Below, one piece after another: positions 1-34,436 of a stretch of DNA of 34,436 bases. Made by a program: the position numbers and the translations under genes. The stretch spans positions 1-34,436 of the forward strand of contig CAMVEM010000008.1 of assembly GCA_947166515.1 (NCBI GenBank), written 5' to 3'. The notes below the pieces were generated by a model. That model did not search any database. It had not been told where the DNA came from and saw only the letters and a list, made by a program, of their open reading frames with translations. Source of the DNA: an uncultured Clostridia bacterium. Lineage in GTDB: Bacteria; Bacillota; Clostridia; Oscillospirales; Ruminococcaceae. How positions within the stretch are numbered: position 1 is the stretch's first letter; the number at the start of each line of letters is the position of its first letter.

Positions 1-2
1 TT

Positions 3-285
3 CTCAACGCTTACGACTGGGATTTCTGCCTTGTCCAGTACAACTATTTCGACGAGTTCACACAGGCAGGGAGAGAAGGCATCAAGGCAGCCAGCGAAAA
101 GGGACTTTCCATATTCATCATGGAACCGTTAAGAGGCGGCAAGTTAGTCGATCTCCTGCCTAAAAAGGCTAAGCGCGAGATAGCAGCTGACCCTCACGGA
201 TAAACACCTGCAGAGAGGTCGTTCAGTGTGCTTTGGGAGCAGCCTGAGATCACATGCGTATTCTCCGGCATTAACTCTATTGCCC
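3..285 (+). pseudogene. Aldo/keto reductase (AKR, ferredoxin-type subfamily), 3' part, interrupted and truncated
   Basis: The reading frame enters from the left edge and reads LNAYDWDFCLVQYNYFDE and later IMEPLRGGKL, typical of the C-terminal half of the predicted AKR family often annotated as aldo/keto reductase with a 4Fe-4S tail. The frame hits TAA at 201-203 directly after ADPHG. The same frame resumes behind the stop with TPAERSFSVLWEQPEITC and then VFSGINS, the expected family continuation, so the stop stands where a tyrosine codon (TAT/TAC) would be expected. Homology ends at about 280, after which the sequence reads the tail of the convergent kinase gene. The usual C-terminal helices and cysteine cluster are missing. 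The gene is therefore broken twice: a nonsense codon and a lost 3' end. The 5' end lies outside the window. Confidence 0.8.
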
Positions 286-3200
286 CGAAGTTATCTTCCG
301 GAGTGAATTCCATGACTTCATCATCAATTTTTTTTGCCTCAGTCTTGACCTCGGTCTCAGGCTTGATCTCAGTCTCAGTCTCAGCCTTGACCACGACCTC
401 GTTTCTGGCTGCAGGTCTGTTTCTCAGCAGATAACGCGCGAGCTTTTCCTCAAGAGCGTCTGTCTCGATAGGCTTGGAAAGATAATCGTCAAAGCCCGCA
501 CTGAGATACTTCTCTTTAGCGCCGTTTACAGCATTCGCGGTAAGTGCTACAACGACTGTATCCTCGGAGACAAGAGATTCGTCTTTAAGCCGCTTAAGCG
601 TCTCAATACCGTCCATCTTCGGCATCATGTGATCCAGGAAGACTATATCATAATGCTTTTTGCGCATCATTTCTATGGTCTTCTCACCCGAAGCCGCAAG
701 ATCAGGCGATACACCGAAGAGCTTAAGCAGGTTCTTCGCTACTTTAAGGTTCATCTCATTATCGTCGGTAACAAGCACTTCTGCATCCGGGAAGACGGGT
801 CTCTCACGCACTTTTCCTACTGCAACTGCTCCGCGTCTTTCGCGCACATTTCCTATGGATTTGCTGTCGGCAATGCCCTGGACTATCTCGAACGAGAAAG
901 TGGAGCCTACGCCATAGACGCTCTCGACCTTAAGCTTGCTGTTCATGAGTTCGAGAAGCTTTGTGACTATTGCCATGCCGAGACCGGTACCCTCGATGTT
1001 GCGGTTTCGTGTCTCATCAAGGCGCGAGAACGACTCGAACAGCTTATCCATATCCTCCTCGCGTATGCCTATACCGGTATCCTTTACTGAAACCAGAAGT
1101 TTAAGATCCTTTTCGCTTCTTTCGACACAGGATATAGTGAGCAGGACGGAACCTTTTTCGGTATATTTTACGGCATTTGTCAGCAGGTTCATAATGACCT
1201 GCGTCAGACGGACATCATCACCGATAAGCTTGCAGGGAAGGTTTTCGTCTATGTTCTCATTGAACTCCAATCCTTTTTCTTTTGCGCGTGACGAAACGGA
1301 GTTCAGAAGATTGTTGATAACGGAAATGGAGTCATATTCCGCAGTGACGAGCTCCATTTTTCCGTCCTCGATCTTTGAGAAGTCGAGAATGCTGTTTATA
1401 AGCGACAGAAGAGTTTTACCCGCTGTCTGTATATTGCTTGAATATTCCAGGATGTTCCGATCGTGTGATTCGTTCAGTATCATCTCATTCATGCCGAGTA
1501 CGGCATTAATGGGCGTACGTATCTCATGCGACATCTGCGCTAAGAATTTTCCCTTCGCGGCACCCGCTGCAGTTGCGGATTCCGCCGCTTCCTTCATACG
1601 TCGGTTCACACCTTCCTGCCAGCGGATAAGCTTTGTGAGCAGCCTGTAAACAATTATTATACAAAGAAGCACGCTCACCAGGCAGATCATTCCCACAATG
1701 AATCCTCTGCCATAGACTACCCAGATATCCGTCGCCTTATATATGACAAAGTTTGATTTATCGCTGCGCTTGGCGGTGAATATCCTTACCGAACCGTCAT
1801 AATCCTGATATACCATTGTGCTCTGGCCGTCAGGATTCAGCTCGCTGCATCTGAGTTCGGAAACATTTACCTTGTTGCTCTCCGACATCTGATATGTACC
1901 GTACGGGTGATTGATTATATTTCCGCTCGCATCGGTAAGAAAAGCGTAGCCTTTCTCTGAATAGCTTGTGCTGAGAATATCTGTCAGCTTATCCATGTAG
2001 AAATCTATACCGAGATTACCTAAGAATTCGCCTGTCGCCGAGTCATTTACCTGCTCGGAAATAGTCACACAGTAAAAGCCTGTCTGCTCGTCGTAATAAG
2101 GTGCTGATATGCTCCAGCCGTCTTCAGTCGCAAGAGTATCCTTATACCACTGGCGCTCCTCAACACGCCAGCCGTCCTCAGGCTTCCAGCCGTTGTTCAT
2201 ATAGACCGTAGGCGTCAGATCAGGGTTCGCCATATAAAGCACCGATATCTCAGGGTATCTTGACGCTATTTTATCGAGGAATTGGATCGTCCTGTCATAA
2301 TCATTGAGCATATCGGAATTTGTGGCGATGATGCCCGCAAGCATATCGAGTATGCTCTTCTGTTTGTTGACCCACTCCGACAGCTGATTTTCATAACTGC
2401 TTACATCATTGGCCATTTCGACCCTTGCAAGGCTTCTGCTCAGAAGCATGGTCGTGGTTATCGTGATCCCCAGAACAATCAGAAGAAGAGTGAGTATGAT
2501 ATTTCTGAAACGCTTGCTTATCCTGAAAGTATAGCCTTTTTTGACGTTGCGCTTCTTTTCCTCTTTCTTTGCATCGTTCTTGACTATGTTCGAATACGAA
2601 AGTATCTGCTGTATCTGGTACGAAAGCTGCTCGACCGAATCATGTATGACGCTGAATCGTTCGTCCGCAGTATCGTTGTCGGGATAATTTCTTGAATCCG
2701 ACCTGCTGAGTATCTTTCTGAGAGGCGTTTCAAGCTCTCCCTTGATACCTGCAAGAAACTCGTCTTTTGATCTGAGCGCATCTTCCGCCTTGCGTCTGTT
2801 GCGCGATGCAGCGACATAGAGAACTATTATCACAGCGGTCAGCGCAAGTGTAAGCACAAGCGTTATTGCAAGCTGTATATATGAATTGCGGTAAAGCTCC
2901 CAATCGCTCTGGCTTACAATGAGATACCAGCCTGCGGATGAACCTGCTGCGAACAGATTCTCATAAAACAAGCCGGATTTTATACGATGCGTCACGACTT
3001 CGTCGCTCGTCTTGGCGAGATAAAAGACTGCCGAATATTCGGGGAGCTTTGAGTTGAGAAGATCGCCGATATATGATTCTTCGGTACACCCTGCGATTAT
3101 TCCGTCCTCGGTGACTATAACAGCATTATGCAGACCGCGTTCCGTCATTTTCGCAACGTGAGACTGTATGCTGTCCATGGTATAATCGACGCTCAGGACT

Positions 3201-3691
3201 GTATCTCCGTCATCAAGCATGACCGAAACGGTGTAGCACATATTTCCGGTCACAACGTCAACATAAGGCGGCGTGATGTAAACCTGACCTTTGTTTTTGG
3301 CGGCACCTTTATACCAGTCTCTGCTGACAGGATTGAAATTTTCGGGGTTTGCGAGGCCCGGCAGTATGCTCCAGTCTTTTCCGGCGATATAGATGTTAAA
3401 AGCGCCGACATTTTCTTCATCCAGCGACGCTATCTTGTCATAGATAAGCGCAGACAGTTTTTCTTTATCGCTGATATAAGGTTGAAGCGAGACTGCAGTC
3501 CTAAAAGTGAAGTTCTCCGCTTCGTTTATTGTGCTCTCAAGTTCACCGCTTATACTTTCGAGAGAGTATCTTCCCGACTCCATGGTCTGTTCCGAAGTCA
3601 TATGGAAAACAAGCGTAAGCTCCATTGCGATTACGGCGATAAGCATGACCGCTATAATTATGATCGCGGCGAAATTACCGCTCTTCTTCAT
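194..3691 (-). CDS. Hybrid sensor histidine kinase/response regulator with two Cache sensor modules, 3' end probably truncated
   Basis: The 1165-residue membrane kinase carries, in order: TM1 (about 10-32), extracytoplasmic Cache-like domain (33-270), TM2 (273-295), a decayed HisKA-like helix (about 309-370), TM3 (397-418), a second Cache domain (about 425-655), TM4 (663-686), HisKA with SHEIRTP (phospho-acceptor His722), HATPase_c with N box (NLLTNAVKY) and G boxes (DTGIGI, GTGLGMAI), and a REC domain with phospho-acceptor Asp1020 (FLDHMMPKMDG). It likely senses a small extracellular ligand and relays phosphate to its own receiver. In the first HisKA-like stretch the histidine is glycine (GELETP, residue 318). 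The last roughly 25 residues read through remains of the convergent AKR gene, so the natural C-terminus, perhaps an HPt domain, is lost. A purine-rich SD (GGAAAGGG) precedes the ATG. No cognate output gene is adjacent. Confidence 0.9.
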   Translation of the reverse strand: MKKSGNFAAIIIIAVMLIAVIAMELTLVFHMTSEQTMESGRYSLESISGELESTINEAENFTFRTAVSLQPYISDKEKLSALIYDKIASLDEENVGAFNIYIAGKDWSILPGLANPENFNPVSRDWYKGAAKNKGQVYITPPYVDVVTGNMCYTVSVMLDDGDTVLSVDYTMDSIQSHVAKMTERGLHNAVIVTEDGIIAGCTEESYIGDLLNSKLPEYSAVFYLAKTSDEVVTHRIKSGLFYENLFAAGSSAGWYLIVSQSDWELYRNSYIQLAITLVLTLALTAVIIVLYVAASRNRRKAEDALRSKDEFLAGIKGELETPLRKILSRSDSRNYPDNDTADERFSVIHDSVEQLSYQIQQILSYSNIVKNDAKKEEKKRNVKKGYTFRISKRFRNIILTLLLIVLGITITTTMLLSRSLARVEMANDVSSYENQLSEWVNKQKSILDMLAGIIATNSDMLNDYDRTIQFLDKIASRYPEISVLYMANPDLTPTVYMNNGWKPEDGWRVEERQWYKDTLATEDGWSISAPYYDEQTGFYCVTISEQVNDSATGEFLGNLGIDFYMDKLTDILSTSYSEKGYAFLTDASGNIINHPYGTYQMSESNKVNVSELRCSELNPDGQSTMVYQDYDGSVRIFTAKRSDKSNFVIYKATDIWVVYGRGFIVGMICLVSVLLCIIIVYRLLTKLIRWQEGVNRRMKEAAESATAAGAAKGKFLAQMSHEIRTPINAVLGMNEMILNESHDRNILEYSSNIQTAGKTLLSLINSILDFSKIEDGKMELVTAEYDSISVINNLLNSVSSRAKEKGLEFNENIDENLPCKLIGDDVRLTQVIMNLLTNAVKYTEKGSVLLTISCVERSEKDLKLLVSVKDTGIGIREEDMDKLFESFSRLDETRNRNIEGTGLGMAIVTKLLELMNSKLKVESVYGVGSTFSFEIVQGIADSKSIGNVRERRGAVAVGKVRERPVFPDAEVLVTDDNEMNLKVAKNLLKLFGVSPDLAASGEKTIEMMRKKHYDIVFLDHMMPKMDGIETLKRLKDESLVSEDTVVVALTANAVNGAKEKYLSAGFDDYLSKPIETDALEEKLARYLLRNRPAARNEVVVKAETETEIKPETEVKTEAKKIDDEVMEFTPEDNFGAIELMPENTHVISGCSQSTLNDLSAGVYP

Positions 3692-3878
3692 ATTTTCAGC
3701 CCTTTCCTGTACCTGTCATTTCATGTGCGCTCATTGATACGCATCATTCCTGCATCGTACGATAAGACAGCCTCTTTTATGTCTTTGATGTCACTATTTG
3801 TCCTTGCTGCCCGCGACAGTACTGTTCTGACGAGTCCCGGATCAGGTACGGGCAGAATGCTTTATGCAAAGCAAAAGA

Positions 3879-3887
3879 ATTATACCA
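3879..3887 (-). promoter_or_regulatory. Possible extended -10 promoter of the hybrid kinase gene
   Basis: On the minus strand TGGTATAAT forms an extended -10 box about 190 bases before the kinase ATG. No good -35 box is visible at 17 bases. The rest of 3692-3956 shows no gene; short ORFs there look random. Confidence 0.35.
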
Positions 3888-3956
3888 AGAAACACATATT
3901 CAGATTTTCTGTCATCTGCCTGATCCAGTTTCGTTCTCTCTTTGTCAGAATAATCT

Positions 3957-4291
3957 TTGCATTTTAATGCAATGCTGTTTGTCAAAAAAGTAGTAACTTG
4001 TTATTTAATTTGCGAAGCGAGTCGCTTTTGCACTTACTTTTCGCTGATGCTTATATGCGCGCATCCATGCGCTCTTCTGGCATCAGCTACCGCAGCATCA
4101 TGCTGCGTCGCGTCCGAAAAGCAGCGGGGTTTGGGTCGCTGCATGATGCAGCGAATGCCCGCCAAAAAGCGCACACAAGGTGCGCTAATAAAGCGGGCAA
4201 AGCAGAGCCCCGATCTCAAGCGTAGCGTTTCTCTGAAATTCTCAAGCGCAAGCGACTTCTTTGACAGTCTGCATTGCATTTTAATGCAATG
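3957..4291. mobile_element. MITE-like element with imperfect terminal inverted repeats and several internal hairpins
   Basis: The 335-bp non-coding block starts with gcattttaatgcaatgc and a following tgtcaaa. Its far end, read on the other strand, starts gcattaaaatgcaatgc and also continues with tgtcaaa and then gaagt/aaagt. This gives imperfect terminal inverted repeats of about 35 bp. Inside are a 17-bp palindrome (CGCAGCAT-C-ATGCTGCG, 4091-4107), a 19-bp palindrome (TCGCTGCAT-G-ATGCAGCGA, 4136-4154), and a nested stem with TGCCCGC/GCGGGCA outside (4156-4199) and AGCGCAC/GTGCGCT inside (4168-4186). The 3' terminal repeat abuts the stop codon of the acyl-CoA synthetase, so it may also act as its terminator. 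There is no transposase. A conserved structured RNA is the main alternative. ORF 4034..4315 is a by-product of the repeat. Confidence 0.6.
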
Positions 4292-4292
4292 T

Positions 4293-5966
4293 TTATTTTG
4301 CGTTTTCCTCATCATGGTGTCTTATCTGAGCACGCTTTATCTTACCGCCGAGAGTTTTAGGAAGCTCGTCAACATATTCGATAACACGCGGGTACTTGTA
4401 AGGAGCGGTCTCACGCTTAACGTGATCCTGCAGCTCCTTAGTAAGCTCAGGTGAAGGAGTGTAGCCCTTTGCAAGAACTACAGTAGCCTTTACGATCTGA
4501 CCTCTTATAGGATCCGGAGCGCCGGTTATAGCGGATTCAACCACAGCAGGGTGAGTGAGCAGTGCGCTTTCTACCTCGAATGGCCCGATGCGGTATCCGG
4601 AGCATTTGATAACATCGTCGTTCCTGCCCACAAACCAGTAATATCCATGGGAATCGCGCCATGCAACGTCGCCGGTATCATAGTTTGCGCCGCCAAGTAC
4701 AGCCTTTGTCAGATCAGGATCCTTGTAATATCCGCAGAAAAGTCCGGTAGGATGATGTTTGTCTATACCGCAGGCCATGATGCTTCCTTCTTCACCGTCT
4801 TCGGTTTCCGTTCCGTCCGGACGGAGAAGGTGGATATTATAAAGCGGAGAAGGCTTTCCGGTCGAACCCGGTTTAGGATCTATCCACGGGAAGTTGGCTA
4901 TTAGTACAGAGCCTTCCGTCTGGCCGAAACCTTCACGCATTTTTTTGCCTGTAAGTTCATAGATACGGTTGAACACCTCAGGGTTAAGCGGTTCGCCGGC
5001 ATTGCAGAAGTTCTCGATAGTTGAGAGGTCGTACTGAGTCATATCCTCCTGCAGCATGAAACGGTACATAGTAGGCGGAGCGCAGAACGTAGTGAGCTTG
5101 TACTTGCTTATGACAGAGAGCATATCTTTTGCGTCGAAGCGTCCGGTAAAGTCGTAAACAAATTGTACAGCACCGCATATCCACTGACCGTAGATCTTGC
5201 CCCAGCCGAATTTAGCCCAGCCTGAATCCGAAATAGACATGTGGAGCTTGTTTTCCTGCACCTGATGCCAGTATTTTGCGGTAACGATATGACCGAGAGG
5301 GTATGTGAAGTTATGGCAGACCATTTTAGGCATTCCGGTAGAGCCGGAAGTGAAATATATCAGCATTATATCGGTAGCTTTCGTAGCCTGGTCGTCAGCA
5401 GGACGCTCAAAAGTATCAGGATACTTTGCGATCTCGTCCTCGAAGAAATCCCAGCCGTCACGGGGCTCGGCAACAGCAATTTTCTTGCGTAAAGTTTTTA
5501 TCTCGGGAGCGGCGCCGTCGATCTGAGTGCGGATATATTCGTCATCACAGGCAATAATAGCAGATATTCCGGCCATATTTCCGCGGTAGGCGATATCATG
5601 TGTAGTAAAGAGAAGATTACCCGGGATAAGGATGATTCCAAGCTTATGCAGAGCCGTGGCTATTACCCAGTATTCCCAGCGGCGGCGGAGAATAAGAAGA
5701 ACGACATCTCCTTTTTTTAGTCCGAGACTGCGAAAATAGTGGCAGGTCTGATTCGAGAGCTTAGATATATCGGTGAAAGTGAAAGTACGTTCCTGTTTGT
5801 CGTGGCTCAGCCAGAGCATAGCCTTTTTTTCAGGCTCCTGCTTAGCCCATTCGTCAACGATGTCCCATCCGAAATTGAAATTATCGGGGATGTTTACACG
5901 GTAGTTTTCTACGAAATCCTCGTAAGAATCGAATTCTATACGGGGAAGATAGCGGTCTAAAAGCAT
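4293..5966 (-). CDS. AMP-dependent acyl-CoA synthetase (ANL superfamily)
   Basis: The 557-residue cytoplasmic enzyme is predicted to activate a carboxylic acid with ATP to an acyl-adenylate and then transfer it to CoA. Visible ANL motifs are the P-loop YFTSGSTGMPK (204-214), A5 REGFGQTEG (344-352), the hinge region YDTGDVAWRD followed by GRNDDVIKCSGYRI (A7/A8) and the catalytic lysine of A10 in LGGKIKR (Lys542). Length and motif spacing are those of medium-chain or aromatic acyl-CoA synthetases; the true acid substrate cannot be read from sequence. The start is set by AAGGAGAG about 9 bases before ATG. It lies 38 bases downstream of the XRE-cupin gene and very likely shares its promoter at 6627-6655; this pairing of regulator and ligase is common in Clostridia and suggests that the acid or its CoA ester is the effector. 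Confidence 0.9.
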   Translation of the reverse strand: MLLDRYLPRIEFDSYEDFVENYRVNIPDNFNFGWDIVDEWAKQEPEKKAMLWLSHDKQERTFTFTDISKLSNQTCHYFRSLGLKKGDVVLLILRRRWEYWVIATALHKLGIILIPGNLLFTTHDIAYRGNMAGISAIIACDDEYIRTQIDGAAPEIKTLRKKIAVAEPRDGWDFFEDEIAKYPDTFERPADDQATKATDIMLIYFTSGSTGMPKMVCHNFTYPLGHIVTAKYWHQVQENKLHMSISDSGWAKFGWGKIYGQWICGAVQFVYDFTGRFDAKDMLSVISKYKLTTFCAPPTMYRFMLQEDMTQYDLSTIENFCNAGEPLNPEVFNRIYELTGKKMREGFGQTEGSVLIANFPWIDPKPGSTGKPSPLYNIHLLRPDGTETEDGEEGSIMACGIDKHHPTGLFCGYYKDPDLTKAVLGGANYDTGDVAWRDSHGYYWFVGRNDDVIKCSGYRIGPFEVESALLTHPAVVESAITGAPDPIRGQIVKATVVLAKGYTPSPELTKELQDHVKRETAPYKYPRVIEYVDELPKTLGGKIKRAQIRHHDEENAK

Positions 5967-6004
5967 TATAACAATTCTCTCCTTTATCAGATAAGTTCAG
6001 CAGA

Positions 6005-6550
6005 TCATTCAGCGATCATAGTCAGGAATCTTGCCTTGGTATCGCCGTGGCAGCGCTGACCGTGAGGATATGAAGGGTTGAAGTAGATAGAATCGCCCTC
6101 ATTCAGATTGATCACCTTGTCCTCAAAAATAACATCTACGCTGCCCTTGAGGACGAGGTTGAATTCCTGACCGGTATGAGTAACCAGCTCAGCCGGCTCG
6201 TCGGAAGGTTCAAGAGTAACAAGAAGAGGCTGCATGATCTTGTCCGCATAGCGGAAGGCCAGATCCTTGAAACGATATCCGGGAAAACGGCTTACCGTTC
6301 TTCCCTGTCCGCGCCGGACGACCTGATAAGTATCTATACGACTTGGTTCGCCGGTAATAAGTTCGTTGAAATCGACTTTGAATTTGTTAGCGATCTCATA
6401 GATGACGCTTATCGGAAAATCTCCGTTCTCCTCATAGCCTGCATAAACTTCAGCAGCAATGCCGAGTTCACCGGCAAGCTTTTCCTGAGTGTAATCACAC
6501 ACTTCACGCAATTCACGGATACGAGCAGAGATTTCTTTGATGTTTTCCAT
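6005..6550 (-). CDS. XRE-family transcriptional regulator with C-terminal cupin domain
   Basis: The 181-residue protein has an N-terminal Cro/CI-type helix-turn-helix (about residues 7-62, ARIRELREVCDYTQEKLAGE) and a C-terminal cupin barrel (about 105-180, with LNEGDSIYFNPSYPHGQR carrying typical cupin turns). Such fusions usually bind a small metabolite in the cupin and control a neighbouring catabolic or ligase gene. GGAGGTTGAATT precedes ATG. It is the first gene of a two-gene operon with the acyl-CoA synthetase. Autoregulation is likely but no operator was identified with confidence. Confidence 0.88.
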   Translation of the reverse strand: MENIKEISARIRELREVCDYTQEKLAGELGIAAEVYAGYEENGDFPISVIYEIANKFKVDFNELITGEPSRIDTYQVVRRGQGRTVSRFPGYRFKDLAFRYADKIMQPLLVTLEPSDEPAELVTHTGQEFNLVLKGSVDVIFEDKVINLNEGDSIYFNPSYPHGQRCHGDTKARFLTMIAE

Positions 6551-6626
6551 AATTCAACCTCCAGTAAAGTTATAATCTCGGTGCCTTTAAATGCTCCTGA
6601 CAAAAACGTATAATCATACGGATTTT

Positions 6627-6655
6627 ATTATAACATATTTTCACGCAAAAATCAA
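6627..6655 (-). promoter_or_regulatory. Promoter of the XRE-cupin/acyl-CoA synthetase operon
   Basis: On the minus strand TTGATT (6650-6655), a 17-base spacer ending in TGT, and TATAAT (6627-6632) form an extended -10 vegetative promoter about 75 bases before the regulator ATG. Confidence 0.6.
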
Positions 6656-6677
6656 GCAAAGAATGTGATTTTATAAC

Positions 6678-6722
6678 AAAATCCCCCGGAAAGCAGTTTC
6701 TGACCCTGCCTTTCGGGGATTT
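6678..6722 (-). terminator. Intrinsic terminator downstream of the DUF998-like gene
   Basis: Arms AAATCCCCC/GGGGATTT with an extension GAAAG/CTTTC form an interrupted stem; on the minus strand the stem is followed by a T-rich run. It ends the 9154-6803 transcription unit. A short AT palindrome-like stretch (about 6733-6760) lies between it and that gene. Confidence 0.6.
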
Positions 6723-6802
6723 GTCCATTATAGTTGAGAATTGTGAATTATTAATTATGAAAAACAACCGATTACTGTCACAGCGCAAAGTGTTTATGTT
6801 CA

Positions 6803-7384
6803 CTATACTGCATCATCATACTGCTCTGCCTGAAATTCAATAAGCAGCAGAACGATAAAAAGGTTCTCCCAGATGAAAAATGTCTGAAACAACGGCTTGA
6901 AGCGTACATAATACAGCACTATAAACAGGGTCGCATATCCTATTGAAGCAATGTTGATGATACGCTGCTTCCTGCTTTTTGCGAATATAATGGAACAAAT
7001 AAACGAGGCTGTCGTAACGAGCATCAGGGCTATCGCGAAATCGTTGTGCAGATTGATTGTTACAGAAGTCGGATTCTCGCTGTAAAAGTTGAACGGGAAA
7101 AATGCAGTTCCGAAAACACATAGCATAACTATCGCATATACGATTCTTTTGAGCAGGTTCATTTTTATTTTCGCTATGTAATAAATCAGCAGTGCGATCA
7201 TGATCACTGCCGAAATGAAATACATTATCGAGGTAAAACAACTGAGTCCCACATAAGACGAAAACGAAATGCTCAGGTCAAATCTGTGGATATCGGATAT
7301 CCATGCGATCGCGACTGCAGCCACGGCAGTCAGCAGAAACAATATGCCCGCTATCAGCGGTATCTTTTTTAAATACTTGTCCAT
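6803..7384 (-). CDS. Multi-pass membrane protein, DUF998-like
   Basis: The 193-residue protein has about six hydrophobic segments (near 9-29, 42-68, 84-100, 114-132, 142-160 and 166-183) and few charges outside the loops. The pattern FPFN followed by a loop and NLHNDFA in the fourth segment resembles DUF998/Frag1-type six-helix proteins, whose function is unknown. It follows the PaaK-like enzyme by 15 bases and is probably co-transcribed, ending at the terminator at 6678-6722. The DUF998 assignment is by pattern only; membrane location is firm. Confidence 0.65.
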   Translation of the reverse strand: MDKYLKKIPLIAGILFLLTAVAAVAIAWISDIHRFDLSISFSSYVGLSCFTSIMYFISAVIMIALLIYYIAKIKMNLLKRIVYAIVMLCVFGTAFFPFNFYSENPTSVTINLHNDFAIALMLVTTASFICSIIFAKSRKQRIINIASIGYATLFIVLYYVRFKPLFQTFFIWENLFIVLLLIEFQAEQYDDAV

Positions 7385-7399
7385 ATATCGCCCCTGCGT

Positions 7400-8728
7400 T
7401 TATGACAGTTCAGAATAAATATGCTTGAATTTTCCGCTTATTTTATTTGCCTGAGGCGGCATATCAGACAAAGTGATCTCAATGCCGGACAAGCCTTTAC
7501 TTTCAAAAAATGACAGAAGATCGCGCCTTGCGCTTTCATACGCTGCGTTCGTATCTTCGGTAGCCAGTCTTAATTCAAGCTTGTTTACTGCTTTCTGTAC
7601 AAGCTGGAATCTGCGTATCGACTTTACCTCCTCAAGTATTTTGTAAAGCGACATCGGCGCTATCTGCACGCCGTTTTCAAATCGCAGTATATCGTCTGTT
7701 CTGCCCTCTATCTCAAGCCAATGAGTGTTTCTCCCACATGCACATTTCTCATTATGTAAGACAATGCGGTCTGTAAGCTCATAGCGTATGAACGGCTGGA
7801 CATAATTCGACAGATTCGTGATAAGAGCCTTGTCAGATTGCGCGCCATAACTGACGGGATTGTTTTCTTTATCGACGGGTTCGACTATCACCCAGTCTTC
7901 GTTTATGTGAAGATGACCTTCGGAGCATTCGCAGGCTATCTCGCCCGCTTCGGTGCAGGAATAATGCGTCTGAACATAACAGCCGAAGCGCCCGGACAGC
8001 TTTTTTCTTATCTCGCCGGTAAGCAGTTCGCCGCCTGTTATGATAACATCGGGGCTTATCTTAAGTTCCTCACAGTCGGCAAGAAGCGAAAGATTTGAAG
8101 GATAACCGCTCAGCATCGAAGGCATGAATTCGTTGAGCTGTGCAACTATCTGTTCCTGCGGAGCATTTACATCGACCGTGATCTTTGTTTTTTGGCGCGG
8201 CATTTTAAGCTGTAGATACCGCGACATCCCACAGGCAAGATAAAATCCGTAATTTGCGAAAACTCCCGCTGTTTTCTTGCCGTGTTTCATAAATGCGCTG
8301 TAGTCTTCTTTTCTTGCGAAAGTGCGAAACGCGGCAACAGCGGACGATACGTCGATATTCTGTTTGTCGTACAGAACGACGGCGGGATTTCCGGTAGAGC
8401 CTGATGTTCTGAAAATAAGATACTTTCCGTCTATCATCCGTCCGACGTTTTCGATGTCGGAGGTAAATTCATCTATCCTGCTCATCGTGATATTTCTGTC
8501 GGTAACAACAGAATCAAAATCAGACATCATCTGCGGCTTGCTTGTGACCGGAAGGTCTTCCAACCGAAAATCGTCACCTATCCCCGCGTACAGCTTCTGG
8601 TAAAACGGACTGTTTGCCCTTGCAAATCTAACCAGCTTTTTCAGCCTTTTTTCCTGTATATGTTCTATTTTCGTCCTGTCGGCTATATTGCCGCCGGAGG
8701 TTTTTATCATTGCGCCCAGAAGTCCCAT
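7400..8728 (-). CDS. PaaK/CapK-like adenylate-forming enzyme (phenylacetate-CoA ligase family)
   Basis: The 442-residue protein has the adenylation loop FRTSGSTGNPAVV (about 106-118), the central HYSCTEAGEIAC (aromatic/Glu of A5) with a following CxC-type cysteine pair (EKCACGRN), the late hinge EGRTDDIL and a C-terminal subdomain, the layout of PaaK-family and CapK-like ligases of about 430 residues. The acid substrate is not predictable; members serve aromatic acid catabolism as well as surface polymer or secondary metabolism. The predicted ATG has no clear Shine-Dalgarno sequence; the gene lies 30 bases after the 134-aa gene and may be translationally coupled. Met7 is another possible start. 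It forms an operon with the small unknown protein before and the membrane protein after it. Confidence 0.8.
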   Translation of the reverse strand: MGLLGAMIKTSGGNIADRTKIEHIQEKRLKKLVRFARANSPFYQKLYAGIGDDFRLEDLPVTSKPQMMSDFDSVVTDRNITMSRIDEFTSDIENVGRMIDGKYLIFRTSGSTGNPAVVLYDKQNIDVSSAVAAFRTFARKEDYSAFMKHGKKTAGVFANYGFYLACGMSRYLQLKMPRQKTKITVDVNAPQEQIVAQLNEFMPSMLSGYPSNLSLLADCEELKISPDVIITGGELLTGEIRKKLSGRFGCYVQTHYSCTEAGEIACECSEGHLHINEDWVIVEPVDKENNPVSYGAQSDKALITNLSNYVQPFIRYELTDRIVLHNEKCACGRNTHWLEIEGRTDDILRFENGVQIAPMSLYKILEEVKSIRRFQLVQKAVNKLELRLATEDTNAAYESARRDLLSFFESKGLSGIEITLSDMPPQANKISGKFKHIYSELS

Positions 8729-8758
8729 ATAACACGTTCCGATCTCAATTGGTGTACA

Positions 8759-9154
8759 TTAATCGTTATTCTTCTGTTCCCGTCTTTTTCTTCTTTGCTC
8801 GCGGTTCTGTTTTTCAGACTCAAATATTTCCACCGCCGCATCTGTAAGCTCATCCGGCCAGACCTTACCGTTTTCGACAACATTCGCCCATGGAGCGATA
8901 GTTTCGTAGTCGTGGTCAAAAACGATAGTGTAGGGCGGACCGCAGCGGTCATCGACCGACATGTACAGATGCCGTCCCTCTTTATAGATAGCCCTGACCG
9001 CATCGTCGTAGGAAATGCTTTCGTCAAGCTTATCATATATCTCTTTCGTTATCTCGTACAGGTTATAATTGCGGCTATCGCCGTATTCGGCTGTATAGCG
9101 GTCGTTTTCTTCATCGAAGCAGGCTTTCCAGTAACAGCCTTTTTTGAACTGCAT
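8759..9154 (-). CDS. Small conserved-looking protein of unknown function
   Basis: The predicted product has 131 residues and was not recognised. It is acidic in the middle and ends in a strongly basic/polar tail (QNREQRRKRREQ), with no membrane segment or signal peptide. The ORF track starts at GTG 9163, but ATG 9154 is preferred because GGGGTGAT lies 4 bases before it. It is the first gene of a unit with the PaaK-like ligase and the DUF998-like membrane protein, so a role beside that enzyme is plausible but unproven. Confidence 0.6.
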   Translation of the reverse strand: MQFKKGCYWKACFDEENDRYTAEYGDSRNYNLYEITKEIYDKLDESISYDDAVRAIYKEGRHLYMSVDDRCGPPYTIVFDHDYETIAPWANVVENGKVWPDELTDAAVEIFESEKQNREQRRKRREQKNND

Positions 9155-9199
9155 ACATATCACCCCGTTTAACTGTCTTAAGAGGACATTTTCAACAAA

Positions 9200-10645
9200 C
9201 TACAGCTTCTCCGCAAGCCGCAGTTCTCCGTGTATCAGATTTGAAAGAAAGTACATTATCGCGCACTCGTTTTCCTGCCAGATACGAAAACGCCGTTTTA
9301 CTCCGCAGATAAGCCAGCCGTCTGTTGCTGTACTGCTGCCGACTCTAACGATCATGACCGATTCGAGCATGCGTTCTTTCATAACATTGTACAGAGCGGG
9401 ACAGGCTGTTTCAAGATCGGCGTTAGTGCTTGCGGTATATAAGTCTTCGCAGGTGAGATCATCGATGCCGGAGACGCTGATATCAAGCTGCTCGTCAACC
9501 AACGACTTCATTCGGTGTTCCTTGTTTACGAAGTACAGATCCGGTATCTGAAGACTGTCGGTAAGAAATGTGAGAACCGATCTTACCTTTTCGCGCAGAG
9601 TATTTCCGCGTTCAAACAGCTTATGCAGATTCATCATATCATCGTAAATGTTGTGCCTTACGAGCTTTTTTATCTCAATATCGCGGTGCTTTTCAGCGTT
9701 ATAGATCACATAACAGTTGCGGCCCCGGCTTTTTCCGAGATAGAGGGTTTTGTCTATCAGCGCAAAAAGATCGCCGAAATTGCCTGCATCTGTCGGGAAG
9801 CACGCGCAGCCTGATGTGCAGGTGACATAGGTGCTTCCGGATTCTAAACGCACATTCTGCCGGAGCACATTGTTGTTTTCATATAAGTCCTTGAAGAACT
9901 GCTGATCTGCAGCATAGTCGGTGTCGCGAAGATCGACCATAAGCAGTTCGTCGCCGCCGAAGCGCCCGACAATTCCGTCTGAACCGAGAAAATCTCCGAG
10001 AGATCTTGTTACTGCTTTGAGCACTGTATCGCCCGCGCTGTGGCCGAAGGTGTCGTTGATGAACTTGAAGTTGTCAAGATCGACTATTGCGAACGAGAAC
10101 GGTGTGCCGCTTGAAATGAGCGAATGAACATAGTTCACAGCGTTCACGCGGTTAAGTATCCCTGTCAGCGGATCAAGTATCTCATCAAGAGTCGTGTCGT
10201 CAAGGAGCCTGTCGAAATACGGATACTTTCTGAGCTTTTCGACAGTATATACGATCTGCAGGCCGTCCGCGCGGTTCTGTCTTCTGAGTACATCGGTGAT
10301 GTCAATGAAGCTGCCGACGAGTCCGACGATCTTATCTCCTTCATAAAGCGGTCGCTTTGATGCAATTATGTCGCGTTCCTCACCGCGGATAAAGCACTTT
10401 CCGTGTATCTTGTGCGTGGATTCTCCCGAAAGCACGCGAAGCTCATCGTTCTTATACGGCTCCGGGTCGCTGTGCCAGCCCATGTCCTCGTCGGTTTTGC
10501 CTATCAGGATTTCCGCCGACTCAAAACCGTAGAAATCAAGGAACGCCTGATTGACTCCGAGAAAACGGCGATCCTTGTCCTTCCAGAAAACACAGTCCTG
10601 CGAAGTGTTGATAATGTTATCGAACAGTTCGACTGTCATGTTCAT
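9200..10645 (-). CDS. PAS-GGDEF protein (probable diguanylate cyclase) with C-terminal GAF-like region
   Basis: The 481-residue soluble signalling protein has a PAS domain (about 5-118, ending GSFIDITDV), a linker, a GGDEF domain (about 155-315, beginning DPLTGILNR) and an extra C-terminal domain of roughly 160 residues that looks GAF-like. The signature is RFGGDEL (GGDEL at 230-234), so the usual phenylalanine is leucine; the metal-binding Asp and Glu are kept and activity is plausible. No RxxD inhibitory site is present upstream of the signature, suggesting no product inhibition at an I-site. AAAGGTGG about 9 bases before ATG supports the start. It has its own promoter at 10686-10714 and appears monocistronic. 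It probably makes c-di-GMP under control of the PAS domain. Confidence 0.88.
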   Translation of the reverse strand: MNMTVELFDNIINTSQDCVFWKDKDRRFLGVNQAFLDFYGFESAEILIGKTDEDMGWHSDPEPYKNDELRVLSGESTHKIHGKCFIRGEERDIIASKRPLYEGDKIVGLVGSFIDITDVLRRQNRADGLQIVYTVEKLRKYPYFDRLLDDTTLDEILDPLTGILNRVNAVNYVHSLISSGTPFSFAIVDLDNFKFINDTFGHSAGDTVLKAVTRSLGDFLGSDGIVGRFGGDELLMVDLRDTDYAADQQFFKDLYENNNVLRQNVRLESGSTYVTCTSGCACFPTDAGNFGDLFALIDKTLYLGKSRGRNCYVIYNAEKHRDIEIKKLVRHNIYDDMMNLHKLFERGNTLREKVRSVLTFLTDSLQIPDLYFVNKEHRMKSLVDEQLDISVSGIDDLTCEDLYTASTNADLETACPALYNVMKERMLESVMIVRVGSSTATDGWLICGVKRRFRIWQENECAIMYFLSNLIHGELRLAEKL

Positions 10646-10685
10646 ATATTTCAGCCACCTTTAATTGTGGAATAATTCGATTTTT

Positions 10686-10714
10686 ATTATATCATATCCA
10701 TTGCGAAAAATCAA
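10686..10714 (-). promoter_or_regulatory. Promoter of the PAS-GGDEF gene
   Basis: Minus strand TTGATT (10709-10714), 17-base spacer ending TGA, TATAAT (10686-10691), about 40 bases before the ATG. Confidence 0.65.
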
Positions 10715-10734
10715 GACGAGTCTGATTTACACTT

Positions 10735-10866
10735 TGTACAGAAATGACGCAGGCTTGCTCGCGCAGGTCAAGAAATTTCTGCGCAAGATGACGGAATAAT
10801 ATGCAAGCAAGATGCGTGCGCCTATTTGTGCGGTAGTGCCGTTACAGTATTGCCTATAGGGTACCT
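10735..10866. repeat. Possible dispersed intergenic repeat
   Basis: The 130 bases between two minus-strand genes contain internal repeats: ggcttgctcgcgcagg and its near-inverse, GCGCAG/CTGCGC arms around aaatttcttgac, and two gcaagc copies. It begins immediately behind the stop of the STAS-like gene. The composition differs from the flanks and there is no credible gene; ORF 10727..10975 merely runs through it. It looks like a family repeat but only one copy lies in this window. Confidence 0.35.
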
Positions 10867-11265
10867 CTAAAAACCGTATTTTTCCGAAATGACCCATTCT
10901 TTTGCTTTCTCGTAATCGTCGATAAATCTGACAGCTATCCCCTTTTTGTTTATTACGCCGATCTGCTTTTGCCAATGCTTTTCCACACCGACAAACACGA
11001 TCTTTCTGAACACTTTTTTACTCTCCATAACAGCGTCAGTTATTGTTCTCACTATCTGCCCGGTTATTTCTGTTTTATCCAGATCAATTATCATAAACGA
11101 TGAGACGGAGGGCCGTGAAAACAGCCTTTTATCTTCGGCGAATTTAGCTAACACTTCATCCTCGGACGCGCCCATTCCGTCTAAATGTTCGCACCATATT
11201 GTCCCGCCGTTATAATTCAGTTCAAATGATTTCTTTTTTATTGCAGCCTGCTGAATACTGTCCAT
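10867..11265 (-). CDS. STAS/SpoIIAA-like domain protein
   Basis: The 132-residue soluble protein has an alternating beta-alpha pattern: FMIIDLDKTEITGQ, then an amphipathic helix VRTITDAVMES, then RKIVFVGV, a helix, IAVRFIDDYEKAKEWV. This layout fits the SpoIIAA-like/STAS fold found in stand-alone proteins of about 120 residues. There is no clear phospho-acceptor serine motif (DSSG) so an anti-anti-sigma role is doubtful. AAGAGGAT precedes ATG. It is flanked by unrelated genes and appears monocistronic. The family call is by fold pattern only. Confidence 0.5.
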   Translation of the reverse strand: MDSIQQAAIKKKSFELNYNGGTIWCEHLDGMGASEDEVLAKFAEDKRLFSRPSVSSFMIIDLDKTEITGQIVRTITDAVMESKKVFRKIVFVGVEKHWQKQIGVINKKGIAVRFIDDYEKAKEWVISEKYGF

Positions 11266-11406
11266 AAATTATCCTCTTAATTTCTGTCTCGCTTTTTCCG
11301 CCGTAATGATACACTTTTGATTCCGGTTCGCAGATCATAATTGATCTATTGTCTATTCAAATCCCGCATTTCTCTGCGAATAGTATCTGAAAAATAAAAC
11401 ATCGGT

Positions 11407-11862
11407 TTATCCTTTATTATACTGCGCGAGCTCGTCATCTGTAAGTATCATGTATTGCTCTATTGTTGTTCCGTAATTAACAATAAGTCTGCCGTTTATG
11501 TGAACATACGAAAAACCGTTTGCTTTTTCCGTGTCGTCCTTTAAATAAAGATTCCTTCTGTCGTATGTATATTCGGTCCTTTCTCCGTCAAGCTCAAAAT
11601 AAGCAGTCCAGTCCTCTTTCAGGACCAGATAGCCCCTTTTTCCAATATCCCGCAATTCCAGCATTTCTTCATATGTCCCGCCGTCCTTGGAAATAGCGTA
11701 TCGCTTATAGCATCCGACAGGTTGTTCGTCAGGATAATAATTATATGTTGCAGTGGTTGTGATGGTACTTGTTTCACTTGTGTTTTTTCCGTCGCAGGAA
11801 CAAAAGCCAATGCATATTACAGATGCCATGATCGCCGGCAACAAAATTCTTTTAGTTTTCAT
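11407..11862 (-). CDS. Probable lipoprotein of unknown function
   Basis: The 151-residue protein has a basic N-terminus, a hydrophobic stretch (LLPAIMASVICIGF) and a cysteine at 23 in FCSC, an acceptable though not ideal lipobox. A Ser/Thr-rich linker (TSETSTITTTAT) and a beta-rich domain with repeated Tyr follow. After lipidation it would sit on the outer face of the membrane. It is only 19 bases downstream of the frameshifted membrane-protein gene and was probably co-transcribed with it. Function is unknown. Confidence 0.65.
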   Translation of the reverse strand: MKTKRILLPAIMASVICIGFCSCDGKNTSETSTITTTATYNYYPDEQPVGCYKRYAISKDGGTYEEMLELRDIGKRGYLVLKEDWTAYFELDGERTEYTYDRRNLYLKDDTEKANGFSYVHINGRLIVNYGTTIEQYMILTDDELAQYNKG

Positions 11863-11881
11863 AATGCTCCGTTAAGTTATA

Positions 11882-12317
11882 TTAATTTGTCTCTTGTATG
11901 CGCTCACTGTTTTCATTCCGGCATACTATGAAATTCTTTATAAACAGAACTCCCGCTAACGCAAGCGCACATCCAAGTCCCGTATAGAAAAAGCGACAAA
12001 AACATCCGGGAATACTCCGGCAGCACGCAGCCCGATTCCGCCGCCCATCATTACCGCCATAATGATATATGCTTTTATATCGAAAAATTTCCAGAAGGGC
12101 TGACGTTCCTTTTCATAACCCAGAATTCTTTTTGTGTGTTTCCAGCTCATTCTGAAAGACATCAGTCCGAACGCCGCAAATACGGCGACCGACGACAGAT
12201 ACCAATACCATTGCTGCTCTATAGCAAGATACGAGATGATCCCCAACCTCGCAACATTTACGCCGGCTATAAGCCAGACTATCCCGGCTATCAATAATAA
12301 TGTTCTTTTTTAACCAT
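11882..12317 (-). pseudogene. Small membrane protein gene with two single-base homopolymer frameshifts
   Basis: The ORF track shows only 11956..12294 (TTG start), but an ATG at 12317 with AAGGCG upstream begins MVKK and would read on as RTLLLIAGIVWLIAG if the A6 run (12306-12311) had one more A. At the other end the ORF derails after PDVFVAF; one more base in the A5 run at 11988-11992 (T run on the minus strand is five A on plus) restores FYTGLGCALALAGVLF and a natural stop at 11882-11884. The repaired gene would have 145 codons and about four membrane helices. Both lesions are single-base losses in homopolymers, pointing either to recent inactivation or to sequencing error. Function is unknown. 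Confidence 0.75.
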
Positions 12318-12379
12318 AAAAACGCCTTAGATTTTTTATTGTATTATGTCAGTCATATTCTGATGAGAAATGCTATAGT

Positions 12380-12835
12380 TTACATTTTCAGAACGAATCG
12401 ATATACCATAACACTTCCGTCCATTTCAGCAGACACTATTTCAAATCCACATTTTTCTGTATAAAACTTTACATTTTCTTTTTTATCTATGGGTGTGATC
12501 AAGGTAAATCTATCCCAGTCATCGTAGTACGATGTTACAAACTTAATAGCCTGTGTTCCGATCCCTTTACCCTGATACTCCGGAACAACACACAAACAGC
12601 CGACTTCATATGTTCCTGCTTCCACCTTTTTGCACGAGACGCAGCCAACCGGCTTGTTATCAGACAGAATAACGAATTTGGGGTAATTAATAATGGATTC
12701 CTCCATCATTTCTTTTGTCTTCCCATACGCAGGACATTCACCATATTTTACATAATCACTATAAAACGCAGAATTATAGATATCTATCAGTATTTCTGCA
12801 TCTGAAATATCCGCTTTTCTGAAATCGATCTTCAT
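12380..12835 (-). CDS. GNAT-family N-acetyltransferase
   Basis: The predicted 151-residue cytoplasmic enzyme uses acetyl-CoA; the acceptor is unknown. Motif A, LCVVPEYQGKGIGTQAIKF, includes the Q/R-x-x-G-x-G/A acetyl-CoA pyrophosphate loop, and motif B continues with YTEKCGFEIVSAE, the usual GNAT end. The ORF track starts at TTG 12844, but ATG 12835 lies at good distance from AAGGAG, so the latter is chosen. It stands alone behind its own promoter (12898-12926). Confidence 0.85.
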   Translation of the reverse strand: MKIDFRKADISDAEILIDIYNSAFYSDYVKYGECPAYGKTKEMMEESIINYPKFVILSDNKPVGCVSCKKVEAGTYEVGCLCVVPEYQGKGIGTQAIKFVTSYYDDWDRFTLITPIDKKENVKFYTEKCGFEIVSAEMDGSVMVYRFVLKM

Positions 12836-12897
12836 AAACGACAACTCCTTAAATTCCTATTTGCCGCATCGTATTGTAAAGCAAAAATCACAGATAT

Positions 12898-12926
12898 ATT
12901 ATATCATACTCTCTGCTATTTTGCAA
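12898..12926 (-). promoter_or_regulatory. Promoter of the GNAT gene
   Basis: Minus strand TTGCAA (12921-12926), 17-base spacer ending TGA, TATAAT (12898-12903). Confidence 0.65.
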
Positions 12927-12963
12927 TCACAATTCACAACTTTAGCTGAAAAATTAGTTTCAC

Positions 12964-13002
12964 GTTTCTGTCTCCCCCGCCGGAGGCGGGGGAGACAGAA
13001 AC
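12964..13002. repeat. Perfect 18-bp inverted repeat with 3-nt loop
   Basis: The arms gtttctgtctcccccgcc and its exact complement enclose gga. It lies between two divergent promoters, so no transcript would need to end here, and no T run follows directly on either strand. It resembles a REP-like palindromic element. Between it and the -35 box at 13077 nothing else is visible. Confidence 0.7.
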
Positions 13003-13076
13003 AATAAAATTCCTCAAGTTGTAGATATCAATTTTGAATATAAAACTCTATTTGTTACTACTCCGAAAATCAAGCC

Positions 13077-13105
13077 TTGACAATACCGGCTTTTTGTGAT
13101 ATAAT
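13077..13105 (+). promoter_or_regulatory. Promoter of the antiporter gene
   Basis: Consensus TTGACA (13077-13082), 17-base spacer ending TGA, TATAAT (13100-13105). Transcription would start near 13112, just before the riboswitch. Confidence 0.85.
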
Positions 13106-13114
13106 AGGCAAATA

Positions 13115-13204
13115 AAGGGAATGACGACCTCCCTCGGATCTTCCGGAACCGCTTTTTCAGGCTGATGGCATCTGCATTTTTATGCAGATACTGTCGGCCT
13201 TTTT
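13115..13204 (+). ncRNA. Fluoride (crcB-type) riboswitch candidate with terminator platform
   Basis: The leader begins with a short stem AGGGA/TCCCT (13116-13134) enclosing AATGACGACC, continues through an extra small hairpin (CGGA/TCCG) and AACCGC, and ends in GGCTGATGGCATCTGC. The AAC-GC and GCTGATGRC blocks with a CUGC/CUAC tail are hallmarks of the crcB aptamer, and fluoride riboswitches are known upstream of cation:proton antiporters. The 3' strand of the aptamer is also the 5' strand of an intrinsic terminator (13160-13204), so ligand binding would switch expression on. The expected pseudoknot between the P1 loop (GACGA) and GCATC pairs at only three of five positions, which weakens the call or means a damaged aptamer. 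Confidence 0.65.
13160..13204 (+). terminator. Riboswitch expression-platform terminator
   Basis: GGCTGA/TCGGCC (one G-U pair) outside and ATCTGCAT/ATGCAGAT inside form a long stem, followed by TTTTT at 13200-13204, only 20 bases before the antiporter start. Confidence 0.8.
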
Positions 13205-13223
13205 AAATTTTACGGAGGCATTT

Positions 13224-14423
13224 ATGTTACTTTCACTTGCTATTATTTTTCTTGTCGGGCTGTCATCAGCCGCTATATTCAAAGCAATAAAGCTGCCGCG
13301 TATCATAGGTATGCTCGCTTCCGGGATAATAGTCGGCCCGTACGTCCTTGATCTGCTCGACCCGTCAATACTTGGAATTTCAAGTGATCTTCGCCGTATT
13401 GCGCTTATCATAATACTAATAAAAGCCGGCTTATCGCTGAATCTGTCTGACCTGAAAAAAGTCGGCAGACCGGCGGTGCTTATGGCATTCCTGCCCGCCT
13501 GCTCTGAGATAGTCGGATATATTTGCTTCGCGCCGATGTTCTTCGGGCTTACGCTTACCGAAGCTGCTGTCATGGGAGCGGTTCTCGCTGCGGTCTCCCC
13601 CGCTGTCGTTGTCCCGCGAATGGTGAAGCTGATCGAAGAAAAGCAAGGCACGGACAAGAGCATACCGCAGCTGATACTCGCGGGAGCTTCCTGCGACGAC
13701 ATCTTCGTTATTGTCCTGTTTTCGACATTCGTTACAATGGCACAGGGCGGAACGGTAAGCGCGCTTGACTTTGCCAATATCCCGATCTCGATAGTCCTCG
13801 GAGTACTGCTCGGAGTCGCAGCGGGGTTTGCTCTGTTTCTGCTGTTTGAGTTTGCATACAAAAAAGGTCTCAAAATACGAAACACATTGAAAGTCATAAT
13901 CATTCTCGCAGTCGCGTTTCTGCTGATTTCAGCCGAGACTATGCTCACGGGTATCATTGCGGTATCCGGACTTCTCGCGGTGACTGCCATGGCTTGTGTG
14001 ATAAAAATAAAAAGCGACAAGGCTGTATCGTCGCGGATCTCGGAAAAATTCGGCAAACTGTGGATACCAGCCGAAGCCGTTCTGTTCGTACTTGTCGGCG
14101 CTGCTGTCGATATCCGTTACACACTCTCAGCGGGAGTGTCAGCATTGGCGATGATTTTTATTGCTCTCGCCTTCCGGGCTGTCGGAGTTCTCATCTGTCT
14201 TATAGGTACAGAACTGGGCGCAAAGGAACGTCTGTTCTGCGTTATCGCCTATCTCCCGAAAGCTACGGTGCAGGCGGCTATCGGGTCGGTACCGCTGGCC
14301 CTCGGGCTGCCGTGCGGGAACGCTGTGTTGTCGGTGGCGGTGCTTGCGATAATCATTACCGCACCGCTCGGCGCAATAGGTATTGACGCGACCTGCAAAA
14401 GGCTTCTCATATCGGAGAAATAA
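13224..14423 (+). CDS. Cation:proton antiporter (CPA/NapA-KefB type membrane domain)
   Basis: The product has 399 residues with about 12-13 transmembrane helices and no cytosolic NAD-binding domain. The family core helices are visible: the GLSSAAIFKAIKLPRIIGML entry, AGLSLNLSDLKK, AAVSPAVVVP (unwound helix), and GASCDDIFVIVLFST, whose Asp-Asp pair matches the ion-binding helix of electrogenic CPA2 exchangers. It would exchange Na+ or another cation for protons across the cell membrane. The ORF track starts inside the terminator at 13182; ATG 13224 is chosen because ACGGAGG lies seven bases upstream and the protein then begins with the first membrane helix. Expression is probably controlled by the leader at 13115-13204; a link to fluoride toxicity is inferred. 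Confidence 0.88.
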   Translation: MLLSLAIIFLVGLSSAAIFKAIKLPRIIGMLASGIIVGPYVLDLLDPSILGISSDLRRIALIIILIKAGLSLNLSDLKKVGRPAVLMAFLPACSEIVGYICFAPMFFGLTLTEAAVMGAVLAAVSPAVVVPRMVKLIEEKQGTDKSIPQLILAGASCDDIFVIVLFSTFVTMAQGGTVSALDFANIPISIVLGVLLGVAAGFALFLLFEFAYKKGLKIRNTLKVIIILAVAFLLISAETMLTGIIAVSGLLAVTAMACVIKIKSDKAVSSRISEKFGKLWIPAEAVLFVLVGAAVDIRYTLSAGVSALAMIFIALAFRAVGVLICLIGTELGAKERLFCVIAYLPKATVQAAIGSVPLALGLPCGNAVLSVAVLAIIITAPLGAIGIDATCKRLLISEK

Positions 14424-14435
14424 GTCATATAAATG

Positions 14436-14464
14436 TTGCAAAAAATCTGATTTTATGATATAAT
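14436..14464 (+). promoter_or_regulatory. Promoter of the patatin/APH operon
   Basis: TTGCAA (14436-14441), 17-base spacer ending TGA, TATAAT (14459-14464). Confidence 0.65.
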
Positions 14465-14554
14465 TGTCTGAAAATGAAATCACGACTTATGACTTTTCAG
14501 ATCACCTATACAAAACAGAAAAAATATTTTTAAGGAACTAAGGATATAACAATT

Positions 14555-15460
14555 ATGAGCAAACGAGTTTATAAAGGTCTTGACAGGCTCCCGACCGGCA
14601 CGGCAAGCGAAAAACTGTCAGAAGGCTGCCTTGTGCTTGAAGGCGGAGGCTGGAAGGGACTTTATACAGTCGGTGTTCTCGACTGTATGATGATGAATGA
14701 TATAAACATATCGAATGTAGTCGGAGTCTCTGCCGGAGCCCTCTCGGCTGTCGGCTATGTATCCGGCCAGATAGGCTTGTCAGCGCGTATCGATCTGACT
14801 TACAGACATGACAGCAATTATTGCGGTATGGGAGCAATGCGGCGCGATCACGGCATCACAGGATTTACATATCTGTTCACTGATATTCTTGAAAAGATGT
14901 CCCTTGATAAGAAGCGTCTTATGGACCCAGCACGAAAGTTGATAGTAACGGCGACCGACATTACTACAGGGCGGATAAAACACTTTGAAAAAGGAAAGTG
15001 CGATATATTCCGCGCTATCCAGGCATCCGCAACAGTTCCCTATGTCTCCCGCCCGGTGATGATAGACGGAGTCCCATATCTTGACGGAGGCTGCGCAGAG
15101 AAGATCCCGTACTCATGGGCAGAAAACTCGGGAGAGAAAAAGATCGTAGTGGTAAAGACGCGTGAAGCAAGTTACCGCAGAAAACCGGGAACTTCAAAGA
15201 TTGCAAAGATATGGTACAGAAAATACCCGCTATTTTTAGAAAGCCTTAATTCAACAAACGAAGATTTCAATAAAACTGCGGATATGCTTGAACAAAAAGC
15301 AAAGGAAGACTCGATATTTCTTATAGAACCGTCCGAACCTGTCACCGTAAAGCGGTTTGACGGTGATATGGAAAAGCTCGGAAACCTTTACTGGCTCGGT
15401 TATCACGATATGGAAGCAAGAGTCGGTGAACTGAAAAGATATCTTAAGAAAAGCGAATAA
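14555..15460 (+). CDS. Patatin-like phospholipase family protein
   Basis: The 301-residue protein is a predicted Ser-Asp dyad acyl hydrolase. The oxyanion block is EGGGWKGLYTVGVLD (about 29-43), the nucleophile elbow is GVSAG with Ser59, and the catalytic aspartate is in LDGG (Asp177). Length and order match the bacterial YjjU/RssA-type patatins acting on lipids at the inner face of the membrane. AAGGAACTAAGGAT precedes the ATG. It is followed 18 bases later by an APH-fold kinase, likely in one transcript. The lipid substrate is unknown. Confidence 0.9.
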   Translation: MSKRVYKGLDRLPTGTASEKLSEGCLVLEGGGWKGLYTVGVLDCMMMNDINISNVVGVSAGALSAVGYVSGQIGLSARIDLTYRHDSNYCGMGAMRRDHGITGFTYLFTDILEKMSLDKKRLMDPARKLIVTATDITTGRIKHFEKGKCDIFRAIQASATVPYVSRPVMIDGVPYLDGGCAEKIPYSWAENSGEKKIVVVKTREASYRRKPGTSKIAKIWYRKYPLFLESLNSTNEDFNKTADMLEQKAKEDSIFLIEPSEPVTVKRFDGDMEKLGNLYWLGYHDMEARVGELKRYLKKSE

Positions 15461-15478
15461 ACTATCACAGGTGATTTA

Positions 15479-16519
15479 ATGGATAAATGGGAAACTCCAA
15501 CCAAAGAAACAGAAAACATTTTTCGTATGTTTTCTGATGATGCTTTGATATCATGCCGGCATATAAACACAAGCAGAGAAGACAGTGATTTCAGAGAAAC
15601 TATCATTGCTGAAACAGGATCGGGAAACAAGCTGGTAATAAAGCTTGCCGATAATGATTTCACTTTTCCCGGAAAGATAAGAATGTGGCAGAAAACAGTA
15701 GAGGAATACCTTGCGCTCGGATATTACTGCCCGATAATATTATGCGATAAAACAGGCGGCTTCCCGACTGTAGATCATAAAGGACACAGATGTGTTGCGT
15801 ATGCCGAGGAATATTCAAAATATGCACTGCTTGAAGAAAGATTCGACGGCAAAAGCGATAATAAATGTTCTTGTTATGACAGATACAGAAAAGACATCTG
15901 GCGCATGACTGCAAAGATTGCCGCAAAACACTTCGACTATACGGAATATCCGTCTGCATACTGCCTGTTCGAGACATTCTGCCCGAGCGATGAGGTCGAT
16001 GAAGTGCTTGAAAACGCTCTGAAATGGAAGGAATATGCTGATACCCTGCCCGATATGTTCCGTGAACAGGTGCAGAGGATATGGGAGCTTTGGACTGAAA
16101 ACAGAGCTGCGCTGGAACCGATCTACAAAAAGCTCCCAACATCTGTATTTCAGGCAGACCTTAACTCAACAAATATTCTTGTTGACGAAAACAAAAGATT
16201 TGTCGGCATCTGCGACTTCAATCTTTGCGGGAAAGATGTATTTCTGAACTATCTTATGCGCGAAAACTACGATGCCGACTTTGATAAAGAGATCGGCGTG
16301 ATATGCGATATGTTAAAAGTTGCAAGTGAGTATTATCATTTTTCAGACATCGAAAAAGACACGACTCTGATGCTTTACCGCTGCCTGAAACCGCTGTGGT
16401 ACAACAGGCTCGAACGGCTGAAAGAGCTGAAAAACAACGAAGAGATAAAAGCGTTTCTTGACAGGACAGAAAACTGTCTGACACGGGACATAGATTTTAA
16501 AACTTGTATTGTCAAATAA
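15479..16519 (+). CDS. Aminoglycoside phosphotransferase/choline kinase-fold protein
   Basis: The 346-residue protein shows the APH-type small-molecule kinase layout: N-lobe lysine segment KLVIKLAD (about 51-58), a helical insert, the catalytic loop FQADLNSTNILV with Asp227 and Asn232, and the metal-binding aspartate in CDFNL (Asp247). The Brenner motif usually starts HxD; here it is QxD (Gln225), which is seen in some family members. It would phosphorylate a hydroxyl group on an unknown small molecule; antibiotic resistance should not be assumed. A weak AGGTGAT precedes the ATG. Neighbour to patatin suggests a membrane-lipid or salvage context, which is inference. Confidence 0.78.
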   Translation: MDKWETPTKETENIFRMFSDDALISCRHINTSREDSDFRETIIAETGSGNKLVIKLADNDFTFPGKIRMWQKTVEEYLALGYYCPIILCDKTGGFPTVDHKGHRCVAYAEEYSKYALLEERFDGKSDNKCSCYDRYRKDIWRMTAKIAAKHFDYTEYPSAYCLFETFCPSDEVDEVLENALKWKEYADTLPDMFREQVQRIWELWTENRAALEPIYKKLPTSVFQADLNSTNILVDENKRFVGICDFNLCGKDVFLNYLMRENYDADFDKEIGVICDMLKVASEYYHFSDIEKDTTLMLYRCLKPLWYNRLERLKELKNNEEIKAFLDRTENCLTRDIDFKTCIVK

Positions 16520-16565
16520 ATATCAGCCGGAAATGGGCAGAGTTTAACAAAAGGAAAATAACACT

Positions 16566-16778
16566 ATGGATAAAAAGTACAGGATTATGTGGACAGCGAG
16601 CCTTATGGCTATTTCATGCATCACAATCATCATCGCAGTCTGCAACATGACGTCAATAGAGCTGCCGGACATTGTCACGCGGATACTGGGTGCTGTTGAT
16701 CTTATTTCGATCCCTGTTCTGATCTTTTCATCGATCAAATTAAGGATACTGAAAAAGGAACAGGAAAAGAAAAGCTGA
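16566..16778 (+). CDS. Small two-helix membrane protein, unknown function
   Basis: The 70-residue protein has TM helices at about 9-27 and 40-56 and a basic, lysine-rich C-terminal tail. AAAAGGAAAAT is well placed before the ATG. It lies 46 bases after the APH-like gene and probably ends that operon. It is not recognised. Confidence 0.6.
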   Translation: MDKKYRIMWTASLMAISCITIIIAVCNMTSIELPDIVTRILGAVDLISIPVLIFSSIKLRILKKEQEKKS

Positions 16779-16899
16779 CGATCGTTGTTTGTTTCGCAGA
16801 ATTTGTTTTTCAGATACGTTTTGTCATTCAGGATGTAAAGAATCACCCGATACCTGTTATAAGCCTTTCGCCGGATTCATATATCAACAACGCTGAATG

Positions 16900-16932
16900 A
16901 AAAAAGTCCCTCCGGAATTCATACCGGAGGGA
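16900..16932 (-). terminator. Intrinsic terminator behind the anchor remnant
   Basis: TCCCTCCGG/CCGGAGGGA (9 bp, loop of 8). On the minus strand the stem is followed by six T (plus 16900-16905). The stretch 16779-16899 before it shows no gene. Confidence 0.75.
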
Positions 16933-16954
16933 TTATTAATATACATCTGAAATA

Positions 16955-17059
16955 CTATCTCTTGAACAATGCCGCAAACGCAAGTCCGACGATCAGCACA
17001 AGCGCAGACACGCCGAGCAGTATCACATTGCCGCTGTTATCACAGTACCTCCTGTTTTT
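16955..17059 (-). pseudogene. Remnant of a surface protein: C-terminal membrane anchor only
   Basis: The minus-strand frame ending at 16955 reads DNSGNVILLGVSALVLIV and then GLAFAALFKR-stop, the hydrophobic segment plus basic tail of a sortase-anchored or otherwise C-terminally anchored surface protein. In front lies a good AGGAGG with a TATAAT box about 40 bases upstream, but the frame between them has no fitting start and no NPxTG. It looks as if promoter, ribosome binding site and the very 3' end were kept while the body of the gene was lost. A genuine tiny membrane peptide is less likely. Confidence 0.55.
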
Positions 17060-17187
17060 ATTCGGGAATTGTTCTTTCTGAAATTATAATAATACAACTG
17101 AATAAAGCGATACTAAATTTTTATGTGATAATTATGTATTTTTTCTGAAAAAAACACGACCTGTTGGTATGCCGATCGTGTATCATC

Positions 17188-17511
17188 TCATTTCAGAACC
17201 ACCTTAAATCCTATATGGTCCTTATCCTTGCAGTAAGCGGTAATGTCGCCCTTATGCTTTGACACTATCGAGCGTGCAAGCGAAAGGCCTATGCCGTGCC
17301 CGCTTCCGGCTGTGCGCGCTTTATCCGAGCGGTAAAATCTGTCGAATAAGCGGTCGAGCTGGATACCGGACGCCCCGGTGAAGTTGTTCTGGATATTTAG
17401 CGTGATATGGCGTCTTTTTTCGAGCTTTATGTTTATCGTACCGCCGTTGTCGCAGTATTTAACAGCATTATCGAGCAGTATCGAAAACAGGTGCCTTACC
17501 TCGTCTTTCAC
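17188..17511 (-). pseudogene. Histidine kinase fragment: HATPase_c domain only
   Basis: The 107 codons read HLFSILLDNAVKYCDNGG (N box), FDRFYRSDKAR (F box) and GSGHGIGLSLARSIV (G2 box), the ATP-binding end of an EnvZ/PhoR-type kinase. Sensor, HisKA domain and any start are missing: the sequence upstream (17512-17560) is non-coding on this strand. A GTG at 17511 is the only opening. It could make a free ATPase domain but looks like a 5'-deleted remnant. Confidence 0.75.
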
Positions 17512-17561
17512 TTAATGCATTGAACTGTAACTAATAAAGAGGAGAAAGAGCTTCACGGGGG

Positions 17562-17590
17562 TTGAAAGATGAATATATCTGTGCTATAAT
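17562..17590 (+). promoter_or_regulatory. Promoter of the CmpB-like gene
   Basis: TTGAAA (17562-17567), 17-base spacer, TATAAT (17585-17590), followed by a short imperfect hairpin (ATGCC/GGGCAT) before the ribosome binding site. Confidence 0.6.
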
Positions 17591-17658
17591 ACATTTAGGC
17601 TCAAAGATGCCTGACGGAATGCAATGCCGGGCATATAACATCGGAGGGGCAGTAATAT

Positions 17659-18297
17659 ATGAAGAAATTCTACAATGATTATCTTGATTCCGGAATAAAG
17701 CCGGAGAAAAGCCTGTTCATCGGCATAGTACTTCTTGCCGTTGTGATAAGCGGCATTTTCGGCTGGGTGTATGAATTCATATTCTACTGGATAAACGGCG
17801 GATTCGATAAATTCTACTGGCGCGGAGGAAACTTTCTTCCGTGGATAAATATATACGCCTACGGCTCACTTATGATATGGTTCCTGACCTTTAAGCTGAG
17901 GAAAAAACCGCTGCTTGTATTTATCATAAGCTTTGTATCCACCGGTATCCTTGAATTTTTCGCCGGGCTCGGAGTATATCTTATCACCGGCCTCAAATAC
18001 TGGGACTACGATACCGAGATACTCGGTTTCGGGAGCATATACGGGTTTGTGTGTCTGCGCAGCGTTATTATGTTCGGGTTAATGGGGCTGTTTCTCGTTT
18101 ATGTCATACTGCCGGGGATATATTATCTTGCGGTGAAGCTTCCGAAAAAGGTTTTCCTTGTGACAGCCGTGATACTGTTCGCTGTTTTTCTCGGTGATGA
18201 TATCTACAACCTTATTTTCGCAAATATCTTCTCGCTTCCGACCGCCCGCGATGTTTACCAGAGCATAGGCTTCAACTTCATGGATTATACGCGGTAG
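17659..18297 (+). CDS. CmpB-like putative ABC transporter permease (PF06541)
   Basis: The 212-residue protein has about six membrane helices. The segments GWVYEFIFYWINGG, GNFLPWINIYAYGS, ILEFFAG followed by YWDYD, and GSIYGFVCLRSVIMFGL are typical of the family named putative ABC-transporter type IV, found widely in Clostridia without an ATPase partner. No proof of transport exists for the family. TCGGAGGGG before the ATG is strong. It stands alone; a weak ATTGT-CAGG/CCTGACAAT hairpin (18299-18336) lies behind it. Confidence 0.82.
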   Translation: MKKFYNDYLDSGIKPEKSLFIGIVLLAVVISGIFGWVYEFIFYWINGGFDKFYWRGGNFLPWINIYAYGSLMIWFLTFKLRKKPLLVFIISFVSTGILEFFAGLGVYLITGLKYWDYDTEILGFGSIYGFVCLRSVIMFGLMGLFLVYVILPGIYYLAVKLPKKVFLVTAVILFAVFLGDDIYNLIFANIFSLPTARDVYQSIGFNFMDYTR

Positions 18298-18446
18298 ATA
18301 TTGTTCAGGACATAACGACACAGCGTCACCTGACAATGTTTCTCGCAATGCATCAGGTCGTATTGCCGCAGCCGGAAAACGACAGGGGCTTCTTGTTCTG
18401 ATATTGCAAATTCCCCCGATCTGTATATGATATTATATTATTACAT

Positions 18447-18468
18447 TTTCCCGGCTGTCTTCGGGAAA
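18447..18468 (+). promoter_or_regulatory. Hairpin in the leader of the response-regulator operon
   Basis: TTTCCCG/CGGGAAA (7 bp, loop of 8) about 35 bases before the regulator ATG, behind an AT-rich stretch that may hold the promoter (TATTAT). It could be an operator or an RNA stem. Confidence 0.4.
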
Positions 18469-18503
18469 TAATTTTCATCAGGAAAACAATATGAGGTGAG
18501 TTA

Positions 18504-19172
18504 ATGCCGAACATACTTATCATAGATGACGATGCCCATATCAATGATATTGTCTCAAAAGCGCTGAAATCGGAAGGATATACCGTATCACAGGCATATT
18601 CCGGAACAGAAGCGCTCATGCTTTTATCGCACAGCAAGCCCGATCTGGTACTGCTCGACCTTATGCTACCCGGATTGTCAGGTGAAGAGGTGCTTCCGCA
18701 GATAAAGGATATACCCGTTATAGTTGTGAGCGCAAAGGCAGATGTGACGAACAAGGTCGATCTGCTTATCGGCGGCGCCGCAGACTATATCACAAAGCCG
18801 TTCGACATGAAGGAGCTTCTCGCAAGGATCACGGTCCAGCTCCGGAAAAATGAGACAGCAGCCAATAAAATGCTTATCACATATAAGGACATCACCCTTG
18901 ACACCGACAGACATATTGTGATCTCAAACGGCAAAGAGCAGAAGCTGACAAGAACAGAGTTCGCCATTCTGAAACTGCTTATACACAATCCCGAACAGGT
19001 CGTGGCGAAGCTCACGATTCTTGATCGCATCAGCATGGATACGCCGGACTGTACCGAAGACTCACTCAAGATACATATATATAATCTGCGCAAGAAACTG
19101 AAGATACTCACAGGTAAAGAGTATATTTCCTCGGTGTGGGGAATAGGTTTCATGCTGAACGATAAATCTTAA
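18504..19172 (+). CDS. OmpR/PhoB-family response regulator
   Basis: The 222-residue DNA-binding regulator has a REC domain (1-115) with acidic pocket DDD (8-10), phospho-acceptor Asp52 in LLDLMLPG and KPF at the usual place, then a winged helix (about 125-220, ending ISSVWGIGFML). AGGTGAG precedes the ATG. It is the first gene of the unit with ABC ATPase, permease and histidine kinase (19253-21871), the organisation of peptide-antibiotic or lantibiotic response systems. Four tandem copies of a TTAACNRTTTTC-like box directly behind it are likely its target, so it should control the transporter genes. Confidence 0.9.
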   Translation: MPNILIIDDDAHINDIVSKALKSEGYTVSQAYSGTEALMLLSHSKPDLVLLDLMLPGLSGEEVLPQIKDIPVIVVSAKADVTNKVDLLIGGAADYITKPFDMKELLARITVQLRKNETAANKMLITYKDITLDTDRHIVISNGKEQKLTRTEFAILKLLIHNPEQVVAKLTILDRISMDTPDCTEDSLKIHIYNLRKKLKILTGKEYISSVWGIGFMLNDKS

Positions 19173-19230
19173 CTATTTCTTTACTGTTTTCTTAACCGTT
19201 TTCTTAACTATTTCATAATATACTGTTTTC
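19169..19230 (+). promoter_or_regulatory. Tandem direct-repeat operator with -10 box, upstream of the ABC transporter
   Basis: The repeats TTAACTATTTC (19169), TTTACTGTTTTC (19180), TTAACCGTTTTC (19192), TTAACTATTTC (19204) and a final TATACTGTTTTC (19219) follow each other with 11-12 base phasing for the first four, about one helical turn, as OmpR-family regulators prefer. TATACT in the last copy could be the -10 box. The first copy overlaps the regulator stop codon. Confidence 0.65.
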
Positions 19231-19252
19231 AGAAAGGAAAGGTGATGACCTT

Positions 19253-20167
19253 GTGGAGTATATTCTGAAAACAACCGGACTGTGCAAACAATATAAGAAC
19301 TTTATGGCACTCAACGGTCTTACAATGAATGTACCGAAGGGCTCGATCTACGGATTTATAGGAAAGAACGGCGCGGGAAAAACAACACTTATCCGTCTTG
19401 TCTGCGGGCTGCAGAACCCCACGGAAGGCGGCTATGAGCTCTATGGCATAAAGAACACCGACAAGTCGATATTAAAGTCAAGACGCCGTATCGGCGCTGT
19501 GATCGAAACTCCGTCGATATACACCGAAATGACAGCGGTGGAAAATCTTAAACAGCAATACCGCATTTTAGGACTTCCGAGCTTTGACGGCATCGACGAA
19601 ATACTGAAGCTGGTCGGACTTGAAGATACCGGTAAGAAAAAAGCAAAGAACTTCTCTCTCGGCATGCGCCAGCGTCTGGGCATAGCCGTTTCACTCTGCG
19701 GCAACCCCGATTTCCTTGTGCTTGATGAGCCTATCAACGGACTTGACCCCCAGGGTATCGTTGAGATACGTGAGCTTATACTCCGTCTCAACAAAGAACG
19801 CAAGATAACGGTGCTTATCTCCTCGCATATTCTTGATGAACTTGCAAAGCTCGCCACATATTTCGGCTTCATCGACAAGGGCAGGATTGTCCGCGAGATG
19901 AGCGCCGAAGAGCTTGAGGCGGTCTGCCGCAAGTGTATGCGTCTGAATGTTACCGACACGACTGTGCTCGCGAAGGTGCTCGATGATATGCAGCTTGAGT
20001 ACACCATAATCGACGACAAACACGCCGATGTATATGCGAAGCCGAATATCACGCAGCTCTCGCTCGCGCTCGCAAAGGATAACTGCGAGGTGCTCACGGT
20101 CGAAGAACATGATGAAAGTCTTGAGAGCTTCTATCTCTCAATGGTGGGAGGTGCCGATCATGCTTAA
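19253..20167 (+). CDS. ABC transporter ATP-binding protein (BcrA-like)
   Basis: The 304-residue ATPase has Walker A GKNGAGKTT (37-45), the signature FSLGMRQRLG, Walker B FLVLDEPINGLDP and an H-loop SSHILDE, followed by the roughly 80-residue C-terminal extension typical of bacitracin/lantibiotic exporters. It would power the membrane partner encoded next. The start is GTG 19253, six bases behind AAGGTGAT. It overlaps the permease gene by eight bases, implying coupled translation. With the flanking two-component genes it probably forms a detoxification or sensing module for a cell-envelope active peptide; substrate unknown. Confidence 0.9.
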   Translation: MEYILKTTGLCKQYKNFMALNGLTMNVPKGSIYGFIGKNGAGKTTLIRLVCGLQNPTEGGYELYGIKNTDKSILKSRRRIGAVIETPSIYTEMTAVENLKQQYRILGLPSFDGIDEILKLVGLEDTGKKKAKNFSLGMRQRLGIAVSLCGNPDFLVLDEPINGLDPQGIVEIRELILRLNKERKITVLISSHILDELAKLATYFGFIDKGRIVREMSAEELEAVCRKCMRLNVTDTTVLAKVLDDMQLEYTIIDDKHADVYAKPNITQLSLALAKDNCEVLTVEEHDESLESFYLSMVGGADHA

Positions 20168-20939
20168 GCTTGTAAATGCATATTTCAACAGACTGTTTAA
20201 ATGGCGTATCTTCCAGATACTTATGGCTGTTATGCTGGTCATGGGAGTTGTGCTCGGACTCGTTTTCAGAGAACTTCTCATAGTTTATCAGATACCGGTC
20301 ATAGCATCGTCTCTGATCTTCCCGATATATATCGGTGTTGTCATAGCCTTGTTCAATTATCCGTTTTTCACAAACGGCACTATCAGGAATCAGATCACGG
20401 TCGGCCACAAGCGCAGCAGCGTTTTCTTTGCAGACTGGGCGGCATCCAGCGTTTTTGCGCTCGTACTTTATCTGATACTTTCGCTGAGCATTTTATGCAC
20501 GGCAGCCATTGCCGGCAACTCAAACATGGTCTGCTGGGAAAACATCGTTCTCGGACTTGTCATATCCTCTTTGCTCGTAATGCTGTTCGCTACCATATCA
20601 CAGTTTATATGTGTGATGTTAAAAGGTGCGATGAGCTTTCTCGCGAACTATCTCAGCAGCCAGATACTTATAGTAATAGCTATGGGCGTTATGTCGTTCG
20701 ACGGCACACCGAAAGCGCTGCTTTATTTCTTCCCTTCGGTTGTATGCATGAACATCAATTATTTCAGTGACGCTTCTGTTCCGAATCCTATTCTGGCAGC
20801 ATCAGAGGGCATGAGTATTTCCGAAACAATTGCCTCGATGACATTTGATCCGCTGCCGGCTATAGGCGCTGTGATCCTTGAGATCGCGGTCATATATCTG
20901 ATAGGCATGCTCTATTTCAGAAAGACAGACATCAAGTGA
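20160..20939 (+). CDS. ABC-2 type permease of the peptide-resistance transporter
   Basis: The 259-residue protein has about six membrane helices (MLKLVNAYFNRLFKWRIFQI start, then VMLVMGVVLGLVF, and others to AVILEIAVIYLIGMLYF). The ORF track begins at 20028 in the ATPase gene, but ATG 20160 with GGAGGTG six bases upstream fits the first helix and overlaps the ATPase stop. BcrB/LanFEG-like permeases have this size and gene order. It forms the membrane channel with the preceding ATPase. Confidence 0.85.
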   Translation: MLKLVNAYFNRLFKWRIFQILMAVMLVMGVVLGLVFRELLIVYQIPVIASSLIFPIYIGVVIALFNYPFFTNGTIRNQITVGHKRSSVFFADWAASSVFALVLYLILSLSILCTAAIAGNSNMVCWENIVLGLVISSLLVMLFATISQFICVMLKGAMSFLANYLSSQILIVIAMGVMSFDGTPKALLYFFPSVVCMNINYFSDASVPNPILAASEGMSISETIASMTFDPLPAIGAVILEIAVIYLIGMLYFRKTDIK

Positions 20940-20949
20940 GCTTATTTTT

Positions 20950-20980
20950 TCCGGAAGCACGGCCGGTCCGCGCTTCCGGA
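20950..20980 (+). other. Intercistronic hairpin between permease and histidine kinase
   Basis: Perfect 9-bp stem TCCGGAAGC/GCTTCCGGA with a 13-base GC-rich loop; T run follows only after eight more bases. It may lower kinase expression relative to the transporter or protect the upstream mRNA end. Confidence 0.55.
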
Positions 20981-21007
20981 GACCTTGTTTTTTAAGGAGG
21001 TATTTGT

Positions 21008-21871
21008 ATGATCTACGGTCTTCTCGGCATATTACTGGCTGCGGCGGTGATAAAGATAATACTGCTGAAAAAAACGGCGCATGAGATCGCGGACGCGTTT
21101 GCAGACAAGATGCAGACCGATACAAATACCGTGATCGATATCTCATCCCGCGATAAGGATATGCGCTATCTTGCGTCAGGCATCAACACTCAGCTTAAGA
21201 TCTTAAGAGAAGAGCATCTCCAGTATCATCTCGGAAATACGGAACTGAAAAACGCCGTAACAAATATCTCCCATGACCTTCGCACGCCGCTTACCGCTAT
21301 CTCCGGAAATCTTTACATGCTGAAAAAGGCCGACGATATCACCGAGATAAGGAACTATCTGAATGTGATTGAAGAACGGACTGAGACCATGAAGCAGCTT
21401 ACAGAGGAATTGTTCAGATATTCCGTTATCGTTTCAAACGAAGAGACTGCGACCGAGGAATTATTTATCAATCAGGTGCTGCAGGAAAGCATAAGCAGTT
21501 TTTATCCCGTTCTTACCGAAAAAGGTATAGTTCCGGAAATAAAACTGACCGATGTACGCATCATGCGAACTGCAAACAGATCGGATATGTCAAGGATATT
21601 CTCAAATCTGCTTAATAATGCAGTAAAATACAGCGACGGCGATCTTGACATCACACTTTCGGATACCGGAGAAATAACATTCTCTAATACAGCAAAAGGG
21701 CTGTCCGCCGTCGAGGTGGAACAGCTCTTTGACAGGTTTTATACCGTAGAAGCCGCACGGAATTCCACCGGTCTCGGACTTTCTATCGCCCGTACACTTG
21801 TCGAACGCATGGGCGGAACTATCAGGGCGGAGTATGAAAACAGCAGGCTTACGATAAGGATAGGTATTTAA
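21008..21871 (+). CDS. Sensor histidine kinase of the ABC/two-component unit
   Basis: The 287-residue kinase has one N-terminal membrane helix (about 3-20), a short linker, HisKA with NISHDLRTPL (His89) and HATPase_c with NLLNNAVKYSD, FDRFYT and GLGLSIARTLV. There is no extracytoplasmic sensor domain, so like other intramembrane-sensing kinases it may depend on the transporter for stimulus detection (inference). AAGGAGGT precedes the ATG. It is the last gene of the operon and ends at the bidirectional terminator 21877-21910. The cognate regulator is 18504-19172. Confidence 0.9.
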   Translation: MIYGLLGILLAAAVIKIILLKKTAHEIADAFADKMQTDTNTVIDISSRDKDMRYLASGINTQLKILREEHLQYHLGNTELKNAVTNISHDLRTPLTAISGNLYMLKKADDITEIRNYLNVIEERTETMKQLTEELFRYSVIVSNEETATEELFINQVLQESISSFYPVLTEKGIVPEIKLTDVRIMRTANRSDMSRIFSNLLNNAVKYSDGDLDITLSDTGEITFSNTAKGLSAVEVEQLFDRFYTVEAARNSTGLGLSIARTLVERMGGTIRAEYENSRLTIRIGI

Positions 21872-21876
21872 ATACA

Positions 21877-21910
21877 AAGGCACGGAAAATACTCTTCGTG
21901 CCTTGTTTTT
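21877..21910. terminator. Bidirectional intrinsic terminator between convergent genes
   Basis: AAGGCACG/CGTGCCTT (8 bp, loop of 12), with GTTTTT following on plus and an AT-rich run on minus. It serves the histidine kinase and the metallo-hydrolase genes. Confidence 0.8.
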
Positions 21911-22547
21911 ATCGGAATATTATTTTCTTTATGACCTTCGATGCGCCGCCGACAAAACTTTCAAACTCGTCCGCGTCGGCAGGTTTTCCGACTATCGAGC
22001 CGTAGTGTATCGGTATAGCCGTCCCGGGCTTTATTATTTTTACAAGCTCTGCGGCGCTCTTCGCGTTCATGGTGTAAAATCCGCCGATCGGTACACATAT
22101 TATATCACACTTTACCGTCTGCGCCTCATGTGTGTTGTCCGTGTCGCCGCAGACATATATCCGGGTACCTTCCAGCGTTATGACATACCCAAGCCAGCCC
22201 TTTCCTTTCGGGTGGAACGGCTTCATGATGTTGTACGCGGCTACAGCTTCAACTTCCACACCCTGAACGGAGCAGCTCCCGCCGGGCTCAAGATACGTTA
22301 CCCGACTGTCGGGGATACCCTCGCCGCCAAATGCTTTTGACATACTTGCTGGCGCAATGTAAACCGTATTGTCATTTGAAACGCGGGCTATATCCTCGGG
22401 TGAGAAATGATCATAATGCTCGTGCGTTATGAAGATCATATCCGCGTCGTGAGGTTCATCCGGTATATGGAACGGATCAAAATAAACTGTCTTATCCGCT
22501 CCGATACGTACGGCACTTTGTTCGATAACTGTTATTTTGTCGATCAT
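21909..22547 (-). CDS. MBL-fold metal-dependent hydrolase (UPF0173/UlaG-like)
   Basis: The 212-residue enzyme carries the metallo-beta-lactamase signature THEHYDHFS (His42, His44, Asp46, His47), a later ICVPIGGFYTM, GDTDN with the bridging Asp, and a C-terminal IPIHYGS histidine. Members hydrolyse phosphoester or lactone bonds; substrate unknown. TAAGGAGAT nine bases before the ATG is strong. The preceding gene's annotated tail overlaps this start, which is probably an artefact of a frameshift there. Confidence 0.85.
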   Translation of the reverse strand: MIDKITVIEQSAVRIGADKTVYFDPFHIPDEPHDADMIFITHEHYDHFSPEDIARVSNDNTVYIAPASMSKAFGGEGIPDSRVTYLEPGGSCSVQGVEVEAVAAYNIMKPFHPKGKGWLGYVITLEGTRIYVCGDTDNTHEAQTVKCDIICVPIGGFYTMNAKSAAELVKIIKPGTAIPIHYGSIVGKPADADEFESFVGGASKVIKKIIFR

Positions 22548-22878
22548 GATGATATCTCCTTATCATATATGAGTATTGGTTTTTACTTTTCTTTTTAAAT
22601 GTCAGGATAAACCTCACAGCGCAATAGACCAGAACTGCAGCTCCCAGAAACGTAAGTATCAAACCAGGTATTAATTCGCCTTGTGTCAGATTTATTATTC
22701 CTGCGATCAATAAAAATCCTTCCACCACGACTAATACCAGCAGAGACACCGTGAGAACAACAGCTCTCATGCCCTTGGACATATTTTTAGCCCTGTCGGG
22801 ATCAGCCAGATTGTCGATCTCATTGTCGGATATCAGACATACCGCACATTCAACTATCAGATCAAATAATAGATCCAT
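22492..22878 (-). CDS. Small two-helix membrane protein, C-terminus probably frameshifted
   Basis: The 128-residue ORF starts MDLLFDLIVECAVCLISD and has two strong helices (about 39-62 and 67-92) followed by a basic tail FKKKSK. It is not recognised. The last 20 residues read through the ribosome binding site and start of the next gene, a 56-base overlap. If one A is removed from the AAAA in the tail (near 22586-22590) the frame ends FKKKVKTNTHI with TGA at 22563-22565, just before that ribosome binding site. So the natural end is likely 22563 and the present frame carries an extra base, by mutation or sequencing error. Confidence 0.6.
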   Translation of the reverse strand: MDLLFDLIVECAVCLISDNEIDNLADPDRAKNMSKGMRAVVLTVSLLVLVVVEGFLLIAGIINLTQGELIPGLILTFLGAAVLVYCAVRFILTFKKKSKNQYSYMIRRYHHDRQNNSYRTKCRTYRSG

Positions 22879-22926
22879 AATTAATCAGCTTTTATAGCTT
22901 AGGTTTTACGAACACCTATAACGCGG

Positions 22927-23217
22927 TCACCCGCCCAGATGCATCAAATTCAGCAGCAGGAGCCAGCTCAGACCGTAGTAGGAAACTACCGCCATAAGGT
23001 CATTTACTGTTGTTATAAGCGGACCAGACGCTACCGCAGGATCGACCTTTATCTTTTTAAAAAACAAAGGTATCAGAGTACCCACCTCTGCCTGCCGCAC
23101 AAGCCGGCTCATCATCGCTTTCGGAGAATCATTTCCGCGTATTATCGCAGTTATCTCCGTAACATAATCGGGGCTTGTGACAACTTCTGTCGATACTGTA
23201 ATCTCCTTGTTTTCCAT
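22927..23217 (-). pseudogene. mgtE-type magnesium transporter gene with a large internal deletion
   Basis: The 96-codon ORF joins the first roughly 39 residues of a cytosolic N-terminal region (DYVTEITAIIRGNDSPKA) directly to the last two helices of an MgtE channel (VGTLIPLFFKKIKVDPAVAS, GPLITTVNDLMAVVSYYG). The P-A-V-A-S-G-P...D motif is the conserved ion-pathway end of MgtE. About 350 residues (N domain, CBS pair, three helices) are absent, in frame. GGAGG before ATG 23217, the promoter at 23455-23483 and the long leader are all intact. The product cannot form the Mg2+ channel on its own. Confidence 0.75.
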
Positions 23218-23265
23218 TGGTTTTGTCCTCCTTTTTTAAATTTTTGCAGGGAGGGACAAAAGGAC

Positions 23266-23301
23266 ATAAAAATGCCTGTGAATGACAGGCCAAACACAGG
23301 C
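23266..23301 (-). terminator. Leader terminator/attenuator of the mgtE-type gene
   Basis: On the minus strand GCCTGTG pairs with CACAGGC, followed by ATTTTT; a second GCCTGT between them can pair with the same ACAGGC, giving two mutually exclusive hairpins. It lies about 50 bases before the start codon and just behind the stop of the leader ORF, an attenuation-like arrangement. Confidence 0.6.
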
Positions 23302-23323
23302 TCACGGATATTTTATCTCACAG

Positions 23324-23416
23324 TCAATAAAGCGGCATTGTCGGTACCGCCGCACTGTCAATTAAGATATATCCGCGTCGTCGTCCGTTTGACCCGCAAC
23401 TGTCGCCGTTTGCCAC
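23324..23416 (-). CDS. Candidate leader peptide (30 aa) upstream of mgtE-type gene
   Basis: Too short for the ORF track. GGAGG lies eight bases before GTG 23416; the frame reads VANGDSCGSNGRRRGYILID and then SAAVPTMPLY-stop. It carries three consecutive arginine codons and two prolines close to the end. The same RNA can form arms (CGGATAT/ATATCCG, GCGGC/GCCGC) ahead of the terminator. Regulatory leader peptides with Pro-rich or charged runs control Mg2+ transporter genes in enterobacteria; a similar role here is inference. A metal riboswitch not recognised by me is the alternative, in which case the frame is accidental. Confidence 0.4.
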   Translation of the reverse strand: MANGDSCGSNGRRRGYILIDSAAVPTMPLY

Positions 23417-23454
23417 CTTATTCACCTCCGACTTTACTATAATTGTTCTGCTAT

Positions 23455-23483
23455 ATTATATCATTTTGCTATGTATTTGTCAA
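23455..23483 (-). promoter_or_regulatory. Promoter of the mgtE-type leader
   Basis: Minus strand TTGACA (23478-23483), 17-base spacer ending TGA, TATAAT (23455-23460). The leader RNA would be about 230 bases long. Confidence 0.8.
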
Positions 23484-23559
23484 TAATTGGAATAAAAATT
23501 CGTCGCCGGCTCAGCGCCGGGATGGCTGACGATCTCAATGCGGTCGGGCTTGAATTGTT

Positions 23560-24094
23560 CATTCCGGGCAGTAAAAACTTATTTGACTTTTTAGGAGCTG
23601 TTCCCTCATTTTTCGTAAGTGAAGGACTGTCTGGCAGCGGTAAGAACAAAGGTCTGTCCGGGACATCGTGCTGGAGCTGGCGCGGCAAAGAACTGCCGTT
23701 TGCTCCGTATCGTGCACGTAAGTTCAACATCATCAGAATGTTTCTGAAACATAAAGAATTGCATATCATTTCATTTAACCGCGGCAAGAAGATAACGCCC
23801 GAAACAGTGATACCAATAGAAAGAATAAAGGCACCGATCCTGTTCGTTTCTTCAAAACATGACGAAGTCTGGGATTCGTACAAAAGCTCGCTAATAATGA
23901 AGCAAACTTTGAATAAAGCAGGCTTCCCTTATCCGCACAAGCATGTCGCTTATAAATATATGAGCCACGCTATGATGACAGAGATACCTTTTTTCATCAA
24001 ACTCGCTTTTAAAACGGAGCAGCAGAATCCCTGCAAATGCGCGGAAGAATCAGTATTTCCTGCAAATCGTTATACTCAGCTTTTACTATCATAA
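23560..24094 (+). pseudogene. BAAT-type acyl-CoA thioesterase/acyltransferase, C-terminal fragment
   Basis: The open frame (ORF 23471..24094) contains VPSFFVSEGLSG, GTSCWSWRGKELPFAPYRA, IPIERIKAPILFVSSKHDEV and AGFPYPHKHVAYKYMSHA, the C-terminal half of the bile acid-CoA:amino acid N-acyltransferase/acyl-CoA thioester hydrolase alpha/beta fold, with the catalytic Asp (KHDE) and His (MSHA). The N-terminal domain and the nucleophile elbow are missing. There is no ribosome binding site or start near the homologous part; the first 30 codons overlap the mgtE promoter. It is a 5'-deleted gene remnant without expected activity. Confidence 0.7.
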
Positions 24095-24164
24095 ACATTC
24101 CTCTTAATCTATATCTGCATAAACGCAGGCTTCGGTTCAGGATAATCCCTCGTCCTATTTATTG

Positions 24165-25127
24165 TTAGCCTGTGTACTTGTCAATAAACTCGAATACTGT
24201 CCTGAAATACCGTTCCGGTGCATAATACATTGCCTGACCATGAGCAGCTTCATCAATCATCAGTAATTCGCCGTTCGGATGTGCTTTGTATAGCTGTTCC
24301 GCCATTTCTGGATTTACAAATGTATCCCCTTTTCCTTGAATAAACAAGATCGGAAACTGAGATTTCTTTACTTGTTCTATTGAGGACGCTTCCGAATAAG
24401 AGTATCCCGCTATCAGCTTTGCGGAAAAACTTGCAGTATACATCAGGGGAAATTCCGGTAATCCAGTATAGCTTTTCGTTACATTTGCAAATTGCTCCCA
24501 TACCGAAGTATATCCACTGTCTGCAACAATAGCTTTCACATTTTCACACAGGTTCTCTCCGGATGTCATCATCGCCGCAGCTGCACCCATCGAGATGCCG
24601 TGCAGTACTATCTCGGCATCCGGATCCAGTGATACGATATACTCTGTCCATTTTATGATATCAAATCTGTCCAGCCAGCCCATTCCGATAAATGAGCCTT
24701 CGCTTTTTCCGTGACCGCGCAGATCGGGCATAACGATGTTGAATCCCTGTTGCGCATAAAAGCTTGCATAATTGTGTACCTTTTCCCTTGTCCGTTTGTA
24801 ACCGTGAAGCAGTATCACCCAGCGGTGACTGTTTTTTGAAGTGACCAGATCTGCATACATTTTTGCGTCGTCATAGGATACAATACTGATCTCTTTGATC
24901 TCTGTTTCATCAAGCCAGCGCTGTGTACGCTCTGTGATATCGTTGATATTGCGTTCGGTTATCGCTTTCACTTCATCGCTGACGACCCTCGGAGCATCCG
25001 GGATGCTTTCCATGCCGTCATAGCTTTTAAGGGCATAAAAAACGAGAATAATACTTGCAATTAATTCAAGCAAAATTAAGGTTGTGAAGGTAATGATTAC
25101 TACTTTGAGTATCCGGTGCTTTTTCAT
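24165..25127 (-). CDS. Membrane-anchored alpha/beta hydrolase
   Basis: The 320-residue serine hydrolase has an N-terminal membrane anchor (about 8-32) and an extracytoplasmic alpha/beta domain. The oxyanion region is LLHGYKRTREK, the nucleophile elbow is GISMGA (Ser179), the acid is Asp268 in QGKGDTFV and the base is His296 in AAHGQA. This matches the BAAT/acyl-CoA thioester hydrolase-related or YqkD-like family of exported hydrolases in Firmicutes. The substrate is unknown. GGAGT before the ATG is moderately placed. It is a single gene. Confidence 0.85.
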   Translation of the reverse strand: MKKHRILKVVIITFTTLILLELIASIILVFYALKSYDGMESIPDAPRVVSDEVKAITERNINDITERTQRWLDETEIKEISIVSYDDAKMYADLVTSKNSHRWVILLHGYKRTREKVHNYASFYAQQGFNIVMPDLRGHGKSEGSFIGMGWLDRFDIIKWTEYIVSLDPDAEIVLHGISMGAAAAMMTSGENLCENVKAIVADSGYTSVWEQFANVTKSYTGLPEFPLMYTASFSAKLIAGYSYSEASSIEQVKKSQFPILFIQGKGDTFVNPEMAEQLYKAHPNGELLMIDEAAHGQAMYYAPERYFRTVFEFIDKYTG

Positions 25128-25191
25128 TAGTATTTTACTCCTGTTTGGGTTATTTCCTTATCGTAAGAACTAACGATCGGGAGCCTTGTTA

Positions 25192-26112
25192 TTAACTGTT
25201 GGTTTCTCTGATATGGAATCTGAGCAAGCTTTCTATCTCCTGCAAGCGGGGCGGGTCGAGCTGCATGGGATACCGTGATATTGCGACACCCGCGCAGGCA
25301 CTTGCAAACCGCACAAGGTCATTGTCGCTCATACCCTTTGCCAACGCGTAGGCGCATCCTGCTTTGAATGTATCTCCCGCGCCGAGCGTGCTTGCGACAT
25401 CAACGCGAAACGGCTGAAATGTCCTGACAGGCTCGCCTTTTCTGCCGTAAAAAAGTGCGTTACCGCCGTTTGTTATGATAGTCAGCCCGTCTGTATTTTC
25501 TGCATAGCGAGTGAACATTTCCTCGCGGCTCACATCGCCATAGTGCATTTTAAGTCCGTCGCCGGAGATGACATCAACGGCCGCGTGACGGTGGATATAG
25601 CTGTCGTATTTGCAGTCGATTGTAACATAGGGCTTTCCGAGCCGCACGCACATTTCAGCAGCAGCCTGTGAATCCTCACCGAAGAAGGCGTCGATCGCAG
25701 CAAAGTCACACCATTCAATATCGCGCTCTTTCGGCGGGTTCCATTGCTTCACGCCGCCGTTGTAGTATTCCCCGAAGAAATGACCGAACCTGCCGAACGG
25801 AGTGCGGTCACTGCCGGAAATAAGAACATAGTCTTCAAGTCCCTCAAAACTGTCGTCAAAGGTCAATGAGCTGAGATCGACAGTTTTATTTTTGTAGAAA
25901 TCCCGCGCGAGCTGTGCCGTGCTTCTCCCAATATGTGTACCGTCAATCCTGATATCCGCGCCGAGGGATGACAGCACAGTCGCGCAGGTGCCGGTCTCAC
26001 CGCCGATAAAGCGTGCACACTGCTCAATCTCGCTGTACTCGTCGGGCTTCAGAAATGCATTAAGCTTGAAGCTGTTCGAACCACAGATCATGCCGTAAAG
26101 ATATATTTTCAT
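25192..26112 (-). CDS. PfkB-family carbohydrate kinase
   Basis: The 306-residue sugar or nucleoside kinase of the ribokinase fold has the PfkB signature 2 block STLGAGDTFKAGCAYALAKG with catalytic Asp247 in GAGD, and an anion-hole Thr-Leu-Gly before it. The N-terminal glycine pair region (GGETGTCATVLSSLGA) corresponds to signature 1. The phosphate acceptor is not known. AGGAGG eight bases upstream supports the ATG, which overlaps the stop of the preceding remnant by four bases (ATGA), so it was the third gene of a TetR-racemase-kinase string. Confidence 0.88.
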   Translation of the reverse strand: MKIYLYGMICGSNSFKLNAFLKPDEYSEIEQCARFIGGETGTCATVLSSLGADIRIDGTHIGRSTAQLARDFYKNKTVDLSSLTFDDSFEGLEDYVLISGSDRTPFGRFGHFFGEYYNGGVKQWNPPKERDIEWCDFAAIDAFFGEDSQAAAEMCVRLGKPYVTIDCKYDSYIHRHAAVDVISGDGLKMHYGDVSREEMFTRYAENTDGLTIITNGGNALFYGRKGEPVRTFQPFRVDVASTLGAGDTFKAGCAYALAKGMSDNDLVRFASACAGVAISRYPMQLDPPRLQEIESLLRFHIRETNS

Positions 26113-26216
26113 TGCGTCTGTCCTCCTATTATTTTCATTACTTTCGTGTTATCATCTTTGTAATACATAACCGTCGATTCGGGGCCTGTACCGCCGATAA
26201 GTCCTATTTTTTTCAT
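26109..26216 (-). pseudogene. Aspartate/glutamate racemase-family 5' fragment fused to a foreign tail
   Basis: From ATG 26216 the frame reads MKKIGLIGGTGPESTVMYYK, the start of an Asp/Glu racemase (the GGTGPEST block of the first active-site strand). After about 21 residues it changes into DNTKVMKIIGGQTQ and stops, overlapping the PfkB start by ATGA. The racemase body is gone; the tail carries the ribosome binding site of the kinase gene and may be the end of the gene that used to precede it. No enzyme activity is expected. Confidence 0.7.
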
Positions 26217-26571
26217 ATCTGATCCATCCCGTAGGTCTTGATAAAATGTCTGCTGAACGCTTCTATCTGCGCTATTGCGTCGTCGGTTTTCTCCGGCTCG
26301 CGGCTGCACAGGTGAATGAGCGCGGAGACCGGCGCGGTGTACTCAAGTGCGAGCATTTCCGGATCGTCTTTTTCAGCAGGCCTTTGTTCATCATTCCCTC
26401 AAAGATGCAAGTGAACATTTCCTTCGTTCCGGTCAGAAAATGCTTGTACATTGATGATTTGGCAAGTCCGAGAGATGCGGTGAGTTCCCGGATATTTGTG
26501 CCTGCATAGCCGTTCTGTGAGAACTGTTCAAGTGCCGCCATAAGAATTCTGTCTCTTGTATCTTTAGCCAT
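26213..26571 (-). pseudogene. TetR-family regulator with internal deletion and one frameshift
   Basis: ATG 26571 has GGGAGGT upstream. The HTH reads RDRILMAALEQFSQNGYAGT and LGLAKSSMYKHF, then jumps to TGTKEMFTCIFEGMMNKGLLKK, which normally lies about 70 residues later. In the A5 run behind it one A seems missing: the ORF track frame degenerates, while the other frame continues DDPEMLALEYTAPVSALIHL and then CSREPEKTDD and ends with TGA at 26213-26215, overlapping the next ATG (ATGA). The DNA-binding domain could still be made, but the ligand-binding domain is mostly lost. Confidence 0.8.
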
Positions 26572-26594
26572 AATTACCTCCCGCATCGCAAATG

Positions 26595-26648
26595 TGACCG
26601 TCCGTTCACTTTATCTATATTATAGCGAACGATCGGTCACTTGTCGAG
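26595..26648 (-). promoter_or_regulatory. Promoter and twin operators of the tetR-type gene
   Basis: Minus strand TCGACA (26643-26648), 17-base spacer, TATAAT (26620-26625). Two imperfect 16-bp palindromes lie on it: GTGACCGTCCGTTCAC (26595-26610), over the transcription start, and GCGAACGATCGGTCAC (26626-26641), filling the spacer. Read in opposite directions they match at 13 of 16 positions. This is a textbook TetR autoregulation site. Confidence 0.7.
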
Positions 26649-26703
26649 TACTTTTTTATGATAATTGCTTATTATTCACTTTGATTTTTAAATCTTTTGA
26701 CAA

Positions 26704-26890
26704 ACCCTCATATGGGAAGCACATACAGACAGCGACGGTGAGTACACAAAGCATGAAGGATACTGGGTATTCTATTCCGACGGAAAAGGATGAAAATACC
26801 AATCCCAAGACCGGCGTTGGTATAGGTTTCTCGGTTTTGCTCGCAGCAGGCGCCGCAATGCTCTGTGTTGTTTCAAGAAAGCGCAGATAA
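26704..26890 (+). pseudogene. Sortase-anchored surface protein, 3' remnant with NPKTG, frameshifted
   Basis: One frame reads LIWEAHTDSDGEYTKHEGYW and VFYSDGKG then stop (TGA 26791-26793); another frame takes over as DENTNPKTGVGIGFSVLL and AAGAAMLCVVSRKRR-stop (26890). NPKTG, hydrophobic helix and RKRR tail make a class of cell-wall sorting signal. One surplus base in aaaagg (about 26784-26789) separates the frames. No promoter, signal peptide or ribosome binding site is present. The remnant is 3' only, facing the bidirectional terminator at 26925-26958. Confidence 0.7.
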
Positions 26891-26924
26891 GAGCGCGTTG
26901 ACAGTTATAACCATGGGCAATATA

Positions 26925-26960
26925 AAAGGCCGCACATCATTACCGGTGTACGGCCTTTTT
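26925..26960. terminator. Bidirectional terminator at the end of the partner-switch/PII operon
   Basis: AAAGGCCG/CGGCCTTT (8 bp) with an inner CAC/GTG pairing, T5 on plus and an A/T-rich flank on minus. It ends the long minus-strand operon from 33576. Confidence 0.75.
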
Positions 26961-27016
26961 GTGTCAGGTATATATCATCCGGATCTTAACATCGCGCAGT
27001 GCTTATTCAAGTCAGA

Positions 27017-27328
27017 CTATTGCAGCCCGACTGTTTTGTTGACAGGGAGCGAAAAGGCTATACCTTGTCCCTCAGCATTCATTCCTGACGCGCTGTAAAC
27101 TGCTGTCATTACAGCATCCTTTATATCCGCAGGAACAAGTATCATAACAACTTCCTTGTCAGGATGCACCGTGATCTTGAACAGCTCCTCGGCTTCTTTT
27201 CCCGCAGTACCGCGGGCGCGTATTACAGTGCCGCCGCGGGCGCCTGCTTCTCTTGCCGCGTCCATTACGGTCTCGGAAAATCCGGCATTTATGATACAGA
27301 ATATCATTTCATATTTATTGTCGCTCAT
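27017..27328 (-). CDS. PII-like (GlnB-fold) protein 1
   Basis: The 103-residue protein has a ferredoxin-like beta-alpha-beta repeat: EMIFCIINAGFSETVMDAAR, then GARGGTVIRARGTAG, FKITVHPDKEVVMILVP and DIKDAVMTAVYSASG. RGTxGKEAEELF...KE is the signature seen in PII-like proteins. The T-loop tyrosine of GlnB/GlnK is missing, so uridylylation is unlikely; binding of a nucleotide between subunits is plausible. Its ATG overlaps the stop of the second PII-like gene (ATGA). It lies last in the operon behind the DUF1538 membrane protein, which it may gate as GlnK gates AmtB (inference). Confidence 0.8.
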   Translation of the reverse strand: MSDNKYEMIFCIINAGFSETVMDAAREAGARGGTVIRARGTAGKEAEELFKITVHPDKEVVMILVPADIKDAVMTAVYSASGMNAEGQGIAFSLPVNKTVGLQ

Positions 27329-27717
27329 TTAGCAAATCCCCCGTTTACCGTATTTGTGGCATTGCACAGAAAGGCGTACACCGATGTACCTATAATACTC
27401 GAAAAAGGTACGGATACCGCTACGCCTTTTCCTCCCCTTATCTTGCGAAATTTCTGCCCGAGCATGTACGTCAGGTCATCGAGCTTATCGGAACGCACAA
27501 CACTGAATATCACAGCCTTATCGGTATCGGCGACGCCGAGATAATCGAGGATGTCCGCCTTTGCTGTACCGCGCGCAGGCATTGTCAGCTGAAAATTCAC
27601 TTCGTATGACTGTATGAGGTCGGCATAGAATTCGGATTTGTTTTTTTCAACTATCGTTATCAGGAGCTCCAGCTTTATCGGAGCTTTATTGTTTGTATCA
27701 GAGCCTTTACTATTCAA
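27325..27717 (-). CDS. PII-like protein 2
   Basis: The 130-residue protein has a polar N-terminal extension (about 15 residues) and the same fold as its neighbour: IKLELLITIVEKNKSEFYAD, QLTMPARGTAKADIL, DKAVIFSVVRSDKLDD and GKGVAVSVPFSSIIG. It is diverged from PII-like 1 and lacks its KEAEELF segment. The start is TTG 27717 behind GGGGGC, 12 bases after the DUF1538 stop; an upstream alternative is not available. Two unlike PII proteins next to one membrane protein suggest a hetero-oligomer or two signals. Confidence 0.72.
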   Translation of the reverse strand: MNSKGSDTNNKAPIKLELLITIVEKNKSEFYADLIQSYEVNFQLTMPARGTAKADILDYLGVADTDKAVIFSVVRSDKLDDLTYMLGQKFRKIRGGKGVAVSVPFSSIIGTSVYAFLCNATNTVNGGFAK

Positions 27718-27729
27718 AATGAAGCCCCC

Positions 27730-29259
27730 TTAATCAAAATATAGTATCTGCATATCGTCGGATGACATAATACGGTTCATTGCAACGCGTCTTCTCACAC
27801 GCTCTGACACTACAGCCTTGAAACCGAGAGCCTGTATTGTTATCAGCGGGGTCATAGCTACCATGGCAACTACTCCGAACGCGCTCGAAAGCACATTTTC
27901 GGAACCGTTCAGAGCCATGCACGCGCCTATCGCGAGCGGAAGTATAAAGCTCGATGTGAGAGGACCGCTGGCAACTCCGCCGGAATCGAACGCGATCGCG
28001 GTATAGAGTTTAGGGACGAAGAACGAAAGTCCCAACGAAACAAGGTAGCCGGGTATCAGATAGTAGAGCACGGAGAAACCGAAAATTATGCGTATTACGG
28101 AAAGTCCGATAGATACGCCTACACCGATCGACAGCGCAAGCAACATTTGACGCTTTGTGACCGAGCCGGTTGTCACATCCTCGACCTGCTTGTTCAGGAC
28201 ATGCACTGCGGGCTCCGCGAGAACTACCACCATACCGATGACGAACGCAAATACCGTCAACGGGATATTCCCGCTCTCCGCAAGCTGATATCCGAGCTTA
28301 TAGCCTATCGGCATAAATCCTATGGTCGCGGCAGCTAAGAAAATAACAAGTCCGACAAAGGTGTTGCAGATACCTATGAAGATCTGTACCAGCTTTTTTT
28401 TCGGGAGCTTCAAAACAGCTAATTGCAGGATCGTAAAAGATATTATCAGTAAGATGAGCGAATTGCCAACATCGGTCATTATCTCAATAAATGTATCAAG
28501 CAGCTTTTCACCGAGATGCGCTTTTACCGAATAATCCGGTATCTCATATGTAAGCCCCTCGCCATGGGAGAAAAGAGACAGCATCATCACCGCGATTACG
28601 GGACCTACCGAACACAGCGCGATAAGCCCGAAGCTGTTTTCGTCAGAATTTCTGCCGCCTATCGTCATTGATATGCCTATACCGAGCGCCATGATAAATG
28701 GCACCGTGATAGGTCCGGTCGTGACGCCGCCGGAATCAAATCCCAGCGGCAGCAGCGCACCTTTCGACTGCTCAAGAAGCATTGCCGCCACAGCAAACAG
28801 CATCATATAGAAAAACAGCAGAAATGGTGTTATATCCTTTTTCAGAACTATTTTCAGAACTCCGAGAAGCAGGAATACACCGACGCCTACCCCGACGAAG
28901 CCTATCAGCATTGTGCCGTCCATTACCGCGCTTACCTGTCCCGCGAGCACAGAAAGATCGGGCTCGGCTATAGTTATCAGAAGTCCCATAACAAAGCTTA
29001 CCGCAAGCAGTACTCCAATTTTCCGGGATTTGGTAAGGCCCTCTCCGACGTGCTCGCCCATAGGCGTCATAGCCATATCCGCGCCGAGATTGAACAGTGC
29101 AATACCGAGTATCAGGAAAAACGCGGAGATACCGAATACTGTCATTTCTTCCGTTGTAAGCGTCACAAGCGGAGTATATGCCGTTATCAGCACTATCAAA
29201 GATATGGGCATTACGGAAATAACAGCTTCATAGATCTTTATAGCAAGAGCTTTTCCCAT
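27730..29259 (-). CDS. DUF1538 membrane protein with two direct 250-residue repeats
   Basis: The 509-residue integral membrane protein has about 12-14 helices. The two halves repeat at a distance of exactly 250 residues: ITIAEPDLSVLAGQV (96-109) versus VVLAEPAVHVLNKQV (346-359), and GFDSGGVTTGPITVPFI (173-189) versus AFDSGGVASGPLTSSFI (423-439). The FDSGGVxxGPxT loops are probably re-entrant and may line a substrate path, as in other duplicated transporters. DUF1538 has no proven function; neighbouring PII-like genes are a recurring context in my memory of such loci. AAGGAG six bases before the ATG is strong. It follows the STAS/ATPase genes by 40 bases, probably in the same transcript. Confidence 0.85.
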   Translation of the reverse strand: MGKALAIKIYEAVISVMPISLIVLITAYTPLVTLTTEEMTVFGISAFFLILGIALFNLGADMAMTPMGEHVGEGLTKSRKIGVLLAVSFVMGLLITIAEPDLSVLAGQVSAVMDGTMLIGFVGVGVGVFLLLGVLKIVLKKDITPFLLFFYMMLFAVAAMLLEQSKGALLPLGFDSGGVTTGPITVPFIMALGIGISMTIGGRNSDENSFGLIALCSVGPVIAVMMLSLFSHGEGLTYEIPDYSVKAHLGEKLLDTFIEIMTDVGNSLILLIISFTILQLAVLKLPKKKLVQIFIGICNTFVGLVIFLAAATIGFMPIGYKLGYQLAESGNIPLTVFAFVIGMVVVLAEPAVHVLNKQVEDVTTGSVTKRQMLLALSIGVGVSIGLSVIRIIFGFSVLYYLIPGYLVSLGLSFFVPKLYTAIAFDSGGVASGPLTSSFILPLAIGACMALNGSENVLSSAFGVVAMVAMTPLITIQALGFKAVVSERVRRRVAMNRIMSSDDMQILYFD

Positions 29260-29299
29260 TTATTCTCCTTCTCTCAACATCAAAAAAATTTTTTTTGGA

Positions 29300-29911
29300 T
29301 CAGAACTTCTTCTTGACCGTTATCTCTACTTTTCCGCTGATTATGCCTACAGTAACATCATCGGCAAGTTTTGCAATTATTGAACGTTCGAGTTCATCCC
29401 ATTTTGCAGGGTTATTCTCCGCCTTTTTCTTGTATGAAAGCAGCGACCATTCGCTTGAATAACCGACAGGATCCTGATACGCTCCCATTTCTATAAAATC
29501 AAGAGGAGCCGGATCATAAACGACATCTCCGCTCACACCATTTGAAAGGGCATAATTTGCCAGCATGACCTCGGCAGCGATCTTTATCTTGTTCATGATC
29601 CCGACTGCCGCGGCATTCCTTCCGGACTTTGAGACTTTCAGTATTTCCTCTCTGTCAAGACTCGAAAGAAGGTCTTCCGCTTCAACTACCGAGTGGATCT
29701 CAAAACTCTTGTTTTCTGCTTCTATCCAGAATTCTCCCTTTCCATATATCAACAGGTTGGGCAGCATACCCACAAGTTCTTCACAAAGAAGCATAAGCTT
29801 GAGCGTCTGCTTTTCGTCAAGGCCACAGTATTGTGCAGCTTTCTCCGCGAGCGTGTTTATGCCCGCTAAACCGGTTACAGCCTTTTCAAATTTGTAAACA
29901 TCCGTTTTCAT
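29300..29911 (-). CDS. Degenerate ATPase-like (anti-sigma-like) protein
   Basis: The 203-residue soluble protein has, at residues 36-90, a helix-strand pattern LKLMLLCEELVGMLPNLLI then GKGEFWIEAENKSFEIHSVV that parallels the N-box region of RsbW/SpoIIAB kinases, but the Mg2+-binding Asn is Met49, the G1 Asp is absent and there is no G2 loop. The C-terminal hundred residues are not recognised. AAGAGGTAA before ATG. It sits between the STAS genes (17-base gap) and the DUF1538 gene (40-base gap). It may be a non-catalytic binding partner for one STAS protein. The assignment is by position and pattern only. Confidence 0.5.
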   Translation of the reverse strand: MKTDVYKFEKAVTGLAGINTLAEKAAQYCGLDEKQTLKLMLLCEELVGMLPNLLIYGKGEFWIEAENKSFEIHSVVEAEDLLSSLDREEILKVSKSGRNAAAVGIMNKIKIAAEVMLANYALSNGVSGDVVYDPAPLDFIEMGAYQDPVGYSSEWSLLSYKKKAENNPAKWDELERSIIAKLADDVTVGIISGKVEITVKKKF

Positions 29912-29928
29912 ACATTACCTCTTATATT

Positions 29929-30249
29929 TTACATTTCAATTGTCAGTATATCAACATAACCTGTAACATCCAGCGTTTCATATACTGTTTCCGTTGGTTT
30001 TCTGATAACAATGTCAGAGTAACCCGGCATCTTATTCTTGAACAATTTATAAAGATCAAGCAATACCCTGAGCCCCGCAGATGATATATATGTCAGGTCC
30101 TGAAAATCAAAAACAATTTTTGTGATCCCGTCCAGCGAGCACTTTATTTCCTCCCGGAATTCGGATGAATTGTCGGCATCTATCCTGCCGTTGGCTACTA
30201 CTGTCAGAACGTCATTGTCTTTTGTTTTGGTAAGAATAAGATCATTCAT
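29929..30249 (-). CDS. STAS-domain anti-sigma factor antagonist-like protein 1
   Basis: The 106-residue protein has a STAS domain throughout: DNDVLTVVANGRIDADNSSE, IVFDFQDLTYISSAGLRVLL with the likely phospho-acceptor serine in ISSAG. The ORF track starts 11 codons too early; ATG 30249 with AAAGGAGC upstream matches the start of its two paralogues. A kinase of the RsbW type would phosphorylate the serine and the PP2C phosphatase at 31436-33106 would remove it. It is the third of three tandem paralogous STAS genes. Confidence 0.88.
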   Translation of the reverse strand: MNDLILTKTKDNDVLTVVANGRIDADNSSEFREEIKCSLDGITKIVFDFQDLTYISSAGLRVLLDLYKLFKNKMPGYSDIVIRKPTETVYETLDVTGYVDILTIEM

Positions 30250-30271
30250 TTTCTGCTCCTTTTGAATCTGT

Positions 30272-30583
30272 TTATTTCTCAATATTCAGTATGTCCAAAA
30301 AGCCTGTAACCTCAAGCACCTCGGTAACAAGATCAGTCGGTTTTCTGATGATGAGTCTGCCATTGACTTCACCCATTTTCCTTTGTAATTTAAGAATTAC
30401 ACGCAGTGCCGAGGAAGAAATATAGCTTACCTTTTCGAAATCAAGTACAAGTTTTGTAATGCCGTCAAGCGAAGGACTTACTTCTGCGTCAAACTTGGGC
30501 GTAGTGTCAGTATCTATCCTGCCCTCCGCAAACACTGTCAGCACATCATGTTCTTTCTGTTTTTTTATTGTCAGTTCATCCAT
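30272..30583 (-). CDS. STAS-domain anti-sigma factor antagonist-like protein 2
   Basis: This 103-residue paralogue of its neighbours reads KEHDVLTVFAEGRIDTDTTP and LVLDFEKVSYISSSALRVIL. The phospho-site block is SSSAL instead of SSAGL: the conserved glycine is alanine, while a serine remains in place. It might bind another partner or be regulated differently. The start is ATG 30583 behind GGGAGT. It is 22 bases upstream of STAS 1. Confidence 0.88.
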   Translation of the reverse strand: MDELTIKKQKEHDVLTVFAEGRIDTDTTPKFDAEVSPSLDGITKLVLDFEKVSYISSSALRVILKLQRKMGEVNGRLIIRKPTDLVTEVLEVTGFLDILNIEK

Positions 30584-30602
30584 AATATTTACTCCCTTAG
30601 TA

Positions 30603-30622
30603 AATCCGACCCGGAGTCGGAT
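30603..30622. other. Intercistronic hairpin between STAS 3 and STAS 2
   Basis: ATCCGAC/GTCGGAT (7 bp, loop of 5) in the 71-base gap between the two genes, without a T run. It may be an mRNA processing or stability element that sets expression ratios. Confidence 0.5.
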
Positions 30623-30654
30623 CAATTATTATCACATGTTCCGTTCAGTACTTT

Positions 30655-30969
30655 TCAGTTTTCGATATTGTACAGATCTGCTATTCCGGTAACCTCCAAC
30701 GCTTCAAACACAATTTCAGTGGGCTTTCTGATCACAAGATCGGTTACGGCGTTTTCGGTCATACATTTAAAAACATCGAGTAACACACGAAGTCCCGCGG
30801 ATGATATGTAGATGAGTTTTTCAAGATCAAACACAAGCTTGTTCACATCGTTCAGATACGGTTTTACCTCTTCGCTGAACTGTGGCGAGTTCTGATTGTC
30901 GATCCTGCCCTCCGCAAATACCGTCAGCACGTTATTTTCCTGCTTTCTTCTGATGATAAGATCTTCCAT
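30655..30969 (-). CDS. STAS-domain anti-sigma factor antagonist-like protein 3
   Basis: The 104-residue first STAS gene of the triplet in transcription order reads QENNVLTVFAEGRIDNQNSP, LVFDLEKLIYISSAGLRVLL and ends VTGIADLYNIEN, matching STAS 1 and 2 over the full length. ISSAG provides the phospho-acceptor serine. ATG 30969 with AAAGGAG upstream is chosen over the longer ORF start. It lies 51 bases behind the canonical RsbW-like kinase, the expected partner. Confidence 0.9.
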   Translation of the reverse strand: MEDLIIRRKQENNVLTVFAEGRIDNQNSPQFSEEVKPYLNDVNKLVFDLEKLIYISSAGLRVLLDVFKCMTENAVTDLVIRKPTEIVFEALEVTGIADLYNIEN

Positions 30970-31020
30970 AGTAATAACTCCTTTTTGATTATTTTCAGGG
31001 GATTTCTCCCATTCATACAT

Positions 31021-31449
31021 TTATTGATTTATGAGCAGTTTTCTCATAACAAGTATATTGCACCCGTCACGATATTCATACGAAACATTATCCATATTCT
31101 TTTTGGTGAGGAATATCCCGAGACCACCTATCTTCCTCTCACTCGGAGGAAGCTTGACATTCGGGTCGTCCCTCGAAAGAGGATCATACCGCACGCCGTG
31201 ATCGATGAATGTGATCTCAGCCACGGGCGGCTCTCCGGATATGACCGTTTTTATCTGTACTGTACCGGTTCCGGGCGCATAGGCGTAACTTGCGATATTC
31301 ACAAATATTTCCTCGACTGCGAGCTCGATCTGGAGCTGTGTTTTCATAGGGCAGCCGACGGCTTCAAGCTGTTCGTCTATAAACGATATGACCGTTCTTA
31401 ATTTAACAGCCTCAGCTTCGATTTCAAGTTCATTTTTAATCAGTTTCAT
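31021..31449 (-). CDS. RsbW-like serine kinase/anti-sigma factor (HATPase)
   Basis: The 142-residue GHKL ATPase has an intact nucleotide site: N box IELAVEEIFVNIASYAY (Glu46/Glu47, Asn51), G1 IDHGVRYDP (Asp83, Gly85) and G2 IGGLGIFL (108-111). Family members bind a target when the STAS antagonist is phosphorylated and release it otherwise. Its ATG lies inside the end of the phosphatase gene (14-base overlap), implying coupled synthesis. No sigma factor gene is near, so its target could be a distant sigma factor or another protein. Confidence 0.9.
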   Translation of the reverse strand: MKLIKNELEIEAEAVKLRTVISFIDEQLEAVGCPMKTQLQIELAVEEIFVNIASYAYAPGTGTVQIKTVISGEPPVAEITFIDHGVRYDPLSRDDPNVKLPPSERKIGGLGIFLTKKNMDNVSYEYRDGCNILVMRKLLINQ

Positions 31450-33106
31450 GATCCGCTCCTTTATATTCTATACACAGCATCGTCATATCGTCAAACTGTT
31501 CAGCGTCCTTTACAAACGCATTCACAGCGTTTCTGACATTTGCCAGTATTTTTTCCGGAGAAGCACCTTTATCCTCATTCAGTGTGTCAAGCATACGATC
31601 AAGGCCAAACATATTCTTATCCTTGTCTTTTGCTTCGGGAACTCCGTCAGTGTACAGGAACAGTTTATCTCCCGGTTCAAGCGCGATTTCGTATTCCTTG
31701 TACCTTATTTCGGGAAGACCTCCGACAACTAATCCTGATTTTTTTCTAATAAGCTCAAATTCCCCGTTTGCTTTCATGATCGCGGGATATTCATGACCGC
31801 CGTTTGCCGCCGTGATCCTGCCCGTGGATATTTCAAGGATACCGAACCACACAGTTACGAACATACCTGCCTGATTGTTTGAACAGATCGCCTCGTTGGT
31901 TTTCGTGAGCGTTTCTCCTGCGGATCTTCCGAGCATGGCACAGCTCTGTATTATGACCTTCGAGACCATCATAAACAACGCCGCGGGCACTCCCTTTCCG
32001 CTGACATCAGCCATTACTATGCCAAGATGATCGTCGTCAATAAGGAAGAAATCATAGAAATCACCGCCGACTTCTCTTGCGGGAGTCATTGACGCAAACA
32101 GATCAAATTCCTTCCTGTCCGGAAAAGGCGGAAAAACATGCGGAAGCATGCTTTGCTGTATCATCGTCGCAGTGTTCAGTTCCGCGCTGATGCGTTCCCG
32201 ATCGGCGGTCACTGTTTTCAGATTATTCATATATGATGCCACGCTGTCGGCAAGGCTTTGCACATTATCAGCAAGCAGATGAAGCTCGTTGCCCGACCTT
32301 ATGCTGACTTTTTCATAGATAAGATCCTCAGGCGCAGCATTGTTTTGAATTTGTTTAACAAATGCTTCGCTGCTCTTCTCTATGCTCAGGATAGGCTTGA
32401 TGAGATGACGGCGGATGTAGAACAAATACAGTATAATGGTAATGGCAGCCAGAACAAATGCTGTTATTATGACCAGAGTTATATAACGCTGAACACATTC
32501 GTTTATCTTATTGATATTTATTTCGACGCAGATAAGCCCGACCGCGTTATCATTGCTGTCATATATCACATGATAACCGTTCAGCATATATCCGTATCCT
32601 TCTGAATAACCTTCCATTGTGCCGGTGCTACGATTTTTTTCTTTTACAGCTTTCTGGAGTATCAGAAGAGTATCATCCGCAAACGCGCCCTGTTCACATG
32701 GTTTTCCCATATAGCTGTATATTTCCGACAGCGGTCTGCCCGAAGACAATTCCTCCTGTGTCTTGGCATTGATCGCATAATGCAGGCTGTATATGTCATA
32801 GATGTCTTCAAAATATATGGCATAAAGATATTCTATATTGGAACAGTCCTTGATCTTATTAAGCTCGGATCTGAATTTCTCATATCCGTCGGGCATTTCA
32901 CGTGCGGCGACCATATCACCGAAAGAATACTCTTCCGCTGCACGGGATGCATATTCAACGACAGTTTTCGTATAGGACACATAGTTGTCCATTACATTGT
33001 CATAATAAAGCTTATATCCGATACTGGCTATTGCTGTTGTAAGGATTCCCATAAATACCACAGCGGCGATCACTGCGGTGGTATTTATACCGATTCCTTT
33101 TTTCAT
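31436..33106 (-). CDS. Membrane-bound SpoIIE/RsbU-type PP2C phosphatase with extracytoplasmic sensor and HAMP
   Basis: The predicted 556-residue signal input protein has TM1 (about 8-30), an extracytoplasmic sensor of about 175 residues (Cache-like), TM2 (about 208-230), a HAMP-type linker (IRRHLIKPILSIEKS), a coiled-coil stretch and a C-terminal PP2C domain with metal-binding motifs REVGGDFYDFF (about 344-354), ADVSGKGVPAALFM, LYTDGVPEA and FDDMTML. It should dephosphorylate one or more of the three STAS proteins in response to an outside signal. The ORF track starts at 33166; ATG 33106 is preferred because AAAGGA lies eight bases upstream and the protein then begins MKKGIG just before TM1. 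Confidence 0.9.
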   Translation of the reverse strand: MKKGIGINTTAVIAAVVFMGILTTAIASIGYKLYYDNVMDNYVSYTKTVVEYASRAAEEYSFGDMVAAREMPDGYEKFRSELNKIKDCSNIEYLYAIYFEDIYDIYSLHYAINAKTQEELSSGRPLSEIYSYMGKPCEQGAFADDTLLILQKAVKEKNRSTGTMEGYSEGYGYMLNGYHVIYDSNDNAVGLICVEININKINECVQRYITLVIITAFVLAAITIILYLFYIRRHLIKPILSIEKSSEAFVKQIQNNAAPEDLIYEKVSIRSGNELHLLADNVQSLADSVASYMNNLKTVTADRERISAELNTATMIQQSMLPHVFPPFPDRKEFDLFASMTPAREVGGDFYDFFLIDDDHLGIVMADVSGKGVPAALFMMVSKVIIQSCAMLGRSAGETLTKTNEAICSNNQAGMFVTVWFGILEISTGRITAANGGHEYPAIMKANGEFELIRKKSGLVVGGLPEIRYKEYEIALEPGDKLFLYTDGVPEAKDKDKNMFGLDRMLDTLNEDKGASPEKILANVRNAVNAFVKDAEQFDDMTMLCIEYKGADHETD

Positions 33107-33177
33107 GCTACTCATCCTTTCTTCATTATCTGTCTGCAGCTCAGAGTATCTCCGTTTGTGCTCCACTCGTCCGAATG

Positions 33178-33576
33178 TCAGAATTTTACAGTTACAATAT
33201 TTCTGTCTGTAAATATATGCTTTACAGACTTTAACAGCTTTCTTGAAATAAGCGCAGAAAGCTCATCGCCTTCGGACACGGGGTCATACTTGTCTCCGCC
33301 GTATGTTATTGTCATTTGAGGAGAAGCAAATAATCCGTACTTCTCCACTATGACAGTGACCGGAAGCCCGTCGTCGTCGTTATGCTCGACAAATTGCAAT
33401 ATATTGTTTTTGACAAGCTCCTCAAAAGCAAGTTCGAGATTACGTTTGACGCTTTCTTTTGCCCTGCATAGCCTGCAGTATTTTTCGATAGTGTCAATAT
33501 ATTCTTTCACACTGATCTCACAAGAATCTATATCAAATTGCAGCACATTCTTGTTAAGGGTAAGCCTTGATATCAC
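33178..33576 (-). CDS. Degenerate RsbW-like ATPase, first gene of the operon
   Basis: The 132-residue protein resembles GHKL anti-sigma kinases in the N-box helix (LELAFEELVKNNILQF, with Glu and Asn kept) and in TYGGDKYDPV, which aligns with the G1 region of the canonical kinase downstream (IDHGVRYDP) but has Tyr for the ATP-contacting Asp; no GGLG loop follows. ATP binding is probably lost or altered. It starts with GTG 33576, nine bases behind AGGAGG. It lies 71 bases before the PP2C gene behind the promoter at 33730-33758 and could be a non-catalytic binding partner or regulator. Confidence 0.7.
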   Translation of the reverse strand: MISRLTLNKNVLQFDIDSCEISVKEYIDTIEKYCRLCRAKESVKRNLELAFEELVKNNILQFVEHNDDDGLPVTVIVEKYGLFASPQMTITYGGDKYDPVSEGDELSALISRKLLKSVKHIFTDRNIVTVKF

Positions 33577-33729
33577 CTATCGTTCCCTCCTGCTATTCTC
33601 ACGTTATCGCCTTTGATGTATTAATCTCCGCAAGTTCCCTGCTCTGACCGCAGAGAGCCTCCGAAGATATATATGTTATCTGCATTTTCAAATCAATTAA
33701 AATTCAGGGATCCATTTCTCTGTGATATT

Positions 33730-33758
33730 ATTATATAGCATTACAATAAAAAAGTCAA
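33730..33758 (-). promoter_or_regulatory. Promoter of the partner-switch/DUF1538/PII operon
   Basis: Minus strand TTGACT (33753-33758), 17-base spacer, TATAAT (33730-33735). The leader to the first gene is about 145 bases and shows no gene. Confidence 0.75.
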
Positions 33759-33762
33759 TTAC

Positions 33763-33792
33763 CAATCTGGAAATTCCGATATTACCAGATTG
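33763..33792. promoter_or_regulatory. Inverted-repeat operator candidate between divergent promoters
   Basis: CAATCTGG (33763-33770) and CCAGATTG (33785-33792) are exact inverted repeats, 22 bp from start to start (two helical turns). Each arm is exactly 4 bp away from a -35 box, of the minus-strand operon on one side and of the plus-strand secreted-protein gene on the other. Confidence 0.6.
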
Positions 33793-33796
33793 ATAA

Positions 33797-33825
33797 TTTA
33801 CTTTCAGGACAATAAATGTTATAAT
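33797..33825 (+). promoter_or_regulatory. Promoter of the secreted-protein gene
   Basis: TTTACT (33797-33802), 17-base spacer ending TGT, TATAAT (33820-33825), an extended -10 box. Confidence 0.6.
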
Positions 33826-33903
33826 TGTATTGTAAGTGGTTAGCCCACAAAAAGTTTGCATTCCGCAGACAGTATTTTCAAAAGATTTCCTCAGGAGGAT
33901 AGA

Positions 33904-34353
33904 ATTAAAAAAATTATTTCGGCATTTCTGTCGCTTTTGATGACAGCATTTATCACGCTTCCCGCTTATGCTGCCGATGACAGCGGCGATATTTTGCAGG
34001 AGAGTGTGAAAGCCGCCAAAAGAGCGAGCGGACGGTACTATTACAATTACCTCGGCACTATGAGAAAAGGCGCGGCTTATCAGGAACTGTACGATTTTGC
34101 CCTGCGCCTGATAGAAAGTGACATGGATTTCGAGAAGAAAGTCATTACAATTCATTTTAATGCCAACTCTCCGGTCAAATGGGAATATGACTCAAGTGCT
34201 CTTGATTATTATGAGATCCTGAGTGTCTCCAATTTGTTCTGCAGCGAAAATCCGTACTTTTACTTTATGAATTTCATGATTTCCGACGACGAGCTGTTTA
34301 CCGTTATGGTGTATTCATGTCTGTTGACAAACTGTCAATTGACATTGGTATGA
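33904..34353 (+). CDS. Secreted protein of unknown function, unusual ATT start and odd 3' end
   Basis: The frame behind AGGAGG (33893-33898, spacing 5) begins ATT AAA AAA: (I)KKIISAFLSLLMTAFITL, PAYA then ADDSGD, a clear Sec signal peptide with cleavage after AYA. The position of the start is occupied by ATT, not ATG/GTG/TTG; the ORF track uses a TTG at 33856 without a ribosome binding site. Either a rare ATT start or loss of the start codon. The mature part (about 125 residues, LGTMRKGAAYQELYDFALRL) is not recognised but resembles the N-terminal region of clostridial secreted transglutaminase-like proteins. The last roughly 25 codons (after MISDDE) run into a perfect promoter, so the 3' end seems foreign and the protein truncated. 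Confidence 0.55.
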   Translation: MKKIISAFLSLLMTAFITLPAYAADDSGDILQESVKAAKRASGRYYYNYLGTMRKGAAYQELYDFALRLIESDMDFEKKVITIHFNANSPVKWEYDSSALDYYEILSVSNLFCSENPYFYFMNFMISDDELFTVMVYSCLLTNCQLTLV

Positions 34354-34367
34354 AAGTATGATATAAT
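34324..34367 (+). promoter_or_regulatory. Strong promoter with adjoining palindrome at the window end
   Basis: TTGACA (34339-34344), 17-base spacer ending TGA, TATAAT (34362-34367), directly behind the palindrome TTGACA-AAC-TGTCAA (34324-34338), a possible operator. It drives a gene to the right of the window and overlaps the stop of the preceding ORF. Confidence 0.75.
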
Positions 34368-34436
34368 AGAAATGGTTAAATATATTTTGAGAATGCTTCA
34401 ATAAAGATGATCAAGTAATTTCTCAAAACAAAATGT

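Follow-up and report, generated by a model that had tools for sequence, protein, structure and literature searches.

Does the leader of a cation:proton antiporter gene in an uncultured Clostridia bacterium form a functional fluoride riboswitch when part of its pseudoknot appears unable to pair? The gene and its leader lie in a 34,436-nucleotide stretch of contig CAMVEM010000008.1 (here called the window). A preliminary description of the sequence had proposed that the weakened pseudoknot might reflect an unusual register, a damaged aptamer with the gene mostly off, or a shift in ligand specificity. Our analysis points to a working, transcription-terminating fluoride ON switch over an NHA2-like antiporter, with a lineage-specific weakened and probably bulged pseudoknot, a reading to which we give a probability of about 0.75; register and ancestry between them settle most of the earlier doubt.

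Layout and family of the leader

The leader (13077 to 13223) contains, in order, a promoter (TTGACA at 13077 to 13082 and TATAAT at 13100 to 13105, with a spacer of 17), P1 (GGGA/TCCC), a small hairpin, AACCGC, GCTGATGGCATCT, a terminator and a ribosome-binding site, and the antiporter ATG follows at 13224. The features are listed below, with aptamer bases numbered after Thermotoga petrophila.

13077 to 13105, + strand: sigma-A promoter, TTGACA-17-TATAAT with an extended -10, 12 of 12 consensus matches, position kept in relatives
13108 to 13181, + strand: crcB/fluoride riboswitch aptamer (putative; Rfam RF01734, 32.7 bits, E 1e-7, gathering score 34)
13117 to 13133, + strand: P1 stem, GGGA (13117 to 13120) with TCCC (13130 to 13133) around a 9-base loop (13121 to 13129), pairs invariant in 59 diverse relatives
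13123 to 13129, + strand: pseudoknot 5' strand, G8 A9 C10 G11 A12 C13 C14, from the register analysis, with A12 (13127) the proposed bulge
13135 to 13145, + strand: extra hairpin CGGA/TCCG between P1 and core, helix columns 19 to 21 covarying with 41 to 43
13147 to 13152, + strand: conserved core AACCGC, from the covariance-model alignment, invariant or nearly so
13151 to 13162, + strand: P3 stem, GCTT (13151 to 13154) with AGGC (13159 to 13162), 92% of cells paired and double changes at two pairs
13161 to 13173, + strand: core GCTGATG with pseudoknot 3' strand G42 to C47 (13167 to 13172), from the covariance-model alignment and the alignment of relatives
13159 to 13204, + strand: predicted intrinsic terminator, stem 13159 to 13200 and U-run 13200 to 13204, from the minimum free energy (MFE) structure
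13214 to 13218, + strand: ribosome-binding site GGAGG, from the sequence, kept in most aligned relatives
13224 to 14423, + strand: NHA2-like cation:proton antiporter, 399 aa, intact, from PF00999, the NHA2/SLC9B2 structures and dN/dS

All of the parts named in the preliminary description (promoter, P1, AACxGC and GCTGATGRC blocks, overlapping terminator) were found, the two blocks as AACCGC and GCTGATGGC. The linchpin bases A40 (13165) and U48 (13173) are intact, as are all core bases (AACNGC, CUGAUG). P1 of the window has four pairs, and P3 has three Watson-Crick pairs and one G-U. Among the relatives, double changes occur in P3, in the extra hairpin and in the pseudoknot, and the whole structure scores higher than shuffled and slid controls. 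The outer pair of the extra hairpin occurs as four pair types, with 25 double-change cells in 59 sequences, covariation which indicates that the insert between P1 and core is a real helix. Upstream, between a divergent GNAT gene and the riboswitch promoter, lies a perfect 18-base inverted repeat (12964 to 13002; GTTTCTGTCTCCCCCGCC, 3-base loop), the core of which is found at ~39 places in the genome with up to 2 mismatches and at none in a backwards control; it is a dispersed palindromic repeat.

The covariance-model comparison, which had been proposed earlier, found the family at a score just under its curated limit. In a permissive scan of the 201-base leader against all 4227 Rfam families, the RF01734 match aligned 64 of 64 model positions, but its score lies 1.3 bits below the 34-bit cut-off, so that a default, gathering-level scan returns nothing for this leader. 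A subtype member of the fluoride riboswitch class can escape default scanning in this way. Genome-wide the match has an E value of 3.7e-7 and is the sole credible one in the genome of the window. No other family among the 4227 gave a meaningful match to the leader, and the Li+ and Na+ riboswitch families showed none up to an E value of 10.

Searching with the antiporter yielded 80 orthologous loci, many of which come from Ruminococcus of rumen and gut or from other Clostridia. An automatic procedure parsed the same leader in at least 71 of these; orthologous leaders in the genus score 37 to 52 bits against RF01734. Searches of 71 genus genomes and 299 family genomes with the same model returned many matches above the cut-off, with the antiporter just downstream at nearly all checkable loci. 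The earlier view of a fluoride-type riboswitch preceding a cation:proton antiporter is thus borne out by the RF01734 and PF00999 matches and by orthologues with the same leader. The leader is very probably a real fluoride riboswitch, for which fluoride is the putative ligand and ON the putative direction of response.

Most of these aptamers belong to one subtype, describable as P1 GGGA/UCCC with the loop AUGANGUUC and its relatives. A 9-base P1 loop is present in 150 of 184 unique aptamers, 147 of which have P1 GGGA/TCCC with a long insert before the core. Aptamers with an 8-base loop mostly have GGCG/CGCC or a similar P1, with only 2 to 5 bases before the core, and most do not adjoin this antiporter. 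The pair counts given below leave out five sequences for which the parser had chosen the wrong register, as well as one sequence carrying a classic P1. One metagenome-assembled genome, RUG12593, encodes three antiporter paralogues (L033, L036, L051), each under its own fluoride riboswitch, as does G048 (L310, L327, L330); the pseudoknots of these riboswitches have CxA or UxU at the 10-45 position. L036 has a ~70-base extra spacer from terminator to start codon (upstream of base 3001), and in L058 the aptamer 3' half and terminator are duplicated in tandem before the antiporter (upstream of base 3001).

Register and ancestry of the weakened pseudoknot

In the standard register, G8-C47, A9-U46, G11-C44 and C13-G42 pair and C10xA45 and A12xG43 fail, giving four pairs of six; the count of two mismatches in five positions made in the preliminary description is right for this register. 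That description overlooked the extra base in the P1 loop (nine bases rather than the standard eight), which makes another register possible for the upper pseudoknot. If A12 is bulged, C13-G43 and C14-G42 form and five of six positions pair.

Patterns among the relatives are consistent with such a bulge. In 144 of 144 nine-base-loop aptamers, base 43 has a possible partner at 12 or 13 (142 Watson-Crick and 2 wobble, uncorrected for kinship). Where base 43 is G, exactly one of sites 12 and 13 is C in 15 of 17 aptamers, C12 in nine and C13 in six (likewise kinship-uncorrected), and all seven aptamers with a failed 12-43 pair, the window included, have a Watson-Crick 13-43 pair. In L187 (GACAGTC/GACGTC) a bulge at 11 allows six pairs of six, a result also given by duplexfold. 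None of the closest sisters shares A12xG43 with the window; they carry U12 or C12. The A12/C13/G43 set is also found in a separate lineage (L014), and other leaders with A12, C12 or G12 retain the 13-43 pair.

Other observations leave the bulged register less secure. C14 and G42 are invariant across the 144 aptamers, so that covariation lends no support to the C14-G42 pairing itself. Standard and bulge-12 registers have nearly equal whole-structure scores, and duplexfold did not find the fully paired bulged form for the window. The simplest model is a six-pair pseudoknot that would end in C14-G42 and carry one bulged base at 11, 12 or 13, which would be A12 in the window and would leave a single mismatch there. 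An unusual register would thus account for A12xG43, the three-dimensional form being a prediction of this model; it does not account for C10xA45, which is a real mismatch.

The C10xA45 mismatch has an ancestry. In a FastTree phylogeny of the 119 antiporters with parsed leaders, the window groups with four other rows (100% support), and all five leaders carry CxA at 10-45, so that comparison with close relatives finds the mismatch common to all of the nearest ones. All nine CxA rows, the window among them, form one clade (support 94), nested in a Ruminococcus-type clade of 46 rows (100%) that comprises 31 UxU, 9 CxA, 4 U-G, 1 U-A and 1 C-G. Base 10 is a pyrimidine in 46 of 46 members of this clade and outside it is mostly a purine that pairs; UxU occurs elsewhere in a few rows (L004, L307 and L008). 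Synonymous divergence between the window and L042 is 1.7, at which a neutral site should have lost the 10-45 pattern, and the mismatch therefore looks kept rather than decaying. By these comparisons C10xA45 is real but inherited, and appears to be mostly a lineage trait rather than damage.

The pseudoknot is nevertheless weak, as had been proposed. The calculated duplex energy of the common type is -4.4 kcal/mol. CxA leaders average -2.1 and UxU leaders have -0.6; the nearest sisters reach -2.2 to -2.5 and the window only -0.3, so that the calculated helix of the window is ~4 kcal/mol weaker than the common type and ~2 kcal/mol weaker than those of its nearest sisters. In experiments on other fluoride riboswitches, weakening the pair at the corresponding pseudoknot position altered behaviour, a point against a fully working switch here. 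The weaker pseudoknot may be a form of tuning.

Antiporter gene, proposed switching and alternatives

The antiporter matches PF00999 over residues 7 to 389 (E 2e-43; 149 bits, cut-off 26.2). Its nearest solved structures are those of NHA2/SLC9B2 (E 1e-31), with similarity over ~375 residues and a conserved Asp-Asp motif. It is 88 to 91% identical to its nearest relatives, and dN/dS values of 0.05 to 0.07 at a dS of ~1 indicate that the gene is under strong purifying selection. In L306 (genome G060), a 93%-identical antiporter copy, from base 330, is frameshifted after ~161 residues with the riboswitch still present; G060 has a Fluc gene. In the window, the next gene downstream (14436 to 15460) encodes a patatin-like phospholipase and has its own promoter-like site (14436 to 14464).

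Neither a Fluc nor a CLC match was found in the genome of the window, which is 83% complete. Among 71 genus genomes, Fluc and CLC are both absent in 11 of 12 with a close antiporter (at least 68% identity) versus 29 of 58 others (Fisher p 0.009, uncorrected for kinship); adding more divergent antiporters removes the effect (p 0.58, 71 genus genomes). Replacement of Fluc and CLC by the antiporter is only a lead.

The leader has an MFE of -35.5 kcal/mol (z = -4.7), and the terminator draws on the 3' strands of both P3 and the pseudoknot (in the latter, bases 42 to 47), as expected of an expression platform that competes with the pseudoknot. The alignment shows G-C at the outermost, basal terminator pair of the window, where L034 has G-U and L033 has A-U, a pattern that reads as a compensatory series. 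A comparison for co-tuning between terminator and pseudoknot strength showed little difference in group means. In the absence of fluoride, strand 13159 to 13177 would pair into the terminator and transcription would stop before the antiporter gene. With fluoride, the P1 loop would pair with 13167 to 13172, A40-U48 would close, the terminator could not form and the antiporter, which probably serves pH and ion homeostasis under fluoride stress, would be made. Such a protective role is the usual assumption; transport of fluoride by the antiporter would be the alternative. The 9-base P1 loop would allow the upper pseudoknot to pair through the one-base A12 bulge up to C14-G42, with 10-45 a retained mismatch that has a pyrimidine at 10 (CxA in the window, UxU in most of the clade). 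Bulge and C14-G42 together may take over the role of the classic weak top pair, to which the Ruminococcus clade would add a weak point in the middle of the pseudoknot. A pseudoknot weakened in this way would be expected to lower basal read-through and to raise the fluoride threshold.

We consider it unlikely that the aptamer is damaged, with the base-12 change breaking an already weak pseudoknot so that termination always prevails and the antiporter stays mostly unexpressed. The absence of A12xG43 from the closest sisters and the additional ~2 kcal/mol speak for this explanation, but the bulged register restores C13-G43 and C14-G42, the L014 lineage combines the same three bases, and the 13-43 pair is kept in other A12, C12 or G12 leaders. 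Promoter, core, terminator and ribosome-binding site are intact; a mostly silent gene is also at odds with the mismatch common to all nearest relatives, with the series at the terminator base and with a dN/dS of ~0.06. A more improbable account is a base or assembly error at 13127, where the true base would be U or C, as in the sisters, leaving the clade-wide CxA as the one real mismatch. The assembly is a draft (83% complete, 271 contigs) and a single base separates the window from L033 and L034 at this site; against an error stand the recurrence of A12/C13/G43 in L014 and the otherwise error-free appearance of leader and gene.

A switch of ligand, for example to Na+ or Li+ to suit the antiporter, appears very improbable. 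In its favour are the presumed Na+ or Li+/H+ antiport by the gene product and the departure of P1 loop and pseudoknot from the classic type; the core and A40/U48 are, however, unchanged, and the Li+ and Na+ riboswitch families have no match. Moreover, according to PMC11139923, which cites Baker 2012, Na+/H+ antiporters are already the second most common gene class under fluoride riboswitches, next after exporters. Intact core and linchpin bases, together with purifying selection on the gene, make damage and a ligand shift alike unlikely. Hardly credible at all is a chance likeness with no riboswitch behind it: the score does fall under the gathering threshold, but the E value is 1e-7, orthologous leaders are conserved in at least 71 of 80 genes and the helices covary. 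We thus retain the working fluoride ON switch with a weakened, probably bulged pseudoknot. A wider proposal seems doubtful to us: that the fluoride aptamers of gut Clostridia include a structural subclass of their own, defined by the 9-base loop and the bulged pseudoknot, in which the Ruminococcus lineage has a selected mid-pseudoknot mismatch that raises the fluoride threshold, and that the NHA2-like antiporter takes the place of Fluc and CLC-F as the chief protein of fluoride defence.

Comparison with known systems

Li+ (nhaA-I, nhaA-II) and Na+ (DUF1646) riboswitches are also associated with cation transport genes; the leader differs from them in having no sequence or structure match to either. 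With NHA2/SLC9B2 and the bacterial NapA-type antiporters (PF00999), the gene product shares the ~375-residue similarity and Asp-Asp motif, and differs in being a putative bacterial transporter under a fluoride riboswitch. Clostridioides difficile has a fluoride riboswitch before a ClC gene and an NhaP-type antiporter (PMC11477304). Both Firmicutes thus place a cation:proton antiporter downstream of a fluoride riboswitch; unlike in C. difficile, the antiporter is the first gene here and no CLC-family protein was found in the genome of the window.

The closest parallels are the RF01734 examples of Bacillus cereus and T. petrophila, in which magnesium folds the aptamer, fluoride locks it via A40-U48, and the terminator is thereby denied the 3' strand of the pseudoknot (PMC11077080, PMC8752731). 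The A40-U48 pair acts as a linchpin (PMC8752731), and strand exchange between pseudoknot and terminator is described in PMC11077080 and PMC13273304. The leader resembles both in P1, P3, the AACCGC and GCUGAUG core and A40/U48, and in a pseudoknot that joins the P1 loop to a strand also entering the terminator. It differs in its 9-base P1 loop with an A-U closing pair (8 bases and G-C there), in a covarying hairpin within an insert of usually at least 12 bases between P1 and core, in the 10-45 mismatch, and in a probable bulge where they have a top U-G wobble. According to laboratory work, pseudoknot make-up decides the switching ability of a fluoride riboswitch, one weak top pair being critical (PMC11077080), and the 1901-variant transcription dataset of PMC13273304 may include leaders of the 9-base-loop subtype. 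Aptamers before this one gene family range from fully paired through wobble, UxU and CxA to probable bulges (at 11, 12 or 13), a natural series in which the stability rule could be tested without designed mutants. The locus itself represents a modest natural variant of a familiar device.
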